Below, piece by piece: positions 1-64,000 of a stretch of 64,000 bases of DNA. Below the pieces are notes generated by a model, which did not search any database, was not told where the DNA came from, and saw nothing but the letters and a program-made list of their open reading frames with translations. A program made the translations under genes and the position numbers. The stretch comes from an uncultured Parafilimonas sp. Its GTDB lineage: Bacteria > Bacteroidota > Bacteroidia > Chitinophagales > Chitinophagaceae. Positions within the stretch are counted from its first letter, which is position 1. Each line of letters opens with the position of its first letter. The DNA lies in NCBI GenBank assembly GCA_903882935.1, contig CAIRZB010000001.1, positions 1 through 64,000 on the forward strand, in the 5' to 3' direction.

Positions 1-52
1 GCCTCTTTATGCTAAAACACTTGAATTTACAAACATGCTTAACTTTGGACGC

Positions 53-141
53 TGTAAACCTTTTACAGGACTAACATTTTGTCATGTAAACCAAAAACAG
101 GATTATCTAACAAACCTGTAAACCTATTTCAGGACGAGACA
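53..141. repeat. Three 32-bp-spaced direct repeats, possible end of an insertion sequence
   Basis: Three copies of the pattern TGTAAACC-N5-CAGGA begin at 53, 85 and 117, exactly 32 bp apart, and the last copy ends in CGAGACA at 141. Read from the right, the sequence would begin TGTCTCGTCCTGAAATAGG, which looks like an insertion-sequence terminus. Some IS families, notably IS21, carry several internal copies of their terminal repeat like this. No transposase is visible because the rest would lie left of the window. The end falls 80 bp before pcrA. The IS assignment is inference; the periodic repeats are seen directly. Confidence 0.45.
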
Positions 142-185
142 GTAAAAAATCCAATCTCCACCAACCCACATTTTCTCCCCATCTC

Positions 186-216
186 TTTCCCCATTCCCGC
201 AATCACTGTACCTTGC
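186..216 (+). promoter_or_regulatory. Candidate promoter of pcrA
   Basis: TTTC at 186 and TACCTTGC at 209 are separated by 19 bp, the spacing of the Bacteroidota TTTG-N19-TAnnTTTG promoter, with one mismatch in each box. The helicase start codon follows at 221, so the leader would be almost absent. The same TAyCTTGC variant occurs before dnaX (18459) and, on the minus strand, before the secreted protein at 10729. Confidence 0.4.
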
Positions 217-220
217 ACCC

Positions 221-2680
221 ATGCAGGATTATTTGAGCGGGTTAAACGAACCCCAACGCGAAGCGGTTACTTACCTTAATGGCCCATTAATGATTATTGC
301 CGGTGCGGGCAGCGGTAAAACCAAGGTGCTTACCACCCGTATAGCCCACCTGTTGAACAAGGGTGTGGACGCTTTTAACATACTGGCGCTAACCTTTACC
401 AACAAGGCGGCCGCCGAAATGAAGGAACGTATTGAAAAAATACTGGGTAATAGCGAAGCCCGCAACTTATACATAGGCACCTTCCACAGCGTGTTCAGCC
501 GCATATTGCGTGCCGAGGCGCACAAGCTGGGCTACCCCAACAACTTTACCATTTACGATACCGACGACAGCCGCAGCGTGTTGAAGACCGTTATTAACGA
601 ACTTAACTTAGATGATAAGCATTATAAACCCAGTGTGGTACACAGCCGCATAAGCCAGGCCAAAAACAGCTTGGTAGGACCCGCCGAATATGCGCAGGAC
701 TACTACATTCAGCAGGAGGATATGCGCAGCAACCGCCCGGCCATTGCCCAGGTGTACCAAGCCTATACCGCCCGCTGTTTTAAAAACGGCGCCATGGACT
801 TTGACGACCTGCTGCTGAAAATGTACGACCTGCTGAAGGATTTTCCCGATGCGCTGCACAAGTACCAGCACAAGTTTAAGTACGTGATGATTGACGAGTA
901 CCAAGATACCAACACCGTACAGTACCAAATAACCAAGCTGCTGGCCGCCGTGCACGAAAACATTTGCGTGGTGGGTGATGATGCACAGAGCATTTACAGC
1001 TTTCGCGGTGCGACGATTGAAAACATATTGCAGTTCCAAAAAGATTATGACGATGTAAAGGTGATTAAGCTGGAACAAAACTACCGCAGCACCCAGAGTA
1101 TTTTGAACGTAGCCAACGAGGTGATAAAAAACAACAAAGGCCAGATACCTAAGGCCTTGTGGACGGAGAACGACGGCGGCGAGAAAATACGCCTGGTGCG
1201 CACTATGACCGACAACGACGAGGGCCGTTTTGTGGCCGACACCATACAGGAACAGAAACTGCGCAACCACTACTTTAACCGCGATTTTGCCATACTGTAC
1301 CGCACCAACGCCCAAAGCCGCAGCTTTGAGGAAAGCCTTCGCCGTATGGGCATCGCCTACCGCATTTATGGCGGTGTTAGCTTTTACCAGCGCAAGGAAA
1401 TTAAGGATATGATTGCCTACCTGCGCCTGATTATTAATACGCGGGATGAGGAGGCGCTTAAGCGCGTAATTAACTACCCCGTGCGCGGCATTGGCAAAAC
1501 CACTATTGAAAAAGCCATGGTGATTGCCAACGAGCAAAACATTACCTTTTGGGAGGTGCTTACCCGTGCGGGCGAGTTTGGCTTTAAGGCAGGCACGCTG
1601 GAGATAATACAGAACTTTGTTACCATGATACGCTACTTCCAGAGTATGCTGGAGACTAAAAATGCTTACGACGTGGCCGTGCAGGTGGGTAAGCATACCA
1701 ACCTGGTAAAGGAGTTGTTTAGCGATAAAACCGTGGAGGGCCTGGCCCGGTACGAAAACGTGCAGGCATTGCTAAATTCCATTAAGGAGTGGGTGGACGA
1801 CCGTAACAACCGTGCGCAAATTGACGAAGACGGCATCCTTACCCCCGAAGCCGAGGCGCAGGCCGGTGCGGAAGCTGCCATGGCCGCGCAGGGCAATACC
1901 AATGGGGCAGGCGCAGCCTCCCTCGGAGCCTACCTGCAACAGATTACTTTGCTTACCGATGCGGATGACGACAAGGAAAATGCCGACGTGGTTAAGCTGA
2001 TGACGATACATGCCGCCAAGGGGCTGGAGTTTAGCGTGGTGTTTGTGGGCGGCGTGGAGGAAACACTCTTTCCCAGTGCAATGAGCATAAACACCCGCGA
2101 GGAGCTGGAAGAGGAACGCCGCCTGTTTTATGTGGCGGTAACCCGAGCCAAGGCGCGCCTATGGCTTACCTACGCCAATGCCCGCTACCGTTTTGGCAAT
2201 CTGGTGCAAAACGAGCCCAGCCGCTTTTTGGAGGAACTGCCAGCCGCACACATTGATAAAAGCTACGCCGGCGGCGGTGCGCGCAACCAAAGCCCCAGCA
2301 GCAACATGGGCAGCGGCTTTGAGCGTATGCAGCGCGGCTTTGGCGGCGGTGGCGACAACAGCATACAGTACAACGATGCAGGTAACCGCAGACCGGAAAC
2401 CGGAAACCGGAAACTGGAAACTGGAAACTCCAAACCACCTTACCTACAGCTAAAGCCCACCGCCCCGCAAACGGTGGCCCATGTGCCCGCGGCCGATTTT
2501 GTACCCAGCGACACCACCAACCTACAGGAAGGCCAAAAGGTGGAACACCAAAAGTTTGGCTTTGGCATGGTTACCAAAATAGAGGGCAGCGCCCACAACC
2601 CCATTGCCACCGTTAAATTTGACCAAAACGGGGAGAAGAAGATTATGCTGAACTATGCGAAATTGAGGATTGTGGGGTAG
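221..2680 (+). CDS. pcrA: ATP-dependent DNA helicase PcrA/UvrD
   Basis: This is a superfamily 1A 3'-to-5' DNA helicase (819 aa) for repair, replication restart and probably RNA polymerase backtracking. Visible motifs run in family order: Walker A GAGSGKT (28-34), motif II DEYQDT (225-230), the GDDAQSIYSFRGA segment, QNYRST, TIHAAKGLEF and the VAVTRAK arginine-finger motif. The last ~50 residues (EGQKVEHQKFGFGMVTKIE...) match the Tudor-like, polymerase-binding C-terminal domain of PcrA, so the protein is complete. The linker before it is low complexity and holds a DNA heptamer array at 2393-2427. ATG at 221 is chosen because the helicase fold begins within ten residues. It stands alone, between an IS-like end and a repeat region. 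Confidence 0.95.
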   Translation: MQDYLSGLNEPQREAVTYLNGPLMIIAGAGSGKTKVLTTRIAHLLNKGVDAFNILALTFTNKAAAEMKERIEKILGNSEARNLYIGTFHSVFSRILRAEAHKLGYPNNFTIYDTDDSRSVLKTVINELNLDDKHYKPSVVHSRISQAKNSLVGPAEYAQDYYIQQEDMRSNRPAIAQVYQAYTARCFKNGAMDFDDLLLKMYDLLKDFPDALHKYQHKFKYVMIDEYQDTNTVQYQITKLLAAVHENICVVGDDAQSIYSFRGATIENILQFQKDYDDVKVIKLEQNYRSTQSILNVANEVIKNNKGQIPKALWTENDGGEKIRLVRTMTDNDEGRFVADTIQEQKLRNHYFNRDFAILYRTNAQSRSFEESLRRMGIAYRIYGGVSFYQRKEIKDMIAYLRLIINTRDEEALKRVINYPVRGIGKTTIEKAMVIANEQNITFWEVLTRAGEFGFKAGTLEIIQNFVTMIRYFQSMLETKNAYDVAVQVGKHTNLVKELFSDKTVEGLARYENVQALLNSIKEWVDDRNNRAQIDEDGILTPEAEAQAGAEAAMAAQGNTNGAGAASLGAYLQQITLLTDADDDKENADVVKLMTIHAAKGLEFSVVFVGGVEETLFPSAMSINTREELEEERRLFYVAVTRAKARLWLTYANARYRFGNLVQNEPSRFLEELPAAHIDKSYAGGGARNQSPSSNMGSGFERMQRGFGGGGDNSIQYNDAGNRRPETGNRKLETGNSKPPYLQLKPTAPQTVAHVPAADFVPSDTTNLQEGQKVEHQKFGFGMVTKIEGSAHNPIATVKFDQNGEKKIMLNYAKLRIVG
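2393..2427 (+). repeat. Heptamer tandem repeat inside pcrA
   Basis: Five perfect tandem 7-mers (three CCGGAAA, then two CTGGAAA) lie in the coding sequence just upstream of the Tudor-like domain. As 7 is not a multiple of 3, the translation cycles through all frames and gives PETGNRKLETGN. The array stays in frame, so the protein tolerates it as linker. Confidence 0.8.
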
Positions 2681-2767
2681 GGGGGAGGTGAGTGGTGAAA
2701 GGTGAATTGGGAACGAGCTGTTTTATTTTATGAAATTCGCCTGTTTCCTTGGGGTTCCTTTTGCGTG

Positions 2768-2953
2768 TCTCTATAAACACGAAGCTCCCCTGCAGCTATT
2801 TGCGGGGTTATCTCCTGCATTGTATTCCACTCTGGAAGAGTGCCGTGTTTATAGCAAATGTTTACCCACCCCAAATGCTAAACGGCTCCAGAGGAGCCGC
2901 GTGTGGTAAATGGTGGGCATCCTACATAATCATTCCGTGTTCGGCTTTGTTCG
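2768..2953. repeat. RAYT-associated palindromic repeat, copy 1 (left arm missing)
   Basis: This unit shares most of its length with the units at 2980 and 3851. It contains nested inverted repeats: TATAAACACGAAGCTC near 2772 faces CCGTGTTTATA near 2843, and GGCTCCAGAGGAGCC near 2884 is itself a hairpin. The unit ends with a TACATAATCATTC...TTCGGC block shared with copy 3. The GGCTCCGCTGGAGCC left arm seen in copies 2 and 3 is absent. Confidence 0.75.
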
Positions 2954-2979
2954 GCGCTGCTTTGCTCAAATAATAGGGA

Positions 2980-3156
2980 GTTTACGCGGCTCCGCTGGAG
3001 CCTGGTAAATCGTATGTACTTCTGTTTCTATAAACACAAAGCTCCTCTGGAGCTATTTGCGGGGTTATCTCCTGCATTGTATTCCACTCAGGAAGAGTGC
3101 CGTATTTATAGCAAATGTTTACCCCAATGCTAAACGGCTGTAGGGGAGTCGCGTGT
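2980..3156. repeat. RAYT-associated palindromic repeat, copy 2
   Basis: It begins with GTTTACGCGGCTCCGCTGGAGCC, a 6-bp-stem hairpin with a 3-nt loop, followed by the shared core and the right arm ending CGCGTGT. The right arm is degenerate (GGCTGTAGGGGAGTC). It ends 8 bp from the stop codon of the transposase gene at 3164, so repeat and gene are directly joined. Confidence 0.75.
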
Positions 3157-3163
3157 TAAAAAT

Positions 3164-3625
3164 TCAATCTATAAAATCAAACAAATATTCTTCTTTGTAT
3201 TCAATGGCAAATTTTTCCAAAAAATCGTGGTATTCTTGTTTAAATGTTTTCTTGCTATGGTGTATTTCTTGGTTCAAAATATAATTGCAAACGGTATCAA
3301 TTTGAGAGTGGCCATAGGAAAATACCCCGTAACCTTCTTGCCATGCAAACTTACCAGCTACCCATTTTTTGCTGTTTATAAATTCATTGCTTTCAACTTT
3401 TATTTCTTTAATAAAATCGGGCATATATATCGTGGGTTTGTAGCCGACAAAAAAATGAATATGGTCTGGCATACAATGTATAGCCAGCATTTTTGCCTTA
3501 CGTGCCTGCACTAACGATGTAATGTATTTATGCAACTCTTCTTTATACTGCTTTTGCACTAGGTTTTGTCTGCCTTTTACGGCAAATACAAATTGCAAAT
3601 AAATTTGAGAGAACGTATCTGCCAT
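3164..3625 (-). CDS. REP-associated tyrosine transposase (Y1/HUH, IS200-like)
   Basis: This 153-aa protein has the hallmarks of the single-strand HUH transposase family: the HUH metal site in MPDHIHFF (about residues 53-60) and the catalytic tyrosine in the helix CNYILNQEIHH (about 112-122). Proteins of this size without a TnpB partner, flanked by hairpin repeats, are domesticated RAYT enzymes that mobilise or process REP/REPIN palindromes. Here the gene is flanked on both sides by copies of one palindromic repeat family (2768, 2980, 3851). Its catalytic residues look intact, so it is probably functional. IS200-type transposase is the alternative, but no IS200 ends were recognised. Confidence 0.85.
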   Translation of the reverse strand: MADTFSQIYLQFVFAVKGRQNLVQKQYKEELHKYITSLVQARKAKMLAIHCMPDHIHFFVGYKPTIYMPDFIKEIKVESNEFINSKKWVAGKFAWQEGYGVFSYGHSQIDTVCNYILNQEIHHSKKTFKQEYHDFLEKFAIEYKEEYLFDFID

Positions 3626-3684
3626 AAAATTGGATGTAGGATGTTCGTCAATAACGGTTTTCCAAAAATATAGTTATTATTTAA

Positions 3685-3713
3685 ATCACAATGCGGTTAC
3701 ACTGCATTGTGAT
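3685..3713. repeat. 10-bp inverted repeat upstream of the transposase
   Basis: ATCACAATGC at 3685 and GCATTGTGAT at 3704 form a perfect 10-bp stem with a 9-nt loop, about 60 bp upstream of the transposase start. It could be an operator or part of the REP structure; the sequence does not decide. Confidence 0.5.
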
Positions 3714-3850
3714 GATTTTCGCGTTGTTTATAGATGTGAGCGGCCTGGTTAGGGAGTGCCGTCTGTTACCAAACCACCGCCTGTTATCATCAACTTTGTT
3801 ACCTCTGTTCGAATCAGTTTTTACTTAACACTGGATAGACTGCGGCGGCG

Positions 3851-4071
3851 GTTTACGTGGCTCCGCTGGAGCCCTGGAAATCGCATGTACTTCTGTTTCT
3901 ATAAACACGAAGCTCCGCTGGAGCTATTTGCTGGGATTATTTTATGCATTGTATTCCACTCTGGAAGAGTGCCGTGTTTATAGCAAGAGTTACCCACAAT
4001 GCTAAAAGGCTCCAGAGGAGCCGCGTGTAGTAAATGGCAGGAATCCTACATAATCATTCGATGTTCGGCGT
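3851..4071. repeat. RAYT-associated palindromic repeat, copy 3 (fullest)
   Basis: This is the most complete unit: hairpin GGCTCCGCTGGAGCC at the left, AGCTCCGCTGGAGCT hairpin inside, TATAAACAC / GTGTTTATA arms, a right arm GGCTCCAGAGGAGCC complementary to the left arm, and the TACATAATCATTCGATGTTCGGCG tail. It lies 226 bp upstream of the transposase start, so the gene is bracketed by the family. The rest of the gene-free stretch 3626-4298 shows nothing I recognise. Confidence 0.75.
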
Positions 4072-4322
4072 TGGTCGTTACTACAGCTATTCTCCGCAGT
4101 TTGTAGCTATTCATTTGCCTGAAATCCAACGCACAACAACCTATTTGCATGCCCATCACCAAACACATAGCCAACACCCACTATTTGAAATAGGCTTACT
4201 TCCCCCAAACAACTGCCATCGCATCCCCGCCCAGCCCGTTGTGAATTTATGCTGCATCTTGGCAAAAAAAAAATAGTTATTTAAAAGGTGCTCAGCAGTT
4301 GCATGTTATACTTTTACCGCGT

Positions 4323-5240
4323 ATGGCAAATAAATTACAAAACTCCGGTGCTTATGGCGTGGGCCTGAAAACCGCGTACGCAAAAACGCTTAAAACTTTT
4401 CTTGTCTGCGTTGTTTGTTTGGTTTTTACGGCTGCTTCAGCGCAAGCTAACCTTGACAGTATTTTATATGACTTTCATCACCGGCCAAACAGGGTATTGG
4501 TGGCATCGCACCGTGCAACCCATTTGCGGTACCCGGAAAACTCGCTGGCCGCCATGCGGGAGTCTATCCGCATTGGCGTTGATGTTATCGAAACGGATGT
4601 TAGGGAAACAAAAGACGGTGTGCTTGTTTGCATGCACGATGAAAAAATTGACAGGACAACCACCGGGAAAGGAAAGGTTACAGATTTAACCTATGCCGGA
4701 TTACAAAAGTATTTTTTATTGTTTAACGGCAAGCCCACGTTGGAGAAAATACCCACTTTTAAAGAAGTGCTTGCATTGGTAAAAGGCAAAATAATGCTCG
4801 ACATAGACTACAAGGAAGAAGGTGACAGGGCCGCTGCCACAACCACAAAAATGCTACGGCAAATGAACATGGAAAAGCAATGCCTGTTTTTTTTGTATGA
4901 CTATAAAGATGCTGCCGCATTTTATACATTGGATAAACACCTGCAATTTATGATTCGCACACACAACAAGGAAGAAGTTGACAGTGTGCTGCACATGAGC
5001 GCTGCTGTGCCTGCCATACATGGCGATGATGATTTTTACACCGACAGCCTGATGGCCGTTATACGCCACAGCGGAAAAAGGGTGTGGATGAATGCACTCG
5101 GCAAATACGACGATATGGAAAGGGCAAATAAAGGTGCAGGGTTTGATGCCATGCTGCAAATGAAGCAAACAAACGTTATACAAACTGACCTGCCGGAAGA
5201 CCTACTGATTTATCTGCGGGCGAAAGGTTTACACCGGTAA
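4323..5240 (+). CDS. Secreted glycerophosphodiester phosphodiesterase family protein
   Basis: It probably hydrolyses glycerophosphodiesters from lipid turnover to glycerol-3-phosphate and an alcohol in the periplasm. The mature part opens with the catalytic block SHRATHLRYPENS and continues ETDVRETKDG and CMHDEKIDRTTTGKG, i.e. the His, Glu-x-Asp and second His of the GDPD TIM barrel. A basic N-terminus and hydrophobic stretch ending AASAQA form a signal peptide. ATG at 4323 (305 aa) is preferred to the upstream TTG at 4299, which would only lengthen the leader. A TACTTTTA element (one mismatch to TAnnTTTG) lies just upstream. It is monocistronic, facing the convergent lipoprotein gene. Confidence 0.88.
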   Translation: MANKLQNSGAYGVGLKTAYAKTLKTFLVCVVCLVFTAASAQANLDSILYDFHHRPNRVLVASHRATHLRYPENSLAAMRESIRIGVDVIETDVRETKDGVLVCMHDEKIDRTTTGKGKVTDLTYAGLQKYFLLFNGKPTLEKIPTFKEVLALVKGKIMLDIDYKEEGDRAAATTTKMLRQMNMEKQCLFFLYDYKDAAAFYTLDKHLQFMIRTHNKEEVDSVLHMSAAVPAIHGDDDFYTDSLMAVIRHSGKRVWMNALGKYDDMERANKGAGFDAMLQMKQTNVIQTDLPEDLLIYLRAKGLHR

Positions 5241-5390
5241 TTTGCCAAAAAAGCTATTTGTATCAGTATCGGGTGCCGTTGTCAATGCCGGGGTAACCGG
5301 GTACTAAAAACGGCGGTGGCTGGCAGTAAAGTGCCGTGTGCCACCCCCTTTGTTGTAGGTAATCTCGTAAAAATGACAGATTGATATTGT

Positions 5391-5999
5391 TTATGGCTGC
5401 GCAATAAAGCCCTCTTTCACCATTTTTTTATACAACACCTTGGCTACTTCGCTGGTCATTTTGTCAACACCGCGCGGGTTGGTTGTTTTGGTAAGACCCG
5501 TCCAAATAATTTTATCCTCTTTTATGGAGTACACATTTGTTTCAATAGTGTAGGTTTTGGTATTTGCGTAATAGCCGCCATCCATATACAATGGCCAGTT
5601 GCGGTAATAATAGCCGCTAAAGGTGCGGTTGTAGGCGGGGTAGGAATACATGTTGCCCGGTACATACGTGGTTTCCCTATCCACATCAACAAGCCGCATG
5701 GTAACTGCACCGTCAAAGCCATCGGCCTTTATTTTTTCCCGCAAGGCGTCTTCATTTTTTTTATCTACGTTGCTGCCCAGGTAGTTGTAGGATACCACAC
5801 CTTTTCCATCAAGGTATGCCGCCATTTGGTCTTCAGCCCGGTGGCTGTTTGTTTGGTTGTTAAACAACGCCACAACAAGCACTTTCTTCAGCTTATCCAC
5901 ATTCACCTGTTTGTCGGGCTCTTTCCAACTGCTTACGATGTAGGTAGATGAACAAGCAGCGAACATGAGTATGCAAAAGCCTAGCGCAATATTTTTCAT
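5391..5999 (-). CDS. Putative lipoprotein, function unknown
   Basis: This 202-aa protein starts with a lipoprotein signal (MKNIALGFCILMFAACSS, lipobox AAC), so the mature chain should be lipid-anchored. The rest (KKVLVVALFNNQTNSHRAEDQMAAYL..., then tyrosine-rich NMYSYPAYNRTFSGYYYRN) resembles Bacteroidota lipoproteins that share the opening of the DUF4136 / GNA1162-like envelope class. I cannot assign a function. The ATG at 5999 gives a clean signal peptide; the reading frame is open to 6203 but that extension is not signal-like. The gene is convergent with the phosphodiesterase. Confidence 0.75.
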   Translation of the reverse strand: MKNIALGFCILMFAACSSTYIVSSWKEPDKQVNVDKLKKVLVVALFNNQTNSHRAEDQMAAYLDGKGVVSYNYLGSNVDKKNEDALREKIKADGFDGAVTMRLVDVDRETTYVPGNMYSYPAYNRTFSGYYYRNWPLYMDGGYYANTKTYTIETNVYSIKEDKIIWTGLTKTTNPRGVDKMTSEVAKVLYKKMVKEGFIAQP

Positions 6000-6146
6000 A
6001 AATAACATTTTGCCACAAAGGTGGTGCACCCAGTGGGCGTATTTGTTATACGATTGTGGTAGAATATTACATGATTCACAGTTTGTAAGCGTTGCGGAGC
6101 AACAGCCTATAGGAGGTTTGGCGGCATGTAACATGCTCGCTTTATG

Positions 6147-6180
6147 AAATTTGTCAACTTTCAAAAAAGTTGACAAATTT
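6147..6180. repeat. 14-bp perfect inverted repeat, copy 1
   Basis: AAATTTGTCAACTT and its exact reverse complement are separated by 6 nt. A shorter version of the same palindrome (CTTGTCAACTT / AAGTTGACAAG) occurs at 8713-8740, so it belongs to a dispersed family. It lies upstream of the lipoprotein gene and cannot be that gene's terminator. Confidence 0.7.
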
Positions 6181-6204
6181 GCTAGCGAACTAATCTGGAG
6201 CACC

Positions 6205-6260
6205 CTAAAAAAACAACAGCCTTGCCGGTGCCGCCAAGCTGGTGTAATATGGTTATCAAT
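6205..6260. repeat. Dispersed terminator-like repeat, copy 1
   Basis: A ~55-bp stretch (AAAAAAACAACAGCC ... CCGCCAAGCTGGTGTAA) is about 80% identical to 10956-11010, which is the efflux operon terminator. The stem here carries one A/G mismatch. No minus-strand gene ends nearby, so this copy appears to be a stray repeat. Confidence 0.5.
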
Positions 6261-6412
6261 AAATCGTCATATCCCCAGTCAAGAATTTTTAGGGCCCAGC
6301 TATCCTTAGTCTTCAACCAAAATAAAAAGCCTGCCGCTATCCGATTTCTATGATGAGTTAGCGCAGCACTGTAGGGATGTTCTTCTAAAAGCCAGTCTTC
6401 GGTGTGCAACAT

Positions 6413-6975
6413 AGGGCCGCAGGCCTCGCTTCGCGTACAGCAAAACTATGTAACCATCAACGCCGCAATATATGCGCTGCCATTGCGCATTTTAGGGCAA
6501 TATTTTCTTTACCCAATCAAACATGTTTTTATAACCTCAGCCAAAACGGCCTTTTTTGGGCAGGTTTTGGCTGCCAATAAAAAATTATCTTGAACCCAAT
6601 AGGGTATTTTTTAGTCCACTTTTGGCTGAGGGCAATAACCCAACCCGCGCCCCATTTTAAAAATTCCCCCGCTCATTGGTTATAAAGCTATGGTACACGC
6701 GGGAACGGTTATTTTTTCCCGCCAGTTGCATCAAAACCCTCCCGCATTGCGGCGCGGTCGTATGTTGTATTTGGTGGAGGAATGGTTTTTTTAGGCAGTA
6801 AAATTTGCACAAGCAAAAAGGCAATGCCGAAAATTTTTTTACAAGCCTTGGATGGGTAATGCACAAATGTGTTGTAGCCTGTTAAGCTTGCCTCACAAGT
6901 AACCCAATAAACTTTTTTTGCTGCGCCTTGTTTTTACTCGGTAGCGGGGGTAAAATAACTGCGAGCAACCGGGGT
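6413..6975. other. Gene-free stretch
   Basis: No convincing coding region was found; short open frames here have no recognisable features. The clearest structure is a 10-bp perfect inverted repeat, CAGCCAAAAC at 6538 and GTTTTGGCTG at 6564. Confidence 0.5.
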
Positions 6976-8481
6976 ATGCAAAAAAAAGCAATCAATATTG
7001 TTTGGTTAAAAAGGGATTTGCGCACGCAAGACCATGCACCGCTTAACGCGGCAGAACAATTACCGCTGCCCTTTATGGTGGTGTATTTGTTTGAACACGA
7101 CATAATAAGCCACCCCGATACCTCCGATAGGCACCTGCAGTTTATTTACCATTCCATACAGGCAATTAACACGTTTCTGCTGCCGGTAAACAAAACCATA
7201 CAAATATTTTACGGCGGGGCAGACGAGGTGTTTTGGTTTTTGCTGCAAACGTTTGACGTAAAAAACGTTTTTAGCCACCAGGAAAGCGGTATACAACTTA
7301 CCTACGCGCGTGACAAAAGGCTGCAACTATTGTTCAAGCAACACGGGGTTGCCTGGATGGAGTTTCAGCGGGATGGCATAATAAGGGGCGCACGAAACCG
7401 GGATGGCTGGGATAAGGCTTGGTACGCCACCATGGCCAACCCCACTATAACAAACAGGTATGGGTGGCAGGAGGAAATAGCCGTTTGCCACCCATTTATA
7501 TTGCCGGAGGGGTTGTTACAAACGCTGCGTCAATACAGCGTGGCTTTTCAGCCCGCAGGGGAGCCATTTGCCTGGAGATATTTGGCCTCATTTGCCGCAG
7601 AAAGGGGGTTTGGCTACAACAGGTTTATTTCAAAACCGTTACAAAGCCGCACTACCTGTGCGCGTATTTCACCATACTTGGCCTGGGGTAACATAAGTGT
7701 TAAGCAGGCCTACCAGTTTATTAAACAGCATACCAACTATACCGTACATAAGCGGGCTTTTGATGGTATGCTTACGCGCTTAAAATGGCATTGCCATTTT
7801 ATACAGAAGTTTGAGGTGGAATGCACCTACGAAACCCGGTGTATAAACCGGGGGTATGAACTGCTGCACTTTAGGCAGGAAGCAGGCTTGGTTAAAGCCT
7901 GGCAAAACGGCCAAACGGGCTACCCGCTGGTGGATGCCTGCATGCGCTGTGTAATAGCCACCGGCTGGGTTAATTTTCGTATGCGGGCAATGCTGGTGTC
8001 GTTTTTATGCCATAACCTTTTTCAGCATTGGCGAATGGGTGCCCATTACCTGGCAAGGCAGTTTTTAGATTATGAGCCTGGCATACATTACCCCCAGTTT
8101 CAAATGCAGGCAGGCACAACCGGCATTAACACAGTGCGTATTTACAATGTGGTAAAACAGTCGAAGGACCATGACCCGCAAGGTGATTTTATACGGAAGT
8201 GGGTGCCTGAGTTGCGCCTTATGCCCGAAAAACTCATTCACGAACCCTGGCGTATGACCGCCTTGGAGCAGCAATCATACAACTGTGCATTGGGAAATGA
8301 CTACCCGTGGCCCGTGGTAAGCCCCGAAAACCCGGCGAAAGAGGCCCGGGAAAGTATTTGGGCACACCGAAAACATGAGGCGGTTAAAAAAGAAAACCTG
8401 CGCATATTAGCCACCCATACCCGCCGTAAATCAATACAAGAAACACCCATAAATTTTGACGACCCCCATGAAACAGCGTAA
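6976..8481 (+). CDS. Cryptochrome/photolyase family flavoprotein
   Basis: This 501-aa protein has an N-terminal photolyase alpha/beta domain ([11 protein letters not shown]..., residues ~4-170) and a C-terminal FAD-binding domain with [20 protein letters not shown] and [11 protein letters not shown]. The region equivalent to the WQW motif of class I photolyases reads [12 protein letters not shown], followed by [26 protein letters not shown], so two conserved tryptophans are replaced. This places it in a divergent photolyase-like subclass; whether it repairs pyrimidine dimers or acts as a photoreceptor cannot be said. ATG at 6976 is chosen because the fold starts there; an upstream TTG at 6928 adds only 16 atypical residues. 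It is monocistronic. Confidence 0.88.
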
Positions 8482-8803
8482 AAAATCACCCTCAATCTAT
8501 CGTTGGCAGGTAAATAAAAAAATTAGCACCACTACCGTGTTATTTACGAAACATTTAGGTGATACATGGGCATAGTTTACCGGCCCTGCAAACGAAATTA
8601 TGTTGGTAGACGTGGTTGCCTTTTGGGCAAAATATAGGCATTGTTAGTAAAAATGCTGGCAACGTGCTGTACGTGCCTACTAATGGGTGGCATGATATGA
8701 AGCGTATTTTACCCTTGTCAACTTCTAAAAAGTTGACAAGGATATGTATGATTCATTTGGATTTCGGTAGCATCAACATTAATCAAAGCAAATACAATGG
8801 CAC
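8482..8803. other. Gene-free stretch with terminator-like palindrome
   Basis: Between the convergent photolyase and secreted-protein genes I see no coding region. The only clear structure is the palindrome at 8713-8740. Confidence 0.5.
8713..8740. repeat. 11-bp inverted repeat, copy 2 of the 6147 family
   Basis: CTTGTCAACTT and AAGTTGACAAG flank a short A-rich loop. It sits between two convergent genes and could serve as a bidirectional terminator; the core TTGTCAACTT / AAGTTGACAA matches the palindrome at 6147-6180. Confidence 0.6.
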
Positions 8804-10729
8804 CTATTGTACCAATAACTTTGCATGCAGCCCTGTGTTTGCCACCTTAATAAAGTAATTGCCTGGGGCCATGGCGCTAATATTGAAATGAATAATATTT
8901 ACGCCACTTTTTAAAGATACCTGCTTTTGCATTACCAGCTGGCCTGTGGCGGAGTACATGCTTATGCTTGTGTTTTGGGCAGGGGCAATAATGCTGATAG
9001 AGGCATTATTGCGGGATGGGTTCGGCGTAACGCTGATGCTTGATTCGCCAGCCATATTTACAGCCACGATCCGTGAATAAACAACGCCGCCAGATTTATC
9101 AAGTTCCTTAATGCGGTAATAGTTTGTGCCTGGCAAAGGGTTGGCATCAACGGCCGAATAGGTTTGTCCACTTGCGCTGTTGCCAGACGCCGCCACTGTT
9201 AACAAGGGGGTAAAATGCTGTGCGTTTTCACTTCGCTGCACTTCAAAATAACGGCTGTTTTGTTCTTGCGCGGTAGCCCATTGCAATTGCACGGTGCTTT
9301 TTTGCCACCAAGCGTTGAACGAACTAAAGTTTACCGGCAATAGCCCGTCGGTGCCGCCAACTTTAGCTGCGTAAATGTGTGAATTGGAAGCATTGGTTGA
9401 CCAAGCTGCAATGGCTGAGCCGTTGTTGCTCAACACCAACGGTGTGGCTGAATGGTTTATGCTAATTGGAACGGCAATTACAGGTATGCCATTTGCACGC
9501 CACAACGCACTGCCAAATGGTGTGTAACGCTGGGCCGTGAGAGCACCGTTGTTTACCCACATGGCAATAAAACCCGCGTTGCCATCCCTTACAATAACAG
9601 GGTTGTATGTGCCACCGGCGGAGGACGCCGGCATGCCGTTTGGCCCCCAAAGCAACTGCCCGGCACCGTTAACATGCTGCAGCTTAACCCCGGCACTGTT
9701 GTAAGCCATGAAAAACCCGCCATTGCCATCGGTAATTAAATGTGTATTATAGTCGTCAAAGGAGGTTGTGGAAACAGGCATGCCGCTGGCAGCCCACAGT
9801 AAATTTCCCAGCGTGTCAACCTTTTGTACGTACACATCGGCCCCGTTTGCTACAATGTTGCGCACGTCAGTCCATGAAATGAACAGGCTTTTTTGTGCCG
9901 AAATGCTGTCATAATATAAAAACGCATTGTCGCTCGCAACCGATTCAGAATAATCAGTTGCTATTAGGGATGGCTTGGCCCATAAAAAGTTGCCGTTGGC
10001 TGCAATCCTTTGCATATACAGGTGCGACCCCAAGGGTGATTTGTAGCAAAAGGCCACGGCAGCAGTGCCTGCACCCGTGCTTACAATAAACGAAGTGTAG
10101 CCGAAAGAACTGTCAATGCTTGTAAGCCTTAGCCCATTAGTACCCCACAAGGTATTGCCGTTTTTATCAATATGTTGTGCATAATTGCCTCCAAAGCCAT
10201 ACTGCTGCCAGGTTACAAATGCACCGCCGTCGCCATCACCCGCAGCCTGGTTGGTAACTGCGTATTCGGCCGACCGCAGTCTTGAGTCTTGCGCGGTGGA
10301 TATGGGAACCCCTGTAGGCCCCCATTGCAGTACTCCATTGGAATCTATTTTTTGGGCATAGATGTAATCACCGGCAATTTCATAAAACAAGATAGCCCCA
10401 CCGTGGTTGTCGCTCACAATCATGTGTGTTACCGCTGAAATGCCAGCACCTGTTAAATATGGTATTTCAATACCATTGCCAGCCCATTTGTTGTTGCCGC
10501 TGCTGTCTATACGCTGCGCAAAAAACTTATAGATGGGTGTAACTCCGCTAACCCTGTAATCGTCCCATGCAATTATAGCGCCGCCGTGCCCATCTGTACA
10601 CATGTTTGGGTTTGTTTGCAGGCGGTCTGCTGTGCAAATGGCATTTCGCACCATCGTGTCTGTGTTCCATTGCGCAGCGCTAGTTATTGAAACTGCGGTA
10701 AAAAGGGTTATTAATGTAAGAAGTTTCAT
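8804..10729 (-). CDS. Type IX secretion system substrate (C-terminal sorting domain)
   Basis: This 641-aa protein has a signal peptide (MKLLTLITLFTAVSITSAAQ). The body is a string of ~55-residue units of the form DGxGGxxxxWxDxR...YAQKIDxxGxxxW, which suggests a beta-propeller or beta-helix. A fibronectin-like segment (VQLQWATAQEQNSRYFEVQRS) follows, and the C-terminal ~75 residues (SVTPNPSRNNASI ... GNYFIKV ... KLLVQ) are a type A T9SS sorting domain. The protein is therefore expected on the surface or outside the cell. No catalytic motif was seen. A TATCTTGC element lies just upstream of the ATG on the minus strand. Confidence 0.9.
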   Translation of the reverse strand: MKLLTLITLFTAVSITSAAQWNTDTMVRNAICTADRLQTNPNMCTDGHGGAIIAWDDYRVSGVTPIYKFFAQRIDSSGNNKWAGNGIEIPYLTGAGISAVTHMIVSDNHGGAILFYEIAGDYIYAQKIDSNGVLQWGPTGVPISTAQDSRLRSAEYAVTNQAAGDGDGGAFVTWQQYGFGGNYAQHIDKNGNTLWGTNGLRLTSIDSSFGYTSFIVSTGAGTAAVAFCYKSPLGSHLYMQRIAANGNFLWAKPSLIATDYSESVASDNAFLYYDSISAQKSLFISWTDVRNIVANGADVYVQKVDTLGNLLWAASGMPVSTTSFDDYNTHLITDGNGGFFMAYNSAGVKLQHVNGAGQLLWGPNGMPASSAGGTYNPVIVRDGNAGFIAMWVNNGALTAQRYTPFGSALWRANGIPVIAVPISINHSATPLVLSNNGSAIAAWSTNASNSHIYAAKVGGTDGLLPVNFSSFNAWWQKSTVQLQWATAQEQNSRYFEVQRSENAQHFTPLLTVAASGNSASGQTYSAVDANPLPGTNYYRIKELDKSGGVVYSRIVAVNMAGESSISVTPNPSRNNASISIIAPAQNTSISMYSATGQLVMQKQVSLKSGVNIIHFNISAMAPGNYFIKVANTGLHAKLLVQ

Positions 10730-10955
10730 AAGTTATAATTAGAAGAATAGCAAGATATGGTGCGATAAATCTATGCACATCATTATTGTTGGCAAAAAGT
10801 TTTTTCAGCCATATACCAAATTGGGTTTATCCAGCAATGATTGTTTTTTAGCTAGCATTACCGAGTCTCCCGCTATCCGGCAGCATCAAGTTCAAGGGCT
10901 TTAATACCGTTGTTGCTAAAATCGGACTTTGGTCATGCACCCCGTTGCACAACCC
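10730..10955. other. Gene-free stretch between secreted-protein gene and efflux terminator
   Basis: No coding region is evident. GCAAAAAGTTTTTTCAGC at 10792-10809 recurs exactly at 43751-43768, hinting at shared repeat debris. Confidence 0.4.
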
Positions 10956-10995
10956 CAAAAAAACACCAGCCTGGCCGATACCGCCAAGCTGGTGT
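10956..10995 (-). terminator. Terminator of the efflux operon
   Basis: ACACCAGC at 10963 pairs perfectly with GCTGGTGT at 10988. On the minus strand the stem is followed by a run of seven T, directly downstream of the pump gene. The element is related to the repeat at 6205. Confidence 0.7.
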
Positions 10996-11043
10996 AAAAT
11001 TGGTTATCCATAAAATCACTATTTCCCCCAAAATCAACCATGC

Positions 11044-14000
11044 TTAATGCACAACCCTTGGTGCCAATAATTTATATAGCACAGGGGTAACCACCCGGGT
11101 TAATAATGTGGAGCTGATTAACCCGCCGATGATAACCAATGCCAGCGGCGAGTACAACGGGTTTTTCTCCATCACCAACGGCAGCAGGCCGCCGATGGCC
11201 GTTAAGGTGGTAAGGATGATGGGGATGAAACGGGTTTCGCCTGCTTCCTGTATTGCATCGTCCAGGCCCATGCCGTCGCGGCGCAGTTGGTCGGTGTAAT
11301 CCACCAGCAAAATGGAGTTCTTCACCTCAATGCCCACCAAGGCTATCAAGCCTATCACTGCCACGAACGATAAAGTGTTGCCAGTCGCAAACAGCATCAG
11401 TATCGCGCCCACAATACCTAATGGTACCACAGATAGTACAATCAAGGTGCCTTTAAAGGTTTTAAACTCCAATATCAATATGCCCAGTATGCCAAACACC
11501 GTAATTAGTATAATGGTGCCGAGGCCGCCAAAACTTTCTTGGCTGGCTTCCACATCGCCGGCGGCAACGTAGCGTGCCCCAGCGGGAAAATTAAATGCAT
11601 CCAACTGCTTTACCAAACCGGCAGTTACCTTGGCCGTGTTGTACCCGTTTTTAACAAAGGCGGTTACCACCGTAAAACGGTCTTTGTCGTAATGGCTTAT
11701 GCTGGTAGGGCTGGCCTGAAACTGAATGTCGGCCACCTCACTCAACGGTATCAGCTTGCCGGAATAAGTACCCACGTACACTTTTTTAAACACCTCAATG
11801 GTTTGCACATTGTCGTGCGGCAGGGTAACGTTTATATTGTACTCATCGCCGTTGTCTTTTCTAAACGTGCCAATATTTAGACCGGTTATAGCCATGCGCA
11901 CTGTTTTGTCAACCTCGCTTACCGGCACGCCCAACAAGCCCGCCTTTCCTTTGTTTACCTTTACCTTAATATCGGTTTTAAGGGTGGTAAGCTCGTTGTT
12001 AACGTACATGGTGCCCTCGGTTTTCTTTAACAAAGCCTCCACCCTGAATGACAATGCCCGTAACGTGTCCAGGTTTTCGCTGAACAGCCTGATGGCAATG
12101 GGGGCCTCTATCGGCGGGCCTTGCTCAAAATCCTTCACCTCAATTTTAGCATTGAGGTAGCCTTTAAATTTATCGCGCAGGTTGTCAATCACCTTCCTTT
12201 TTTCGGCTGGGGGCGTTTCCTGCAGTTGTATAAATATTTGGGCGTAGTTGCTGGCATCGTTTTGCGGTACCACGTTGTAGTAAATCCTGGGGTTGCCGTG
12301 GCCCACGTTGGTGGCATAATTTTTAAGCCCAGGCAAGCGTTTTATATTGCCCTCCACATAGCGGGCCACACTGTCGGTGGTGGCCAAGCTGCTGCCCAGC
12401 GGCGTTTGTATGTTGATTAAAAACATGGGCTTTTCCGATGCGGGAAAGAGGCTGAAACCTACTACTGGTACCAATGCCACCGAGCCGCCAAAAATAGCCA
12501 CGGCAACAATAATGGTGGTAATGGGGTTGGTAATGGCGTTGTGCAACAGCTTGCGGTACGAGCCGCTGATAAGGCGTTTTAGCCCACGTAAAAACCAGTT
12601 GCCGTCTGGGTTTTCGTGGCTGCTCAATATTCTGCTGGAAAGGAAGGGGATGATAGTGAGCGACACAAACAGCGATGCTATAACGGTGGCAACCACGGCT
12701 GCGGGCAGGCTGCGTATAAAATCACCGGCACCCTCGGGCAAAAACAGCAATGGTAAAAAGGCAAATACCAGGGTGGCTGTGCAGCCCAAAACGGCCAATC
12801 CAATTTGTTTGGTGGCGGCCATGGCAGCCTCGCGTTTGGTATAACCCAGGCGCAGGTAACGCTCAATGTTTTCCACCACCACAATGCTGTCGTCTACCAG
12901 TAGGCCTAGGGCTACCACCAAGCCCACTATGCTCAACTGGTTAATGGTAAAGCCAAACATATCCAGCAAAAACAGGCCTATTGCCAATGACAGGGGTATG
13001 GAAATCATCACCACCACGCTGGCCCTTACGCCCAGCGGCAGCAAGGTTAGCAGCACCAGAAAAATGGCAATGGCAAAATCTCTGCTAAAGCCGCCCAGCC
13101 GGTGGTGCACACTTTCTGCGTTGTTAAAGCTTTGCTCGTAATGAATGTTGCGTGGCAGCTCGGCCTTAAATTTATCCAGCACTGGCTGCATGGTTTTTTC
13201 TACGTCAAAAATATTGGTACCCATTTTACGGCTGGCCGTAACAAAAACGCCGCGTACCCCGTTTAGCCTGCCTATATAGCTTTGCTCCTCATAGTTAAAT
13301 TCTACATCGGCAATGTCTTTCACGTACACCAGCTTACCGTTAATGCTGTTAACGATGGTGTTGTTTATTTCATCCACCGTTTTATAGTCGCCGCTGGTTT
13401 TAATGTTAAATTTTTTGGTGCCCATGTCAACACTGCCGCCGGGTATATTTACATTCTCGCTTTGTATCGACCCCATAACTTTGTTCAACGCAATGCCGTT
13501 TTGCGCCATTTTTTGCAGGTTTAGCGAAATGCGCACCTGCTGTTGCGGAAAAGCCCAATTGTCAACATTTTTAAGGCTTTTTATCTTTTCAAGCCGCTTT
13601 TTCAATTCCTTGCTCCATTCTTCCAAATCTTTATAGGGGGCTGTTTCGCTGGTTAGGCCAAACTGCGATATGTTAACATCACTCGGGCTAAATTTTAAAA
13701 TGTCGATGCTCAAAATGTCTTTGGGCAAATCGGCACGCAATGCATCAATCTCTCGTATCAGGTTTTGGTATTTCTTGTCTGGGTCGCTGCTGTATTTAAA
13801 CTCAATGCGCATTACCACAAGGCCGTCGTCAATTTTGGTAACTATGCGTTTAATATCGTCCATTGCGTTAATCTTCTTCTCCATCTTGTCGGCCACCAGT
13901 TGCTCCATGTCTTTGGGGCTGGTGCCGGGGTAAATAACCACGGCGTTAAACTGTGGGGCCTGAAAATCGGGGTCTTCCCCACGGGGCATGTGCAGCAGGC

Positions 14001-14082
14001 TGTTTACACCAATGGCAATCATCATTACAAAAACGATGAGGGTAAACTGGTAATTTTTTACTGCGAAATCAGTTATTTTCAT
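11044..14082 (-). CDS. RND efflux pump, inner-membrane permease (AcrB/HAE family)
   Basis: This 1012-aa proton-driven efflux permease starts MKITDFAVKNYQFTLIV and shows the duplicated RND plan: TM1, a large periplasmic loop (PGTSPKDMEQLVADKMEK...), TM2-6 with the GLLVDDSIVVVENIER relay motif and a second half ending in GIEVKNSILLVDYTDQL and a final TM. Length is normal for the family. The open frame extends to 14184, but the ATG at 14082 begins the canonical sequence. It is the last gene of the tetR-tolC-adaptor-pump series. A 318-bp gap with a repeat separates it from the adaptor, unusual inside an operon. Confidence 0.95.
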   Translation of the reverse strand: MKITDFAVKNYQFTLIVFVMMIAIGVNSLLHMPRGEDPDFQAPQFNAVVIYPGTSPKDMEQLVADKMEKKINAMDDIKRIVTKIDDGLVVMRIEFKYSSDPDKKYQNLIREIDALRADLPKDILSIDILKFSPSDVNISQFGLTSETAPYKDLEEWSKELKKRLEKIKSLKNVDNWAFPQQQVRISLNLQKMAQNGIALNKVMGSIQSENVNIPGGSVDMGTKKFNIKTSGDYKTVDEINNTIVNSINGKLVYVKDIADVEFNYEEQSYIGRLNGVRGVFVTASRKMGTNIFDVEKTMQPVLDKFKAELPRNIHYEQSFNNAESVHHRLGGFSRDFAIAIFLVLLTLLPLGVRASVVVMISIPLSLAIGLFLLDMFGFTINQLSIVGLVVALGLLVDDSIVVVENIERYLRLGYTKREAAMAATKQIGLAVLGCTATLVFAFLPLLFLPEGAGDFIRSLPAAVVATVIASLFVSLTIIPFLSSRILSSHENPDGNWFLRGLKRLISGSYRKLLHNAITNPITTIIVAVAIFGGSVALVPVVGFSLFPASEKPMFLINIQTPLGSSLATTDSVARYVEGNIKRLPGLKNYATNVGHGNPRIYYNVVPQNDASNYAQIFIQLQETPPAEKRKVIDNLRDKFKGYLNAKIEVKDFEQGPPIEAPIAIRLFSENLDTLRALSFRVEALLKKTEGTMYVNNELTTLKTDIKVKVNKGKAGLLGVPVSEVDKTVRMAITGLNIGTFRKDNGDEYNINVTLPHDNVQTIEVFKKVYVGTYSGKLIPLSEVADIQFQASPTSISHYDKDRFTVVTAFVKNGYNTAKVTAGLVKQLDAFNFPAGARYVAAGDVEASQESFGGLGTIILITVFGILGILILEFKTFKGTLIVLSVVPLGIVGAILMLFATGNTLSFVAVIGLIALVGIEVKNSILLVDYTDQLRRDGMGLDDAIQEAGETRFIPIILTTLTAIGGLLPLVMEKNPLYSPLALVIIGGLISSTLLTRVVTPVLYKLLAPRVVH

Positions 14083-14204
14083 AACAGTATTGTTTGAATG
14101 TTTGAATAGTTTGAGTGTTTGAAGCCAGCAGCAGTTTTTCATGGCATCGGCCCTTGTCCATTGGACTCCTTTGGAGCGTCGCACTCTTTTACAGTTGGAA
14201 TATC

Positions 14205-14420
14205 ATTGGGCTTTATTCGCCTCACCCCAACCCCGCTCCGCCCGGAGAGGGGCTTTGCGAAGAACATTTTTTGTTATGCGAAGGCAGACACCTCTCAAGA
14301 TTAATCAAGGACCCAAATAACTTAGGTGATGCCTGCGAAGGCAGGCATGACGGCTACTGCCCGCATAATAAATGGTGCCACGCTCCATCCCTTCTTCCCT
14401 TTAGGGAGAAGGGGGCAGGG
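14205..14420. repeat. Repeat-derived insertion between adaptor and pump genes
   Basis: Two inverted, related arms bound the stretch: CCTCACCCCAACCCCGCTCC near 14218 and, at 14396-14428, a sequence whose complement reads CCTCAACCCCTGCCCCCTTC. In between is a perfect hairpin ATGCCTGC-GAAG-GCAGGCAT near 14329. Such elements are typical dispersed intergenic repeats. The right arm overlaps the 3' end of the adaptor gene. Confidence 0.6.
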
Positions 14421-15480
14421 GTTGAGGGTTTACCAACTTCACCTTGCTGTCAGCGGTTAAATAGCTTACCCCATCGGTGATTACCTGTTGTATATTCTCC
14501 AATCCGCTGCTCACGGCCACTTTGTCGCCGTTTAAAAAAGCTACTTTAACCAGGTGTTTGGTAACGGTGGTTCCGTCGGCATTCAGGGTGTACACGTACC
14601 CTTTTTTGCCGTCTCCTTCGGTAATCGCCTCCACAGGTACCATAGCAACGTGCTCGGGTGCGGTGGTTTTTAGTTGTATGGTGGCAAACAGGCCCGGTGC
14701 AAATTTTTTGTCGCCGGGTAGCACCTTCACCTCCACTTCGTAAGTGCCGCTAACAGGGTCTGCCGCTTGGGCAATTTTGGTTATCACGCCTTTAAAGGCA
14801 GTGGCCGGGTAGGCGTCTAACTCAACATCTGCAACATCGCTGGTTTTTAATAAGGCCCATTCTTTGTCAGGCACACCAAAACGCACTACCCAGTTGCTAC
14901 TGCCGCTGCCACTCATCATCAGCACGGGTACCCCCGGGGCGGCAACCTCCCCTTCGTTCATTATTTTTTTTATAATGGTGCCATCTTCTGTGGCGCGTAT
15001 CTCTGCGTATTGCTGGTTAAACTGTGCAATGCGTAGGCTTTCGTTGGCAACGCTTAGCTGTGTTTGCACATTTTGGTATTGTTCCAGCGGGGCTACTGTG
15101 TCCTCATACAGGTTTTTTATCCGCCCAACATCTCTTTTGGCCTTTTCAACACCGGCGGATGCCTGCTGCACCTGGGCGTTTATTTCGGTCATGTTTAGGG
15201 ATGCCAGCAACTGCCCCTTGCTTACATGTTCGCCCTCCTTTGCATAAATTTTGGCTATCACACCGCCTATTTTAAAGCCCAGCTTCGCCTCGGTGGTGGA
15301 GGCGATAAGCCCGGAATATTCTAGGGTGGGGGCGTAGTTGATGACTAAAACGGGCGCTTGCTTAACCAGTACCGCATCGTCAGTTGGGTCCGCCGCTTTT
15401 TTGGCGCTTTCGCTGCCGCAGGCGTGCAGGGTTATTAAGGCCGCCAACAGTAGGGTTACTTCATTGAGTATCTTTTTCAT
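14401..15480 (-). CDS. RND efflux periplasmic adaptor (membrane fusion lipoprotein)
   Basis: This 359-aa protein has a lipoprotein signal (LLLAALITLHAC) and the adaptor architecture: a barrel-sandwich/lipoyl half-motif (GGVIAKIYAKEGEHVSKGQLLASL), a helical hairpin (~95-150), the second lipoyl half (EIRATEDGTIIKKIMNEGEVAAPG), then beta-barrel and membrane-proximal domains. It bridges pump and outer-membrane channel. The last residues, NPQPLPPSP and the stop codon, are encoded by the arm of a dispersed repeat, so the native C-terminus seems replaced. It lies 27 bp downstream of the channel gene and was probably co-transcribed with it. Confidence 0.92.
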   Translation of the reverse strand: MKKILNEVTLLLAALITLHACGSESAKKAADPTDDAVLVKQAPVLVINYAPTLEYSGLIASTTEAKLGFKIGGVIAKIYAKEGEHVSKGQLLASLNMTEINAQVQQASAGVEKAKRDVGRIKNLYEDTVAPLEQYQNVQTQLSVANESLRIAQFNQQYAEIRATEDGTIIKKIMNEGEVAAPGVPVLMMSGSGSSNWVVRFGVPDKEWALLKTSDVADVELDAYPATAFKGVITKIAQAADPVSGTYEVEVKVLPGDKKFAPGLFATIQLKTTAPEHVAMVPVEAITEGDGKKGYVYTLNADGTTVTKHLVKVAFLNGDKVAVSSGLENIQQVITDGVSYLTADSKVKLVNPQPLPPSP

Positions 15481-15507
15481 ATCAGGTTCTGTTTTTATTT
15501 GTGTTAG

Positions 15508-16860
15508 TTATGGTTTTAATGGGTAAGCGGCTGTTACCCTTTCCAGCTCTGCGCTTTTGTTTAAAACGGCCAATTGGGCAAGTGAATATTTTATTTCTGC
15601 GTTCGTCATCTCCGCCCTGGCCTCAATCAGCTCAATTTGCAAAGCTTGGCCCTCGCGGTATTTTTTCTCTGTTAGCCGGTAGGCCTCCCTGGCACTGGCG
15701 GTTTCGTCGGCCGCGCTTTGCAATGTTTGCACGGCCGTTGTGTAGGCGTTGTACGTGGTGGTAACTTGCAGGTGCAGTTGCTTTTGGGTATCATCGTATT
15801 GGGTTTGCAGCTGTGCAATACCCAGCTGGGTTTGTTTGATTTTTAATTTATTATCGTTGCCTTTAAAAATGCTCCAGGTAAGCTGCAGGCCGCCCAACTG
15901 GTAAAATTGGTTGCTGAATATGTTGAAGCCATACCCCTGGAAGCCAATGTCGTAAAAAGCGTTCAGCCGGGGCAAGTTGTAGGTTTTGTTTAGGGTGAGG
16001 TTTGTTTCAAGTGCTTTTACGCCGCTTTTTATTTGTGCCAGCTCCTCCCTGTTGTCGGGCACCTCGTGTTGGTAGGCCACTTTGGTATCCAAGGTGTTAA
16101 AAATGGCGGTGTCTTTCTCTATGGGTGTTTCCAACGGCTGGTTTAGCAGAAAATTGAAATAGGCTGTGGCGTTCTTTTTGTTTTCCTCAGCGCCGGCCAG
16201 CGATGTTTGCACCTGGCTTACCTGCGTTTTTGACTTTAGTACCACATCCCTTGTGGCAACGGTGTTCTTCACCAGTTTTTCGCTCACCCGCAGGTTTTCA
16301 TTTACCACGGCCAGCGCGTTTTGGTATATTTCCAAGGCTTTTTCGGCTTGCAGGTATTGGTAGTACGCCTGTTTTATGTTTTTTACCAGCTCCCTTTTGT
16401 ATACATTTATTTCGGCTACGCTGCCGTTTATCAACTCCGTTTTTATGGCACGGTTTAACTTAAGCTCAGGGTTATACAGCGGCATGCCTACCTCAATTTT
16501 TGAATCTTGGAAGTTGTTGGGCAAAAACTTGATGGTTTGGTTTTGCACCTGCGGAAACTTATTGGAGGCTGTTAGCTGGTTTAGTGTGCTGTATGCATTG
16601 TTTAAGAGGTCGCCTATGGGCAGGCTTTGGGAGCGGCCGCCGGTGGCCACCGTGTACTGCGAGTTAAAATCTACCCGTGGGTAAAACAGGGCTTTGGCCC
16701 TTTCTAAGTTTAACTTGGCGTTTTCCACGTCAAAGGTTTTTTGTTTCAGCAGCAGGTTGCTGTCAAGCCCTTTTTTAACATAGGCATCCAGCCGTGTTTG
16801 GGCCTGCGGCCGCGTGGTAGTTATGCAAAGCACGGCTAATAGAAGTACAGTATATTTCAT
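15508..16860 (-). CDS. TolC-family outer-membrane efflux channel
   Basis: This 450-aa protein has a signal peptide (ending RPQAQ) and two repeated halves of long amphipathic helices (AYVKKGLDSNLLLKQKTFDVENAKLNLERAKALFYP; later REAYRLTEKKYREGQALQIELIEARAEM), the TolC/OEP pattern. It supplies the outer-membrane duct for the pump encoded downstream. A 13-bp palindrome TTAAC-N3-GTTAA lies 30 bp before the ATG and matches one before tetR, so the TetR protein probably represses this promoter. Confidence 0.92.
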   Translation of the reverse strand: MKYTVLLLAVLCITTTRPQAQTRLDAYVKKGLDSNLLLKQKTFDVENAKLNLERAKALFYPRVDFNSQYTVATGGRSQSLPIGDLLNNAYSTLNQLTASNKFPQVQNQTIKFLPNNFQDSKIEVGMPLYNPELKLNRAIKTELINGSVAEINVYKRELVKNIKQAYYQYLQAEKALEIYQNALAVVNENLRVSEKLVKNTVATRDVVLKSKTQVSQVQTSLAGAEENKKNATAYFNFLLNQPLETPIEKDTAIFNTLDTKVAYQHEVPDNREELAQIKSGVKALETNLTLNKTYNLPRLNAFYDIGFQGYGFNIFSNQFYQLGGLQLTWSIFKGNDNKLKIKQTQLGIAQLQTQYDDTQKQLHLQVTTTYNAYTTAVQTLQSAADETASAREAYRLTEKKYREGQALQIELIEARAEMTNAEIKYSLAQLAVLNKSAELERVTAAYPLKP

Positions 16861-16889
16861 TGTACAGTTAATTTATTGTGTAAAAAATA

Positions 16890-16902
16890 TTAACGATGTT
16901 AA
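16890..16902. promoter_or_regulatory. Candidate TetR operator before the tolC-like gene
   Basis: TTAACGATGTTAA is a palindrome of the form TTAAC-N3-GTTAA, 30 bp upstream of the channel ATG. The same form occurs before tetR at 17624. Two matching 13-bp palindromes at the two expected operator positions make regulation by the adjacent TetR protein likely. Confidence 0.6.
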
Positions 16903-16965
16903 GTATTGATGGTAAAAAAAGGCCTTACCTATTTATACAGCCTTCGTAAAGCCCTATTGTAAAGG

Positions 16966-17604
16966 CTATGCACCCAACCCATTGCCAGACCTGTCAACAG
17001 CACTCAGCATCCAGTTGAGCGATTGCCGCATCATACCTTTTATTTGCTGCTCGGGTATCAGCTTGTCAAACCTTTTTCGTATTGCCAAGCTTACTAAGCC
17101 GTGCACCATACCCCAAATACCCATGGCTGCCGCCTCCACATTGCCAACATGTATTAGCCCTTGGGCCATGGCCTCCTCAATGGTTTGTTTAAGGGCGTTT
17201 AAGGCCGAGTCGCCATAATGCCAGTTGCAATCTTCCATTTCCATTAATGCGGCCATTGGTGCGTGTTGTATAAACATAATATCGTAATATTCAGGGTTTT
17301 CCATGCCAAAATCAAGATAGTTTTCCCCCATTTTATACAAGCGCATCAGCGGGTTTTTAATCCCTTCCAAATTTTGGTTTTTCTCCAAAAGCTTTTGAAA
17401 ACCAAGCTCGTGCAAATTATAAAAAATTTCATCTTTATCCTTAAAGTATAAGTACACCGTGGTTGGGCTGTACTCGATGATGTCGGCTATTTTGCGGATG
17501 GTAACATGGCTGTATCCTTCCTCAATAAATAGTTTCATGGATGCGTCAAGGATCATTTTCCTTATCTCCAGCTTCTGTTTCTCTTTTCTTTCTGTTATTC
17601 CCAT
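16966..17604 (-). CDS. TetR/AcrR-family transcriptional regulator
   Basis: This 212-aa protein has an N-terminal TetR helix-turn-helix (about residues 14-60, with HVTIRKIADIIEYSPTTVYLYFKDKDEIF) and a ligand-binding domain in which GIWGMVHGLVSLAIRKRF recalls the TetR_C WHG-type family. It precedes the tolC-adaptor-pump genes on the same strand and should repress them until an efflux substrate binds. A palindrome just upstream suggests autoregulation. The start ATG at 17604 directly precedes the DNA-binding domain. Confidence 0.9.
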   Translation of the reverse strand: MGITERKEKQKLEIRKMILDASMKLFIEEGYSHVTIRKIADIIEYSPTTVYLYFKDKDEIFYNLHELGFQKLLEKNQNLEGIKNPLMRLYKMGENYLDFGMENPEYYDIMFIQHAPMAALMEMEDCNWHYGDSALNALKQTIEEAMAQGLIHVGNVEAAAMGIWGMVHGLVSLAIRKRFDKLIPEQQIKGMMRQSLNWMLSAVDRSGNGLGA

Positions 17605-17623
17605 AATGACGATGTAAAATTAC

Positions 17624-17636
17624 TTAACACTGTTAA
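17624..17636. promoter_or_regulatory. Candidate TetR operator before tetR
   Basis: TTAACACTGTTAA (TTAAC-N3-GTTAA) lies 20 bp upstream of the tetR start and shares both half-sites and spacing with the site at 16890. Confidence 0.6.
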
Positions 17637-17671
17637 TTTTCCAAATTTATTTTTAAATATTTAAAAAAAAT

Positions 17672-17705
17672 AAAGGAGGGGTACTATGTAAAGTACCCCT
17701 CCTTT
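17672..17705 (-). terminator. Strong intrinsic terminator after the 17763 gene
   Basis: A perfect 13-bp stem (AAAGGAGGGGTAC / GTACCCCTCCTTT) with an 8-nt loop is followed, on the minus strand, by a long T run. Confidence 0.9.
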
Positions 17706-17762
17706 ATTCAAGAATTAGTTATTAAAATTTGATCGTCAAATTATTATATATATAAATTAGTT

Positions 17763-18302
17763 TTACGAAACCTTTCTGCCCTTCATTACCCGCTTGGTTA
17801 CCTCAAACCTGTCGGCTTCTTTTTTACTGATCATCAGCTTAGCGTGGGAACTATAAGGCTGAATGTTATACAATTTTCCGTCGTACCTAATACGGCCATG
17901 CTCATTTACCCAGCCGTCGGCATAAATCCGGTAAATATTGCCGCTGGAAGTATTGTTATATAAACCAAATGATAGGTTTTTACCATCCCCCTGTTCAAAA
18001 GAAATATCCAGTTTGTTGGGGTATTCGCCTGTACAAACGCCTGGCGTAAGCTTTTTAAGCAATATAACATTTATGTATTTGTCATTTTCAAAAACCACTT
18101 TTCCGTCGGTGGTTACTTTTGCTTCATCGGCAGTAACCTCCCTGCGCAACTCAACATCTTGGTCAATGTAAAACTGTAGTTTGCTCACAGGGGTTGAACT
18201 ATTTTCAACCCTTGACCTGATATCCGCTGTAAAAAATGATTTTGGCGCGGAACATGACACACAAAAAATAGCTATAAACGGAAATAGGATAATCTTTTTC
18301 AT
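17763..18302 (-). CDS. Putative lipoprotein, function unknown
   Basis: This 179-aa protein begins MKKIILFPFIAIFCVSCSAPK, a lipoprotein signal with lipobox VSC. The mature part is rich in beta-strand-like segments (KLQFYIDQDVELRREVTADEAKVTTDGKVVFENDKYINVILLKK...) and has no motif that I recognise. It is monocistronic with a strong terminator, and diverges from dnaX. Confidence 0.75.
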   Translation of the reverse strand: MKKIILFPFIAIFCVSCSAPKSFFTADIRSRVENSSTPVSKLQFYIDQDVELRREVTADEAKVTTDGKVVFENDKYINVILLKKLTPGVCTGEYPNKLDISFEQGDGKNLSFGLYNNTSSGNIYRIYADGWVNEHGRIRYDGKLYNIQPYSSHAKLMISKKEADRFEVTKRVMKGRKVS

Positions 18303-18474
18303 ACTTTATAGACCGTTCGTTCGGAAAAAGTTTAACCGGGTTTCAGCCATTTTTTGGTGGATGGGCCAGTTAAAACATTCCTTTAACAAATGGGCAGTCT
18401 TAGGGAATTTTGCCACCAATCATTTTCCACAGCTTATCTCCCCGCCAAAAATTCTCACTATCTTGCAACCGGCT

Positions 18475-20352
18475 ATGGATAAATTTATTGTTTCAGCACG
18501 CAAATACCGCCCCCAAACATTTGATACTGTTGTGGGGCAGGCACATATTACCACCACATTAAAAAACGCCATTAAAAACAACCAGTTGGCGCATGCCTTT
18601 TTGTTTTGCGGCCCGCGTGGCGTGGGTAAAACCACGTGTGCACGTATATTGGCTAAAACAATCAACTGCGAAAACCTACAACCCGATGGCGAGGCCTGCA
18701 ATACCTGTAACAGTTGCAGGTCGTTCAATGACGGCGCATCGCTAAACATCCACGAGCTGGATGCCGCCAGCAACAACTCGGTGGATGATATACGATCCCT
18801 AGTGGAACAGGTACGGTTTGCGCCACAGGCAGGCCGTTACAAAGTGTATATTGTAGATGAGGTACACATGTTGAGCACCAGTGCGTTTAATGCTTTTTTG
18901 AAAACGTTGGAAGAGCCGCCCCCTTATGCCATTTTTATACTGGCCACCACCGAGAAACATAAAATACTGCCCACGATACTTTCCCGCTGTCAGATTTTTG
19001 ACTTTAAGCGCATTACCAATAACGACACGGTGATGCACTTGCAAGAAATTGTGGATAAGGAGGATATAAAAGCAGAAAAAGCGGCCTTGCAGGTAATTGC
19101 GCAAAAAAGCGAAGGCTGCATGCGCGACTCCCTTAGTATACTTGACAAAATAGTAAGCTTTACCAATGGGGAAGTTACCTACCAAAACACGCTGGAACAC
19201 CTGAACATTTTAGACCATGATTATTACTTTAGGCTGCTGGATTGTTTATTGAAATTGGATATGGCCGGTGGTATGCTGCTTTATGATGAAATTAACCGGA
19301 AGGGTTTTGAAGGAGATTTGGTGCTGAATGGTGTTGCCGAATTTATGCGCAATATATTGGTTTGTAAGGATGTTCGTGCCGCCGCTTTGCTAGATGTAGT
19401 GGAAGGTATGCAGGATAAATACACCCAAACGGCCAGCAAGGTAAGCACCGCCTACTTGGTGAGTGCTTTAAACATATTAAATGAGGCCGAGATTAATTAT
19501 AAAATGGCCCGTAATAAGCGGTTGCATGTAGAGCTTGCTTTAATTAAGCTAAATTTTTTGCAACAGGCGATTGATTTAGCGATGGATAATGGCAATGTGG
19601 TAAAAAAAAAACGGGTTGACGGCCCCGTTGCCTATAAAATAAAACCTGTTCCATCCATACAGGTGGTGGCCAACGCGGCTACTGCCACCACAAGTGGCAG
19701 TGCTTCAACAAACACAGGTGCGGGTAGCGCCAAGCTTTTTGTGCAAGAACAGCCAAGGGAGCAGGCTAGTGCCAGCAATGCCGTTAATAATAAACCTGCC
19801 GCTGTTAGTGCACCTACAACCGCTGTTAAAGCCACCAACCCAATAACTGCTTCCGGGGGTGCTGCTAACGCAACTTTACCCAAAACCGGCGTTGGTACCA
19901 AGAAAAACCTGCTGGCCGCATTACAGGAGAAATATGGCGATGATTATGTTATTGAAGAAGTAAAAGAAGCGGAAGCCTTAACCGAAGAAAAGTTGCACAG
20001 GCTTTGGATGCAATATGCCGACAAGCTGGAAGAACAACAAAAGCACTCCGCCACCATCACTTTCCGAACAGCCAAACTACAGATTGATGCGGATAACTTT
20101 TTTACCATCACCGTTTACGCCCTAACCCAGCAAAAATTTGTTGAGCAGGAAAAAATGATGTTGGCACCCCATATTCAGGAAGCTTTTAACAACCGAAGCA
20201 TCTCGTTTAAAATAGTGGTAGAAGAAGGGGAGAAGGAGGAAATACCTGCCAACCTGTTGTTAAACAGTAAGCAGCGCTTTGAGCGCATAGCCCAGCAATA
20301 CCCGCTTTTAAAAGAGTTAAAAGATAAATTGCGACTGGAGATTGACTATTAA
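18475..20352 (+). CDS. dnaX: DNA polymerase III subunit gamma/tau
   Basis: This 625-aa clamp-loader subunit contains Walker A GPRGVGKTT (46-54), four zinc-binding cysteines (NCENLQPDGEACNTCNSC), DEVHMLS (Walker B/DExx), the sensor region (LEEPPPYAIFILATTEKHKI) and SRCQIFDFKRI. The Ala/Thr-rich linker (~390-465) leads to a Bacteroidota-type tau C-terminus (LHRLWMQYADKLEEQ...). The reading frame is open from 18181, but ATG at 18475 starts the conserved MDKFIVSARKYRPQTFDTVVGQ segment. An A9 run at 19604-19612 (coding KKK) may be a slippery site, but programmed frameshifting is not demonstrated. Confidence 0.95.
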   Translation: MDKFIVSARKYRPQTFDTVVGQAHITTTLKNAIKNNQLAHAFLFCGPRGVGKTTCARILAKTINCENLQPDGEACNTCNSCRSFNDGASLNIHELDAASNNSVDDIRSLVEQVRFAPQAGRYKVYIVDEVHMLSTSAFNAFLKTLEEPPPYAIFILATTEKHKILPTILSRCQIFDFKRITNNDTVMHLQEIVDKEDIKAEKAALQVIAQKSEGCMRDSLSILDKIVSFTNGEVTYQNTLEHLNILDHDYYFRLLDCLLKLDMAGGMLLYDEINRKGFEGDLVLNGVAEFMRNILVCKDVRAAALLDVVEGMQDKYTQTASKVSTAYLVSALNILNEAEINYKMARNKRLHVELALIKLNFLQQAIDLAMDNGNVVKKKRVDGPVAYKIKPVPSIQVVANAATATTSGSASTNTGAGSAKLFVQEQPREQASASNAVNNKPAAVSAPTTAVKATNPITASGGAANATLPKTGVGTKKNLLAALQEKYGDDYVIEEVKEAEALTEEKLHRLWMQYADKLEEQQKHSATITFRTAKLQIDADNFFTITVYALTQQKFVEQEKMMLAPHIQEAFNNRSISFKIVVEEGEKEEIPANLLLNSKQRFERIAQQYPLLKELKDKLRLEIDY

Positions 20353-20511
20353 ATGGGCATTATGCACAAGCACTTTTATTGGCTTTGAAAATAACCAGTA
20401 TTTCTTAGCCTTTTTAGCTGCTCGGTAGCTTAGTATCTTACAGGTAGCAATGTTACAAAAGTGTTGAAGGCCGCGTTTGAAAAGGATAAGCCAATTACGC
20501 CATAAATGAAA

Positions 20512-20537
20512 AATGGGCCAATTGCCCAATGCCCATT
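20512..20537 (-). terminator. Possible terminator of cassette 1
   Basis: AATGGGC / GCCCATT flank a 12-nt loop right at the regulator stop codon, and the minus strand continues into a short T-rich run. Confidence 0.4.
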
Positions 20538-21177
20538 ATATTTTGGCTATGCCATTGCGGATGGCATACATTACCAACCCAACCCTGGAGAGTGTTTGTA
20601 GTTTTTCAAACATATTGCTCCGCAGGGCTTCCACCGCCCTTGGGGTAATATTCATGGCGTCGGCAATTTCTTTGTACGATTTTTCGGTGCAGCAAAGTTT
20701 TAAAAACTCCGTTTCTTTTTCGCTCAATTCAGGTTCGGCAAACTTTTCGCCCGATACTTGGTTGGCGAGGTGTACCAGCCGGCCGCTTACCAGCTCATTA
20801 AAAAAGAACCCTTTTTCGCTAATATCCCTCAAGGCCGATCTTAATACATCGGGCTTACTGTCTTTAAGTATATAGCCTTTCGCGCCATACTTAAGCATCC
20901 GGATGATTGATTTATCGTCATCCATCATACTCAACACCAGTATCTTAATTTGGGGGGCATGGGTTTTTATCCATTGGGCCGTCTCAAAACCATCCATCTC
21001 AGGCATGGTAATATCCAGTAGCAGTATGTCGGGCTGGGGGCTGGTTTTTAAAAGCTCAATAAAGTGCTTGCCATTATCAGCCTCAAACACCACCTGGTAA
21101 CCTTCTGAATTGTTAATTACTGATGCCAGCCCGTTTCTTAGTAAGGCATGGTCATCCACCAGGGCTACTTTTGTCAT
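20536..21177 (-). CDS. NarL/LuxR-type response regulator (cassette 1)
   Basis: This 213-aa regulator has a receiver domain (VALVDDH, phospho-acceptor Asp55 in LLLDITMPEMDG, Lys in LKDSK) and a C-terminal LuxR helix-turn-helix (ELSEKETEFLKLCCTEKSYKEIADAMNITPRAVEALRSNMFEKL). The start at 21177 gives an ATGA overlap with the kinase stop codon; a second Met two codons earlier is possible. It is the last gene of a small protein, membrane protein, kinase, regulator cassette. Its paralogue is at 40584-41243. Confidence 0.9.
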   Translation of the reverse strand: MTKVALVDDHALLRNGLASVINNSEGYQVVFEADNGKHFIELLKTSPQPDILLLDITMPEMDGFETAQWIKTHAPQIKILVLSMMDDDKSIIRMLKYGAKGYILKDSKPDVLRSALRDISEKGFFFNELVSGRLVHLANQVSGEKFAEPELSEKETEFLKLCCTEKSYKEIADAMNITPRAVEALRSNMFEKLQTLSRVGLVMYAIRNGIAKI

Positions 21178-21971
21178 ACGCATTGGTTAATATGGTTCTT
21201 AATTACAATCTTAATCAACGTTCCTTTTCCGGGGCCTGTATCAATTTTGCAGGTGGCATCCATCAGCTTGCACCGCTGCTGTATACTTTTAAGCCCAATA
21301 CCTGTTTCGGCAGTATTCAATTTGGCAACATCAAAACCTTGGCCGTTATCGTTAATGGTTATGGCTGTGTGCTTGTCATCCGTGGTAATACTGGCGGTTA
21401 TCAGGGTTGCCTTCGCGTGTTTTAAAATATTGTTCAATATTTCCTGCATCATCCTAAAGGCAATAATGGTTTGCTCATTGCCCAGCGGCACTTCTTCGTC
21501 AAGGCAATTAAAAACGGTTTTTATTTTTGCAACCCGTTCAATTATGCCAAGCTCGTGCTTTATGGCCCGGCAAAGGCCAATGTCGGTAATTTTTTCGCTG
21601 TTCAGGCTTCGGCTTAGGTCACGCAGGTCGGCAATTGCTTTGCCCAATAGTTCCTCGGTTAATGCAATGGTACCGCCTACGGCACTGGGCTGTATGGTGT
21701 TTAGGTTTAATTTGGCCAGGCTAAGCACCTGGCCAATATTATCATGAATTTCCTGGCTAATGTTTCTAAAAGTCTGTTCCTGTATCTCCAACTGGCTCTG
21801 TAAAATGGTTTGCTCAAATTGTACTTTAAGGTCAACCACCTCTTTTTGGTGCAAGATTCTACGCCGGTGCAATTGTATCACCAGCAGGTAAAAAAACATG
21901 ACAAAAAACAAAATAACCACAATACCTACAATAAGAAAGGTAAATGTGTAGTTTGTCGTTTCTTGTGGCAT
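21174..21971 (-). CDS. HisKA_3 sensor histidine kinase (cassette 1)
   Basis: This 265-aa kinase has one TM helix (9-33), a short coiled segment, the HisKA_3 dimerisation box with His76 (FRNISQEIHDNIGQVLSLAK), the N-box EILNNILKHAKA and ATP-lid motifs DNGQGFD and GIGLKSI. It has no sensor domain of its own, so signal input probably comes from the neighbouring membrane protein. It overlaps that gene by 46 nt and the regulator gene by 4 nt, implying translational coupling. Confidence 0.9.
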   Translation of the reverse strand: MPQETTNYTFTFLIVGIVVILFFVMFFYLLVIQLHRRRILHQKEVVDLKVQFEQTILQSQLEIQEQTFRNISQEIHDNIGQVLSLAKLNLNTIQPSAVGGTIALTEELLGKAIADLRDLSRSLNSEKITDIGLCRAIKHELGIIERVAKIKTVFNCLDEEVPLGNEQTIIAFRMMQEILNNILKHAKATLITASITTDDKHTAITINDNGQGFDVAKLNTAETGIGLKSIQQRCKLMDATCKIDTGPGKGTLIKIVIKNHINQCV

Positions 21972-22588
21972 AATAATCCTGTTGAAATTAGTGCAAACTT
22001 AACAATAATCCCCCCATCTAACACATACCATAAACTATTGCCTTCATTAATCATATTGGCGTTAATAAAGTATCGGTACGACATTAGTACCAGTACACTA
22101 ACTGCACTGTAAACCAAAAACCCGCTTACATACCAAAAGGAGGGCAGCTTTTGGAAATAAAGGATATCGTCACTTTTAGACAGCGTTACCAAATAATACA
22201 TGCATAGAAACAAGATTATCAGGCTTGATACTACAGCTGAATTGCTGTTGAATTCTGTCCATTTTTCCCAAAACATCCCATTAAATGAGAAAAATACAGT
22301 GTACGACACGGCAATTACAACAAATAAAACTGAAAAGCTTTTTTGGGTTATTTTTTTTAGTATGTAATAACTAATTAACCACAAATCCACCAGGCTGCTA
22401 ATGTGATACAAAAATGAATTATGAATGCCCCTGTCGGCAAGAACGTTTGTTAAGCCGTACAGAATAAAATTTACAACACAGTAAATAAATACTACTCTAT
22501 CAAGAACACCGGCATGTCTCCAAATGGTAATATACAATAACAACGCAAGTAGCGGCATGTAAGTATCACTGTATAACAAAAACATCAT
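21926..22588 (-). CDS. Multi-pass membrane protein (cassette 1), uncharacterised
   Basis: This 220-aa protein has about six or seven hydrophobic helices and no enzymatic motif. The C-terminal part (PSFWYVSGFLVYSAVSV ... NSLWYVLDGGIIVKFALIS) matches the membrane protein at 42148-42840 in pattern (PxxWYxxGxxxY ... NDLW), so the two are paralogues. Its position between a small soluble protein and a sensorless kinase suggests it is the signal-receiving subunit of the system. Confidence 0.8.
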   Translation of the reverse strand: MMFLLYSDTYMPLLALLLYITIWRHAGVLDRVVFIYCVVNFILYGLTNVLADRGIHNSFLYHISSLVDLWLISYYILKKITQKSFSVLFVVIAVSYTVFFSFNGMFWEKWTEFNSNSAVVSSLIILFLCMYYLVTLSKSDDILYFQKLPSFWYVSGFLVYSAVSVLVLMSYRYFINANMINEGNSLWYVLDGGIIVKFALISTGLLCHKKRQTTHLPFLL

Positions 22589-22600
22589 GGTGGGTGAGGA

Positions 22601-23005
22601 CTAAGTGTTAAGAATGTTTGAACCGCTGCAAAATGCAGGGCAGGGCCGTACGTCACCAGTTGAGCCATTGCCGGGTGCCGCTGCACCAAACATGCCCGGT
22701 GCTTGAGTAACCGCAGGCATTTCCTTCGGCACATTAAAGTCGTTGTATACTTCACCGTCTTTTTCAACGGCAACCACATGCACCGTGGGTATAAAGCTAC
22801 CTTCAATCTCTTTACCCCCAAGGTAAATGCGCACACCATCTAAGGTTGTGCCATCATGGCCCCTTAATGCTAGAAGCCTGTCAATTTCTTCCTTTTTTAA
22901 CAAAAAGCAATATGAGGCGGCCGCAGATGCATCTTTTGGCATGCCGGCCACATACTTTCTGTAGGTACTAACTTCTTGCTTTATTACGCTCCAGTTGTCA
23001 GACAT
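22601..23005 (-). CDS. Small uncharacterised protein opening cassette 1
   Basis: This 134-aa protein has no signal peptide or TM segment. The core (ASYCFLLKKEEIDRLLA ... LDGVRIYLGGKE ... PTVHVVAVEKDGE) resembles the cassette 2 protein (GFVFSKELIERFF ... NPTVVLVACNFDE). The tail ends PCPAFC, two cysteines three residues apart. ATG at 23005 is chosen; the 19-residue upstream extension is not conserved in character. It is 12 bp upstream of the membrane protein gene. The family is not one I can name; a ligand or redox sensor feeding the kinase is only an inference. Confidence 0.7.
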   Translation of the reverse strand: MSDNWSVIKQEVSTYRKYVAGMPKDASAAASYCFLLKKEEIDRLLALRGHDGTTLDGVRIYLGGKEIEGSFIPTVHVVAVEKDGEVYNDFNVPKEMPAVTQAPGMFGAAAPGNGSTGDVRPCPAFCSGSNILNT

Positions 23006-23048
23006 AAACAATTGTTTTTTGGGATTTAAGAAACTAATTTTAAGACGA

Positions 23049-23057
23049 TACAAAATA
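23049..23057 (-). promoter_or_regulatory. Candidate promoter box of cassette 1
   Basis: On the minus strand TATTTTGTA followed by TCGT lies 44 bp before the first cassette gene. Cassette 2 has the same TATTTTGTA with CTCGT at 40 bp from its first gene. Confidence 0.4.
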
Positions 23058-23080
23058 AGCATTATGCTTTGAAACTGAGG

Positions 23081-23096
23081 ATGTGAAAAATCACAT
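23081..23096. promoter_or_regulatory. Palindrome ATGTGA-N4-TCACAT upstream of cassette 1
   Basis: A perfect 6-4-6 palindrome is placed about 25-40 bp upstream of the candidate -7 box, where an activator would bind. It resembles a CRP/FNR site but has a 4-nt instead of a 6-nt spacer. Confidence 0.4.
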
Positions 23097-23185
23097 TTAT
23101 TTATTGTGTTTCTTCACCGCCACAAGCCTGCGTGGCTGTATTGCCGTTAGGCAAAAAATAGGCAGGGTACTATACCCATTACCTT

Positions 23186-23193
23186 TACTTTTG
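23186..23193 (+). promoter_or_regulatory. -7 promoter element of the aminotransferase gene
   Basis: TACTTTTG matches TAnnTTTG. Transcription would begin near 23200, after the GTG at 23193, which argues that translation starts at the ATG at 23211. Confidence 0.5.
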
Positions 23194-23210
23194 TGCCTAA
23201 ATTACAGGGT

Positions 23211-24467
23211 ATGGAACAACTTAGCAGGATGGCAGGCTCTCTTGTAGGGTCAGAGATTGTGCGGCTTGGCAACGAAATAAATGACCGCATAAGGCAAGGT
23301 GAGCATATTTACAACTACACCATCGGCGATTTTGACCCCAATATTTTTCCCATACCCCAGCAATTGGAGGATTTGATTGTGGACGCTTACCGCAGCCACT
23401 ACACCAATTACCCGCCCGGGGATGGCTTGCTGGAACTGCGCCAGGCAGTAGGCCAATTTTTAAACGAATGGGAGGGGCTGGAATACGCCGCCAATGAAAT
23501 ACTGATTGCCAGCGGTGGCAGGCCGCTGATTTACACAATATTTAAAACCATTGTAGACAAAGGCGATAAAGTTATTTACGCAGCCCCATCTTGGAACAAC
23601 AACCATTATGTGCACTTGCACGAGGGGGTACACTGCGTTATTGAAGCAACCGTGGAAAATAATTTTATGCCCACTGCGGCCGATATTGCGCCGCACATTA
23701 AGGGTGCCACATTAATATGTTTATGCACGCCCCAAAACCCTACCGGAACCACTTTGCAAAAAAGCGAGTTGGAGGCTATATGCCAGTTAGTATTAGCAGA
23801 AAACAGCACACGGGGAGAACATGACAAGAAGCTGTACCTTATGTTTGACCAAATGTATTGGGTGCTTACCTATGGCAACACCCAGCACTACAACCCGGTT
23901 AGCTTAGTGCCAGCCATGCGGCCCTATACAGTTTTTGTTGACGGTATATCCAAATCGCTCGCCTCAACAGGGTTGCGTATAGGGTGGTCGTTTGGACCGG
24001 CCCATATTATTGCAAAAATGAAGGCATTGCTAAGCCACTTGGGTGCCTGGGGGCCAATGGCCGAGCAAAAGGCGACTGCGAAATTTTTGGGTAACAAACC
24101 AGTATTACAGCATTACTTGGTAAATTTTAAGGCTGCTTTGGAAGAGCGGCTCAATAGGATTTACGAAGGCTTTATAGCCTTAAAAGAGAAGGGCTTTGCC
24201 GTTGATGCGGTTGTGCCGCAAGCTGCTATTTACCTAACCATAAAACTTAACCTTACCGGTTTAGGTGCCTACGGTAAGGTGTTGGCCACCCAAGCCGATG
24301 TAACAGCCTATATTTTAAGCCAAGCCAAACTTGCCTTGGTGCCTTTTTATGCGTTTGGCGCACAGGCAAATTCCCCGTGGTACAGGCTTAGTGTTGGCAC
24401 TGTGCGATTGCAAGAAATTGACGGCATGTTTGCCCAATTGGAGGATGCCTTATCAAAACTGCAATAA
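23211..24467 (+). CDS. Pyridoxal-phosphate aminotransferase, class I/II
   Basis: This 418-aa fold type I PLP enzyme shows the family landmarks: SGGRPLIYTIFK (cofactor phosphate region), PQNPTG, an Asp/Tyr pair in FDQMYWVL and the Schiff-base lysine in GISKSLASTGLRIGW (~residue 247), with a C-terminal RLSVG arginine for the substrate carboxylate. Substrate specificity cannot be read. ATG at 23211 is preferred to GTG at 23193 because of the promoter position. It is monocistronic, with a bidirectional terminator 3 bp after the stop. Confidence 0.88.
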   Translation: MEQLSRMAGSLVGSEIVRLGNEINDRIRQGEHIYNYTIGDFDPNIFPIPQQLEDLIVDAYRSHYTNYPPGDGLLELRQAVGQFLNEWEGLEYAANEILIASGGRPLIYTIFKTIVDKGDKVIYAAPSWNNNHYVHLHEGVHCVIEATVENNFMPTAADIAPHIKGATLICLCTPQNPTGTTLQKSELEAICQLVLAENSTRGEHDKKLYLMFDQMYWVLTYGNTQHYNPVSLVPAMRPYTVFVDGISKSLASTGLRIGWSFGPAHIIAKMKALLSHLGAWGPMAEQKATAKFLGNKPVLQHYLVNFKAALEERLNRIYEGFIALKEKGFAVDAVVPQAAIYLTIKLNLTGLGAYGKVLATQADVTAYILSQAKLALVPFYAFGAQANSPWYRLSVGTVRLQEIDGMFAQLEDALSKLQ

Positions 24468-24469
24468 AA

Positions 24470-24492
24470 AACTCCGGGGTTAATCCGGAGTT
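24470..24492. terminator. Bidirectional terminator
   Basis: A perfect 8-bp stem AACTCCGG / CCGGAGTT with a 7-nt loop has T-rich sequence on the plus side and an A run (T run on the minus strand) on the left. It serves the aminotransferase and the convergent 82-aa gene. Confidence 0.75.
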
Positions 24493-24519
24493 AAGCTTTT
24501 TGGCAAGTAATCGATTACT

Positions 24520-24768
24520 TTAATTTTTGTTGCTGATAAATACGAAAGGCTTTTCTCCTTTCTCTCTTATTGCCTGCAGAATAAGGTGGGGCTTTTGAAT
24601 AATCTTATACCGGTTTACGTCAATGATTTCATTAGCGGTACAAAACGAATTTACATCCTCCACATGAAATAACAATTTGTTCAACAGCTCAACTTCTTGT
24701 TTAAGCTGTTGCTCGTTCATTGTTACCTTTTTTGTAAGCACCAGCAAGTCTCTGTTTTGGGGGTTCAT
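24520..24768 (-). CDS. Small hypothetical protein
   Basis: This 82-aa protein is soluble and probably helical at the N-terminus (MNEQQLKQEVELLNKLLFHVEDVNSF from Met17, at 24720), followed by VNRYKIIQKPHLILQAI and FVFISN. Either ATG may be used. No family was recognised. It lies between a terminator and the small lipoprotein gene and may share a transcript with the latter. Confidence 0.6.
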   Translation of the reverse strand: MNPQNRDLLVLTKKVTMNEQQLKQEVELLNKLLFHVEDVNSFCTANEIIDVNRYKIIQKPHLILQAIREKGEKPFVFISNKN

Positions 24769-24804
24769 AACAGTACTTGTTCTTCTTTATATATTAAAAA
24801 ATAA

Positions 24805-24945
24805 TTAACCAACCAATCCTCTGCGCGACGGGCATCCACAATCCTGATGGCCTCGGCCATATAAACCACGGCTTCCGCTGCACGAACTAACAACCACTGT
24901 AACCAATAACAACAATATGATAATATAGTTTACCTTCATTTTCAT
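24805..24945 (-). CDS. 46-aa lipoprotein
   Basis: A short minus-strand reading frame encodes a basic start (MKMKVNY), a strongly hydrophobic run (IIILLLLVTVVV), a lipobox SSC at about residues 20-22 and a short mature tail with CGCPSRRG. The organisation matches the very small Bacteroidota lipoproteins whose tails end in a C-P-S/T motif. It is too short to give a function. I derived it by reverse-complementing 24805-24945; ATG AAA ATG offers two possible starts. Confidence 0.7.
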   Translation of the reverse strand: MKMKVNYIIILLLLVTVVVSSCSGSRGLYGRGHQDCGCPSRRGLVG

Positions 24946-24986
24946 GCAATCAGATTTTAAAATTAGCTGAATTTTACCTACTAATT

Positions 24987-26081
24987 ATGTGCCGCTTATA
25001 TTTTGAGCAAAATTTAATATTTAAGCATGTGCTTGTGGCCCCGCTCGATTGGGGCTTGGGACACGCAACACGGTGCATACCTATCATAAAACAACTGCAA
25101 AATGCCGGGTGTAATGTAACTATTGCAGCATCAGGCAAAACACTTGCTTTGCTTTCTGCCGAGTTTCCAACCCTTAATACTGTTGAATTATTTGGCTACA
25201 ATATACGCTACACAGCACAAAAACGCCTTTTGCCACTTAAAATTTTATGGCAAAGCCCCAATATTCTGTTAACAATACAAAAAGAACACCGTTGGCTTAA
25301 AAAACTTATACAAGAAAGGGCTATAGATTTGGTTATTTCAGATAACAGGTTTGGCTTACACACCAAAAATGTACCCTGCATTTTTATAACGCACCAGTTG
25401 CTAATTAAAGTCCCTTATAGATGGTTGGAGCGTTTAATGCAGTTAATAAATTATCATTTTGTTAACAAATTTTCCGCCTGTTGGGTGCCAGATTTTGAGG
25501 GTGGCAACACCATCGCAGCGGCACTTTCGCATCCCAAGCACTTGCCCAAAGTGCCTCTAAAATATATCGGCCCGGTATCCCGGTTTGGCCCGGTGGAAAA
25601 TATGCCGTTTAAATATGATTGGTTGGTGGTACTATCCGGGCCTGAGCCACAAAGAACTATTTTGGAAAATAAAATATTGTTGGTGGCCGAACATTTAGCG
25701 GGTGCCGTATTGCTTGTAAGGGGTAAACCGGGTGATAGCACTAGCATTGATTCACCTGCCAATTGCACCGTGTTAAACCACGTTTCTACCGCTGGTATGC
25801 AGCGCGTATTTGCAGAAAGTAAATTTGTGGTAAGCCGCTGTGGCTATACCACCGTTATGGAGGTGTTGGCGCAGCACAAAAAAGCTATTCTTATACCAAC
25901 CCCTGGACAAACAGAACAGGAATACCTTGCAAAACACCTTTTTGCCCAGCAATGGTGTTACTGCTGCCAGCAGGATGAAGACCTTGCCTATCATTTTGGG
26001 CAGGCAGAAAAGTTTGCATACCAGTGGCCTGTTTTGGGCGAGTCTTTACTTAATGCGGCTATTAGTGGGCTGGTGTTTTAA
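24987..26081 (+). CDS. Glycosyltransferase, MurG-like (GT-B fold)
   Basis: This 364-aa protein opens VLVAPLDWGLGHATRCIPIIKQL, the GT-B N-terminal Rossmann motif with the GxGHxxR signature, and has a C-terminal half with ESKFVVSRCGYTTVMEVLAQHKKAILIPTPGQTEQEYLA, equivalent to the nucleotide-sugar binding region of MurG-type (GT28) enzymes. It probably transfers a sugar from a UDP donor to a lipid or small acceptor, but is not MurG itself, as no cell-wall cluster is near. It ends 8 bp from the convergent phosphatase gene. Confidence 0.8.
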   Translation: MCRLYFEQNLIFKHVLVAPLDWGLGHATRCIPIIKQLQNAGCNVTIAASGKTLALLSAEFPTLNTVELFGYNIRYTAQKRLLPLKILWQSPNILLTIQKEHRWLKKLIQERAIDLVISDNRFGLHTKNVPCIFITHQLLIKVPYRWLERLMQLINYHFVNKFSACWVPDFEGGNTIAAALSHPKHLPKVPLKYIGPVSRFGPVENMPFKYDWLVVLSGPEPQRTILENKILLVAEHLAGAVLLVRGKPGDSTSIDSPANCTVLNHVSTAGMQRVFAESKFVVSRCGYTTVMEVLAQHKKAILIPTPGQTEQEYLAKHLFAQQWCYCCQQDEDLAYHFGQAEKFAYQWPVLGESLLNAAISGLVF

Positions 26082-26089
26082 ACAGAAAT

Positions 26090-26578
26090 CTACGCCTTTG
26101 GGTAATCAAAAAACCAAAAAGTTTTTTTAGCCGATTCAAAATCTTTCCAGTGTTCAATATCGGCATGTACGGCGTATATGCCGCAGGTAGGCATATCGTC
26201 AATACGGGTGTTGGTAAGGCTGTTTACAAAATCGGTGATGCCGGGGTTATGGGAGAATATAGCGATTGTGTTAAATGCATCGCTTGTGTGGCTGATAACA
26301 CTGTAAAAAACAGGGGTCGAAGCCTCATATAATTGGGGAAAGGTTACAATATCTTTTTCTTTTTTAGCATAGGCCTTTGCAAAATACCCGGCAGTGGTGT
26401 ATGCACGTAATGCTGGGCTGGCAATAAATGCATCAATGTAAATTTTTTTATCCAGTAGCCGTTTAGCCATGGCCGGGGCATCTTTGTGGCCACGGTCGTT
26501 TAACGGGCGGTCAAAATCTTTTTGCAATACATTGTCCCAACTGCTTTTTGCGTGGCGGATGATGAGTATTGATTTCAT
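26090..26578 (-). CDS. SixA-like histidine phosphatase
   Basis: This 162-aa protein begins with the phosphohistidine motif LIIRHAKSSW (catalytic His about residue 8) and has the second His in IAIFSHNPGIT. Size and sequence fit SixA, which removes phosphate from His-containing phosphotransfer domains, though small-molecule phosphatase activity is equally possible. It is downstream of the amidophosphoribosyltransferase terminator and thus separately transcribed. Confidence 0.88.
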   Translation of the reverse strand: MKSILIIRHAKSSWDNVLQKDFDRPLNDRGHKDAPAMAKRLLDKKIYIDAFIASPALRAYTTAGYFAKAYAKKEKDIVTFPQLYEASTPVFYSVISHTSDAFNTIAIFSHNPGITDFVNSLTNTRIDDMPTCGIYAVHADIEHWKDFESAKKTFWFFDYPKA

Positions 26579-26610
26579 AAAATGAAGATAATACTTGCAA
26601 TTATTAAAAA

Positions 26611-26639
26611 GCCCCCAAGTTTGTTAAAAACTTAGGGGC
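26611..26639 (-). terminator. Terminator after amidophosphoribosyltransferase
   Basis: A 12-bp stem with one mismatch (GCCCCCAAGTTT / AAACTTAGGGGC) is followed by T residues on the minus strand. Confidence 0.75.
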
Positions 26640-26695
26640 CAATATTTAAATAAGGTTAAACGGTTTGTAATGCCTATCAAAAACTACCAGCAATA

Positions 26696-28546
26696 CTAAT
26701 AACCTCTTACGTTTTTGCCTTCATAATAATTCAAGAAAGCTTTGTTTACCACGCGATTACCGCCCGGTGTTGGGTAGTTGCCGGTAAAGTACCAATCACC
26801 TGTGTTGGTGGGGCAACTGTCGTGCAAGTCCTCAATGGTTTGGTAAATTACCTGCACCGGCACGTCCATATCCGTAGGGGTTATTAACTCTGCAATTTTT
26901 GCTGAAATTTCCTCTGGTGTAAAGTGTTTGTATATCTGCCGCACCACATTTTCGGTATGCAGTTGGTTGTTGCGCTGCAGCTCTTTTATTTTTTCGTACA
27001 CCTCGTTAAGGGTACGGTCGTCTTCCTCCCGTTCTTTAAGTAATTCAATAGCCGCTTTAAAGGCTATAAAATCACCCAGCTTACTCATATCAATGCCGTA
27101 GCAATCAGGGTAGCGTATTTGTGGGGCAGAGGAAACAATAATTATCTTTTTTGGCTTAAGCCTTGCCAGCATACGCACTATGCTTTGTTTTAGGGTGGTG
27201 CCACGCACTATACTGTCGTCAATTACCACCAGCGTATCCTCATCTCGGCGAACAGTGCCATAGGTTATGTCGTATACGTGTTGTACCATTTCGTTACGGC
27301 TGCTGTCTTCCGTAATAAACGTACGCAGCTTAACATCCTTGATGGCAATTTTTTCCTGCCTAATTTTGCGGGATATTAATTCTGTTAGCTTTTCGGGCGT
27401 AACATCGGTACCCCAGCTTAATATGCGCTGTATTTTCCGCTCGTTCAGGTAGTCCTCCATGCCTTTTACCAAACCGAAAAATGCAACCTCGGCAGTGTTG
27501 GGTATATAGGAGAAAATGGTATTTTTAAGATCGTAACTAATAGCTTCCAGCAGGCGCTTGCTTAGGTGGTTGCCCAAGGCTATGCGCTCGCGGTAAATTT
27601 TTTCATCGCTGCCACGGGAAAAATAGATGCGTTCAAAACTACAGGCCCGCCTTTCCTTGGGCTCCAATATTTGTTCAATTTTATAGGTGCCGGCATCGTC
27701 AATAATCAAAGCCGTACCGGGCATAAGCTCCATCACCTCATTTTCACCCACGTTAAACGATGTGCGTATACTTGCCCGCTCACTAGCGGCCACTATCACC
27801 TCATCGTCAATATAATAATACGCGGGGCGTATGCCATGTGCATCACGCATAACAAAGCTGTGGCCGTTACCTATTAGGCCGCCAATGGTATAACCGCCGT
27901 CAAACAACGGTGTGGCTTTTTTTAGCACGGCGGCAATGTCGGCATTGTTGGGGCTTTTTTCATCTTCTGCTGTAAGAAAGTAGTGTACTACTTCCATCAT
28001 GGCAGCAAGGTCGCTTTGCTTTTGAAAAACACCGGGGTCCATGTTAATCAACCCAAAAAGCTCATCGGTGTTAACTAGGTTAAAGTTGCCAGCCAAGGCT
28101 AGGTTTTTGCCTGGCACAAGGTCTCTCTTAATAAAGGGGTGGCAAAACTCAACACTGTTTTTGCCTTGGGTGCCATATCGTAAATGGCCCAACAGTAGTT
28201 CACCCAAGTAGGGTACATGCCCTTTCATTAGGCCGGGGTACTGCCTTATTTCTGTCTGATACTTTTGCAGTTCCTGTATTTCTTGGTCAATTTTAAAAAA
28301 TATGTCAGCTATTGGCTGCTGGGCGTTGCTGCGTAACCTGTTTAAAAAGGGGTAACCAGGCTCAACATGTAGCTTAACGGCCGCAACACCGGCGCCATCC
28401 TGGCCACGGTTATGCTGTTTTTCCATTAAAAGATACAGTTTGGTAAGCCCGTATGTTACCGACCCATATTTCTGCAGGTAATACGAAAACGGTTTTCTAA
28501 GCCTGATGAATGCAAGGCCGCATTCATGTTTTATTTCGTCACTCAT
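26696..28546 (-). CDS. purF: Amidophosphoribosyltransferase-type protein
   Basis: This 616-aa protein joins an N-terminal glutamine amidotransferase domain (HECGLAFIRLRKPF; EKQHNRGQDGAGVA; HLRYGTQG) with a C-terminal phosphoribosyltransferase domain bearing the PRPP loop VVIDDSIVRGTT. The expected catalytic Cys is at residue 9, so an eight-residue propeptide may be removed, as in Bacillus-type PurF. It is about 100 residues longer than the E. coli enzyme. The assigned role is the first step of purine synthesis; the genome may hold a second, shorter PurF, which would leave this one with an uncertain duty. Confidence 0.85.
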   Translation of the reverse strand: MSDEIKHECGLAFIRLRKPFSYYLQKYGSVTYGLTKLYLLMEKQHNRGQDGAGVAAVKLHVEPGYPFLNRLRSNAQQPIADIFFKIDQEIQELQKYQTEIRQYPGLMKGHVPYLGELLLGHLRYGTQGKNSVEFCHPFIKRDLVPGKNLALAGNFNLVNTDELFGLINMDPGVFQKQSDLAAMMEVVHYFLTAEDEKSPNNADIAAVLKKATPLFDGGYTIGGLIGNGHSFVMRDAHGIRPAYYYIDDEVIVAASERASIRTSFNVGENEVMELMPGTALIIDDAGTYKIEQILEPKERRACSFERIYFSRGSDEKIYRERIALGNHLSKRLLEAISYDLKNTIFSYIPNTAEVAFFGLVKGMEDYLNERKIQRILSWGTDVTPEKLTELISRKIRQEKIAIKDVKLRTFITEDSSRNEMVQHVYDITYGTVRRDEDTLVVIDDSIVRGTTLKQSIVRMLARLKPKKIIIVSSAPQIRYPDCYGIDMSKLGDFIAFKAAIELLKEREEDDRTLNEVYEKIKELQRNNQLHTENVVRQIYKHFTPEEISAKIAELITPTDMDVPVQVIYQTIEDLHDSCPTNTGDWYFTGNYPTPGGNRVVNKAFLNYYEGKNVRGY

Positions 28547-28568
28547 GGTAATTTTTGCGGAGAAGGCG

Positions 28569-28576
28569 CAAAGTTA
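28569..28576 (-). promoter_or_regulatory. -7 element of the amidophosphoribosyltransferase gene
   Basis: TAACTTTG on the minus strand matches TAnnTTTG, 22 bp before the ATG. No convincing -33 box is at the expected place. Confidence 0.5.
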
Positions 28577-28603
28577 AGTTTAGTTACCGTACTAAAAAGT
28601 TAT

Positions 28604-29167
28604 TTATGCAACTGTTTGCATTTTAGGGGCCAAGCTTTCGGCCAGCCATAAAAATTCGGCAATAAAAACATCCACATTTTTTTGAAAGGCGTCATATAGC
28701 AGGTTGCCTTCTTGGTCAAATTTCTTGTCAACGTGCGGCGTTATAAGCATATAAGGGGAGCCTATTCCAAACAACGCATGTATCAGCAACTGTAGTTGCT
28801 GGCTGGCCCGTATGCCGCCGAGGCCGCCAGTGCTGGCCGTTACTATGCCAAATGATTTGTGGGCCTGCTTGGGAAAATGGTCAAAAACATTTTTTAACGC
28901 GGCGGTATAGCTACCGTTGTACTCTGGTGTAACCAACAAAAAAGCATCCGCCGCAAAAATTCGGTGGGCCAATGGCTGCAATGCTTCTGGGGCCTTTGCC
29001 GGTTGGCTGTATACGTCTTGCTGCAACAAGGGCAGTTGCCATTCGCGCACATCAATAATGCCCACATGGTGGTTTGTTTTGCTGTTCAACTGCTTCTGTA
29101 GGTACAATACCAGCCGGTGGGTAACGCTATTGGTGCGGGGGCTGCCCGAAACTATTTCTATATTCAT
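28604..29167 (-). CDS. NADPH-dependent FMN reductase family protein
   Basis: This 187-aa flavodoxin-fold protein has the phosphate-binding loop EIVSGSPRTNSVTHRL and the family signature TPEYNGSYTAALKNVFDHF. It reduces FMN, quinones or azo compounds with NAD(P)H. It is on the same strand as the YceI, pirin and MarR genes, but 392 bp and a terminator separate it from them, so joint control is only a guess. Confidence 0.88.
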   Translation of the reverse strand: MNIEIVSGSPRTNSVTHRLVLYLQKQLNSKTNHHVGIIDVREWQLPLLQQDVYSQPAKAPEALQPLAHRIFAADAFLLVTPEYNGSYTAALKNVFDHFPKQAHKSFGIVTASTGGLGGIRASQQLQLLIHALFGIGSPYMLITPHVDKKFDQEGNLLYDAFQKNVDVFIAEFLWLAESLAPKMQTVA

Positions 29168-29513
29168 ATTTTTATTTTCCTGTTATTGCCTGCTTAAGCC
29201 GTTGGCAGCGGCCACGCTAATAGGGGCTTGTTTAATGGGCTGCCAAAACGTATTAGGATTTCAAGATAGAAAGGTTAAACAAAAATAAGTCTGAATGGTT
29301 TGTTTTGGCCGGTGAAACCTGTGTAATAACCAAAAACCGTCTGTTGTTTACTGATATACCGATGTGGCACATGTAACGGTAGATTGAGGATATGTTTATG
29401 TTTGGGCCGTTACCTATACCAACAACACGTTGCATAGGTTTAAAAAGCCTTGTTGAATGTACTGCTACGGCAAAAATACCTGCCTTGCTTACAAGCCATT
29501 TTATATAGGAATT
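29168..29513. other. Gene-free stretch
   Basis: I see no coding region or clear promoter box between the flavin reductase gene and the YceI terminator. Confidence 0.4.
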
Positions 29514-29549
29514 AGAACAAGCCCCCAGTGTATAATGGGGGCTTGTTCT
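29514..29549 (-). terminator. Terminator after the YceI gene
   Basis: A perfect 13-bp stem (AGAACAAGCCCCC / GGGGGCTTGTTCT) with a 10-nt loop lies 10 bp past the stop codon. Confidence 0.85.
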
Positions 29550-29559
29550 GCAATACTGT

Positions 29560-30087
29560 TTATGCTTGCTTGGTAAACTGTACGTTTAATGCAAGTTTAA
29601 CGTCATCGCTTAATAGTACGCTGCCCGCCTCGGTTACAACGCCCCAAGTAAGCCCAAAATCCTTACGGTTAATTTTGCCACTTATTTCAAACCCAACTTT
29701 TGTTTGGCCCCAAGGGTCGTTTGTTGTGCCGCCGTATTCAACGTTAAGTGTAACGGGGTTTGTTATGCCCTTAATGGTAAGGTCGCCGGTAAGGGTGTAC
29801 TCTTCAGCAGATAATTTAGTAAAGGCGGTAGAAACGAAGCTTAATTTTGGGAATTTTTCTGCTGCAAAAAACTCTTCTGATTTCAGGTGCCCGTCCCTTT
29901 GCTCGTTATTTGTGCTTACGCTGTCAATGTCTGCTTCAAAGCTGGCTTTTGCATCCGAAAAATCATCGGCATCGCTTTCCAGGGTGCCTTCAAACTTGCC
30001 AAAGCTGCCAGTGACATTGGTTATCATCAGGTGCTTTACTTTAAAAAGAATCTCTGAGTGTGCGGGGTCAATTTTGTACGTTGCCAT
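29560..30087 (-). CDS. YceI family lipid/isoprenoid-binding protein
   Basis: This 175-aa protein is a YceI lipocalin-like beta barrel throughout (YKIDPAHSEILFKVKHL at the start; SFGKFEGTL; TLTGDLTIKGITNPVTL). Unlike E. coli YceI there is no signal peptide, so it should be cytoplasmic. It follows the pirin gene by 56 bp and is likely co-transcribed with it and marR. Confidence 0.9.
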   Translation of the reverse strand: MATYKIDPAHSEILFKVKHLMITNVTGSFGKFEGTLESDADDFSDAKASFEADIDSVSTNNEQRDGHLKSEEFFAAEKFPKLSFVSTAFTKLSAEEYTLTGDLTIKGITNPVTLNVEYGGTTNDPWGQTKVGFEISGKINRKDFGLTWGVVTEAGSVLLSDDVKLALNVQFTKQA

Positions 30088-30143
30088 TGTTTTTTGTTTT
30101 TATTGTGTGTAAATTTTAAAAAATTTGCGGTGCCAGCTAACAG

Positions 30144-30857
30144 CTAATTTAGCTGCATAGGCACTTCAATTAACAATATTTCTAAGTTACCTTTTGCGGT
30201 AATGGATACATCTTTCGTGCCAGTAATGCCTACAGCATCTCGCTTGCCCAATTGTTCGCTGGCAATCGTTGCTTCGCCTTCCAGCACAAAAGCATACAGG
30301 CCATTGTTTTCGTTATGTAATTGGTAGGTGCCGGTAAAGCCATTGTCGTAATTGGCCAGAGAAAACCAAGCGTCTTGGTTTATCCATACCGCCGTTTCGT
30401 CATCTGGGGCAACAACTGTTTTTATTACATTGTGCCTATCGGCGGGGGCGAAAGTTTTTTGCTCGTAACGGGGTGTTATGTCCTGCTTTTTAGGAAATAC
30501 CCAAATTTGTAAAAACTTTACTTCCTGGTCTTTATTCGCATTCATCTCGCTGTGGGCTATGCCGCTGCCTGCACTCATTATCTGCACATCGCCTTGGCGT
30601 ATAATGGCATGGCGGCCGGTGCTGTCTCTGTGTTCCAAGTCGCCCGATAGTGGTATGGAAACAATTTCCATATTGTCGTGCGGGTGTTTTGAAAAGCCAA
30701 ATCCCCCTTTCACCGTGTCGTCATTCAACACCTTTAACGCCCCAAAATGTATTTTATCTGCGTCATAAAAATTGGCAAAACTAAATGAGTGGTAGCTGTT
30801 GAGCCACCCATGGTTGGCATGGCCTCGTTCTGAAGCTTTGTATAGTATTGTGTTCAT
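30144..30857 (-). CDS. Pirin family protein
   Basis: This 237-aa bicupin has the metal-binding motif FSKHPHDNMEIVS and HSE in GIAHSEMNA, as in iron-binding pirins with quercetinase or redox-sensing roles. A good Shine-Dalgarno sequence (AGAGGAG) precedes the ATG. A MarR-like palindrome at 30876 lies just upstream. It sits between marR and the YceI gene. Confidence 0.9.
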   Translation of the reverse strand: MNTILYKASERGHANHGWLNSYHSFSFANFYDADKIHFGALKVLNDDTVKGGFGFSKHPHDNMEIVSIPLSGDLEHRDSTGRHAIIRQGDVQIMSAGSGIAHSEMNANKDQEVKFLQIWVFPKKQDITPRYEQKTFAPADRHNVIKTVVAPDDETAVWINQDAWFSLANYDNGFTGTYQLHNENNGLYAFVLEGEATIASEQLGKRDAVGITGTKDVSITAKGNLEILLIEVPMQLN

Positions 30858-30875
30858 AAAATCTCCTCTTTTATT

Positions 30876-30889
30876 ATGTGTATATACAT
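30876..30889. promoter_or_regulatory. Candidate MarR operator before the pirin gene
   Basis: ATGTGTATATACAT is a near-perfect palindrome (one mismatched pair) sharing the ATGTaT half-site with the perfect palindrome before marR at 31375. It is 18 bp upstream of the pirin ATG. Confidence 0.5.
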
Positions 30890-30908
30890 GTATTAAATCA
30901 AAAAAATA

Positions 30909-31367
30909 TCAAATCTCTTTTTCCCTAACTTTTTCAAGCAGGCTGTTTAGGGTATGCGCACAGTCATCATCCATTTTTACTGTGTTATCATACAGTCCGT
31001 CAATTTTATTGGTTGTTATTTCAAGCATGTTTATGCCGGCTTGTGTAAGCGTTATTACGGTTTCACGCTTGTCTTCGGCCGATGTGCGGCGTTTAACCAG
31101 CTTCTTAACCTCTAACCTGTCAATAATTCTTGGCACGTTCGAGCTTTTTTCAATCATCCGGCAGGCTATATCCCTAACGCACATCACGTCGGGGTGCTTG
31201 CCTTTCAAAATTCGCAATACGTTGTATTGCTCATGTGTTAAACCGTACTCCTTCAACTCCTTACTCATAATGGTTTTTAACCACCAAGCCGTGTATAAAA
31301 TGTTTAACCCCGCTTTTTGCACTTCGCTTTTAAATTTACTGCTTTTTATGGCTTGTTCTAATTTCAC
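30909..31367 (-). CDS. MarR-family transcriptional regulator
   Basis: This 152-aa winged-helix regulator contains LTHEQYNVLRILKGKHPDVMCVRDIACRM (recognition helix region) and the wing LVKRRTSAEDKRETVITLTQAG. The start codon is GTG; no ATG is available upstream. A perfect 16-bp palindrome starts 8 bp upstream, a sign of autorepression. It probably also controls the pirin and YceI genes, which suggests a stress-responsive unit. Confidence 0.9.
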   Translation of the reverse strand: MKLEQAIKSSKFKSEVQKAGLNILYTAWWLKTIMSKELKEYGLTHEQYNVLRILKGKHPDVMCVRDIACRMIEKSSNVPRIIDRLEVKKLVKRRTSAEDKRETVITLTQAGINMLEITTNKIDGLYDNTVKMDDDCAHTLNSLLEKVREKEI

Positions 31368-31374
31368 AACACAA

Positions 31375-31390
31375 ATGTATGTACATACAT
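31375..31390. promoter_or_regulatory. Perfect 16-bp palindrome before marR
   Basis: ATGTATGTACATACAT reads the same on both strands and lies 8-23 bp upstream of the GTG start, where binding would block initiation. Confidence 0.65.
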
Positions 31391-31414
31391 GTAATTTGCC
31401 AAATTTTATTTGTC

Positions 31415-31449
31415 AAAAAGCCCCTTCCGTTTTCGGGAAGAGGCTTTTT
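31415..31449 (-). terminator. Terminator after the SurA-like gene
   Basis: AAAAAGCCCCTTCC pairs with GGAAGAGGCTTTTT (one G-T wobble); T and A runs on both sides make it usable in either direction. Confidence 0.85.
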
Positions 31450-31515
31450 AACAAACGATTGTTGTATAATTTAAGGCTTTTGCACTATTAGTGCTGGCGA
31501 TGATTTCATCCTAAA

Positions 31516-32913
31516 CTAACGGCCTGCATTTGACGAAGCAGAGGCCTGCATCCAAGGGGCCAAGTTATCACAAGCTGCAAAATTTTTATCAATATTTACA
31601 TAGTAGCTGCCTATGTGTTGCTTAAACCATTTTTGCAATTTCTCGCTTTTTTTCAACTCCAATGCCTGTAGGGCAATTTTGTTATAGTCATCCTTTAGGT
31701 TTTCTACGTGCGGCTCTGTTCTGGTTCGCAAAAACACTATGCGCACGGCATCCCTTTGGCGGTCGTCTTTGTAAATTTGTGGTTTGGATATATCCCCGGG
31801 GTTCATTCCTTTTAATGCAACCACAAGGTCCTTATCCAATTGGTCGATGGTTACAAAGCTTGAGCCGCTTTGGTTGGCAAAAACTGCTCCCCCGTTATTT
31901 TTACTGTTGTCGTCTTCGCTGTATAGGCTTACCGCCTGAGCAAAGCTTATTCGGCCCGCCATAACGTAAGACCTTGCACTGTCCAGTGTAGATTTGGCCT
32001 CTTTTATTTCCGCCTGGGTAACCGACGGTATTAAAAGAATGTGGCGTATAATGGCATCATCCCCAGCGCGGCTAACCATTTGTATGATGTGCAAGCCGAA
32101 TTTAGACTTGATTACTGGCGATACCTGCCCCTCTTTTAATTTCCAAATAGCAGAAAACCAAATGGGGTCCCATTGCTTATCATTCCTGTTTACTGCATAT
32201 TGCCCACCCTGCTCCTTGCTGCCGGGGTCCTGTGTATATAATTTGGCCAGTGCGTCAAATTTCTTTTGGCCCGTTTCAACCTGGTGCTTCCAATCTAGCA
32301 ACTGGGTGGTTAAATACTCCTCCACGTCTTTATTGGCCTTGGGGTAGAGTATTATCTGGTTAACTTCAAGCTCACTTTCCAAATAAGGCAGGCTGTCGTG
32401 CGGTATTTTCAGGTAAAAATCTCTAACCTCGGTGGGTGTTATTTTTACATTGTCTAATATTTTACTGCGCATTTGGTCTGCCAGTTTCCTTTCTTTAAAG
32501 GGCTGCTTCAAATCTTCCTTTATCTGATAAACACTTTTGCCGGCCACGGCTTCCAATTCCTGCTGGCTGCCGTATTGGCTAATAAAATAACGAATTTGGT
32601 TATCTAATAATGCGTCAAGTTCATCCTCGCTTACCAAAATAGAATCTTTATTGGCTTGTATTACCAATGCTTTTTGCATCAGCTGGCCTTCCATAAAGGA
32701 GCAATCAGCATGGGGTGGCATCTCCATTTTGTTACCGCCTGCACCTGCGGAACGCTGATAATCTATAATGGCATTTTGGATATCGGAATTAAGGATGATT
32801 TTATCCCCTACTTGCGCAATAATTTTATCGGCTACAATTTTTTGCGTTTGTGCAAAACACTGGGCGGTTAACCCAAGGAAGGCCGCCAGTAATATAAAGT
32901 TAATTTTTTTCAT
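31516..32913 (-). CDS. SurA-like periplasmic peptidyl-prolyl isomerase
   Basis: This 465-aa secreted chaperone (signal MKKINFILLAAFLGLTAQCFAQ) has a SurA N-terminal domain (VADKIIAQVGDKIILNSDIQNAI) and two parvulin-type domains (VNQIILYPK ... SKEQGGQYAVN ... LKEGQVSPVIKSKFGLHIIQ; then IRHILLIPS ... NNGGAVF ... FVTIDQLD). It should help fold outer-membrane proteins. The ATG at 32913 starts the signal peptide; the frame is open six codons further. A perfect -7 box TATTTTTG is at 32929. Confidence 0.9.
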   Translation of the reverse strand: MKKINFILLAAFLGLTAQCFAQTQKIVADKIIAQVGDKIILNSDIQNAIIDYQRSAGAGGNKMEMPPHADCSFMEGQLMQKALVIQANKDSILVSEDELDALLDNQIRYFISQYGSQQELEAVAGKSVYQIKEDLKQPFKERKLADQMRSKILDNVKITPTEVRDFYLKIPHDSLPYLESELEVNQIILYPKANKDVEEYLTTQLLDWKHQVETGQKKFDALAKLYTQDPGSKEQGGQYAVNRNDKQWDPIWFSAIWKLKEGQVSPVIKSKFGLHIIQMVSRAGDDAIIRHILLIPSVTQAEIKEAKSTLDSARSYVMAGRISFAQAVSLYSEDDNSKNNGGAVFANQSGSSFVTIDQLDKDLVVALKGMNPGDISKPQIYKDDRQRDAVRIVFLRTRTEPHVENLKDDYNKIALQALELKKSEKLQKWFKQHIGSYYVNIDKNFAACDNLAPWMQASASSNAGR

Positions 32914-32928
32914 AATTTCAGGTAAAGC

Positions 32929-32936
32929 CAAAAATA
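32929..32936 (-). promoter_or_regulatory. -7 element of the SurA-like gene
   Basis: TATTTTTG on the minus strand matches TAnnTTTG, 15 bp before the ATG. Confidence 0.5.
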
Positions 32937-33006
32937 GCTAATCAAGCCCACCAAACTGTTGGCTGGGCTGGTTTTAACAAAAAATAAAGTTGTACAACAA
33001 AAAAAA

Positions 33007-33075
33007 TGGCGGCTTTGGGTTGCAGCTTTGGCCAAAATTAAATGCCCAAATTACACTGCCAACCAAAACCGCCAC
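33007..33075 (-). terminator. Terminator after infB
   Basis: TGGCGG-TTT-GGTTG arms at 33007 and 33061-33074 form an imperfect long stem, followed on the minus strand by a long T run. Confidence 0.6.
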
Positions 33076-33086
33076 TAACAATTATA

Positions 33087-36000
33087 TTATAAAGTTCTCT
33101 TAACTTCCTGTTCTTCGTATGCAACTATGGTATCACCCACCGCAATATCCGCAAAATTCTTAATGGTTAAACCACACTCGTATCCGGCGGCCACTTCCTT
33201 CATATCGTCTTTAAAGCGTTTTAGGCTGCCAAGTTCGGCATATACGCCTTCTGCACGTGGGTAAATAAGTATGCCGTCTCTGTAAAGCCTAAGTTTGCTG
33301 TCGCGTTTAATTTTACCATCCAACACATAACAACCGGCAACGGTGGCCTTGTCAAATTTGTACACTTCGCGAATTTCAACGTTTGCAACCTCTTTCTCCT
33401 CAACTTTGGGTTCAAGCATACCTTCCATCGCGCTCTTCAGCTCCTCAATAGCGTTGTAAATGATGGAGTACATTTTTATTTGTACACCTTCTTGGTCGGC
33501 AAGTTTGCTGGCTTGGGCAGAAGGCCTTACGTTAAAGCCTATTACGATGGCATCTGAAGCCGTAGCCAATACTACATCGCTCTCTGATATTTGCCCTACA
33601 CCCTTTAATATAACCTGTACGGCAATTTCTTGGGTGGAAAGTTTTTGCAATGAGTCGCTCAATGCTTCCACCGAACCATCCACGTCGCCCTTGATAATTA
33701 CATTCAATTCCTTAAAGTTACCCAATGCCAAACGGCGGCCAATTTCATCCAAGGTAATGTGTTTCTTGGCACGCAACCCTTGTTCGCGCAGCAATTGCGC
33801 ACGTTTTGTGGCGGCCTCTTTGGCTTCTGCCTCATCCTCGTACACCTTGAATTTTTCACCGGCCTGCGGTGCGCCGCTTAAACCCAAAATAACTACCGGC
33901 GTAGATGGCGGTGCCACTTTAACACGTTGGTTACGCTCGTTAAACATGGCTTTTACACGGCCGTAGTATTGGCCAGATACCAAAAGATCACCCTGTTTTA
34001 GCGTGCCATTTTGCACCAACATGGTTGCTACATATCCACGGCCCTTATCTAGCGATGCTTCAATGATGGTACCGGTTGCTTCTTTAATAGGGTTGGCTTT
34101 TACATCCAACAGTTCAGCTTCCAACAGTATTTTTTCCAGCAGCAGGTCAACATTAATACCCTTTTTGGCTGAAAGCTCCTGGCTTTGGTATTTACCACCC
34201 CATTCTTCCACCAAAAGGTTCATTTGAGATAACTGCTCGTATATTTTTTTGGAGTTCGCCCCGTCTTTGTCAATCTTATTAATGGCAAATATCATTGGCA
34301 CACCTGCTGCTTGTGCGTGGCTGATGGCTTCTTTTGTTTGTGGCATCACGGCATCGTCTGCCGCAATAACAATCACTGCTATATCGGTAACTTTTGCACC
34401 CCGTGCACGCATGGCCGTAAAGGCTTCGTGGCCCGGCGTATCCAAAAAGGTTATGTGTTTATCGTTGGGCAAGGTTACCTCGTAGGCACCAATGTGCTGG
34501 GTTATACCCCCGGCCTCGCCTGCTACCACATTTGCACTTCTTATATAGTCAAGCAACGATGTTTTACCATGGTCAACGTGGCCCATGATGGTTACAATTG
34601 GTGGGCGGGGTTGTAACTCATCCGGATTAAGGTCTTGCTCTTCTTCTTCATCATCTGCTTCTTCAAGACCCATAAATTCCACCTCATACCCAAATTCACC
34701 GGCAACAAGCTCAATTACTTCCGCATCAAGGCGTTGGTTGATTGAAACCATTATGCCTAGGCTCATACACTTGCTAATAATGTCGGCAAAGCTTACATCC
34801 ATCAAATTGGCCAGTTCGCTTACAGTTACAAACTCGGTAACCTGTAGTTTGCTATCTTCTGCTGAATCCCCCATGGATTCGGCCATTTCGTTGCGTTTTT
34901 CACGACGGTATTTTGCCTTTAGGCTTTTGCCTCTGCCTCCAGAACCAGCAAGTTTCGCCTGTGTTTCCCGTATTTTTTCTTGTATTTCTTTTTGGTCTAT
35001 TTCTTTATCCTCACGGCGGCCTGGCCCTTGGTGGCTATGGCCCCCACCCCCGGTACCCGATTTGTTTATCGTAATGGGTCTGCGTGCCGGGCGGTTTTCA
35101 GTGCCGGCTGGCCTGCTTTGGCCCGGTGCAGTAACTCCGCCCTTATTAAACCCGCTGCCTTGTTGGCCAGTGCCTTGCCCTGGGCGAATATCGCGGTTGT
35201 GCCCTGGGGTTTGTTGGCCTACACCCTGCCCAGCACGGTTAAGGCCGCCTGGTTGCTGGCCCGTACCTTGCCCTGCACGGTTAAAAGTGCCGCCTGGTTG
35301 TTGCCCTTGGGGTTGCCCGGCACGGTTAAGCCCGCCGCCTTGCTGCCCTAACCCACGCTGGCCAGAAGGCTCACCTGGTTTTTTATCAATCGGTATACGT
35401 TTGCGCTTGCGCTTTTCGTCTCGCCCTGCAGTTTTTGGCCTAGTATCGTTATCAACGGGCAACTGTATTTTACCTAATATTTTGGGGCCTTCAATTTTGT
35501 CGGCCTTAATATTTTCTATAATGGGCGCATTACTTTCTTGTTCAGCTTCTTCAATGTCGTCAACCTCTGACGCTTCATCCAAGGCATCCTCTTCAAAAAC
35601 TTCGTCGGGTTCAAATGTTTGCTGAACAACCTGTTCTTCTAATTGCACGGGTGCTGTTACCTCCACCTGAACCGGTGCTGGGGCAGCCTCCTCGTAAACC
35701 ACTTCTTGTTTAGTAGGCAATTGCTCGTCTGCCGGTGATGGCTTTCTAAAATCCCTTCTTGGTTTTGTTGAAGAGTCAATTTGCGAAAGGTCAATCTTGT
35801 CAATTATTTTTGGCCCTTCCAATTCAGGTGCCTCAATTCGTAAAATTTCTGGTCCAGGCACCGACACCGTTATGGGTTGTGGTGTAATGGCCGGCTCAAC
35901 TATTGGAGTTACCGGCTCAGGAATTGAAACAGCCACGTGGGTAGGTTCGTGGGTTGCAATTTCTGGCTGATTCGCAGGTATTTGTTTTTGTGCTGCTGGC

Positions 36001-36434
36001 TCAGGTTGGGCTGGTGCTTCCTGATGGCTAATAACCGGTGCTTGCGGCAATACTTCCTTAACGGGCTCGGGTATGGCAACAACTACCGGTTCCTGAATTA
36101 CAGTAACTGCGACAGGCTCTTGTTTAGGTTCTTCTTTAAAAACCTGCTTAACATATTCCCGTTCCTTTCTGAAAGAAATTTCTTCCTCGTCCCTTTTACG
36201 CCTTTCTGCCTGAACGCTTTTGGGTATTTCTATCATGTCGGCTTTGCCCTTGGCAACTTTATCGCCTTGGAAGCCAAGCTGCAATGCCCTATACATTTCC
36301 TCGGTAAGCTTAGAGGTTACGGTAAGTGCATCGCGGCTAAAACCCTTGCCAACAAGAAATTCAACGAGCGTACTTGGCCCGATATTGAACTCCTTAGCGG
36401 CTTGCAACAATCTTGGTAATTTCAGTTCTGACAT
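33087..36434 (-). CDS. infB: Translation initiation factor IF-2
   Basis: This 1115-aa GTPase delivers initiator tRNA to the ribosome. It has an N-terminal IF2_N-like domain ([22 protein letters not shown]), a long acidic/proline and Gly/Gln-rich linker (~80-520), a second IF2_N module, the G domain ([25 protein letters not shown]) and C-terminal domains. The linker makes it longer than the 890-aa E. coli protein. It is the third gene of rimP-nusA-infB; the 259-bp gap to nusA contains a 7-bp hairpin (36453-36475). Confidence 0.97.
35155..35345 (-). repeat. Degenerate coding repeats in infB linker
   Basis: Repeated units of the type RAGQ[10 protein letters not shown] (about 15 codons) occur four to five times in the Gly/Gln linker, with clear similarity at DNA level (repeated CCTGCACGGTTAA-like blocks). 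Confidence 0.6.
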
Positions 36435-36693
36435 TCAGCTTTTTTTTGTCCTACGCCTGTATTTTTTTACAGGTGTTTTATTTTTTATGAGACCGAAAGA
36501 AACAATAATACGTTGCTTCCCTAGCCCCCAGCGCAATTTTATTGTACGCTGATTTTAGATTAAACCTTTTTTCAATAGCAAACCCTCACCGTCCGTAGTA
36601 CACATTTATATTTTTTTCCGGCTGTAAAACTATGCTTTCGCATTCATTATAAATATAATACTGTATTTAACTTTCATAAAAACCTTCATTTTA

Positions 36694-37941
36694 CTATCCC
36701 CTGTCAAATTCTTCCTTCAATATTTTTCTAACATCGGCAATGGTTTCGCGTTCAAGGTCGGTCCTGCGCTCCAGCTCATCGGCTGTAAGGTTTAATACGC
36801 TTCTGGCCGTATCACATCCAACCCGTTTAAACTCATCGATAATCCATGGCTCAATTTCGTCGCTAAATTCTTCCAAGTCAATATCAAACTCTTCTTCGTG
36901 TTCCTCGGTTTCGCGGTAAACGTCTATATCATAGCCTGTTAATTCGCAGGCCAGCTTTATGTTTACGCCACGGCGGCCAATTGCAAGTGACACTTGGTCG
37001 GCTTTTAAAAACGCTTCCACATGCTTTTTCTCGTTATCCACCTCCATGTAGCTTATTTTGGCCGGGGTTAACGAGCGCTGTATAAGCAATTGAATATTGC
37101 TGGTAAAGTTAATTACGTCAATATTTTCATTTTTTAGCTCACGTACAATGCCATGTATACGGCTGCCCTTCATACCAACACAAGCTCCTACTGGGTCAAT
37201 CCTGTCATCAAAACTTTCCACGGCAACTTTTGCCCTTTCACCCGGCTCACGCACTATTTTCCGGATGGTTATGAGGCCGTCGAATATTTCTGGCACCTCA
37301 ATTTCAAGCAGTTTGGCCAAAAAATCGGGGCTGGTACGGCTTAAAATAATAACGGGGGTGTTATTTTTCATATCCACCTTTTTAACAACGGCCCGTATAT
37401 TTTCGCCCTTTTTAAAATAATCCTGCGGTATCTGTTCCGATTTTGGCAGTATCAATTCATTGCCTTCCTCATCTAATAGTAAAACTTCTTTTTTCCACAC
37501 CTGGTAAACCTCTGCTGTCATTATCTCACCTATCCTGTCACCATATTTTTTAACCAACACATTTTTCTTCAGGTCTCCTATACGGCTTGCCAATGTTTGT
37601 TTTGCGGCCAAAATAGCACGCCGGCCAAAATCGAGTATGTCAACTTCCTGGTATAACTCTTCGCCCACTTCAAAATCGGGTTCCAGCTTTATGGCTTCGC
37701 GGTAGGCTATTTCGGCAAGGGGGTCCATCACTTCACCATCTTCAACAATCATACGGCGGCGTATAATTTCAAGGTCACCCTTTTCTGCATTCACAATCAC
37801 GTCAAAATTCTCGTCACTGCCGTATTTTTTCCGAAGCAGGGTTTTAAACACATCCTCCACTACTTTCATCATGGTGGGGCGGTCAATATTTTCCGCGTCC
37901 TTAAACTCCTGGAATGCTTCGATTAGATTTATACTCGCCAT
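36694..37941 (-). CDS. nusA: Transcription termination/antitermination factor NusA
   Basis: This 415-aa protein has the NusA N-terminal domain (residues 1-~135), an S1 domain (~136-205, GEIMTAEVYQV...), and KH domains (VGACVGMKGSRIHGIVRELKNENIDVINF; SLAIGRRGVNIKLACELTGYDIDVY). It ends with a short acidic tail and one HhH-like segment. It lies between rimP (56 bp upstream) and infB, the widely conserved order. Confidence 0.97.
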   Translation of the reverse strand: MASINLIEAFQEFKDAENIDRPTMMKVVEDVFKTLLRKKYGSDENFDVIVNAEKGDLEIIRRRMIVEDGEVMDPLAEIAYREAIKLEPDFEVGEELYQEVDILDFGRRAILAAKQTLASRIGDLKKNVLVKKYGDRIGEIMTAEVYQVWKKEVLLLDEEGNELILPKSEQIPQDYFKKGENIRAVVKKVDMKNNTPVIILSRTSPDFLAKLLEIEVPEIFDGLITIRKIVREPGERAKVAVESFDDRIDPVGACVGMKGSRIHGIVRELKNENIDVINFTSNIQLLIQRSLTPAKISYMEVDNEKKHVEAFLKADQVSLAIGRRGVNIKLACELTGYDIDVYRETEEHEEEFDIDLEEFSDEIEPWIIDEFKRVGCDTARSVLNLTADELERRTDLERETIADVRKILKEEFDRG

Positions 37942-37997
37942 AGCTGGAAATTTTTAAACTTTCCCCTGCCTGCCACCCATTGCGGCTGCGGCACGGG

Positions 37998-38468
37998 TTA
38001 AAATTGAATTTGAACTGTTGTTGTTTTTATGTTAGTAAATGGTATTACCAGTTGCTGTGTTACCGCTTTTTTGCCTTTACCTTCGGTGTTCTCAACTATT
38101 ATGTCGGCATCAGCCACTTGTAATAATTTGCCGGTTTTTTTTGACCCATCGTTAAATACTACTTCCACACTACGGCCTATATTACGGTTGTACTGCCGGT
38201 GTAATTTTAAAGGTTCGTCAACACCGGGGGAGGATACTTCTAATGAAAAATCTTCCACGGGCAATAACCCGCTTTCTTCCAGTATTTTATATAGGGTCCG
38301 GTTAAATTGTACACATTTTTCTATGGAAATGCCCTCATCACCATCTAAAAAAACCTTTACGTTATTGGTTGGCTTAATTTTTATTTGTACTCTAAAGTAC
38401 TGTGGCTCAAGGGATAGTACCTCGTCAACCATTTGCTCAATCTGCTGTATTATTGTGTCTGTGGCCAT
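37998..38468 (-). CDS. rimP: Ribosome maturation factor RimP
   Basis: This 156-aa protein shows the RimP pattern: N-terminal domain with GISIEKCVQFNRTLYKILEE, the SLEVSSPGVDEPL signature and a C-terminal SH3-like part. It helps assemble the 30S subunit. It is the first gene of the rimP-nusA-infB operon; its leader carries a terminator-like hairpin. Confidence 0.95.
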   Translation of the reverse strand: MATDTIIQQIEQMVDEVLSLEPQYFRVQIKIKPTNNVKVFLDGDEGISIEKCVQFNRTLYKILEESGLLPVEDFSLEVSSPGVDEPLKLHRQYNRNIGRSVEVVFNDGSKKTGKLLQVADADIIVENTEGKGKKAVTQQLVIPFTNIKTTTVQIQF

Positions 38469-38474
38469 ATATGA

Positions 38475-38508
38475 TAAAAAGAGAAGGGAACGTTTTTCGT
38501 TCCCTTCT
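38475..38508 (-). promoter_or_regulatory. Terminator-like hairpin in the rimP leader (possible attenuator)
   Basis: On the minus strand a perfect 11-bp stem (AGAAGGGAACG / CGTTCCCTTCT, loop AAAAA) is followed by CTTTTT, only 7 bp before the rimP ATG and downstream of the promoter box at 38526. No other gene could use it as a terminator, because the neighbour at 38629 points away. Confidence 0.6.
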
Positions 38509-38525
38509 TACATCCTTTTGCTTTA

Positions 38526-38533
38526 CAAAGGTA
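38526..38533 (-). promoter_or_regulatory. -7 element of rimP-nusA-infB
   Basis: TACCTTTG on the minus strand is a perfect TAnnTTTG; a TTTG lies 21 bp further upstream (38555-38558), near the usual 19. Confidence 0.6.
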
Positions 38534-38613
38534 GTGTAGTTATACTAAATAACCCAAATTTTGTATTTGGTTAATGTATTGAAAAAACAGAACAAGCAAA
38601 ACAGCGCAAGTAT

Positions 38614-38621
38614 TATCTTTG
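38614..38621 (+). promoter_or_regulatory. -7 element of the DUF4834 gene
   Basis: TATCTTTG matches TAnnTTTG and is 7 bp before the ATG at 38629, so the mRNA would be nearly leaderless. Confidence 0.5.
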
Positions 38622-38628
38622 CGTTGTT

Positions 38629-38874
38629 ATGGCAGATTTGTTAGAATTAGGCTCTGTATGTTTTATTATTTACCTGTTGTATAAATTGGTTTTCGGGTTG
38701 GTATTGCCTGTTTCAAAAGCGGCAAGCCAGGTAAAAAGCAAAATGAACGAGTTTAACCAAATGCACCAACAACAAGCACGGCAACAGCAAGCTGCCCCGC
38801 CGCCTGCGCCAAAGCCTACCCCAAAAAAACCGTCGAAAGAAGATGACTATATTGACTTTGAGGAGGTGAAGTAA
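38629..38874 (+). CDS. DUF4834-type small membrane protein
   Basis: This 81-aa protein has one TM helix (about 6-27, LGSVCFIIYLLYKLVFGLVLPV), a charged/glutamine-rich middle, a proline-rich stretch (PPPAPKPTPKKPSK) and an acidic end DYIDFEEVK. The arrangement matches the Bacteroidota DUF4834 family; function is unknown. It diverges from rimP. Confidence 0.8.
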   Translation: MADLLELGSVCFIIYLLYKLVFGLVLPVSKAASQVKSKMNEFNQMHQQQARQQQAAPPPAPKPTPKKPSKEDDYIDFEEVK

Positions 38875-38921
38875 AACCCTTTCCGGCCCTCTCCAAATGA
38901 GTCCTATAGAGGCAATGTGGG

Positions 38922-39536
38922 CTAAAATACCAGCTCTGTCAATTTTTTAGGCGGCGGCAGTAATATGCCTTGCAAGCCTGCGGCTATAGCACCTTCCACA
39001 TTTTTATATGAATCGTCAATAAAAACGGTTTCTTCAGCCAATAAGTGCTGCTCCTCCAAGATAGCCTTGAATGCTTCGGGATAAGGTTTTCTTAGGCCGA
39101 GTTTATGGGAGTAATATGCTTTTATAAAGTGGCTGTTAAAGTCATCTTCCCCAGTTTGCTGCTTGAATGTTTGTACAAAAGCATCCTCGTGAATCTGGTT
39201 GGTATTGCTAAACAGGTAAATGTTATACCGCTGCTTAACCGGCAGCAACCATTGCAGCGCATCGGCATAAAAGCTACCCAGCATGGCATTCCATGCGGTT
39301 TGTATTTGTGTGTTTGTTAACGGTATACCTGATGCCTGCCTAAAAAGGTCGTAAAACGCGGTAGGGGTTATCTTGCCGGTTTCCAGCAACTCAAACAAAG
39401 GGTCGGCATGGTGGTGGGTAAACAAGTCGTTAAATTTGGTAACACCCAAGTTTACAAATGCCTGTTCAGTTTTTTGGTAATCCACCTCAAGGAAAACGCC
39501 GCCGAGGTCGAAAATGATGTTTTTCACGTTTTGCAT
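38922..39536 (-). CDS. HAD-superfamily hydrolase (subfamily IA)
   Basis: This 204-aa protein has motif I FDLGGVF, motif II LFSNTNQIH, motif III Lys (HKLGLRKPYPEAF) and motif IV VFIDDSYKNVEGA. The DLGGV form, where the second Asp is replaced by Gly, is typical of the glucose-1-phosphatase/YihX-like branch. The ATG at 39536 gives MQNVKNIIFDLGGV; an upstream Met adds ten residues. Confidence 0.88.
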   Translation of the reverse strand: MQNVKNIIFDLGGVFLEVDYQKTEQAFVNLGVTKFNDLFTHHHADPLFELLETGKITPTAFYDLFRQASGIPLTNTQIQTAWNAMLGSFYADALQWLLPVKQRYNIYLFSNTNQIHEDAFVQTFKQQTGEDDFNSHFIKAYYSHKLGLRKPYPEAFKAILEEQHLLAEETVFIDDSYKNVEGAIAAGLQGILLPPPKKLTELVF

Positions 39537-39701
39537 ACCGCAAAAATAAATAAGCGGCTGGAACAATGCGGTTATGCCTAAGTTTTTTTACGGTTAAGTT
39601 GATTTGAATGAATTAACAATTCGCCACCAAAGCGGGCAATTGCATTTTACTTGCCCGTTTTGCGGGGTAACAACTGGCAGCGGTATAAAATTTTGGGTTA
39701 G

Positions 39702-39714
39702 AAAATCACATAAA
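39702..39714. promoter_or_regulatory. AAAATCACATAAA box upstream of the orphan regulator
   Basis: This 13-nt sequence lies 47 bp before the regulator start and recurs exactly at 40398-40410, just after its stop codon. Ten of the 13 positions (AAAATCACAT) also occur at 23087, upstream of cassette 1. Confidence 0.35.
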
Positions 39715-39761
39715 ATGGGGATGGCTACGCAAATAAAAAAGCTGAGTTTTACAAAACAATA

Positions 39762-40394
39762 ATGATACGGATAGCACTAATAGAAGACAACGAATCTTAC
39801 CGCAAGTCTTTGCAAAGTTTATTTAGCAAAGAAAGCGACATGGAAGTAGTTTTTACTGACATGTACTGCGAAAACCTACTGCTTACCGTTGACATTATTG
39901 AACCCGACGTGGTTATTATGGATATTAACCTGGCTGGTTTGAGCGGCATACAAGGGGTGCAAAAACTAAGGGAAAAGCAGCCCAACCTGAATATTTTTAT
40001 GCTTACCGTGTTTGAGGATATGGAAAGGATATTCGATTCCATAAAGGCAGGGGCGGTGGGGTATTTGCTTAAAAAAGACCCACCCCAGCAAATAATTGAG
40101 GCTGTAAGGAAGGTTTTTAATGGCGAAAGCGTTATGAACGGTAAAATAGCCCGGCAAGTATTGGATTTTTTTAACCGGCAGTTGAAAAAAACGGTGGCCG
40201 CTTACGTAAATGACTATAACCTGAGCAGCCGCGAAAATGAAGTATTGCATTTGTTGATGGACGGGTTGAGTTACAAACAAATTGCCTCAAACTGCAATGT
40301 AACCTTAGACACAATTTCAACGCACATTCGCAATATTTACAGTAAACTAAACATTCACAGCCGTGCTGAGTTGGCGGCAAAGTTTAGGGTGTAA
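39762..40394 (+). CDS. Orphan NarL/LuxR-type response regulator
   Basis: This 210-aa regulator has a receiver domain (IALIEDN, Asp54 in VIMDINLAGL, Lys in LLKKDP) and a LuxR DNA-binding domain (LSSRENEVLHLLMDGLSYKQIASNCNVTLDTISTHIRNIYSKL). No kinase lies beside it on the plus strand; the convergent neighbour is cassette 2. It is less similar to the cassette regulators than those are to each other. Confidence 0.9.
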   Translation: MIRIALIEDNESYRKSLQSLFSKESDMEVVFTDMYCENLLLTVDIIEPDVVIMDINLAGLSGIQGVQKLREKQPNLNIFMLTVFEDMERIFDSIKAGAVGYLLKKDPPQQIIEAVRKVFNGESVMNGKIARQVLDFFNRQLKKTVAAYVNDYNLSSRENEVLHLLMDGLSYKQIASNCNVTLDTISTHIRNIYSKLNIHSRAELAAKFRV

Positions 40395-40528
40395 GCAAAA
40401 ATCACATAAATTGGTGATTGACTTTGCAATGATTGTTCGCCAACTTTACAATGTTAAAAAAACGATTTAAGTACAACCTTTTACTCTTTTAGTATACCTA
40501 TTTTCGAACCTAAACCCTGCATATATTT

Positions 40529-40569
40529 AAAAAGCTGCTTTAAAAAGTAAAATTTTTAGGTGGCTTTTT
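40529..40569 (-). terminator. Possible terminator of cassette 2 (and of the orphan regulator)
   Basis: AAAAAGC / GCTTTTT arms frame an AT-rich loop between the two convergent regulator genes. Confidence 0.5.
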
Positions 40570-40583
40570 AATTTATGGCAGTT

Positions 40584-41243
40584 TTATTGCGGGGTTACAA
40601 TACCGCTTTTTATGGCATAGATCACCAAGCCAACCCTGCTGCGTACGTTTAGTTTCTCAAAAAGCGCATCACGGTAACCGTCTATAGTGCGGGGGCTCAA
40701 AAACATTTTATCGGCTATTTCTTTGTAGGTAAGCTCAGTGCAAATAAGCTTCAAAAATTCAATGTCCTTATCCTTAAAGCTTTGCGGGTCTGTTTCGTCG
40801 CTGGCACCATCGTTGCGCATCCTAACCATTTTTACCAATTGGTTGGTAACAAGCTCGCTGTGGTAATACCCTTTTTGCACAATTTCGTTTAGTGCCCGCC
40901 GCAGGTCGCCCGGTTCGGCATCCTTTAAAATATACCCGCAGGCACCGTTTTTTATCATCCTAATAATGGCCCCTTCGTTATCGTACATGCTCAGTGCCAA
41001 CACTTTAATGCCGGGGTAGGCATCCCTAACCCATTTAGTTGTTTCATATCCGTCTTGTTTAGGCATGTTTATGTCCATCAGCACAATATCAGGCAAGGCG
41101 TTGGGTTTAACGGCGTTCATAAAATCTACTCCGTTCGATGCCTGAAAAATAACTTTAAACCCATCAAAGGTGTCAATCAGGTTTGCCAACCCATTGCGAA
41201 TAAGCGAGTGGTCGTCAACCAATGCTACCAAAGTTGTTTTCAT
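40584..41243 (-). CDS. NarL/LuxR-type response regulator (cassette 2)
   Basis: This 219-aa regulator has a receiver with Asp57 in VLMDINMPKQDG and a LuxR HTH (IEFLKLICTELTYKEIADKMFLSPRTIDGYRDALFEKL). It is clearly paralogous to the cassette 1 regulator (both VALVDDHxLxRNGLA, ALSMYDNEGAIIRMIKNGACGYILKDAEP against VLSMMDDDKSIIRMLKYGAKGYILKDSKP). Here a 119-bp gap separates it from the kinase gene, so it may have its own promoter. Confidence 0.9.
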   Translation of the reverse strand: MKTTLVALVDDHSLIRNGLANLIDTFDGFKVIFQASNGVDFMNAVKPNALPDIVLMDINMPKQDGYETTKWVRDAYPGIKVLALSMYDNEGAIIRMIKNGACGYILKDAEPGDLRRALNEIVQKGYYHSELVTNQLVKMVRMRNDGASDETDPQSFKDKDIEFLKLICTELTYKEIADKMFLSPRTIDGYRDALFEKLNVRSRVGLVIYAIKSGIVTPQ

Positions 41244-41362
41244 TGTATCCCCCGTACCCCAAAAGGGCGTTTAAAATCCAGTTATGATATTTTTTACAGC
41301 AATATTATAGTTTCTGCATAGTGCATACTACCGCATATACCGTAGCATTTAACACCACCACG

Positions 41363-42151
41363 CTAAACTATGCCATCCTCGTGTGGCAGTTCAATAATAG
41401 CTTTTGTGCCCATACCAGGCGCACTGTTAACCGTGATGTATCCTTTAATAAGGCTCATCCGGCTAAGCATATTTTGCAGGCCAAGCCCTTTACCAGTATT
41501 GCTTTCCTTATTTGTGTCAAAGCCTTTTCCGTTGTCGCTAACCGTTATTGTCAGCTTGTCGGGTTGGTAAAGCATGTTTATCTCTACGGCCGTAGCATCT
41601 GCATGCTTTACAATATTGTTCAGCAATTCCTGCACAATCCTAAAAACCACTAATTCTTCCTGGGTTTGGTTTTTATATTCATTGCCCATAACGGTAAGCG
41701 ATGCCTGGTACAAGCCTGTTTTTTGTAAAAAATGCACCTGCTGGCCAATGGCCCCCGGCAGGCCAAGCTCCCTTATAAAATCGGGGCTAAGGCTTTTGGC
41801 TAAGTCGCGCAGGTCCTGTATGGTTTGGCTTAACTGGTTTTTGCTTTCCAACAGCTTTTCCTTTGCCGCTTCGGGGTTGTACACATCCACCGTGTTAATG
41901 GTGAGTTTTACAAAACTCAGGGCCTGCCCTATGTTATCATGAATCTCTTGGCTGATGGCCTTAAAGGTTTCTTCCTGGATTTCGAGGCGGGTGGTGAGGA
42001 GTGCTTGGGTGAAAGCGTTTTCCAAATTTTCACGTTCAATCAAATGTTCTTTTTTTCTTTTTTGATAAATCATTAAAAAGGCAACTGTAAAACTTGCCAG
42101 CAACATAAATATAATGGTCGCGGAAGCAACCGCTAATATTACTTCGTTCAT
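41363..42151 (-). CDS. HisKA_3 sensor histidine kinase (cassette 2)
   Basis: This 262-aa kinase has one TM (about 5-28), His71 in FKAISQEIHDNIGQALSFVK, N-box ELLNNIVKHADA and DNGKGFD / GLGLQNM lid motifs. It has no sensor domain. It overlaps the membrane protein gene by 4 nt (ATGA). Paralogue of the kinase at 21174. Confidence 0.9.
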   Translation of the reverse strand: MNEVILAVASATIIFMLLASFTVAFLMIYQKRKKEHLIERENLENAFTQALLTTRLEIQEETFKAISQEIHDNIGQALSFVKLTINTVDVYNPEAAKEKLLESKNQLSQTIQDLRDLAKSLSPDFIRELGLPGAIGQQVHFLQKTGLYQASLTVMGNEYKNQTQEELVVFRIVQELLNNIVKHADATAVEINMLYQPDKLTITVSDNGKGFDTNKESNTGKGLGLQNMLSRMSLIKGYITVNSAPGMGTKAIIELPHEDGIV

Positions 42152-42840
42152 AATGTTGATTTTAAGAAAGCCTTATTTACCGAGAAATTCTTACTCTGAT
42201 AAATGTCTTTTAAAAAACCAACGGTAAACAGCACATACATATTAATGTTAAACAAATTATTAATAATCCAAAGGTCGTTTAACTTTGAATCAGGGTGCCT
42301 TTTGATGTACTGCCATAAGGAAAACATCAAAGTGGTACATGGAGCATAAAAAAACATTCCGACAAGATACCATACAAATGGGGAGGATAGAGTAAGCTTA
42401 ATTTCATTCTTAACTTGATATTGTTCAATTATGACCAGTAAAATCCAAGCTGTATAAATAATATTATTCAAACAGACCCACTCATTAATAAATCTCCTTC
42501 TTATATCAAAAACTATAACAATTGATATTGAGCTAACAATGTAAGCGACAAAGGATGCTAAAAATATCCTATATTTCACCCTATTCTGATGTTTTTTCCT
42601 AAAAAGAAAAAACATCAGAATAAATTCGAAAGGGGTGTAGATATTATACGAAATGTATTGGAGCGTTGATTTCTCATCAAAGTATCTAAGTAGCTGGGGA
42701 ATGGTTCCCAAAAAGACTATTCCCAGTATTAATAACGAATCCACTGACAACTTTTTAATAAAAAAAACTCCGACCATCAGCGGCAAAACAATGCACCAAA
42801 TCGAAGCGAAACTTATAATTTGCTGGATTACCATGCCCAT
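42148..42840 (-). CDS. Multi-pass membrane protein (cassette 2), uncharacterised
   Basis: This 230-aa protein has about six or seven hydrophobic helices and no known motif except the pattern shared with the cassette 1 protein (PFVWYLVGMFFYAPCTTL ... LNDLWIINNLFNI). The DNA reads noticeably AT-richer than the kinase and regulator genes. It overlaps the kinase gene by 4 nt and follows the small protein gene by 6 bp. Met3 (42834) is an alternative start. Confidence 0.8.
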   Translation of the reverse strand: MGMVIQQIISFASIWCIVLPLMVGVFFIKKLSVDSLLILGIVFLGTIPQLLRYFDEKSTLQYISYNIYTPFEFILMFFLFRKKHQNRVKYRIFLASFVAYIVSSISIVIVFDIRRRFINEWVCLNNIIYTAWILLVIIEQYQVKNEIKLTLSSPFVWYLVGMFFYAPCTTLMFSLWQYIKRHPDSKLNDLWIINNLFNINMYVLFTVGFLKDIYQSKNFSVNKAFLKSTL

Positions 42841-42846
42841 CTGTTG

Positions 42847-43326
42847 TTACAAAACGCTGAATGACTGGATAGTAGTCTTATTTGTAGAAGGAAAACCATC
42901 TTGTATTTCAATTGGTGCAATTATTGTTGGTGGATGCTCGGATGCAGGGAATTCAATGTCAAGTGGGATAAATTTTTTCGCCACCTCGTCAAAATTACAT
43001 GCAACCAAAACGACAGTCGGATTACCCTCTTTGAATGACATATCGTCCGCAGGCTGGGCACCCATTAGCACAATCAGGTAATCAGCTTTTGCGCCTGGAT
43101 TGATGGTGTCATTTGGATCGCCGGTAAAAAAACGCTCAATTAATTCTTTGCTAAATACAAACCCATTATATGGCGAACCATAATATCGCAAAGTGTCAGA
43201 AGTTGCTGTTTGTGAAGTCGACATCGACATAAAGGACATTTTAAAGTCCTCTTTAATCGTTTTGTATTTTTCAATAATTGGTTTCGCTTGGCTTAGCGTA
43301 ATTTTTTTGCCGAATTCCTCATTCAT
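42847..43326 (-). CDS. Small uncharacterised protein opening cassette 2
   Basis: This 159-aa soluble protein starts MNEEFGKKITLSQAKPIIEKYK, contains the core GFVFSKELIERFF ... ADYLIVLMGAQ ... NPTVVLVACNFDE seen in the cassette 1 protein, and ends in a proline-rich tail. It lacks the CPxxC tail of its relative. I do not recognise a named family. Confidence 0.72.
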   Translation of the reverse strand: MNEEFGKKITLSQAKPIIEKYKTIKEDFKMSFMSMSTSQTATSDTLRYYGSPYNGFVFSKELIERFFTGDPNDTINPGAKADYLIVLMGAQPADDMSFKEGNPTVVLVACNFDEVAKKFIPLDIEFPASEHPPTIIAPIEIQDGFPSTNKTTIQSFSVL

Positions 43327-43365
43327 AATTTTAGTTTTTTAGAAGGTTCTCAAAAGTTTTACGAG

Positions 43366-43374
43366 TACAAAATA
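43366..43374 (-). promoter_or_regulatory. Candidate promoter box of cassette 2
   Basis: TATTTTGTA followed by CTCGT on the minus strand, 40 bp before the first gene, matches the box of cassette 1. Confidence 0.4.
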
Positions 43375-43592
43375 CTCCATACGTAATTCAATTGCAAGCA
43401 TTAGTACATATTTAAAAATATTGCATATAATCTTTATGCATGGAGCGTAACAATAATAGGGCATTCAGGTAAAACCACACGTAGAATTTACGTTTTTTCA
43501 CCACTAAATACCGTTAAAACACCCTAAAAAATAACAGTGAAATAATAAGAGCATACGGGTGTTAAACACGTTGCCCGCTGTGCCGCCACGCC

Positions 43593-43763
43593 TTAAATTT
43601 GTACGGGTAAAATTAGCGATGGCACCTTTGGGTGGAAATACCAAGGTAAGCCTTGGGTAAGCGTTGGGTTTGGGTATTCCATTTTCTCAAATGAAAAGCC
43701 AAAATTGCCGTCGGGCACTACGAACGAATCCCAATAAATGGCATTGCGAAGCAAAAAGTTTTT
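43593..43763 (-). pseudogene. Possible gene remnant
   Basis: A 56-codon open frame without a start codon at its head translates to a protein-like sequence (AIYWDSFVVPDGNFGFSFEK, then MEYPNPTLTQGLPWYFHP and PSLILPVQI, stop). Immediately upstream lies an 18-bp-stem palindrome (43771-43808), which may have interrupted the gene. No family is recognised. Internal non-ATG starts cannot be excluded. Confidence 0.35.
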
Positions 43764-43770
43764 TCAGCAA

Positions 43771-43808
43771 ACGGGGAAATTCCTGTTTAAAAACGGGAAT
43801 TTCCCCGT
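43771..43808. repeat. 18-bp-stem palindrome
   Basis: ACGGGGAAATTCCTGTTT pairs with its complement over 18 positions (one G-T wobble) with almost no loop. No gene end is nearby, so it is not an evident terminator. The rest of 43809-44077 shows nothing I can name. Confidence 0.65.
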
Positions 43809-44077
43809 CTCAGAAAAAGCTGCCGTAGCATAAATTTGATGTTTAAGAAAAACGGCAGGGGCTGCCAACCATAATTAGGCGTTTAAAGGGCAATATGCAT
43901 CAACGATTTCTTTTGCTAATGTGATTGAACGTAATAATACCAGCCTACTTAAAATGGCTTGGTCATTTTCATCCCTATGCTTTTAAAAATAACAATTGTT
44001 AATCTTATACAAATAGCGTTCGCAAAGCAGTTTAATTGTTTAGTCGTTTCATAGGAAACCTATATGCTGAATCAAAA

Positions 44078-44103
44078 AAACAGCGGCTTTCTAACCGCTG
44101 TTT
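44078..44103 (-). terminator. Terminator after etfA
   Basis: AAACAGCGG / CCGCTGTTT, 8-nt loop, followed on the minus strand by T residues. Confidence 0.8.
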
Positions 44104-44138
44104 ATTATTCTGTCGCCTATTATTTTGGTATTTCGCCG

Positions 44139-45101
44139 TTAACTGTTTTTAAGCTTTTTAATCTCTTCGGTAAGCTTAGGCACCACGTCAAACGCATCGC
44201 CCACGATGCCGTAGTCGGCAGCCTTAAAAAACGGTGCTTCGGGGTCTTTGTTAATCACCACAATATGCTTGCTGCGGTTAACGCCCGCCAAGTGCTGTAT
44301 GGCACCAGATATGCCGATGGCTATATAAAGGTTGGGGGCTACCTGCACGCCGGTTTGGCCAACATGCTCATGGTGGGGCCGCCAGCCGCTGTCGGCAACG
44401 GGCCGGCTGCAAGCTGTGGCCGCGTGCAGCACGTGTGCCAAATCTTCCACCATGCCCCAATTTTCAGGGCCTTTTAAACCACGGCCGCCACTTACAACAA
44501 TCTCGGCCTCTGTTAACGGCACCTCGCCCTTTACACGGTTAACGCTGGTTACTTTTATGGCTGCGGCAGCTACGGTAATATTTAATTGGGATACCCCGGC
44601 AATGCCCTCGCCGGCCATCGTTTTGTAACTGTTGGGGTTTAGCGATATAATTTTTATAGCGCTCGTAATTGCTACGTTGGCAAATGCCTTGCCACTAAAA
44701 ACGGCTTTTTTTACCACAAACCCGTTTGTGGTGTCTGGCAAATCAACCGCGCCGGCCACCAGGCCCGCTGTAAGCTTGGCGGCGGTTATCGCCGCCACCG
44801 CCTTGCCTGTTTGGTTATGGCTAAGCACCAAAACGGTTGCGCCTGTTAGGGTTACAGCTTCGGCTATTGCTTTTGCGTATACCAATGCATCCACTGCGTT
44901 TAAAGCCTCGTTGCTTACCTGGTTTAGCTTGGTAATGCCATATTTGCCCAAGGCTGGCAAGTCGTCTTGCACGGTGCCGAGCAACAGGCCCTCAGCATTG
45001 GTGCCAAGCTGTTGTGCAACGGCGGCACCATAGCTGAGCACTTCAAAAGAGGCTTTTTTTATTTGGCCTTCGGCATGGTCTATCAAAATTAAAACTGACA
45101 T
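44139..45101 (-). CDS. etfA: Electron transfer flavoprotein subunit alpha
   Basis: This 320-aa subunit has the N-terminal ETF domain (SVLILIDHAEGQIKKASFEVLSYG) and the C-terminal FAD-binding domain with VVSGGRGLKGPENW, SRPVADSGWRPHHEHVGQTG and YIAIGISGAIQHLAGVNRSKHIVVINKD. With EtfB it carries electrons from acyl-CoA dehydrogenases to the quinone pool. The 182-bp gap after etfB is gene-free, but both are on one strand. Confidence 0.95.
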   Translation of the reverse strand: MSVLILIDHAEGQIKKASFEVLSYGAAVAQQLGTNAEGLLLGTVQDDLPALGKYGITKLNQVSNEALNAVDALVYAKAIAEAVTLTGATVLVLSHNQTGKAVAAITAAKLTAGLVAGAVDLPDTTNGFVVKKAVFSGKAFANVAITSAIKIISLNPNSYKTMAGEGIAGVSQLNITVAAAAIKVTSVNRVKGEVPLTEAEIVVSGGRGLKGPENWGMVEDLAHVLHAATACSRPVADSGWRPHHEHVGQTGVQVAPNLYIAIGISGAIQHLAGVNRSKHIVVINKDPEAPFFKAADYGIVGDAFDVVPKLTEEIKKLKNS

Positions 45102-45283
45102 AGTTGTATTTTTTATTCCGGCTGTGTTCCCTAACCGGCATGGGTAATTTTGTTGAAAAATGGACTTTACTTAACTAAAGGGCTAAGCAACGGTAATACC
45201 TTTAGCCCAAAAGCAAAGTATGTAATTATGCCATGGCTCTTATCATCCATTTTGGCCATTTGCTTCGGTTGGCCGTTTCAGCA

Positions 45284-46027
45284 TTAAATGGCTTTGGCCT
45301 CCTCGTGCAGCAACCTTACCAGCTCGGCAACATTATCGGCCGCCACTAACTTTACGCCCGCTTTTGCAGGCGGTAGGCCATAACTGTTTATGTGGGTTAG
45401 TGGTTCAATGGCCGCTGGTTCAACCACCTTAAGCGGCTTGGTTCGGGCACCCATAATACCGCGCATGTTGGGTATGCGTTGTTCGGCCACTCCTTTGGCG
45501 CAGCTAACCACCACCGGCAACTGCACTTCGGCGGTTTCTTCGCCGCCGTCAATCTCCCGGGTTATGGTGGCGGTGCTGCCAGCCAGATCAAATTTTGTGG
45601 CCAACGACACAAAAGGCACATCCAACAGACCTGCTACTATGCCCCCCACGGAGGAACTGTTATAGTCAATGGTTTCTTTACCTGTAAAAATTAAGTTATA
45701 GCCACCCTGCTTTGCCACCTCGGCAATTTGTGCGGCAATATAAAAACTGTCATCGCCTGTGGTGTTGACGCGTATGGCTTCATCCCCGCCCAGGGCAAGT
45801 GCCTTGCGGATGATGGGTTCTATATCGGCACCGCCTACCGTTATAAGGTGTATAACTATTGAGGCATCTTTTTCTTTTAATTCAATGGCACGTACCAATG
45901 CATACCACTCATCATAGGGGTTAATAATCCATTGTACGCCGTTTTCCTCAAATTTGGTGCTATTGTCTTTAAAGGCAATTTTAGAAGTAGTGTCGGGTGT
46001 TTTGCTTATGCAGACTAAAATTTTCAT
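45284..46027 (-). CDS. etfB: Electron transfer flavoprotein subunit beta
   Basis: This 247-aa subunit begins MKILVCISKTPDTTSKIAF and shows AMP-binding features of EtfB (FTGKETIDYNSSSVGGIVAGLLDVPF; IPNMRGIMGARTKPL). The frame is open to 46123 but ATG at 46027 gives the standard N-terminus and fits the promoter box at 46080. Confidence 0.95.
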   Translation of the reverse strand: MKILVCISKTPDTTSKIAFKDNSTKFEENGVQWIINPYDEWYALVRAIELKEKDASIVIHLITVGGADIEPIIRKALALGGDEAIRVNTTGDDSFYIAAQIAEVAKQGGYNLIFTGKETIDYNSSSVGGIVAGLLDVPFVSLATKFDLAGSTATITREIDGGEETAEVQLPVVVSCAKGVAEQRIPNMRGIMGARTKPLKVVEPAAIEPLTHINSYGLPPAKAGVKLVAADNVAELVRLLHEEAKAI

Positions 46028-46079
46028 ACTGGCTTTACCCAAAATGGGTTTTAAGATGATGAATTTTTGTGTTCGGCAA

Positions 46080-46087
46080 CAAATGTA
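46080..46087 (-). promoter_or_regulatory. -7 element of etfBA
   Basis: TACATTTG on the minus strand matches TAnnTTTG, 52 bp before the etfB ATG. About 25 bp further upstream an inverted repeat AGTTG-TTTATG-CAACT (46110-46125) could bind a regulator. Confidence 0.5.
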
Positions 46088-46241
46088 ATAACAACTGTTA
46101 GTATAAAAAAGTTGTTTATGCAACTATTTTTTAACCAAAAGTTAAAGCGTAGCACCCGGCAAAATTTGCCGCGCGGCACCAGCTGCCCCTCGAATTACTG
46201 CGTGGCGCTAAGTAAGCAAAAACCAGTAATTACAAGACGTA

Positions 46242-47168
46242 CTATCGTTGCTTTTTGCTGCGGCCTAAAAAATTAGTAAGGTTAGCGGTTAAGCCGATGG
46301 AGCCGTTTATGGTAGAAGTTTTTGGGGTGTGGGCCCCCAAATTATTGCTTAAGCATATTTGCCCATCAAGCCTTAGCCATTTTACACCGGGCAACATGGC
46401 TTGTGCGTTTATCCAAGGCTCCAGCAAAAGAAAGGACTGACTGTTTAACCTGTCAAAATAGAAGTAATCAAACTCCTGATAGCTATAGTTGGTGTTTGGG
46501 TTACCATAACCTAAAACCGAAAGGCGGCCACCGATGGAAAGGCTTACAGGTTTTGTACTATTGCCAAAGTTAAAAGCCGCTTGCAGCCAAGGTTTTACCG
46601 TTTTAACCGAGTAGTAACGTGTGTATGCTTTTTTGGCTGAGTCTAAGCCCGCGTCATTCATAGTCAGCTTGCCAAAATCAAAGCCTGCATACCAGCTAAA
46701 AGTAATTGTTTTCCGTTGGTTTAGTGGCAGGTTATAACCTGCGCCCAGCTGAAAAACGGATGTTTGGTATTTAATTACCGAGCTGTCAAAACCATTAAAA
46801 GCAGTGGTTGAAACAGACCCCGGCGGCAAGTAATTGGGCCGGTACAAGTTAGTATCGTATTTATACAATTGGGTTAAATATTTTTGGCTATAGCCCCCCA
46901 ATACCGTCCAGTTATCCGTAATGGCATAGGCGGCCTGCACATCGTAACCGGTTGAATTAACACCCACTTGCTGTGGGTTGTATTCACCAATGCCATCTTC
47001 TACGCCATTAAGCGAAAAATAGCCCGTTACCTTGGCATCCCCCTTTTGGGTAAGGTTGGGTACGTTTGCGGCAGGGGTTTCGTACACAATTCGGTTGGCA
47101 CGTTGAACGGTACAAGAACTAAAAACAACAATTGTCATAATAATGGGTAAGCAGCCGGACTTAAACAT
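46242..47168 (-). CDS. Putative outer-membrane-associated lipoprotein
   Basis: This 308-aa protein has a lipoprotein signal (PIIMTIVVFSSC) and a mature part of alternating aromatic beta-strands (YDVQAAYAITDNWTVLGGYSQKY; ITFSWYAGFDFGKL), as in 12-16-stranded beta-barrel or porin-like proteins. Function unknown. It is downstream of the LytS/LytTR pair's divergent side only in sense of neighbourhood; 136 bp separate it from the regulator gene, which is on the same strand upstream... i.e. it lies after a separate promoter and may not belong to that operon. Confidence 0.7.
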   Translation of the reverse strand: MFKSGCLPIIMTIVVFSSCTVQRANRIVYETPAANVPNLTQKGDAKVTGYFSLNGVEDGIGEYNPQQVGVNSTGYDVQAAYAITDNWTVLGGYSQKYLTQLYKYDTNLYRPNYLPPGSVSTTAFNGFDSSVIKYQTSVFQLGAGYNLPLNQRKTITFSWYAGFDFGKLTMNDAGLDSAKKAYTRYYSVKTVKPWLQAAFNFGNSTKPVSLSIGGRLSVLGYGNPNTNYSYQEFDYFYFDRLNSQSFLLLEPWINAQAMLPGVKWLRLDGQICLSNNLGAHTPKTSTINGSIGLTANLTNFLGRSKKQR

Positions 47169-47304
47169 ACAATATGGTTTTGTATAATGTACACACGGGT
47201 AAATTTATAGCCTGCAAATCGAATGACTTGAAAATGCCGCCTAACCGTTAAGGGGCATTGTTAAAAAAAACAGAAAGGTTTTTACCAGGCTTAAAAAAAA
47301 ACAA

Positions 47305-48015
47305 TTATTTCTTCAACAGTTTGTTGTTAACTATTTTTTCCAACATTTCTTCTTTTTGGTATTTGCTAACAGGCACTTCAAATTTACCCAGATGCAGCAT
47401 GTTGCCTTCTATGGCATTAACATGATTTATATTTATAATATAAGATTTGTGCGGTTGTATAAACTGCTTTGCCGGCAGGCTTTCCTGTACTGATTTTAAG
47501 GTAGCATGGGTGATTATTTTTTTATCGTTTGTATAAATGGCCACATAGTTTTCGAGTGCCTCTGCAAACAAAATGTCACTAAACAGCACTTTTTCCAGTT
47601 TGCTTTCGGTTTTAATAAAAAAATATTCTTGTTCTTCCGGCCGTTTGGCAACAAAATACTCATAGGCCTTGTTGGCCGCTTTTAAAAACCGCTCGAACGA
47701 AATCGGTTTTACCAAATAATCCAATACGTCAAGCTCAAAACCTTCAATGGCATACCGCTCATATGCCGTAGTGAATATCACTTTGGGGGGATTGGGGTAA
47801 CTTTTTATAAACTCAATGCCTGTTATATAGGGCATTTCTATATCCAAAAACAACAGGTCAACCTGTTGCTGTTTTAAAACAGTATTTAGCTGTATAGCAT
47901 CCTCGCAGGTTTGTACAACCTGTAAAAAGCCTGTTTTTGCCGCATACCCAAGCAGGCCTTTGCTTGCCAATGGTTCGTCGTCGGTTATTACACATTTAAT
48001 ACTGAAAGATGCCAT
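47305..48015 (-). CDS. LytTR-family response regulator
   Basis: This 236-aa regulator has a receiver domain (CVITDDEPLASKGL, Asp58 in LFLDIEMPYITG, Lys in YLVKPISFERFL) and a C-terminal LytTR DNA-binding domain (ILFAEALENYVAIYTNDKKIITHATLKSVQESL ... IQPHKSYIININHVNAIEGNMLHL). Its start overlaps the kinase stop by one base (TGATG), so the pair is co-translated. Confidence 0.93.
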   Translation of the reverse strand: MASFSIKCVITDDEPLASKGLLGYAAKTGFLQVVQTCEDAIQLNTVLKQQQVDLLFLDIEMPYITGIEFIKSYPNPPKVIFTTAYERYAIEGFELDVLDYLVKPISFERFLKAANKAYEYFVAKRPEEQEYFFIKTESKLEKVLFSDILFAEALENYVAIYTNDKKIITHATLKSVQESLPAKQFIQPHKSYIININHVNAIEGNMLHLGKFEVPVSKYQKEEMLEKIVNNKLLKK

Positions 48016-49040
48016 CAGTTAAGGGTGAGTTTTAATTCTGCAAAAAAAGTATCCTGCTTTATTTTGGCTACAAAACTGTGTTTGCCAGGGTATAATAACG
48101 CTAGGCGCCGTTGTAGGTTTTCCAAACCAATACCGCCTTTTTTTTCAAACCTAATTTCTCCGGGCACCGAGTTTTCAATACAAAAGCAAATGCCGTCATC
48201 CACCTTTTGCAATGCTAACTCAATTTGGTAATCACCACCCACATACTTAAACGCGTTCTCCACAAGCGGCAAAAACAGCAGCGGGTACACCTGCTCGCCG
48301 TTAAGACTTTTATCAATAACTACGTGCAGCCGCAGTTTGCCCGACGTGCGTATTTTTTGCAGGTCGATAAAATTTTTAAGGTATTGTATCTCGCTGCTTA
48401 TGCTAACGGTGTGCTGTTGGTCGTACAACTGGTAGCGCAGCAGTTCGGCAAATTTCTCCACTGTTTTCTTGGCCTCACCAACATTTTCATCCATTTGAAA
48501 ATAAATGGTGTTTAATGCATTAAACAGAAAATGCGGGTGGTACTGCGCCTTTAAAAATTTAAGCTCGGTTTGCAATTTGTCGTTGGTAATTTTTTCCAGT
48601 AGCAGCCGGTTTTGTATATATGCCTGTAAAAAAGTGTTGCTCCGTACCACACCGTAATATATAAAGGCATATAACAGCGGTATGGTGTTAATATCGGCAA
48701 TGTCGTACCACTGCAAACCGTCATCGGTAAGTGCGGCCATAGGCGTCATAAACAAATTCTGCACAAGCTGGTTTAACAAAAAAACAAACAGGAGTTCTTT
48801 TGCAATGCGCTTTACTGAAAAATCGGCCCGCCATTGCTTATCAAAATAGCGGAATAGACGCTGGTACAACCATAGCAGTAAATACCCCATAACTACGCTG
48901 GTTGCCATTTCAATGGCATTTAGCAACAACGTACGGTGCCAAAACTTCATGCACGTAACACTATCCAGCAGTAAACGTATGGTAAAATACACCAACAGCC
49001 CGTACAGTGGCGGAAAGATATATTTCCAAAATTTTTCCAT
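48015..49040 (-). CDS. LytS/YehU-type sensor histidine kinase
   Basis: This 341-aa kinase has four TM helices (about residues 10-150) and the His_kinase domain with FLKAQYHPHFLFNALNTIYFQM (phospho-His in PHFLFN) and a HATPase part ending GIGLENLQRRLALLYPG. No extracytoplasmic sensor domain is evident, so it may sense through the membrane helices. Partner of the LytTR regulator. Confidence 0.93.
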   Translation of the reverse strand: MEKFWKYIFPPLYGLLVYFTIRLLLDSVTCMKFWHRTLLLNAIEMATSVVMGYLLLWLYQRLFRYFDKQWRADFSVKRIAKELLFVFLLNQLVQNLFMTPMAALTDDGLQWYDIADINTIPLLYAFIYYGVVRSNTFLQAYIQNRLLLEKITNDKLQTELKFLKAQYHPHFLFNALNTIYFQMDENVGEAKKTVEKFAELLRYQLYDQQHTVSISSEIQYLKNFIDLQKIRTSGKLRLHVVIDKSLNGEQVYPLLFLPLVENAFKYVGGDYQIELALQKVDDGICFCIENSVPGEIRFEKKGGIGLENLQRRLALLYPGKHSFVAKIKQDTFFAELKLTLN

Positions 49041-49078
49041 AATGCTTGTTGAAATTAAGAATATTAAATGATTAACCT

Positions 49079-49209
49079 CTATTTGGTTTGGCTACCGGTT
49101 GTACTTCGCCGTTGTGGGGGTGCTTTCACCCACAGCGATGATACCTAGCGGCCAACACGATGGCTACTTTGTTGGTGAAAACACCAACAAAGGCGGGTAA
49201 ACCAAATAG
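49079..49209. repeat. MITE-like element with 11-bp terminal inverted repeats
   Basis: CTATTTGGTTT at 49079 and AAACCAAATAG at 49199 bound a 131-bp segment holding a perfect 11-bp hairpin (CTTTGTTGGTG-AAAA-CACCAACAAAG, 49167-49192) and a second hairpin GTGGGGGTG-CTTT-CACCCAC (49114-49132). It fills the gap between the kinase and acyltransferase genes and contains no open frame of note. Confidence 0.6.
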
Positions 49210-49302
49210 CAGATAGTCATAGAATATTTTACCACAGCACTAAAGCCGTTATCAACACGCTGCGTTTCGCAGAGCCTTTTATACATAAGGTATACCGCCT
49301 GC

Positions 49303-50529
49303 TCATTGCGCAAATTCTGTAAGCTTTTCTGGCTCAATTCGTGCATAATTTTCCTCGCTTTTGGGTTCAACTACCTGCTTATCCTTCGGCTTCATGCCAA
49401 ACAAAAAACGCATTATTGGATAAGGCTTGATAAACAAATGGAAGATGCCCATACTGATAAAAAACGTTGCAATAACCGTAAACATATATTTAAGCCCTAC
49501 CCCATCTGGGGCCCTTACCACATAAAAAGTAAGTATAACAATAACCGTTTGGTGAAGCACATAAAAAGGGTACACCGCCTGGTTGATGTAATTAAGGGCC
49601 TTGCTACTTTTGTTAAGGTATTTTTTGCCATAGCCCACTGCGGTGAGTACCCACATCCACGCGGATATGGCTGATAGTGCCATATAAGCATATGTTCTCC
49701 AGTCGTGCTCATAATCGGCAATAATTTTCCACGGCTCAATATCATTCCAACGTAGGTAATTAATGCTTATTAAACTTAAAAAAGCCACGGCAAACGATAT
49801 GCGGCGGTTGCGCTCGATGCTATCCATAAAAACCGGGTTGGCTATACAGATAAAGCCGGCCAGCAGGAAAAAAAGCCAGTAGGGCAGGTACGCATAGTCG
49901 TGTACCAGGTCGTTTGTCTCGGGATATTTTAGTGAAAAGAAAGTGTACACCAAAACCCCAGGTATAATAAACAAATAAATGAGCCTGCCTTTGGCCAAGC
50001 GGTTTAATTTTTGCAGAAAGGCTTTGCCGTTGGCAGAAATAAGCCAAACAAACAGCGGCGCGCAAACAACATCGTATACCAGCAGGTACAGTATAAACCA
50101 CAGGTGGTGCCAGCTTAAGTTGCCTTTGGGGTAAGCACCTGTGGTGAAGATGGTAGGATAGAAATCTAAAAAATTACCTTGAAAGCCTTGTTTCAACCTT
50201 TCCATATACACCTGCGGCGGAACTATAATAAGCATACCCAACAGCAGTGGTATAAAAAGCCGCCTGAAACGCAGGCCAATAAAACCACCGCTGCTTCTGT
50301 TTTGCAACATAAAATAACTTACCGTACCTGATATGAAAAATAGCAGGGGCATGCGAAAGCGGTGTAAAAAAGCATTAAACTCCTGTAGGATATTACTGGT
50401 TTCTTTATTTTTTATATGCCAGCCCCAATCAGAAACGTAGGGCATGGCAGAATGAAAAAACAGAACACCCACAATGGCTATTACGCGTAGCCAGTCTAAA
50501 TAGGCTTGTCTTGGTGAAGATGGTTGCAT
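49303..50529 (-). CDS. Acyltransferase family 3 membrane protein
   Basis: This 408-aa integral membrane protein has about ten TM helices and opens RQAYLDWLRVIAIVGVLFFHSAMPY, the Acyl_transf_3 signature with the conserved His; RMPLLFFISGTVSYF follows. It acylates a sugar, exopolysaccharide or other envelope component using a cytoplasmic acyl donor; the substrate is unknown. ATG at 50529 replaces a TTG two codons earlier. Confidence 0.88.
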   Translation of the reverse strand: MQPSSPRQAYLDWLRVIAIVGVLFFHSAMPYVSDWGWHIKNKETSNILQEFNAFLHRFRMPLLFFISGTVSYFMLQNRSSGGFIGLRFRRLFIPLLLGMLIIVPPQVYMERLKQGFQGNFLDFYPTIFTTGAYPKGNLSWHHLWFILYLLVYDVVCAPLFVWLISANGKAFLQKLNRLAKGRLIYLFIIPGVLVYTFFSLKYPETNDLVHDYAYLPYWLFFLLAGFICIANPVFMDSIERNRRISFAVAFLSLISINYLRWNDIEPWKIIADYEHDWRTYAYMALSAISAWMWVLTAVGYGKKYLNKSSKALNYINQAVYPFYVLHQTVIVILTFYVVRAPDGVGLKYMFTVIATFFISMGIFHLFIKPYPIMRFLFGMKPKDKQVVEPKSEENYARIEPEKLTEFAQ

Positions 50530-50679
50530 GGTCAAATTATTTTATACAAACCTATGTGCTGGCGCATGTTTGCCATAAAATGTTTGACGTAGGGGCCGTT
50601 CCGGGTGACGAATAGACAAATAGGGCAAACTATTGATGGCGTAATACCATAATTATGCCCCTTTGATGAAACCCGAAGG

Positions 50680-51504
50680 TTAGTAATGCAGTGTTTGTAA
50701 TAAAAGGGTGTATCTGTCGCCCGTTTTTTGCCACACCCTTAAATAATTTCCCATTTTAGCATCGTGCCTAACCGTGCCAAATACATAGGCCAAATCGCTG
50801 GAAGCAGAAATGCCGCCGCCAATGGGGTTAAAGTCAAGGCCCGGTAGTAGCTGGTTTAAGGCGGTAAGAATGTTTTGTGTACCTGTTACAGGTGTCTGCC
50901 CTTGTAAGTTAAGCCAAGTGTTCTCCGTTACTACCGCCTTATAGGCATCATTTTTTAAGGCAGCATATTGCTGAACAAATATGCGGTCGATGGTTAAGGC
51001 ATCCTTGGTGTTTAGGTCGTCAATGGTAGTGCCTACCCATTTTTTTACCGAATCAACCGTATATGGCTGCTCCGTTGGGCCATCGGTGCCAATATCCACC
51101 AAAAATTTCCAGGTGCCGTTATTATCCAAATGCCAAATGGTGGCAAAACTGCCTGTTGCCAAAGCTGTGCCTTGTATGTTGTTTTTATATTGCCAGGGGC
51201 CGGTTGTAAACCCAAGCTCGCCCGACTGTGCTATGCCCGCATAGGCAGGCTGCCAAATAAGCTTATTGGTATCGGCAGCGGCCTTATTCCATTTGGCAAA
51301 TGCATGCACAATTTGGCTGTTGTCAAAAACCACGGCCTCAGCACTGTCCATAAAGGCCATAAAAGCCTCCCGGGTATCCGTTCGTATAGCGGCGGCTGCA
51401 AAGTTTTTTTCTGCGGCTATAAGCTTTTCAATGCTTTGTTGGGCCTTGGCTTGCGGAACAATAAAAAATAGTACCACAGCCGCCGCTGCCATTTGTTTAT
51501 GCAT
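50680..51504 (-). CDS. Secreted NTF2/DUF4440-like protein
   Basis: This 274-aa protein has a signal peptide (MHKQMAAAAVVLFFIVPQAKAQ) followed by two NTF2-like halves (SIEKLIAAEKNFAAAAIRTDTREAFMAFM ... LGFTTGPWQY; and RIFVQQYAALKNDAYKAVVTENTW ... DLAYVFGTVRH). The DUF4440/SnoaL-type cone fold is inferred from this pattern; catalytic residues are not conclusive. Monocistronic. Confidence 0.7.
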   Translation of the reverse strand: MHKQMAAAAVVLFFIVPQAKAQQSIEKLIAAEKNFAAAAIRTDTREAFMAFMDSAEAVVFDNSQIVHAFAKWNKAAADTNKLIWQPAYAGIAQSGELGFTTGPWQYKNNIQGTALATGSFATIWHLDNNGTWKFLVDIGTDGPTEQPYTVDSVKKWVGTTIDDLNTKDALTIDRIFVQQYAALKNDAYKAVVTENTWLNLQGQTPVTGTQNILTALNQLLPGLDFNPIGGGISASSDLAYVFGTVRHDAKMGNYLRVWQKTGDRYTLLLQTLHY

Positions 51505-51745
51505 AGTGCCTATTTTAAAGTGTTAGTAAATGTACCTAAATATTCAGCCTGGCGTAATAACGGCTTATTAAGCAACAATAGTATATCTAACTACTGTTTG
51601 GCAGTATGGCAAATCGTGGGCCAAATTAGCCGCACAAACTTATTTGCTTTTAAAAAAAACAAAGGTTGCACCTTAGGCAGGTAAGGGGATAGCCGAATAG
51701 TATTTAGGTGCCTAGCCAAAAGGGCCAATGCCCAGCATGTGCATA

Positions 51746-52468
51746 TTAAAGATACAACTGAACCATTCTACGCCAATGGCGGGGGCGGTGTGCCTCTCCG
51801 TCCCAAATAAAAAATTCGTGGGGTATGTTTTTTTGGGTTAACGAGGCTGAAAGCTTTTGGTTGCCATCTAAAAAAGGGTCTTCTTGGCCAATCACCAATA
51901 CAATTTTCAGCTTTTTTATCTGGGTTAAAATGCCTTCGTCTGTCAAGTTTGGCATATACATGCCGGGCATGTTGTAGTAAATGTCCTCGTTAAAAAAGCC
52001 ATCCAATAAATCGGCAAAGGCGGGGCTTGACACCGTAAGGTCGTAACGGGCACTCATGCCCACCACCTTGGCAAAAAGGGTGGGGTGCCTAAAGGCTATG
52101 TTTACTGCATGGTACCCGCCAAAACTGCAACCTGCTGCTGTTAGCGGCTTGCGGTTTTTTGCGCGTATAAAGGGTATAACCTCGGTTAAAATGTATTGTT
52201 CGTACTCAATATGGCGTTTTATTTTGTTGGCGGGCGTAGTTTGGGCATAAAAACTTTCAATGTCAACACTGTCCACACAAAACAATTGTAGCAACCCCGC
52301 TTCCACCTTATCCTGTACGGCCGCCACAATATTCCAGTTCTCATAATCAAAAAAACGCGCCGTACGGGTAGGAAAAAACAGCACTGGCGTACCCCGGTCG
52401 CCAAAAACCAGCAATTCCATGTCTCTTTTTAAAACAGGGCTGTGCCATTTTTTATATTCTCTGTTCAT
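51746..52468 (-). CDS. Alpha/beta-hydrolase esterase
   Basis: This 240-aa protein contains the nucleophile elbow GCSFGGYH (Ser nucleophile), a C-terminal Asp (VIGQEDPF) and His (DGEAHRPRHW), completing a triad, with no signal peptide. It resembles the putative esterase (Esterase D/Fes-like) family. It follows the SGNH hydrolase gene by 30 bp on the same strand, so the two may form an operon. Confidence 0.87.
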   Translation of the reverse strand: MNREYKKWHSPVLKRDMELLVFGDRGTPVLFFPTRTARFFDYENWNIVAAVQDKVEAGLLQLFCVDSVDIESFYAQTTPANKIKRHIEYEQYILTEVIPFIRAKNRKPLTAAGCSFGGYHAVNIAFRHPTLFAKVVGMSARYDLTVSSPAFADLLDGFFNEDIYYNMPGMYMPNLTDEGILTQIKKLKIVLVIGQEDPFLDGNQKLSASLTQKNIPHEFFIWDGEAHRPRHWRRMVQLYL

Positions 52469-52498
52469 TCGCTAAAGATGATGGGGAAAATTGCCATT

Positions 52499-53122
52499 TT
52501 ATTTTTGCAATTGCGTTAACGCTCCTTCAACATTTAATGAAATATGTGTTAACAAGGTATTCTTCCACAATTCATACCCTTTTGGCGATAGGTGCAATCC
52601 GTCTGGGTCGTACAAATCAGGCAGTGGGTTGCCGGCCGCATCCACCATTTTGTCATACACATTCACAAAATAATTGTTGGGTCCGCTTTTTTCAATCGCC
52701 TCGCGTATCAGGCTGTTGGTATAACAAATCTGGTCCCTAATATTCCGGCGCCTGATGCTGGGCTTTATGGAGATAAATGTAAACGGTATGTGCGGAAAAT
52801 ATTTTTGTATGCAAACCAGCAGTTGCTCAAAAAAAATATATACCTCTTCAGGGTTGCGGCCATCACCTAAGTCGTTGTCGCCCGCATATACTATAATTTG
52901 GTCTGGCTGTAGGTTTTCCATAATACGGTCAAAAAACCATACGCAGGCAGCCAATGTTGAGCCGCCAAACCCCAAATTAATAGGCTCATATTCCTTAAAG
53001 TCTTCGTATAAATTCTTCCATAGCCGCATGGAAGAGCTACCGTAAAATATTGTTTTAGGGCTATATTGCAGCTTGCTGCTTTCGTTTTCAACCCTTTTTA
53101 CCTCGTCTTCATACCAAACCAT
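52499..53122 (-). CDS. SGNH/GDSL hydrolase
   Basis: This 207-aa protein shows the four blocks of the family: FYGSSSMRLW (block I Ser), LGFGGSTL (block II Gly), YAGDNDLGDG (block III Asn) and DPDGLHLSPKGY (block V Asp-x-x-His). It is an esterase or lipase of cytoplasmic type because there is no signal peptide. A -7 box TATATTTG is at 53148. Confidence 0.9.
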   Translation of the reverse strand: MVWYEDEVKRVENESSKLQYSPKTIFYGSSSMRLWKNLYEDFKEYEPINLGFGGSTLAACVWFFDRIMENLQPDQIIVYAGDNDLGDGRNPEEVYIFFEQLLVCIQKYFPHIPFTFISIKPSIRRRNIRDQICYTNSLIREAIEKSGPNNYFVNVYDKMVDAAGNPLPDLYDPDGLHLSPKGYELWKNTLLTHISLNVEGALTQLQK

Positions 53123-53147
53123 ACAAACGTTGTGTTTTCAAAATGTT

Positions 53148-53155
53148 CAAATATA
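53148..53155 (-). promoter_or_regulatory. -7 element of the SGNH hydrolase gene
   Basis: TATATTTG on the minus strand matches TAnnTTTG, 25 bp before the ATG. Confidence 0.5.
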
Positions 53156-53322
53156 AAGATTTCTAAAAATAGTAGCATTAAATTGGTTTTGAAATGGCAA
53201 TGCCGCATACTTGCCATAAAACCAGCCCGCGTAAACAATAACCTTGTGCAGGCGGTGCGGCCAAGCAAAACGTTATTTGGTGGCATGTTTGCCGTTTTGG
53301 GCTATTTATTTTAATATTGAGT

Positions 53323-55089
53323 ATGAAATTGTTACTAAGCTTATTAACCATAGGGCTGCTGCTTTGCATAGTGGGTAAAAGCCAATACGATATTTTTTCA
53401 AACGACAGCCTCGCCCAGTTAATACATGACAAATACCGACGCTTTTCAGCGGAAAAACTGCGCGCGGAAAACGAACTGCTATTGAGGCGCGTACCTGGCG
53501 AGCCGGTGTTTGACAGCCTTGTGAACAACATTGTGGCCGAAGCTGAAACCGATAGAAACAGAGTGCTTATGTGCATGGCCTACAATGCCGTTGCAGAGGC
53601 CTATAGCATTTACCCAAACTTGCAGGGGAGTGCCGACAAGGCTAAGTTTAACGCTGACCGCTGTTTGCAAATAGCCAACGAGGCTGGGCTTGACGAATAC
53701 AAGGCCGCCTCATTTTTGGTGTATGCCAAGTATTACAATTGGCGGGCGCAAAGCCAAAAGGCTTTAGATTACGGCAACCAAGCCCTGGCACTTGCCACAG
53801 CGTTGGGCAACGACAGTTTATTGGCGGTTGCATACGGGGCCATCTCCCAAACCTGGGATGAGTTATCGAACAAGCTCTCGCGCTTCCAGGCGCTGCTTAA
53901 TTACCGGGACTTTGCAGAAAAATCGCACTCCCACAGGCTGATACTTAGGAGTGCTTACTTTTTGGGTAACTTTTACACCGAATTGGAGGAATATGAAAAG
54001 GCAAAAGACTTATACGCTTTTATGATTGAAAAAGGAAAAGAGTGGGGTTATTGGAGCCGGGTTTTTGACGGTATGCGCGGTATTGGAAGGGTTTTTGTAC
54101 TGCAAAAAAACGATACGTTGGCATTAGCAACCGGGGCCAAGGCTTTGGCCCTAGCAGACTCTATTAAAATGCCTGTATATAAGGTGAATATTTATATAGA
54201 GTTGTTGAACTATTATTTAAATACCAGCGACCCAGGCAAAGGCCTTGCCTTTATAAAAAGCACCCCTGCCATTACTGAATTTATACACAAACTGGGCATT
54301 GAGTATGAAATTGAAAAGGTTAGGGCCTATGTGCATTATACCAATAAAAACTACGATTCGGCTTTGTACCTTATGCAAAAAGTGGCCCCCAATTACTACA
54401 GTAAACCTGGGTTAAACAACAATAAATATCCCTTTACCATTTTATGGGCCGAAATGTTGCGGGCGGCGGGAAAGCATGGGGAAGCATTGCAAAAACTGCT
54501 GTTGGCTAAAAGTGTTGTGGATAGTGCCGCTAATTTAGAAGGCCAAAAAGACATTAACCAACGGCTTTACCAATATTACGACACAGCGGGCAACCCAACC
54601 CTTGCTTTGCAATACTACAAGCAAATGAATGTTTATAAAGACAGCCTTGAAAACCTAAGTAAACAAAAAGATTTATTGACGGCCGAAATTGGCAATGCCA
54701 ACAAACGGCTTGAACGCCAAAAGGAGGAAGACGAAGAGGCGTTGCGGGTACGCAACAATTTGCAATACATGGGTATTACAGCGGCGATTGCCTCTGTATT
54801 TATTTTGCTGGTTATGTTGGGCGTGTTTAAAATGAGCCCTTCGGTAATTAAGGCCCTCGGCTTTTTTGCCTTTATTTTTTTGTTTGAATTTATCGTGCTG
54901 CTGCTGGATGAGCAGATACACGACCTAACCCATGGCGAGCCTTGGAAGGTGCTGGGTATTAAAATTATCATTATCGGCATTCTGCTGCCACTGCACCACA
55001 CCTTGGAACATAAGGTAACCCATTACTTAACCAACAAGGCCCACAGATTGCGCGACAGCCTGCATTTTAAACGAAAGGAGGGGGAGTGA
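53323..55089 (+). CDS. TPR-repeat protein with C-terminal membrane module
   Basis: This 588-aa protein has a signal peptide, TPR-like helical repeats over residues ~20-430, a coiled coil (LSKQKDLLTAEIGNANKRLERQKEEDEEALRV) and three TM helices (ITAAIASVFILLVMLGVF; GFFAFIFLFEFIVLLLD; VLGIKIIIIGILLPLHHTLE). Related Bacteroidota TPR proteins end in a kinase or LuxR/AraC output domain, but here there is none, so output must go through a partner. Start at ATG 53323 with the signal peptide directly behind it. Confidence 0.8.
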   Translation: MKLLLSLLTIGLLLCIVGKSQYDIFSNDSLAQLIHDKYRRFSAEKLRAENELLLRRVPGEPVFDSLVNNIVAEAETDRNRVLMCMAYNAVAEAYSIYPNLQGSADKAKFNADRCLQIANEAGLDEYKAASFLVYAKYYNWRAQSQKALDYGNQALALATALGNDSLLAVAYGAISQTWDELSNKLSRFQALLNYRDFAEKSHSHRLILRSAYFLGNFYTELEEYEKAKDLYAFMIEKGKEWGYWSRVFDGMRGIGRVFVLQKNDTLALATGAKALALADSIKMPVYKVNIYIELLNYYLNTSDPGKGLAFIKSTPAITEFIHKLGIEYEIEKVRAYVHYTNKNYDSALYLMQKVAPNYYSKPGLNNNKYPFTILWAEMLRAAGKHGEALQKLLLAKSVVDSAANLEGQKDINQRLYQYYDTAGNPTLALQYYKQMNVYKDSLENLSKQKDLLTAEIGNANKRLERQKEEDEEALRVRNNLQYMGITAAIASVFILLVMLGVFKMSPSVIKALGFFAFIFLFEFIVLLLDEQIHDLTHGEPWKVLGIKIIIIGILLPLHHTLEHKVTHYLTNKAHRLRDSLHFKRKEGE

Positions 55090-55100
55090 GGATTAAACCG

Positions 55101-55130
55101 AAGGGGAGGGGTTAATAAAATATTCCCCTT
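55101..55130 (+). terminator. Possible terminator after the TPR gene
   Basis: AAGGGGA / TCCCCTT form a 7-bp stem 12 bp after the stop codon; the T run is weak. Confidence 0.35.
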
Positions 55131-55236
55131 GATCTAAAAAGTATTTGCTGCGGCAATGCTGCTAATTTTAACCCCGTACTGTTTTATTCGTCGCGCCTGG
55201 CAAAACCTACGTATTGCAATAAAACCAACAATTTAT

Positions 55237-55291
55237 AAGCTTTACTCAACCCAGTCAGACGGAACCCGTCTGGCCGGCTTGGGTAAAGCTT
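55237..55291. repeat. 55-bp imperfect palindrome at the acyl-CoA ligase 3' end
   Basis: AAGCTTTAC ... GTAAAGCTT arms extend through CAGACGG / CCGTCTG at the centre, about 27 bp per arm with four or five mismatches. It abuts the ligase stop codon (55294) and could act as its terminator, but there is no long T run. Confidence 0.6.
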
Positions 55292-55293
55292 GC

Positions 55294-57081
55294 CTACGCA
55301 TATATCTTCTCAATATCTGCCTTATACTTTTCCATCACCACTTTGCGCTTAATGCTCATTTTGGGCGTCATTTCGCCGGTTTCCAAGCTCCATTCCTTGG
55401 TGAGCAACTGGTATTTCTTCACTTGCTCCACATGGTTAAAGGTTTTGTTTATTTCCCCAATAATATCGTCATACATCTTTACTATCAATGGGTTAGCAAT
55501 GGCCTCTTCACGGGTTGTAAACGGTATGTTCTGGTGTTTCATCCAGCTTTGCAAAAAAGTATAGGCCGGCACAATCAATGCCCCCACAAATTTACGCTCG
55601 GGGCCAACAATCAATGCCTGCTCAATAAATGGGTTTTCTTTCAGCTTGTTTTCCAGTGGCTGGGGGGCCACATATTTGCCGCCGCTGGTTTTAAACAGTT
55701 CCTTTTTGCGGTCGGTTATTTTTAAAAATTTGCCGTCTACCCACACGCCAATGTCACCGGTATGCAACCAGCCGTCAATAATGGCTTCAGCCGTAAGGTC
55801 GGGTCGTTTAAAATACCCCTTCATAACACTGGGGCCTTTTACGCAAATTTCGCCGTCTTCGGCCAGCTTTACTTCTGTGCCGTCAATTGGGGGGCCAACC
55901 GTGCCAAATTTGTGCAAGCCTTTGCCAGACCTGTTAACACTTATAACGGGGCTGTTTTCGGTGGGGCCGTATCCTTCAAAAACGGGTATTTTGGCGGCAT
56001 TAAAAATACGCAACAGTTTTTCCTGGCAGGCTGCGCCGCCAGTAACAATCAGTTTTATGTTGCCACCTAATGCTGCCCGCCATTTGCTAAACACCAACTT
56101 GTTGGCAATGGCCAGCTTAATATTATACAGTAAACCGCCGTCTACGGTGTCGTCATACTTTTCGGCCACTGCCACCGACCAAAAGAACAGCTTCTTTTTT
56201 ATGCCGGTAAGGTTGTGGCCTGCGGTTATAATACGCTCATACACTTTCTCCAACAGGCGCGGTACGGTGGTAAACGTGTCTGGCTTAACCTCCCGCAGGT
56301 TGTCGCCAATGGTATCCAAGTTTTCCGCGTAGTAAATGCTGTTACCGTTAAACATGTATATGTAACTGAGCATCTTCTCAAAAATATGGTTCAGGGGCAA
56401 AAAGCTCAAGGCCTTTATGGCCGGGTTTTCTTCAAACGGAAAGCTTGAGCGGCCCAGCATTACGTTGCTTAAAATATTGCCATGCAACAGCATTACGCCT
56501 TTGGGGGTGCCGGTAGTACCCGATGTGTAAATGATGGTAGCGAGGCTTTGCCCGGTTATGGCCGCTTTATGCGCCTCCACTTGCTTCAATAAGCTTTCGT
56601 TGGCGTACGCTGGCAGCTCCGTCCAATGCCTGGCGCCTTCCACTTCGTCAAAAGTATAAATTTCCCTTAGGGATGGCACGCTGGGTTGTATGCCTTTTAT
56701 TTTGTCGTATAGCTCTTTATTGCTTACAAAAATGTATTTAACCTGCGCATCGTTTAAAATAAACTGCACTTCTGGGGTGCTGGTAGTGGGGTACAATGGC
56801 ACAAGCACCGCGCCGGTTTGTTGCACAGCCAAATCAGTTATAAGCCACTCGGGCCTGTTATTGGCAATAATGGCTATTTTGTCCGTGCCTTCATCGCTCA
56901 TGTCGTTTCCGCTAACGCCCAAATGCAGCAAGCCCGCACTAAGGTTGTCAACGGCGGTTTTTACCTGTTGGGTGCTTAATGGTTGCCATGCGCCGTTTAT
57001 TTTGGCGGCAAACATGTCGCTCTTAGCAAACTTCTGTAACTGGTATTCAATGCAATCAAATAACCTTGTAGGCTGGTTCAT
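55294..57081 (-). CDS. Long-chain fatty acid-CoA ligase (AMP-dependent synthetase)
   Basis: This 595-aa enzyme activates long-chain fatty acids with ATP and CoA. It has the P-loop TIIYTSGTTGTPKGVML, FEGYGPTENSPVISVN (motif A5), WLHTGDIGVW and the C-terminal lysine region DRKKELFKTSGGKYVAPQPLE, typical of the bubblegum/FadD15-like branch. It may feed beta-oxidation with EtfAB encoded nearby. It is separated from the transketolase gene by a strong terminator. Confidence 0.93.
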   Translation of the reverse strand: MNQPTRLFDCIEYQLQKFAKSDMFAAKINGAWQPLSTQQVKTAVDNLSAGLLHLGVSGNDMSDEGTDKIAIIANNRPEWLITDLAVQQTGAVLVPLYPTTSTPEVQFILNDAQVKYIFVSNKELYDKIKGIQPSVPSLREIYTFDEVEGARHWTELPAYANESLLKQVEAHKAAITGQSLATIIYTSGTTGTPKGVMLLHGNILSNVMLGRSSFPFEENPAIKALSFLPLNHIFEKMLSYIYMFNGNSIYYAENLDTIGDNLREVKPDTFTTVPRLLEKVYERIITAGHNLTGIKKKLFFWSVAVAEKYDDTVDGGLLYNIKLAIANKLVFSKWRAALGGNIKLIVTGGAACQEKLLRIFNAAKIPVFEGYGPTENSPVISVNRSGKGLHKFGTVGPPIDGTEVKLAEDGEICVKGPSVMKGYFKRPDLTAEAIIDGWLHTGDIGVWVDGKFLKITDRKKELFKTSGGKYVAPQPLENKLKENPFIEQALIVGPERKFVGALIVPAYTFLQSWMKHQNIPFTTREEAIANPLIVKMYDDIIGEINKTFNHVEQVKKYQLLTKEWSLETGEMTPKMSIKRKVVMEKYKADIEKIYA

Positions 57082-57142
57082 AATCCGTCAATCGTTGTTT
57101 AACGAAAATAGTAATAATAATGCCCCATCCCCTAGGGAGGGC

Positions 57143-57181
57143 AAAAAAGGTTGAACCAACTTTAGTGATTCAACCTTTTTT
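57143..57181 (-). terminator. Terminator after the transketolase gene
   Basis: A 13-bp stem (AAAAAAGGTTGAA / TTCAACCTTTTTT) with runs on both sides sits between the ligase start and the transketolase stop. Confidence 0.8.
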
Positions 57182-57229
57182 TTAAAATATATTCTATAAA
57201 AGCCGTTCGTGTATGCTTGTATTTGTACA

Positions 57230-58072
57230 CTAATAATCGCCTAAGGTTTCTGGTAACTGCCCCAATGCGTTAGCCAACTGCGCGTCACTTGGCGCAATGC
57301 CATGCCATTCGTGGTGGCCTTCCATAAAATCAACGCCTTTGCCCATAATGGTTTTCATCAATATTACCACTGGCTTGCCTTGCCCTGTTAGGCTTTTGGC
57401 TTTGTCAAGGCCCGCAACCACATCGTCCATGTCATTGCCGTTCATTTCTAACACAATCCAGCCAAACGCCGAGAATTTAATGTGCAAATCGCCCAGTGCC
57501 ATCACCTTGTCGGTTGGTCCGTCAATCTGCTGGCCGTTCCAGTCAATCGTTGCAATAAGGTTGTCCACTTTAAGGTGGGGGGCACTCATAATAGCTTCCC
57601 AGTTTTGGCCTTCATCCAATTCGCCATCGCCATGCAGAGAAAATACCAAATGCTTATCGTTGTTATATTTTTTTGCCAGTGCCGCACCTATGGCTACGCT
57701 CATGCCTTGGCCCAAGCTACCGCTTGCCACCCGTATGCCGGGCAAGTGCTCGTGCGTGGTGGGGTGCCCTTGCAGGCGTGAGTTTATTTTACGAAACGTG
57801 GCCAGTTCCTTAACGTCAAAGTACCCTGCGCGCGCCAGGGTTGAGTAAAACACCGGCGATATATGCCCGTTAGACAAAAAGAAAATATCTTCATTAATAC
57901 CGTCCATGCTAAAGCCTGGGTTGCGCTGCATTATTTTAAAATACAGCCCAGTCAAAAAGTCAGTACAGCCCAAGGAGCCGCCGGGGTGGCCACTTTGCAC
58001 ACCGTGTACCATTCTTACAATGTCCCTGCGTATTTGGGTAGCTATTTGCCTAAGTTCATTTGTTTGCGCCAT
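57230..58072 (-). CDS. Transketolase N-terminal subunit
   Basis: This 280-aa protein is only the thiamine-pyrophosphate-binding half of transketolase (GHPGGSLGCTDFLTGLYF; GDGELDEGQNWEAIM; IMGKGVDFMEG). Split transketolases need a C-terminal subunit, usually the next gene; here the neighbours are an acyl-CoA ligase downstream behind a terminator and a divergent gene upstream. ATG at 58072 is chosen over TTG at 58096 because the -7 box at 58094 overlaps the TTG. Confidence 0.9.
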   Translation of the reverse strand: MAQTNELRQIATQIRRDIVRMVHGVQSGHPGGSLGCTDFLTGLYFKIMQRNPGFSMDGINEDIFFLSNGHISPVFYSTLARAGYFDVKELATFRKINSRLQGHPTTHEHLPGIRVASGSLGQGMSVAIGAALAKKYNNDKHLVFSLHGDGELDEGQNWEAIMSAPHLKVDNLIATIDWNGQQIDGPTDKVMALGDLHIKFSAFGWIVLEMNGNDMDDVVAGLDKAKSLTGQGKPVVILMKTIMGKGVDFMEGHHEWHGIAPSDAQLANALGQLPETLGDY

Positions 58073-58093
58073 GCCGGTTTGTTTTACTTTTGG

Positions 58094-58101
58094 CAAAGCT
58101 A
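58094..58101 (-). promoter_or_regulatory. -7 element of the transketolase gene
   Basis: TAGCTTTG on the minus strand matches TAnnTTTG, placing the transcript start a few bases upstream of the ATG at 58072. Confidence 0.55.
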
Positions 58102-58272
58102 AGGGTTAACCCGTTAGATTTTATATGGTCGGCCCCTTGCAAATATTTTTTTTGCGTAAAATAAATTTTCAAATGCAGCGTTATTACTGGTTTACTTGTT
58201 TTAGTGTTATATTCAACTTTAATTAATGTGTTGTGGTGCAGTTGCACGGTTTGTTAACCTAAAAAAAATTTC

Positions 58273-59412
58273 ATGGTACAAGTAGCCGCAGCAATTCTGA
58301 TTGCTTATCTGGTCACGTTTTTTCTAATGCCCTTTATCATAAACCTGGCTAAGCAGAGTAAATTATACGATGTTCCTGATGAAAGAAAGACCCATAATTA
58401 CCTCGTTTCTTCATTAGGCGGCATTGGGATATTTACAGGGTTGGCGATTAGCCTGTTGCTGAGTTCGGATTTTAAATCAAGCAACGCTGAATTCCAATAT
58501 TACCTGGCCGCATTTTTCATTATTTTTATTATCGGCGTAATTGACGACATATTTATACTAAAACCTTGGAAAAAAGTATTGGGACAGTTGGTTACAGTAG
58601 CCTTAATTTCAGTTAAAGCGCATTTGATAATTACCGACCTGTATGGGTTTTTGGGCATACACCATTTAGGGGAGGCCGCTTCGTATATTTGTACCTTTTT
58701 TGCTATCATGTTGGTTATTAATGCATTTAACCTAATTGACGGTGTTGACGGCTTGGCAGGGTGCTTAGGTTTGGCAAGCAGCGTGTTGTTTGCACTGTTT
58801 TTTTTGGTAAACCATAATTTTTCATACGCAATACTAGGTTTTGCAACGGCCGGGGCATTGCTGGCATTTTTGGTGTACAATTTTTACCCTGCCAGAATTT
58901 TTATGGGCGACTCTGGCTCTATGCTTATCGGCGTGGTAAATGCCGTGCTGCTGCTAAAATTCATTAACGTTGCAAGCTCCGTTACTGATTACCCAATACC
59001 CGCTGCACCTGCCTTGGGTTTTGGCATATTGTTGGTACCGGTTATGGATGTGTTAAGGGTTTTCTGCATTAGGATTTTTCAAAACCGCTCGCCGTTTTCA
59101 CCAGACCGTAACCACATACACCACCTATTGCTGGGCAAGGGGTTTACACACGCAACGGTAACGCTGTTGTTACTAGGCATTGCTTTTTCTGCCGCTGTTG
59201 GGTCCTTTTTATGCCGGCAAGCAAACATCAACATCCTATTTGCCGGGCAAACAGCATCGTTTTTTGTGATAATTGCCCTTTTTAGGTTCCCCAAGCGTTC
59301 AAAAAAATCGCTTAGGGTTGTTTCCCGTAGGGATGATGCTGCCGTTACCGGCAAGGTTGAGGTGTTTCCCATGTACACCGCAAAAGAAAATGCCGTTGTT
59401 AAAGAAGATTAG
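58273..59412 (+). CDS. WecA/MraY-like polyprenyl-phosphate sugar-1-phosphate transferase
   Basis: This 379-aa membrane enzyme has about eleven TM helices and the family's catalytic loops: GVIDDIFILKPWKKVLGQ (Asp-Asp), NAFNLIDGVDGLAG, FYPARIFMGDSGSM and the HxHH loop SPDRNHIHHLLLG. It transfers a sugar-phosphate from a UDP-sugar to undecaprenyl phosphate, the first step of surface polysaccharide or O-antigen. No glycan cluster surrounds it. A 40-residue cytoplasmic tail follows the last helix. Confidence 0.92.
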   Translation: MVQVAAAILIAYLVTFFLMPFIINLAKQSKLYDVPDERKTHNYLVSSLGGIGIFTGLAISLLLSSDFKSSNAEFQYYLAAFFIIFIIGVIDDIFILKPWKKVLGQLVTVALISVKAHLIITDLYGFLGIHHLGEAASYICTFFAIMLVINAFNLIDGVDGLAGCLGLASSVLFALFFLVNHNFSYAILGFATAGALLAFLVYNFYPARIFMGDSGSMLIGVVNAVLLLKFINVASSVTDYPIPAAPALGFGILLVPVMDVLRVFCIRIFQNRSPFSPDRNHIHHLLLGKGFTHATVTLLLLGIAFSAAVGSFLCRQANINILFAGQTASFFVIIALFRFPKRSKKSLRVVSRRDDAAVTGKVEVFPMYTAKENAVVKED

Positions 59413-59531
59413 TTATTTAATAAATTTCTTTTTTTACGTATGCCCAGGCATATGTAGGTTTTTATAGCCGTTGATTGAAGGCCGCTGGGATAATAAAAAA
59501 GTAAATAGGCGGTGAAATTGAAGGGATTTGT

Positions 59532-59539
59532 TAGTTTTG
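59532..59539 (+). promoter_or_regulatory. -7 element of frr
   Basis: TAGTTTTG matches TAnnTTTG and lies 17 bp before the frr start. Confidence 0.5.
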
Positions 59540-59556
59540 CGCACTAAAAAAAAGAT

Positions 59557-60120
59557 ATGTCAGAAGACCTTGACCTAGTATTGGAGTATACGGAATCTTC
59601 CATGAAAAAGGCTATTGCCCATTTAGAAACGGAATTAACCAAAATACGTGCAGGTAAGGCAAGCCCAGGAATGTTAGACGGCTTAACAGTTGACTACTAC
59701 GGTGCCCCCACGCCTATAAACCAAGTGGCCAATATTACAGTACTCGACGCACGCACCATTAGCATACAACCTTGGGAAAAGAAAATGCTGGCCCAAATTG
59801 AACGTTCTATTATGGGCGGGAACATTGGTGTAACCCCACAAAACGACGGTAGCCAAATACGCCTTTTTATGCCGCCTTTAACCGAGGAGCGTAGGCGGGA
59901 ACTTTTTAAAAGGGCTTCCGGCGAAGGTGAACAATCAAAAGTTGCCATTAGAAACCTTCGCAGGGAAGGCATTGAGGAAATAAAAAAACTTCAAAAAGAT
60001 GGTTTGAGCGAAGATGAGGCAAAAGATGCGGAAAAGCTGGTGCAAGAAATTACAGACAGGCATATTTTGTTGGTAGACAAACACTTGGCTGCCAAGGAAA
60101 AAGAAATGATGTCGGTTTAA
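59557..60120 (+). CDS. frr: Ribosome recycling factor
   Basis: This 187-aa protein is of normal RRF length and sequence (LETELTKIRAGKASPGMLDGLTVDYYGAPTPINQVANI; PPLTEERRRELFKRA; ALRNLRREG-type VAIRNLRREG). It splits post-termination ribosomes with EF-G. No pyrH or tsf is adjacent. Confidence 0.96.
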   Translation: MSEDLDLVLEYTESSMKKAIAHLETELTKIRAGKASPGMLDGLTVDYYGAPTPINQVANITVLDARTISIQPWEKKMLAQIERSIMGGNIGVTPQNDGSQIRLFMPPLTEERRRELFKRASGEGEQSKVAIRNLRREGIEEIKKLQKDGLSEDEAKDAEKLVQEITDRHILLVDKHLAAKEKEMMSV

Positions 60121-60151
60121 ATACCCCCAAGTTTTTGTGATATGCTTAACC

Positions 60152-60195
60152 AAAAGGCCTGTAATGCACATGTAGAAGTGTGTTTCAGGCTTTTT
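60152..60195 (+). terminator. Possible terminator after frr
   Basis: AAAAGGCCTG and CAGGCTTTTT form a 9-bp stem with one bulge, ending in a T run. Confidence 0.5.
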
Positions 60196-61026
60196 GCTTA
60201 CAGGTAAAACCCAATAATTGCCATTGCCTTTTATATATCGGTGCGTTAAGCCCCCCAAGTCACATTTTAGGCTTGTGCGAGGTACTTACCCGCACCAATA
60301 ACCTTGCACGCCAAATTGAGGATACGTTACCGATATGTCATTCCTAATTTGGCACTTACAAGCTTGGCCGGTTTTACAGCGGCTTTTTGCAATGCTACGG
60401 GCAACTGCCAATTGTTCGTTATGCTTCTGTAAATTTCGGCTGCAATATAATAAGCAAGATCCTATCGTATAAATGAACCTTTTGCGTTATATTTCACTTA
60501 ACATAAACCCTTGTTAAAGCGCGCCGGTTGTATTTTTTTTAGGAATAAACTTTATTACTTAGCAGTACAAAACAACCAAACCTCACATGGAAGAAATATA
60601 CGCTAAAGGCCGTTGCCAAGCTATGTACAACACCAATTTTATGCCCTCCAGTTAATTCAATAACGAAGATTTTTATCGATTAGTTTTTATTTAACCCATC
60701 ATATTATTTTACTATTCCTGCGTACTTGGCGGCGTTGTAACAAATACCGTACTATAATGCTTTTATTATCAAGTTTCAACCCTCACATCCCAAAGGCGCC
60801 CCCATAACAAGGGGCACCTTCTTTTAGCTCTGGTTTCGGGCGGCTAGTCGTTGGTTACCGTAAAATCTCCTTGCCATACGTCTAAAACTATCCCACCCGG
60901 CATGGCGTTACCAAAACAAGTGTTCATCCAGCCTCAAAAACCAAAAATTCCACCAAAACCTAATACTTTCTGCCCAAAAATGGCAACCGGCACCAAACTC
61001 TTTATAATCATTTAATTTTCATTCCC
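60196..61026. other. Long gene-free stretch
   Basis: About 0.8 kb without a convincing gene. It holds a terminator-like hairpin at 60792-60822 and a short minus-strand frame at 60846-60929 (NAMPGGIVLDVWQGDFTVTN) that looks protein-like but is only 27 codons. A non-coding RNA is possible. Confidence 0.5.
60792..60822 (+). terminator. Terminator-like hairpin without an assigned gene
   Basis: AAGGCGCCCC / GGGGCACCTT pair with one wobble and are followed on the plus strand by TCTTTT. No plus-strand gene lies within 600 bp upstream. Confidence 0.45.
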
Positions 61027-61057
61027 TTTGTCCTCCCGTTGCAATTACCTACCTTTG
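61027..61057 (+). promoter_or_regulatory. typA promoter, full Bacteroidota consensus
   Basis: TTTG at 61027-61030, exactly 19 bp, then TACCTTTG at 61050-61057. This matches TTTG-N19-TAnnTTTG at all fixed positions and predicts a ~100-nt leader before the typA ATG. Confidence 0.8.
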
Positions 61058-61087
61058 CGCGCTGATTGAATCTTGCCTTAAGAAAAT

Positions 61088-61152
61088 TCCTGCCATTGCA
61101 GGACGGGATTTAATTTTATCAATCAAAAAAAACAGTCCTGCTATTTGCGGGA
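61088..61152 (+). promoter_or_regulatory. Two similar hairpins in the typA leader
   Basis: TCCTGC-CATT-GCAGGA (61088-61103) and TCCTGC-TATTT-GCGGGA (61136-61152) form two successive hairpins with the same left arm in the leader. They may regulate or stabilise the mRNA. Confidence 0.45.
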
Positions 61153-61163
61153 TAAAGGCCTTT

Positions 61164-62978
61164 ATGAACATTCGCAACATAGCAATTATTGCTCACGTTG
61201 ACCATGGTAAAACAACCCTGGTTGACCGTATTTTACATGCAACCAAAGTATTCCGCGACAACCAAGACACTGGGGAATTGATTATGGACAGTAACGACTT
61301 GGAGCGTGAACGCGGGATTACAATTTTTAGTAAAAATGCATCGGTTACTTATAAAGATGTAAAAATCAATGTGATAGACACCCCGGGCCACAGTGACTTT
61401 GGCGGTGAGGTAGAACGCGTGCTTAAAATGGCCGATGGTGTTTTGTTGCTGGTAGATGCGTTTGAGGGCCCAATGCCGCAAACACGTTTTGTGCTGCAAA
61501 AAGCCTTGCATTTAAACTTAAAACCCATTGTTATTATTAACAAGGTTGACAAGCCAAACTGCCGCCCAGATGAGGTGAATGAAGCTGTTTTTGAACTGTT
61601 CTTTAACTTGGACGCATCCGATGAGCAGCTTGACTTCCCTACTTTTTACGGCAGTGGCAAAAACGGCTGGTTTAACGATTCGTTAACCCAATCGGAAGAT
61701 ATTACGCCGTTGTTGGACGGTGTTTTGAAATATGTTCCACCCCCAACCATTGTTGAAGGTCCGCTGCAAATGCAGATAACTTCATTAGACTATTCATCCT
61801 TTTTGGGTAGGATAGCAGTAGGCAAGGTTGCCCGTGGCTCCATTAAAGAAGCGCAGCCGATTGCATTGGTACAAGCCGATGGCACTATAAAAAAGACCCG
61901 CGTTAAGGAATTGTACGTGTTTGAAGGCATGGGTAAAAAGAAAGTAACCGAAGTACAATGCGGCGACCTTTGCGCTGTTGTTGGCTTGGAAAGCTTTAAC
62001 ATTGGCGATACCATTGCGGATATTGATAACCCAGAAGCTTTACCGGTTATTAGTGTTGATGAACCTACCATGAGCATGCTGTTCAGTATCAACAACTCGC
62101 CTTTTTTTGGCAAGGATGGCAAGTTTGTTACCAGCCGCCACTTGCGCGACAGGTTGATGAAGGAAACTGAAAAGAACCTTGCACTTAGGGTGGAAGACAC
62201 AGACGGTGCAGATAGCTTTTTAGTGTTTGGCCGTGGTATTTTGCATTTGGGCATTTTGATTGAAACAATGCGCCGCGAAGGGTATGAGTTAACAGTTGGC
62301 CAGCCACAGGTGTTGGTTAAATATGTTGACGGTAAAAAACACGAACCCTACGAAACATTGGTGGTTGATGTACCTTCTGATTTTAGCGGTAAGGTTATTG
62401 ACCTTGTTACCCAGCGCAAAGGCGAGATGCATGTAATGGAAACCAAGGGCGAAATGCAGCACTTGGAGTTTGAAATACCATCAAGGGGTTTGATAGGTTT
62501 GCGTTCGCAAATGCTTACCAATACTGCCGGCGAAGCCGTAATGGCCCACCGCTTTAATGAATATAAGCCTTGGAAAGGCCCAATACCTGGCCGTAGCAAC
62601 GGTGTGCTTATTTCAAAAAACCAAGCCGCCACTACAGGTTACTCTATTGACAAGCTGCAAGACAGGGGATCTTTCTTTGTTGACCCAGGGGAAGAGGTTT
62701 ATGTGGGGCAAATTATTGCCGAGCATATTAAGCCAGGCGATTTGATAGTAAACGCCACAGAAGGTAAGAAGCTTACCAACATGCGCGCCAGCGGCAGTGA
62801 TGATTCTGTACGCATCATCCCTAAAATACAAATGACGTTGGAAGAGTGCATGGAATACATTCAGCAAGATGAGTGTATTGAGGTTACCCCTAAAAAAGTA
62901 CGTTTGCGTAAGGTGTTGCTTGACGAAGAAGATCGCAAAAGGGTATCAAAGAGTATGAAGACCGAAAGCGTTGGATAA
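61164..62978 (+). CDS. typA: Translational GTPase TypA/BipA
   Basis: This 604-aa ribosome-associated GTPase has AHVDHGKTTLVD, RERGITI, DTPGHSDFGG and NKVDKP, domains II-III, and the BipA C-terminal domain (ANTAGEAVMAHRF-type region; MRASGSDDSVRI). It acts in ribosome assembly and stress adaptation. It has a perfect promoter and a strong terminator, so it is monocistronic. Confidence 0.96.
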   Translation: MNIRNIAIIAHVDHGKTTLVDRILHATKVFRDNQDTGELIMDSNDLERERGITIFSKNASVTYKDVKINVIDTPGHSDFGGEVERVLKMADGVLLLVDAFEGPMPQTRFVLQKALHLNLKPIVIINKVDKPNCRPDEVNEAVFELFFNLDASDEQLDFPTFYGSGKNGWFNDSLTQSEDITPLLDGVLKYVPPPTIVEGPLQMQITSLDYSSFLGRIAVGKVARGSIKEAQPIALVQADGTIKKTRVKELYVFEGMGKKKVTEVQCGDLCAVVGLESFNIGDTIADIDNPEALPVISVDEPTMSMLFSINNSPFFGKDGKFVTSRHLRDRLMKETEKNLALRVEDTDGADSFLVFGRGILHLGILIETMRREGYELTVGQPQVLVKYVDGKKHEPYETLVVDVPSDFSGKVIDLVTQRKGEMHVMETKGEMQHLEFEIPSRGLIGLRSQMLTNTAGEAVMAHRFNEYKPWKGPIPGRSNGVLISKNQAATTGYSIDKLQDRGSFFVDPGEEVYVGQIIAEHIKPGDLIVNATEGKKLTNMRASGSDDSVRIIPKIQMTLEECMEYIQQDECIEVTPKKVRLRKVLLDEEDRKRVSKSMKTESVG

Positions 62979-62999
62979 AATAAAAAAACTAGTATAGTC

Positions 63000-63029
63000 A
63001 AAAGCCCTTGCCGTATGGCAGGGGCTTTT
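63000..63029 (+). terminator. Terminator after typA
   Basis: A 13-bp stem (AAAAGCCCTTGCC / GGCAGGGGCTTTT, one wobble) with loop GTAT and a T run. Confidence 0.9.
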
Positions 63030-63209
63030 TTAGTGCTAGTGCGATACACTTATTTGTTTGAACTAATCTTCATCTATAAAATGTAGGCTTTGGGATTGCA
63101 CGTGCATGGCGAGCTATTCAAAAGTTATTTGCAAGTGTAAGCCCCAATTAGTGGTTTTAAATAACTGCCGCACATGTAGGAAGCGCCATTTACCTTGCAT
63201 CCGTTGTCG

Positions 63210-64000
63210 TTACTCGGTTCCCAATCTCTTCAATCCCTCGTGCGCTTCTTTCAAGCCCTTGTTTAAATTAAGCGATTGTTGGTATTTTTGAATGGCACTG
63301 TCTTTTTTTTGCATGGCTTCATAACACTTGGCTTGGTAATAATAAGCGTCAGCATTTAAGCTGTTTACCGTGGCTGCAAATTGAAAAACATCCAAGGCGT
63401 CTGTGTATTGTTTGTTGTCAAAATATACCATTCCTTTCTCAACATAAGCTTCCATATAAGTATAGTTGTAGCCGATACATTCGTCAAATTTTTCCAACGC
63501 CTCTTGCTTTTTCCCGGTACGCGCATAGTAAACACCCGCTACATAGGCACTGTGGGCATCGTATTGTTTACCCAAGGCCAAAGCCTTTATTCTTGAGGCG
63601 ATTAACAATGCCCTTGGGTTTTTAGTTTCGGCATACAGTTTGGCCAGCCAAAGTAAAGCATCCGGCGTTTCGTAAATATGCAGTGCCTTTGCATAACTGT
63701 ACATGGCGGCAAGGGTATCCCCGGCATCTTCGGCAATATTGCCTCTTTTTATCCAAAGCACATTGTTGCCGGTATCCTTGGTAACCGCAGTGTCAATTTG
63801 CTTAAAAGCATTGGCGTATTGGCCCAAGCTATCTAATACTATAGCAAGCCGAACCCTTGCGGTGTTATTGTCAGGCTGCTGCCTTACGGCATCCATAAGT
63901 TCGTTCACAAAAGCCGGGTAAATACTAGCCGATGCATCGCCACCGGCTGTTTTATTAGTGTCATTATTATGGCAAGCCGCCAGCATTGCAATGGTTAAGG
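63210..64000 (-). CDS. TPR-repeat lipoprotein, 5' end outside the window
   Basis: The visible part contains about six TPR units (DNNTARVRLAIVLDSLGQYANAFKQID; YTDALDVFQFAATVNSLNADAYYYQAKCYEAMQKKDSAIQKYQQSL). The reading frame stays open to the window edge as ...LTIAMLAACHNND, a lipoprotein signal with lipobox LAAC, so translation begins beyond 64000 and the ATG at 63986 is internal. It is probably an envelope scaffold; function unknown. Confidence 0.8.
   Translation of the reverse strand, partial: LTIAMLAACHNNDTNKTAGGDASASIYPAFVNELMDAVRQQPDNNTARVRLAIVLDSLGQYANAFKQIDTAVTKDTGNNVLWIKRGNIAEDAGDTLAAMYSYAKALHIYETPDALLWLAKLYAETKNPRALLIASRIKALALGKQYDAHSAYVAGVYYARTGKKQEALEKFDECIGYNYTYMEAYVEKGMVYFDNKQYTDALDVFQFAATVNSLNADAYYYQAKCYEAMQKKDSAIQKYQQSLNLNKGLKEAHEGLKRLGTE

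Follow-up and report, generated by a model that had tools for sequence, protein, structure and literature searches.

A four-gene cassette of Bacteroidota with a candidate split receptor for sensorless histidine kinases

We favour, with moderate confidence, a reading in which four genes of the window (the whole stretch of DNA analysed, 64,000 nucleotides from an uncultured Parafilimonas sp.) form an autonomous signalling unit whose receptor is split: a small protein (S) and a membrane protein (M) would act as a detachable sensor for a histidine kinase (K), and the response regulator (R) would activate its own cassette. The cassette appears to be widespread in Bacteroidota and is often multi-copy, and the sensing system seems to be undescribed; the first-pass annotation of this DNA knew of no such system, and our literature search likewise found none matching the four-gene make-up. 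The breadth of the distribution, the GPCR-like model of M1 and the predicted operators are additions to that annotation.

Gene order and linkage of the cassette

The four-gene order claimed for this region was present on the minus strand (Table 1), together with the 12-bp gap between S1 and M1 and the 46-nt overlap of M1 and K1; the third reported junction, a 4-nt overlap of K1 and R1, is obtained only if R1 starts at 21177, the start at 21183 giving 10 nt. The description of the last two genes as a sensorless HisKA_3 kinase and a NarL regulator agrees with their Pfam domains, namely HisKA_3 (31.2 bits) and HATPase_c (47.4 bits), both above cut-off, in K1, and Response_reg and GerE in R1, with the acceptor residues His77 (in QEIHDN) and Asp57 in place. 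K1 and R1 are, by these domains, a HisKA_3/NarL two-component pair; phosphotransfer from K to R is inferred. K1 distantly matches the NCBIfam LiaS model, and the recognition helix of R1 contains PRAVEALRSN. We class the system as a two-component system with an accessory membrane sensor, of which the S and M families are new.

Table 1. Features of the two cassettes in the window and of the region upstream of copy 1
Feature	Position	Strand	Description
R1	20536..21183	-	NarL/LuxR-type response regulator, Asp57; start 21177 or 21183
K1	21174..21971	-	HisKA_3 histidine kinase without a sensor; single TM at the N-terminus; His77
M1	21926..22588	-	7 TM in 220 aa; loop charges suggest N-out/C-in; GPCR/rhodopsin-like bundle predicted
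S1	22601..23005	-	soluble protein of 134 aa; N-terminus helical, core of three strands containing DGVRIYLG
Predicted -7 promoter element	23051..23058	-	TTATTTTG; TTTG 28 nt after operator
Predicted R1 operator	23083..23094		exact GTGAAAAATCAC dyad
Second, degenerate predicted operator	23106..23117		GTGAAGAAACAC on S1 strand; 23 bp upstream of first
Divergent class I/II aminotransferase	23193..24467	+	conserved neighbour of this cassette clade
R2 (copy 2)	40584..41243	-	NarL-type regulator
K2 (copy 2)	41363..42151	-	sensorless HisKA_3 kinase
M2 (copy 2)	42148..42840	-	7 TM
S2 (copy 2)	42847..43326	-	159 aa; S family by profile; without CPxxC

The paralogous set that had been noted at 40584-43326 was recovered in the same order, S2-M2-K2-R2, with a 6-bp gap between S2 and M2, a 4-nt overlap of M2 and K2 and a 119-bp gap before R2. 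Homology between the two copies is clear for the kinases (alignment z 52) and the regulators (z 98), and weak or at noise level in pairwise comparison for M1/M2 (z 5.4) and S1/S2 (z 2.4). The M profile picks up M2 at 1.3e-38, but M2 is part of that alignment; a profile of S built without S2 recovered S2 at P 1.7e-6, five shuffles giving P of at least 0.04. Since the pairwise comparison is at chance, the relation of S1 to S2 is visible by profiles only. Two further cassettes were found on contigs C85 and C108 of the same genome.

The first-pass annotation had proposed that the cassette would be coincidental if homologues of the small and membrane proteins were usually found without kinase and regulator neighbours, which is not the case. 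Among the 89 M places read in one family (two of the 91 found, a fragment of 37 residues and a place with four stops, being left out), a kinase lies directly downstream of M in 84 and a regulator follows the kinase in 76, leaving five places without an adjacent kinase, and M adjoins S in 39 of 41 S matches. The start of K, taken from the longest open reading frame, overlaps the end of M in 67 of the 84 pairs, suggesting coupled translation. M was detected in 34 of 40 genomes of the family (114 places) and in 65 of 296 genomes of Bacteroidota, other phyla lying outside the search. Neighbours in the phylum sample were read, among the M places listed, for only 29 loci besides those of the window's genome, and a kinase follows M in all 29, eight of them from the window's own family; the cassette order also occurs in other families and, by kinship label, in other classes of Bacteroidota. 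The cultivable relative Filimonas zeae (L040) has an orthologous cassette.

All four short-frame (sensorless) HisKA_3 kinases of the window's genome adjoin M, against none of the six long ones, and in the search of 40 genomes, in which sensorless was defined as an open frame of at most 350 aa, M accompanied 6/7 short-frame kinases versus 0/143 long ones among the best 150 kinase matches. The S-M pair is also kept where the type of kinase is swapped, with a LytS-type kinase and a LytTR regulator at locus L179 and with PAS kinases at L168, L176, L181 and L183. These linkage counts of S, M and short-frame kinases indicate that the cassette is not a product of chance.

Distance trees of 61 complete cassettes gave partial correlations of 0.49 for S-M and 0.81 for K-R, compared with 0.01 for S-R and 0.10 for M-R, and S and M evolve fast (mean tree distances of 3.46 and 3.43, versus 2.82 for K and 2.15 for R). 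The tree correlations are not independent of common descent, which limits their weight. Co-inheritance alone, with S and M hitchhiking in the operon and unrelated to the function of K, would likewise yield correlated trees; the persistence of the linkage in different families, among paralogous cassettes and where the kinase is swapped, and the attachment of M to short-frame but not to long-frame kinases, speak against this explanation, which we consider highly improbable. The earlier suggestion that S and M form the sensory part is thus supported by linkage; the sensory role itself remains an inference, no ligand or complex having been demonstrated.

The M and S families

S1 and M1 matched no Pfam or NCBIfam family and M2 none of NCBIfam; S and M in general match no Pfam family. 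Over 75 M proteins, 25 Pfam families were listed with one member each, none of them of the LiaF, 7TMR-DISM or LytS-type transmembrane sensor kind; HlyIII (0.0017) and Acyl_transf_3 (0.0005), each matching one of the 75, were dismissed as chance. A scan of a collection of genome contigs with the single M1 sequence gave no match, the later scan using an alignment, and a weak match on contig C28 (E 0.015) was dropped for want of an adjoining kinase. M is not fused to an output domain, the open frame of M1 being 224 aa and the listed M frames mostly 200-300 aa.

For M1, described beforehand as having 6-7 transmembrane segments, seven hydrophobic segments and a model of seven helices were obtained (pLDDT 89.1, pTM 0.85). 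Loop charges across the 75 proteins fit the N-out/C-in topology, although loop 5, expected on the inner side, has a net charge of -0.32 rather than a positive one. TM3-5 have conserved polar residues in their outer half (N57, Y61, H/N62, N103, E/Q108, N114 and S115, as well as position 68, mostly E). Compared with PDB structures, the M1 model was closest to a designed GPCR-like fold (Z 14.7, rmsd 3.4, 199 aligned residues), with mGlu2 at Z 14.2 (rmsd 3.8, 205 aligned) and bacteriorhodopsin at Z 12.1 (rmsd 3.9, 194 aligned); GPCRs, rhodopsins and designed GPCR-like folds make up the list, whose fiftieth rank still has Z 11.7. Foldseek gave no match for the model at E < 0.001, and LptF-type permease chains (E 1.5) were all that the M profile retrieved among PDB sequences, with no sequence relation to a solved GPCR or rhodopsin. 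A retinal-binding lysine in TM7 is likewise lacking: K197 occurs in 16 of 75 rows, and the remaining columns with over ten lysines, 208-210, are at the C-terminal end. The predicted resemblance to the GPCR/rhodopsin fold, seen without a control model of an unrelated 7-TM protein, may be that of a common helical arrangement, as the comparison tool cautions.

The general layout of the cassette is the same as that of LiaFSR, whose LiaF is a negative regulator of LiaRS (PMC3543457). M, together with S, could in the same manner be an inhibitor of K or a stress gauge, holding the kinase off until the envelope is disturbed and requiring no specific ligand. We regard this as unlikely, given the absence of any LiaF-type family match in the 75 M proteins and the conserved polar residues of TM3-5, whose placement is more like that of a pocket.

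The location of S could not be settled from its sequences. An N-terminal hydrophobic segment is absent in 72 of 84 distinct S proteins and present in the other 12, three of which carry a lipobox by a simple pattern, so that the domain seemingly exists on either side of the membrane or reaches the outside by an unrecognised export route. The C-terminal tail of S1 is disordered and bears PCPxxC; a CPxxC tail motif is found in 56 of the 84, and CP-rich ends recur in several slot-one proteins recognised by no profile. S was missed by HMM in 31 of the 89 cassettes of the single-family set, hhalign recovering it in 10 of 27 S-less cassettes having a kinase. The model of S1 is of low confidence (mean pLDDT 66.4, below 50 for residues 96-134), and fold searches with it yielded no useful match (best E 0.39 in Foldseek, best Z 2.1 in VIA-align); on account of the weak model, no fold is claimed.

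These features leave room for S being itself the signal, a secreted or released protein or peptide, perhaps processed near its CP tail and sensed by M as in peptide quorum sensing, where a small protein, a multi-TM receptor, a kinase and a regulator are laid out in one operon. S is the first gene of the operon and fast-evolving, and both its CP-rich ends and the hydrophobic segment of the 12 proteins would suit such a role. However, most S proteins lack that segment, the core is conserved and structured, unlike a pheromone precursor, and the genes of copy 1 are packed too closely for an export or processing gene to fit between them (flanking genes were compared only in ten named loci, the window and L072). 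We regard this alternative as distinctly unlikely.

Predicted operators and candidate regulon

Within the clade of the window's cassette, the exact GTGAAAAATCAC dyad was observed in eight of nine promoters, the ninth having a variant, and repeated sites are 22-23 bp apart. Of 14 promoters, seven have TTTG at 28 nt and one at 26 nt from the proximal dyad; the spacing is 34 at L039, TTTG follows the distal dyad alone at L133 and L136, and in three promoters the range searched contains none behind any dyad. The Bacteroidota promoter consensus used for the -7 element comes from PMC9723704.

When palindromes were sought in the upstream regions of all the cassettes, A/T runs dominated the result until G/C-containing arms were required. 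A/T-spacer dyads in 87 promoters then numbered 34 at gap 4 (shuffles 14.4), 16 at gap 5 (8.0), 27 at gap 6 (6.3) and 11 at gap 8 (3.0), an excess not confined to one spacing. The dyad class tends to track the recognition helix of the regulator: GTGA dyads accompany LRSN helices in 6/8 cases, CGTA dyads VEGIR in 6/6 and TAGT dyads AIKDR in 5/11, and 3/10 CGTA promoters have other helices. A VEGIR cassette at a contig start in G030 lacks the CGTA dyad and may lack a readable promoter. With YR helices the commonest dyad occurs in only 7 of 35 promoters, and for GHR helices (11 promoters) no dyad exceeded the shuffled controls. A/T-spacer dyads of gap 4 or 5 are absent upstream of copy 2 and of the cassettes on C85 and C108. 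On the basis of the dyads tending to track the recognition helix and of the activator-like spacing, R1 probably activates its own operon; both DNA binding and activation are inferred.

Exact sites number 69 in seven clade genomes, cassette sites included, versus nine in seven others. The non-cassette sites of the clade genomes were followed in 40 regions, three of G055 and one of G063 being left out. Exact sites elsewhere were seen at 42 loci; only six of these have a TTTG-type element at 24-28 nt, five of the sites fall within long ORFs, and no more than two target families turn up repeatedly. The divergent aminotransferase is a possible co-target and not part of the receptor. An exact site near a cytochrome-like lipoprotein gene on contig C27 may be due to chance (four matches in the genome versus two for the reversed pattern), and a defence regulon was considered but not claimed, such sites being too few and mixed: they are in tandem before hsdM and before a VirE-primase gene associated with an RT, and single before an OLD-type gene.

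Predicted operators also precede metabolic genes such as galM-galK, the putative galactokinase being identified by a family match in G013 and by resemblance, judged by eye, in the window's genome. Such sites would suit a transporter or enzyme role for M, whose state K reads, S being a cytosolic accessory: many helical proteins with 7-8 TM are transporters, and most S proteins have no N-terminal hydrophobic segment. We give this possibility little credence, M having no consistent transporter or enzyme family match and lacking an adjacent K so rarely.

Proposed mechanism and comparison with known systems

Under the split-receptor reading, for which no experiment is available, M would be the receptor and S its small partner or ligand-presenting subunit, in a complex in which M holds the single-TM, sensorless K made from the overlapping reading frame. 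A signal arriving at the outer half of TM3-5 or at S would lead M to switch the autophosphorylation of K, the phosphate would pass to R, and R would bind the 12-bp dyads that lie in pairs a short way before the -7 box and activate the cassette together with a small clade-specific regulon. It is possible, if speculative, that Bacteroidota possess a large, multi-copy class of stand-alone GPCR-like receptors with small partners, serving as interchangeable sensors for sensorless kinases, each cassette autoactivating via its own operator and the co-diversification of operators and recognition helices insulating the paralogues.

If the split-receptor model is true, a role is found for sensorless HisKA_3 kinases (4/10 HisKA_3 kinases of the window's genome lie in cassettes), and two families without a Pfam entry gain a testable one. 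From the operator classes one could go directly to regulons and signals, and the GPCR-like bundle predicted next to an unfused kinase would be a simple bacterial system in which to ask how such a bundle drives its output.

LiaS and LiaR are of the HisKA_3/NarL type. LiaFSR resembles the cassette in having an accessory membrane protein, a histidine kinase and a response regulator in one operon; M differs in lacking a LiaF-type family match, in its seven transmembrane segments and in being accompanied by S. BtsS/LytS-type kinases share with M the seven transmembrane segments and the periplasmic N-terminus, and S-M itself occurs with a LytS-type kinase, as indicated above. BtsS has its pyruvate residues in the periplasmic part of TM III-V (PMC10653868), a region matching the place of the conserved polar residues of M. 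In contrast to these kinases, M is separate from its kinase and shares no Pfam family with them, and S has no counterpart there.

7TMR-DISM proteins also have a 7-TM receptor domain, but their matches above cut-off sit in long frames of 412-808 aa, and one long frame on contig C61 of the window's genome combines 7TMR-DISM with HisKA_3. Compared with 19 7TMR-DISM members, M gave hhalign probabilities of only 3.0 percent (broad M alignment) and 0.8 percent (M1 clade), thus no sequence relation. The seven-helix arrangement predicted for M1 resembles that of GPCRs and microbial rhodopsins, whereas M has neither a detected sequence relation to solved members of these groups nor the retinal lysine, and the output of the cassette is a histidine kinase. 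Sensory rhodopsin-transducer pairs differ from the cassette in the retinal lysine, missing in M, in having no counterpart of S and in that M partners a kinase directly; in these pairs, as proposed here, the 7-TM receptor is a protein of its own and drives a second membrane protein that signals.

Composition and linkage of the cassette

Copy 1 of the cassette encodes a small protein (S1), a seven-transmembrane protein (M1), a HisKA_3 histidine kinase (K1) and a NarL-type regulator (R1), and is flanked by a convergent dnaX-like gene on one side and a divergent class I/II aminotransferase gene on the other. The spacings given by the first-pass annotation (a 12-bp gap, then overlaps of 46 and 4 nt) are correct provided that R1 starts at 21177. 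Its description of K1 as a kinase without a sensor also stands, as a single transmembrane segment is followed by HisKA_3 and HATPase_c and no sensor domain was found, and the paralogous copy 2 indeed has an identical gene order. S2 and M2 have diverged so far from S1 and M1 that no clear pairwise match remains, and it is profiles that connect them. Two more cassettes are present in the own genome (contigs C85 and C108). S1 and M1 had no match in Pfam or NCBIfam, and comparison of 55 S and 75 M proteins with Pfam up to E 0.1 gave only scattered hits, each in one member.

Features of the cassette, its surroundings and predicted sites (G000, own genome; G013, sister genome; C, contigs; L, loci retrieved from related genomes; other positions refer to the window)
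Feature	Position	Strand	Size	Remark
S1	22601-23005	minus	134 aa	first gene of copy 1
M1	21926-22588	minus	220 aa	second gene of copy 1
K1	21174-21971	minus	265 aa	third gene of copy 1
R1	20536-21177/21183	minus	213-215 aa	fourth gene of copy 1; length depends on start
Aminotransferase	23193-24467			divergent neighbour of copy 1
Glycosyltransferase-like gene	24987-26081			next after aminotransferase
HAD-type hydrolase	38922-39566			near copy 2
Additional NarL-type response regulator	39762-40394	plus		convergent with R2
HAD-type-hydrolase-like gene (by eye) beside second cassettes	L133:2215-2835; L136:2329-2943			two related genomes
Array of R1-type dyads before aldose-1-epimerase and galactokinase genes	G000:C64 (L221:1729-2167); G013:C76 (L254:2988-3257)			pairs 22 bp apart
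Three tandem GTGAAAAATCAC before 94-aa ORF, tsaE and alanine-dehydrogenase-like gene	L257:2740-2795; L264:2749-2804			two species, one genus

No kinase gene was seen directly adjoining the additional response regulator gene, and a gene similar by eye to the HAD-type hydrolase adjoins the second cassettes in L133 and L136. The aminotransferase gene is the divergent cassette neighbour in eight of ten named loci, five of which retain the glycosyltransferase-like gene; this neighbourhood may reflect ancestral synteny or a regulated promoter in common.

The proposed association of S and M homologues with kinase and regulator genes was upheld across genomes. A search started from M1 gave matches at 91 places in 69/147 genomes of the family Chitinophagaceae; in the 89 places read, K lies directly downstream of M in 84, followed by R in 76, and S was recognized upstream by HMM in 58. 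Of the 64 loci that have K and extend for at least 1600 nt past M, 58 contain R. The K start overlaps the M end in 67/84 pairs (starts taken from the longest ORF). Five M lack an adjoining K: one is the first of a tandem pair (M-M-K), two are extra M after R (S-M-K-R-M), one is without K and one was not recognized as M. Starting from S, matches were obtained at 41 places in 33/147 family genomes, with M (39/41) and K (38/41) downstream; R was found in 14/41, as many of these loci do not extend far enough to include it. Of the two S places without M, one lies at the end of a contig and the other is a genuine exception. A broad M profile was positive in 34/40 family genomes (114 M places). Across the phylum, M matches occurred in 65/296 genomes, which represent several families and, judged by kinship label, extend outside the class. 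From this search 29 loci were read, including 8 of the window's own family; every one has a histidine kinase after M, and in 22 the HMM recognized S before M.

Variants with tandem M and with a second, divergent M after R were also seen (L011/L073, L038; L082, L095, L110, L117), and S at L181 apparently contains two S-domain copies, as judged by eye.

If M represents the missing sensor, sensorless kinases are expected beside it. Ten HisKA_3 frames are encoded in the own genome: four of 269, 269, 274 and 328 aa each adjoin one of the four M, and none of six long frames (657-1108 aa) lies beside M. Among the best 150 HisKA_3 matches listed from 40 genomes, counts which cover only these top-scoring matches, M was nearby for 6/7 frames of up to 350 aa versus 0/143 longer frames.

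Features of S and M and their kinase partners

The S family core consists of a helix, the motif GIRIYxG and further strands, and 56 of 84 distinct S carry CPxxC in the tail. The S1 model contains helices and three strands in residues 5-92 and a disordered tail; a PDB search with this model found no useful match. An N-terminal hydrophobic segment is absent in 72/84 distinct S, and a lipobox (simple pattern) was detected in 3 of the 12 possessing one. When slot-one proteins unrecognized by HMM were compared with S using hhalign, 10/27 matched at P < 0.001 (shuffles 0/52); several of the remaining ones have GCPxPPC-like C-terminal tails.

Net charges averaged over 75 M (loop 1, +2.5; loop 3, +2.7; C-terminus, +2.4; N-terminus and loops 2, 4 and 6, each +0.5 or less) point to a predicted N-out, C-in topology, although loop 5, expected inside, is not positive (-0.3). 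From this topology and the model helices, we infer that the conserved polar residues N57, Y61, H/N62, position 68, N103, E/Q108, N114 and S115 would lie in the outer half of TM3-5.

The M1 structure was predicted from 13 sequences with pLDDT 89.1 and pTM 0.85. Foldseek gave no match under E 0.001 with this model; the matches listed were mostly GPCRs and rhodopsins (probability up to 1.00, TM-scores up to 0.56), with two zinc transporters in 50 rows. VIA-align, run on chains taken from this list, aligned the model with a designed GPCR-like fold (Z 14.7, rmsd 3.4, 199 aligned), mGlu2 (14.2, 3.8, 205), LYCHOS (13.9, 4.5, 217) and bacteriorhodopsin (12.1, 3.9, 194), and Z was still 11.7 at rank 50. 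In the absence of a control model, such values for helical bundles may merely reflect a common arrangement, and no relation between the M sequence and solved GPCRs or rhodopsins was found. By sequence comparison M is not 7TMR-DISM, and it lacks the retinal lysine.

S-M is paired with a LytS-type kinase and LytTR regulator at L179, with PAS-HisKA_3 kinases at L176, L181 and L183, and with a PAS kinase at L168. Distance-matrix correlations over 61 complete cassettes, all inflated by shared descent, were 0.92 for K-R and 0.78 for S-M, with S-K close behind (0.75); partial correlations were 0.81 for K-R, 0.49 for S-M, 0.23 for S-K, 0.15 for M-K, 0.10 for M-R and 0.01 for S-R.

Predicted operators and regulon

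The region between S and the aminotransferase gene was compared across nine M1-clade loci; it contains an exact GTGAAAAATCAC, on either strand, in eight of them and GTGTTTTTTCAC in the ninth. Since the L133 and L136 cassettes also carry GTGAAAAATCAC, with no aminotransferase gene within the 7 kb retrieved, this element goes with the cassette. Where cassette promoters carry repeated dyads, these are spaced by 22-23 bp, up to four times. Across 14 promoters, the end of the proximal dyad is separated from the TTTG of a TTATTTTG element by 28 nt in seven promoters, by 26 nt in one and by 34 nt in another; TTTG follows only the distal dyad in L133 and L136, and is absent from the range searched after the dyads in L035, L037 and L040. 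The putative TTATTTTG element fits the Bacteroidota -7 region, given in PMC9723704 as TAnnTTTG or TAnnTTGY at -12 to -5. This would place the dyad near -43, which we infer to be an activator position.

As judged from sequence, the dyad class tends to follow the R recognition helix: GTGA dyads occur in 6/8 cassettes with LRSN-like helices (commonest shuffle dyad at most 3), CGTA in 6/6 with VEGIR (at most 2), TAGT in 5/11 with AIKDR (at most 2) and CCGT in 7/35 with YR[DEQN] (at most 4). GTGA was also found in 4 of 14 mixed-helix cassettes, no dyad exceeded shuffles in 11 GHR-helix cassettes, three of ten CGTA promoters belong to cassettes whose R has another helix, and the CGTA dyad is missing from one VEGIR cassette situated at the start of a contig. 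As related regulators share descent, this match hints at, but does not prove, action of each R on the cassette that encodes it. By eye, the copy 2 promoter upstream of 43326 contains ACGTA-AATTC-TACGT, which may be an R2 operator belonging to a different class.

Including cassette sites, seven clade genomes contain 69 exact GTGAAAAATCAC sites versus 9 in seven others, and the reversed pattern gave 2 in each set. The own genome has four: one at the cassette, two before galM-galK and one on contig C27. The galM-galK array comprises five GTGN6CAC, including both exact sites and forming two pairs with a spacing of 22 bp, and a comparable array occurs in G013, where the genes were identified by family match (by eye in the own genome). 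These arrays likely belong to the R1 regulon. In 42 loci with sites outside clade cassettes, galM-galK and the 94-aa ORF are the only recurring targets, both of them confined to two species within a single genus, and five sites fall inside long ORFs; the regulon beyond galM-galK is not clear. The alanine-dehydrogenase-like match lies below the family cut-off.

Tandem sites also precede hsdM (L273), an RT-associated VirE-primase gene (L271) and an HTH_17 gene (L256), and a single site an OLD-type nuclease gene (L263); these are perhaps accessory or defence genes, or chance.

Proposed mechanism and comparison with known systems

The most likely model is one in which S and M would form a detachable sensor controlling K, K would phosphorylate R, and R would activate the cassette operon plus a small regulon. 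No description of such an S-M-K-R system was found in the literature searched, which included PMC10653868 and PMC9723704. In its working outline the cassette resembles both LiaFSR and BtsS, but on the features tested it does not belong to either. Overall, we class it with a known kind of system, two-component signalling that employs an accessory receptor in the membrane; S and M constitute two new protein families.
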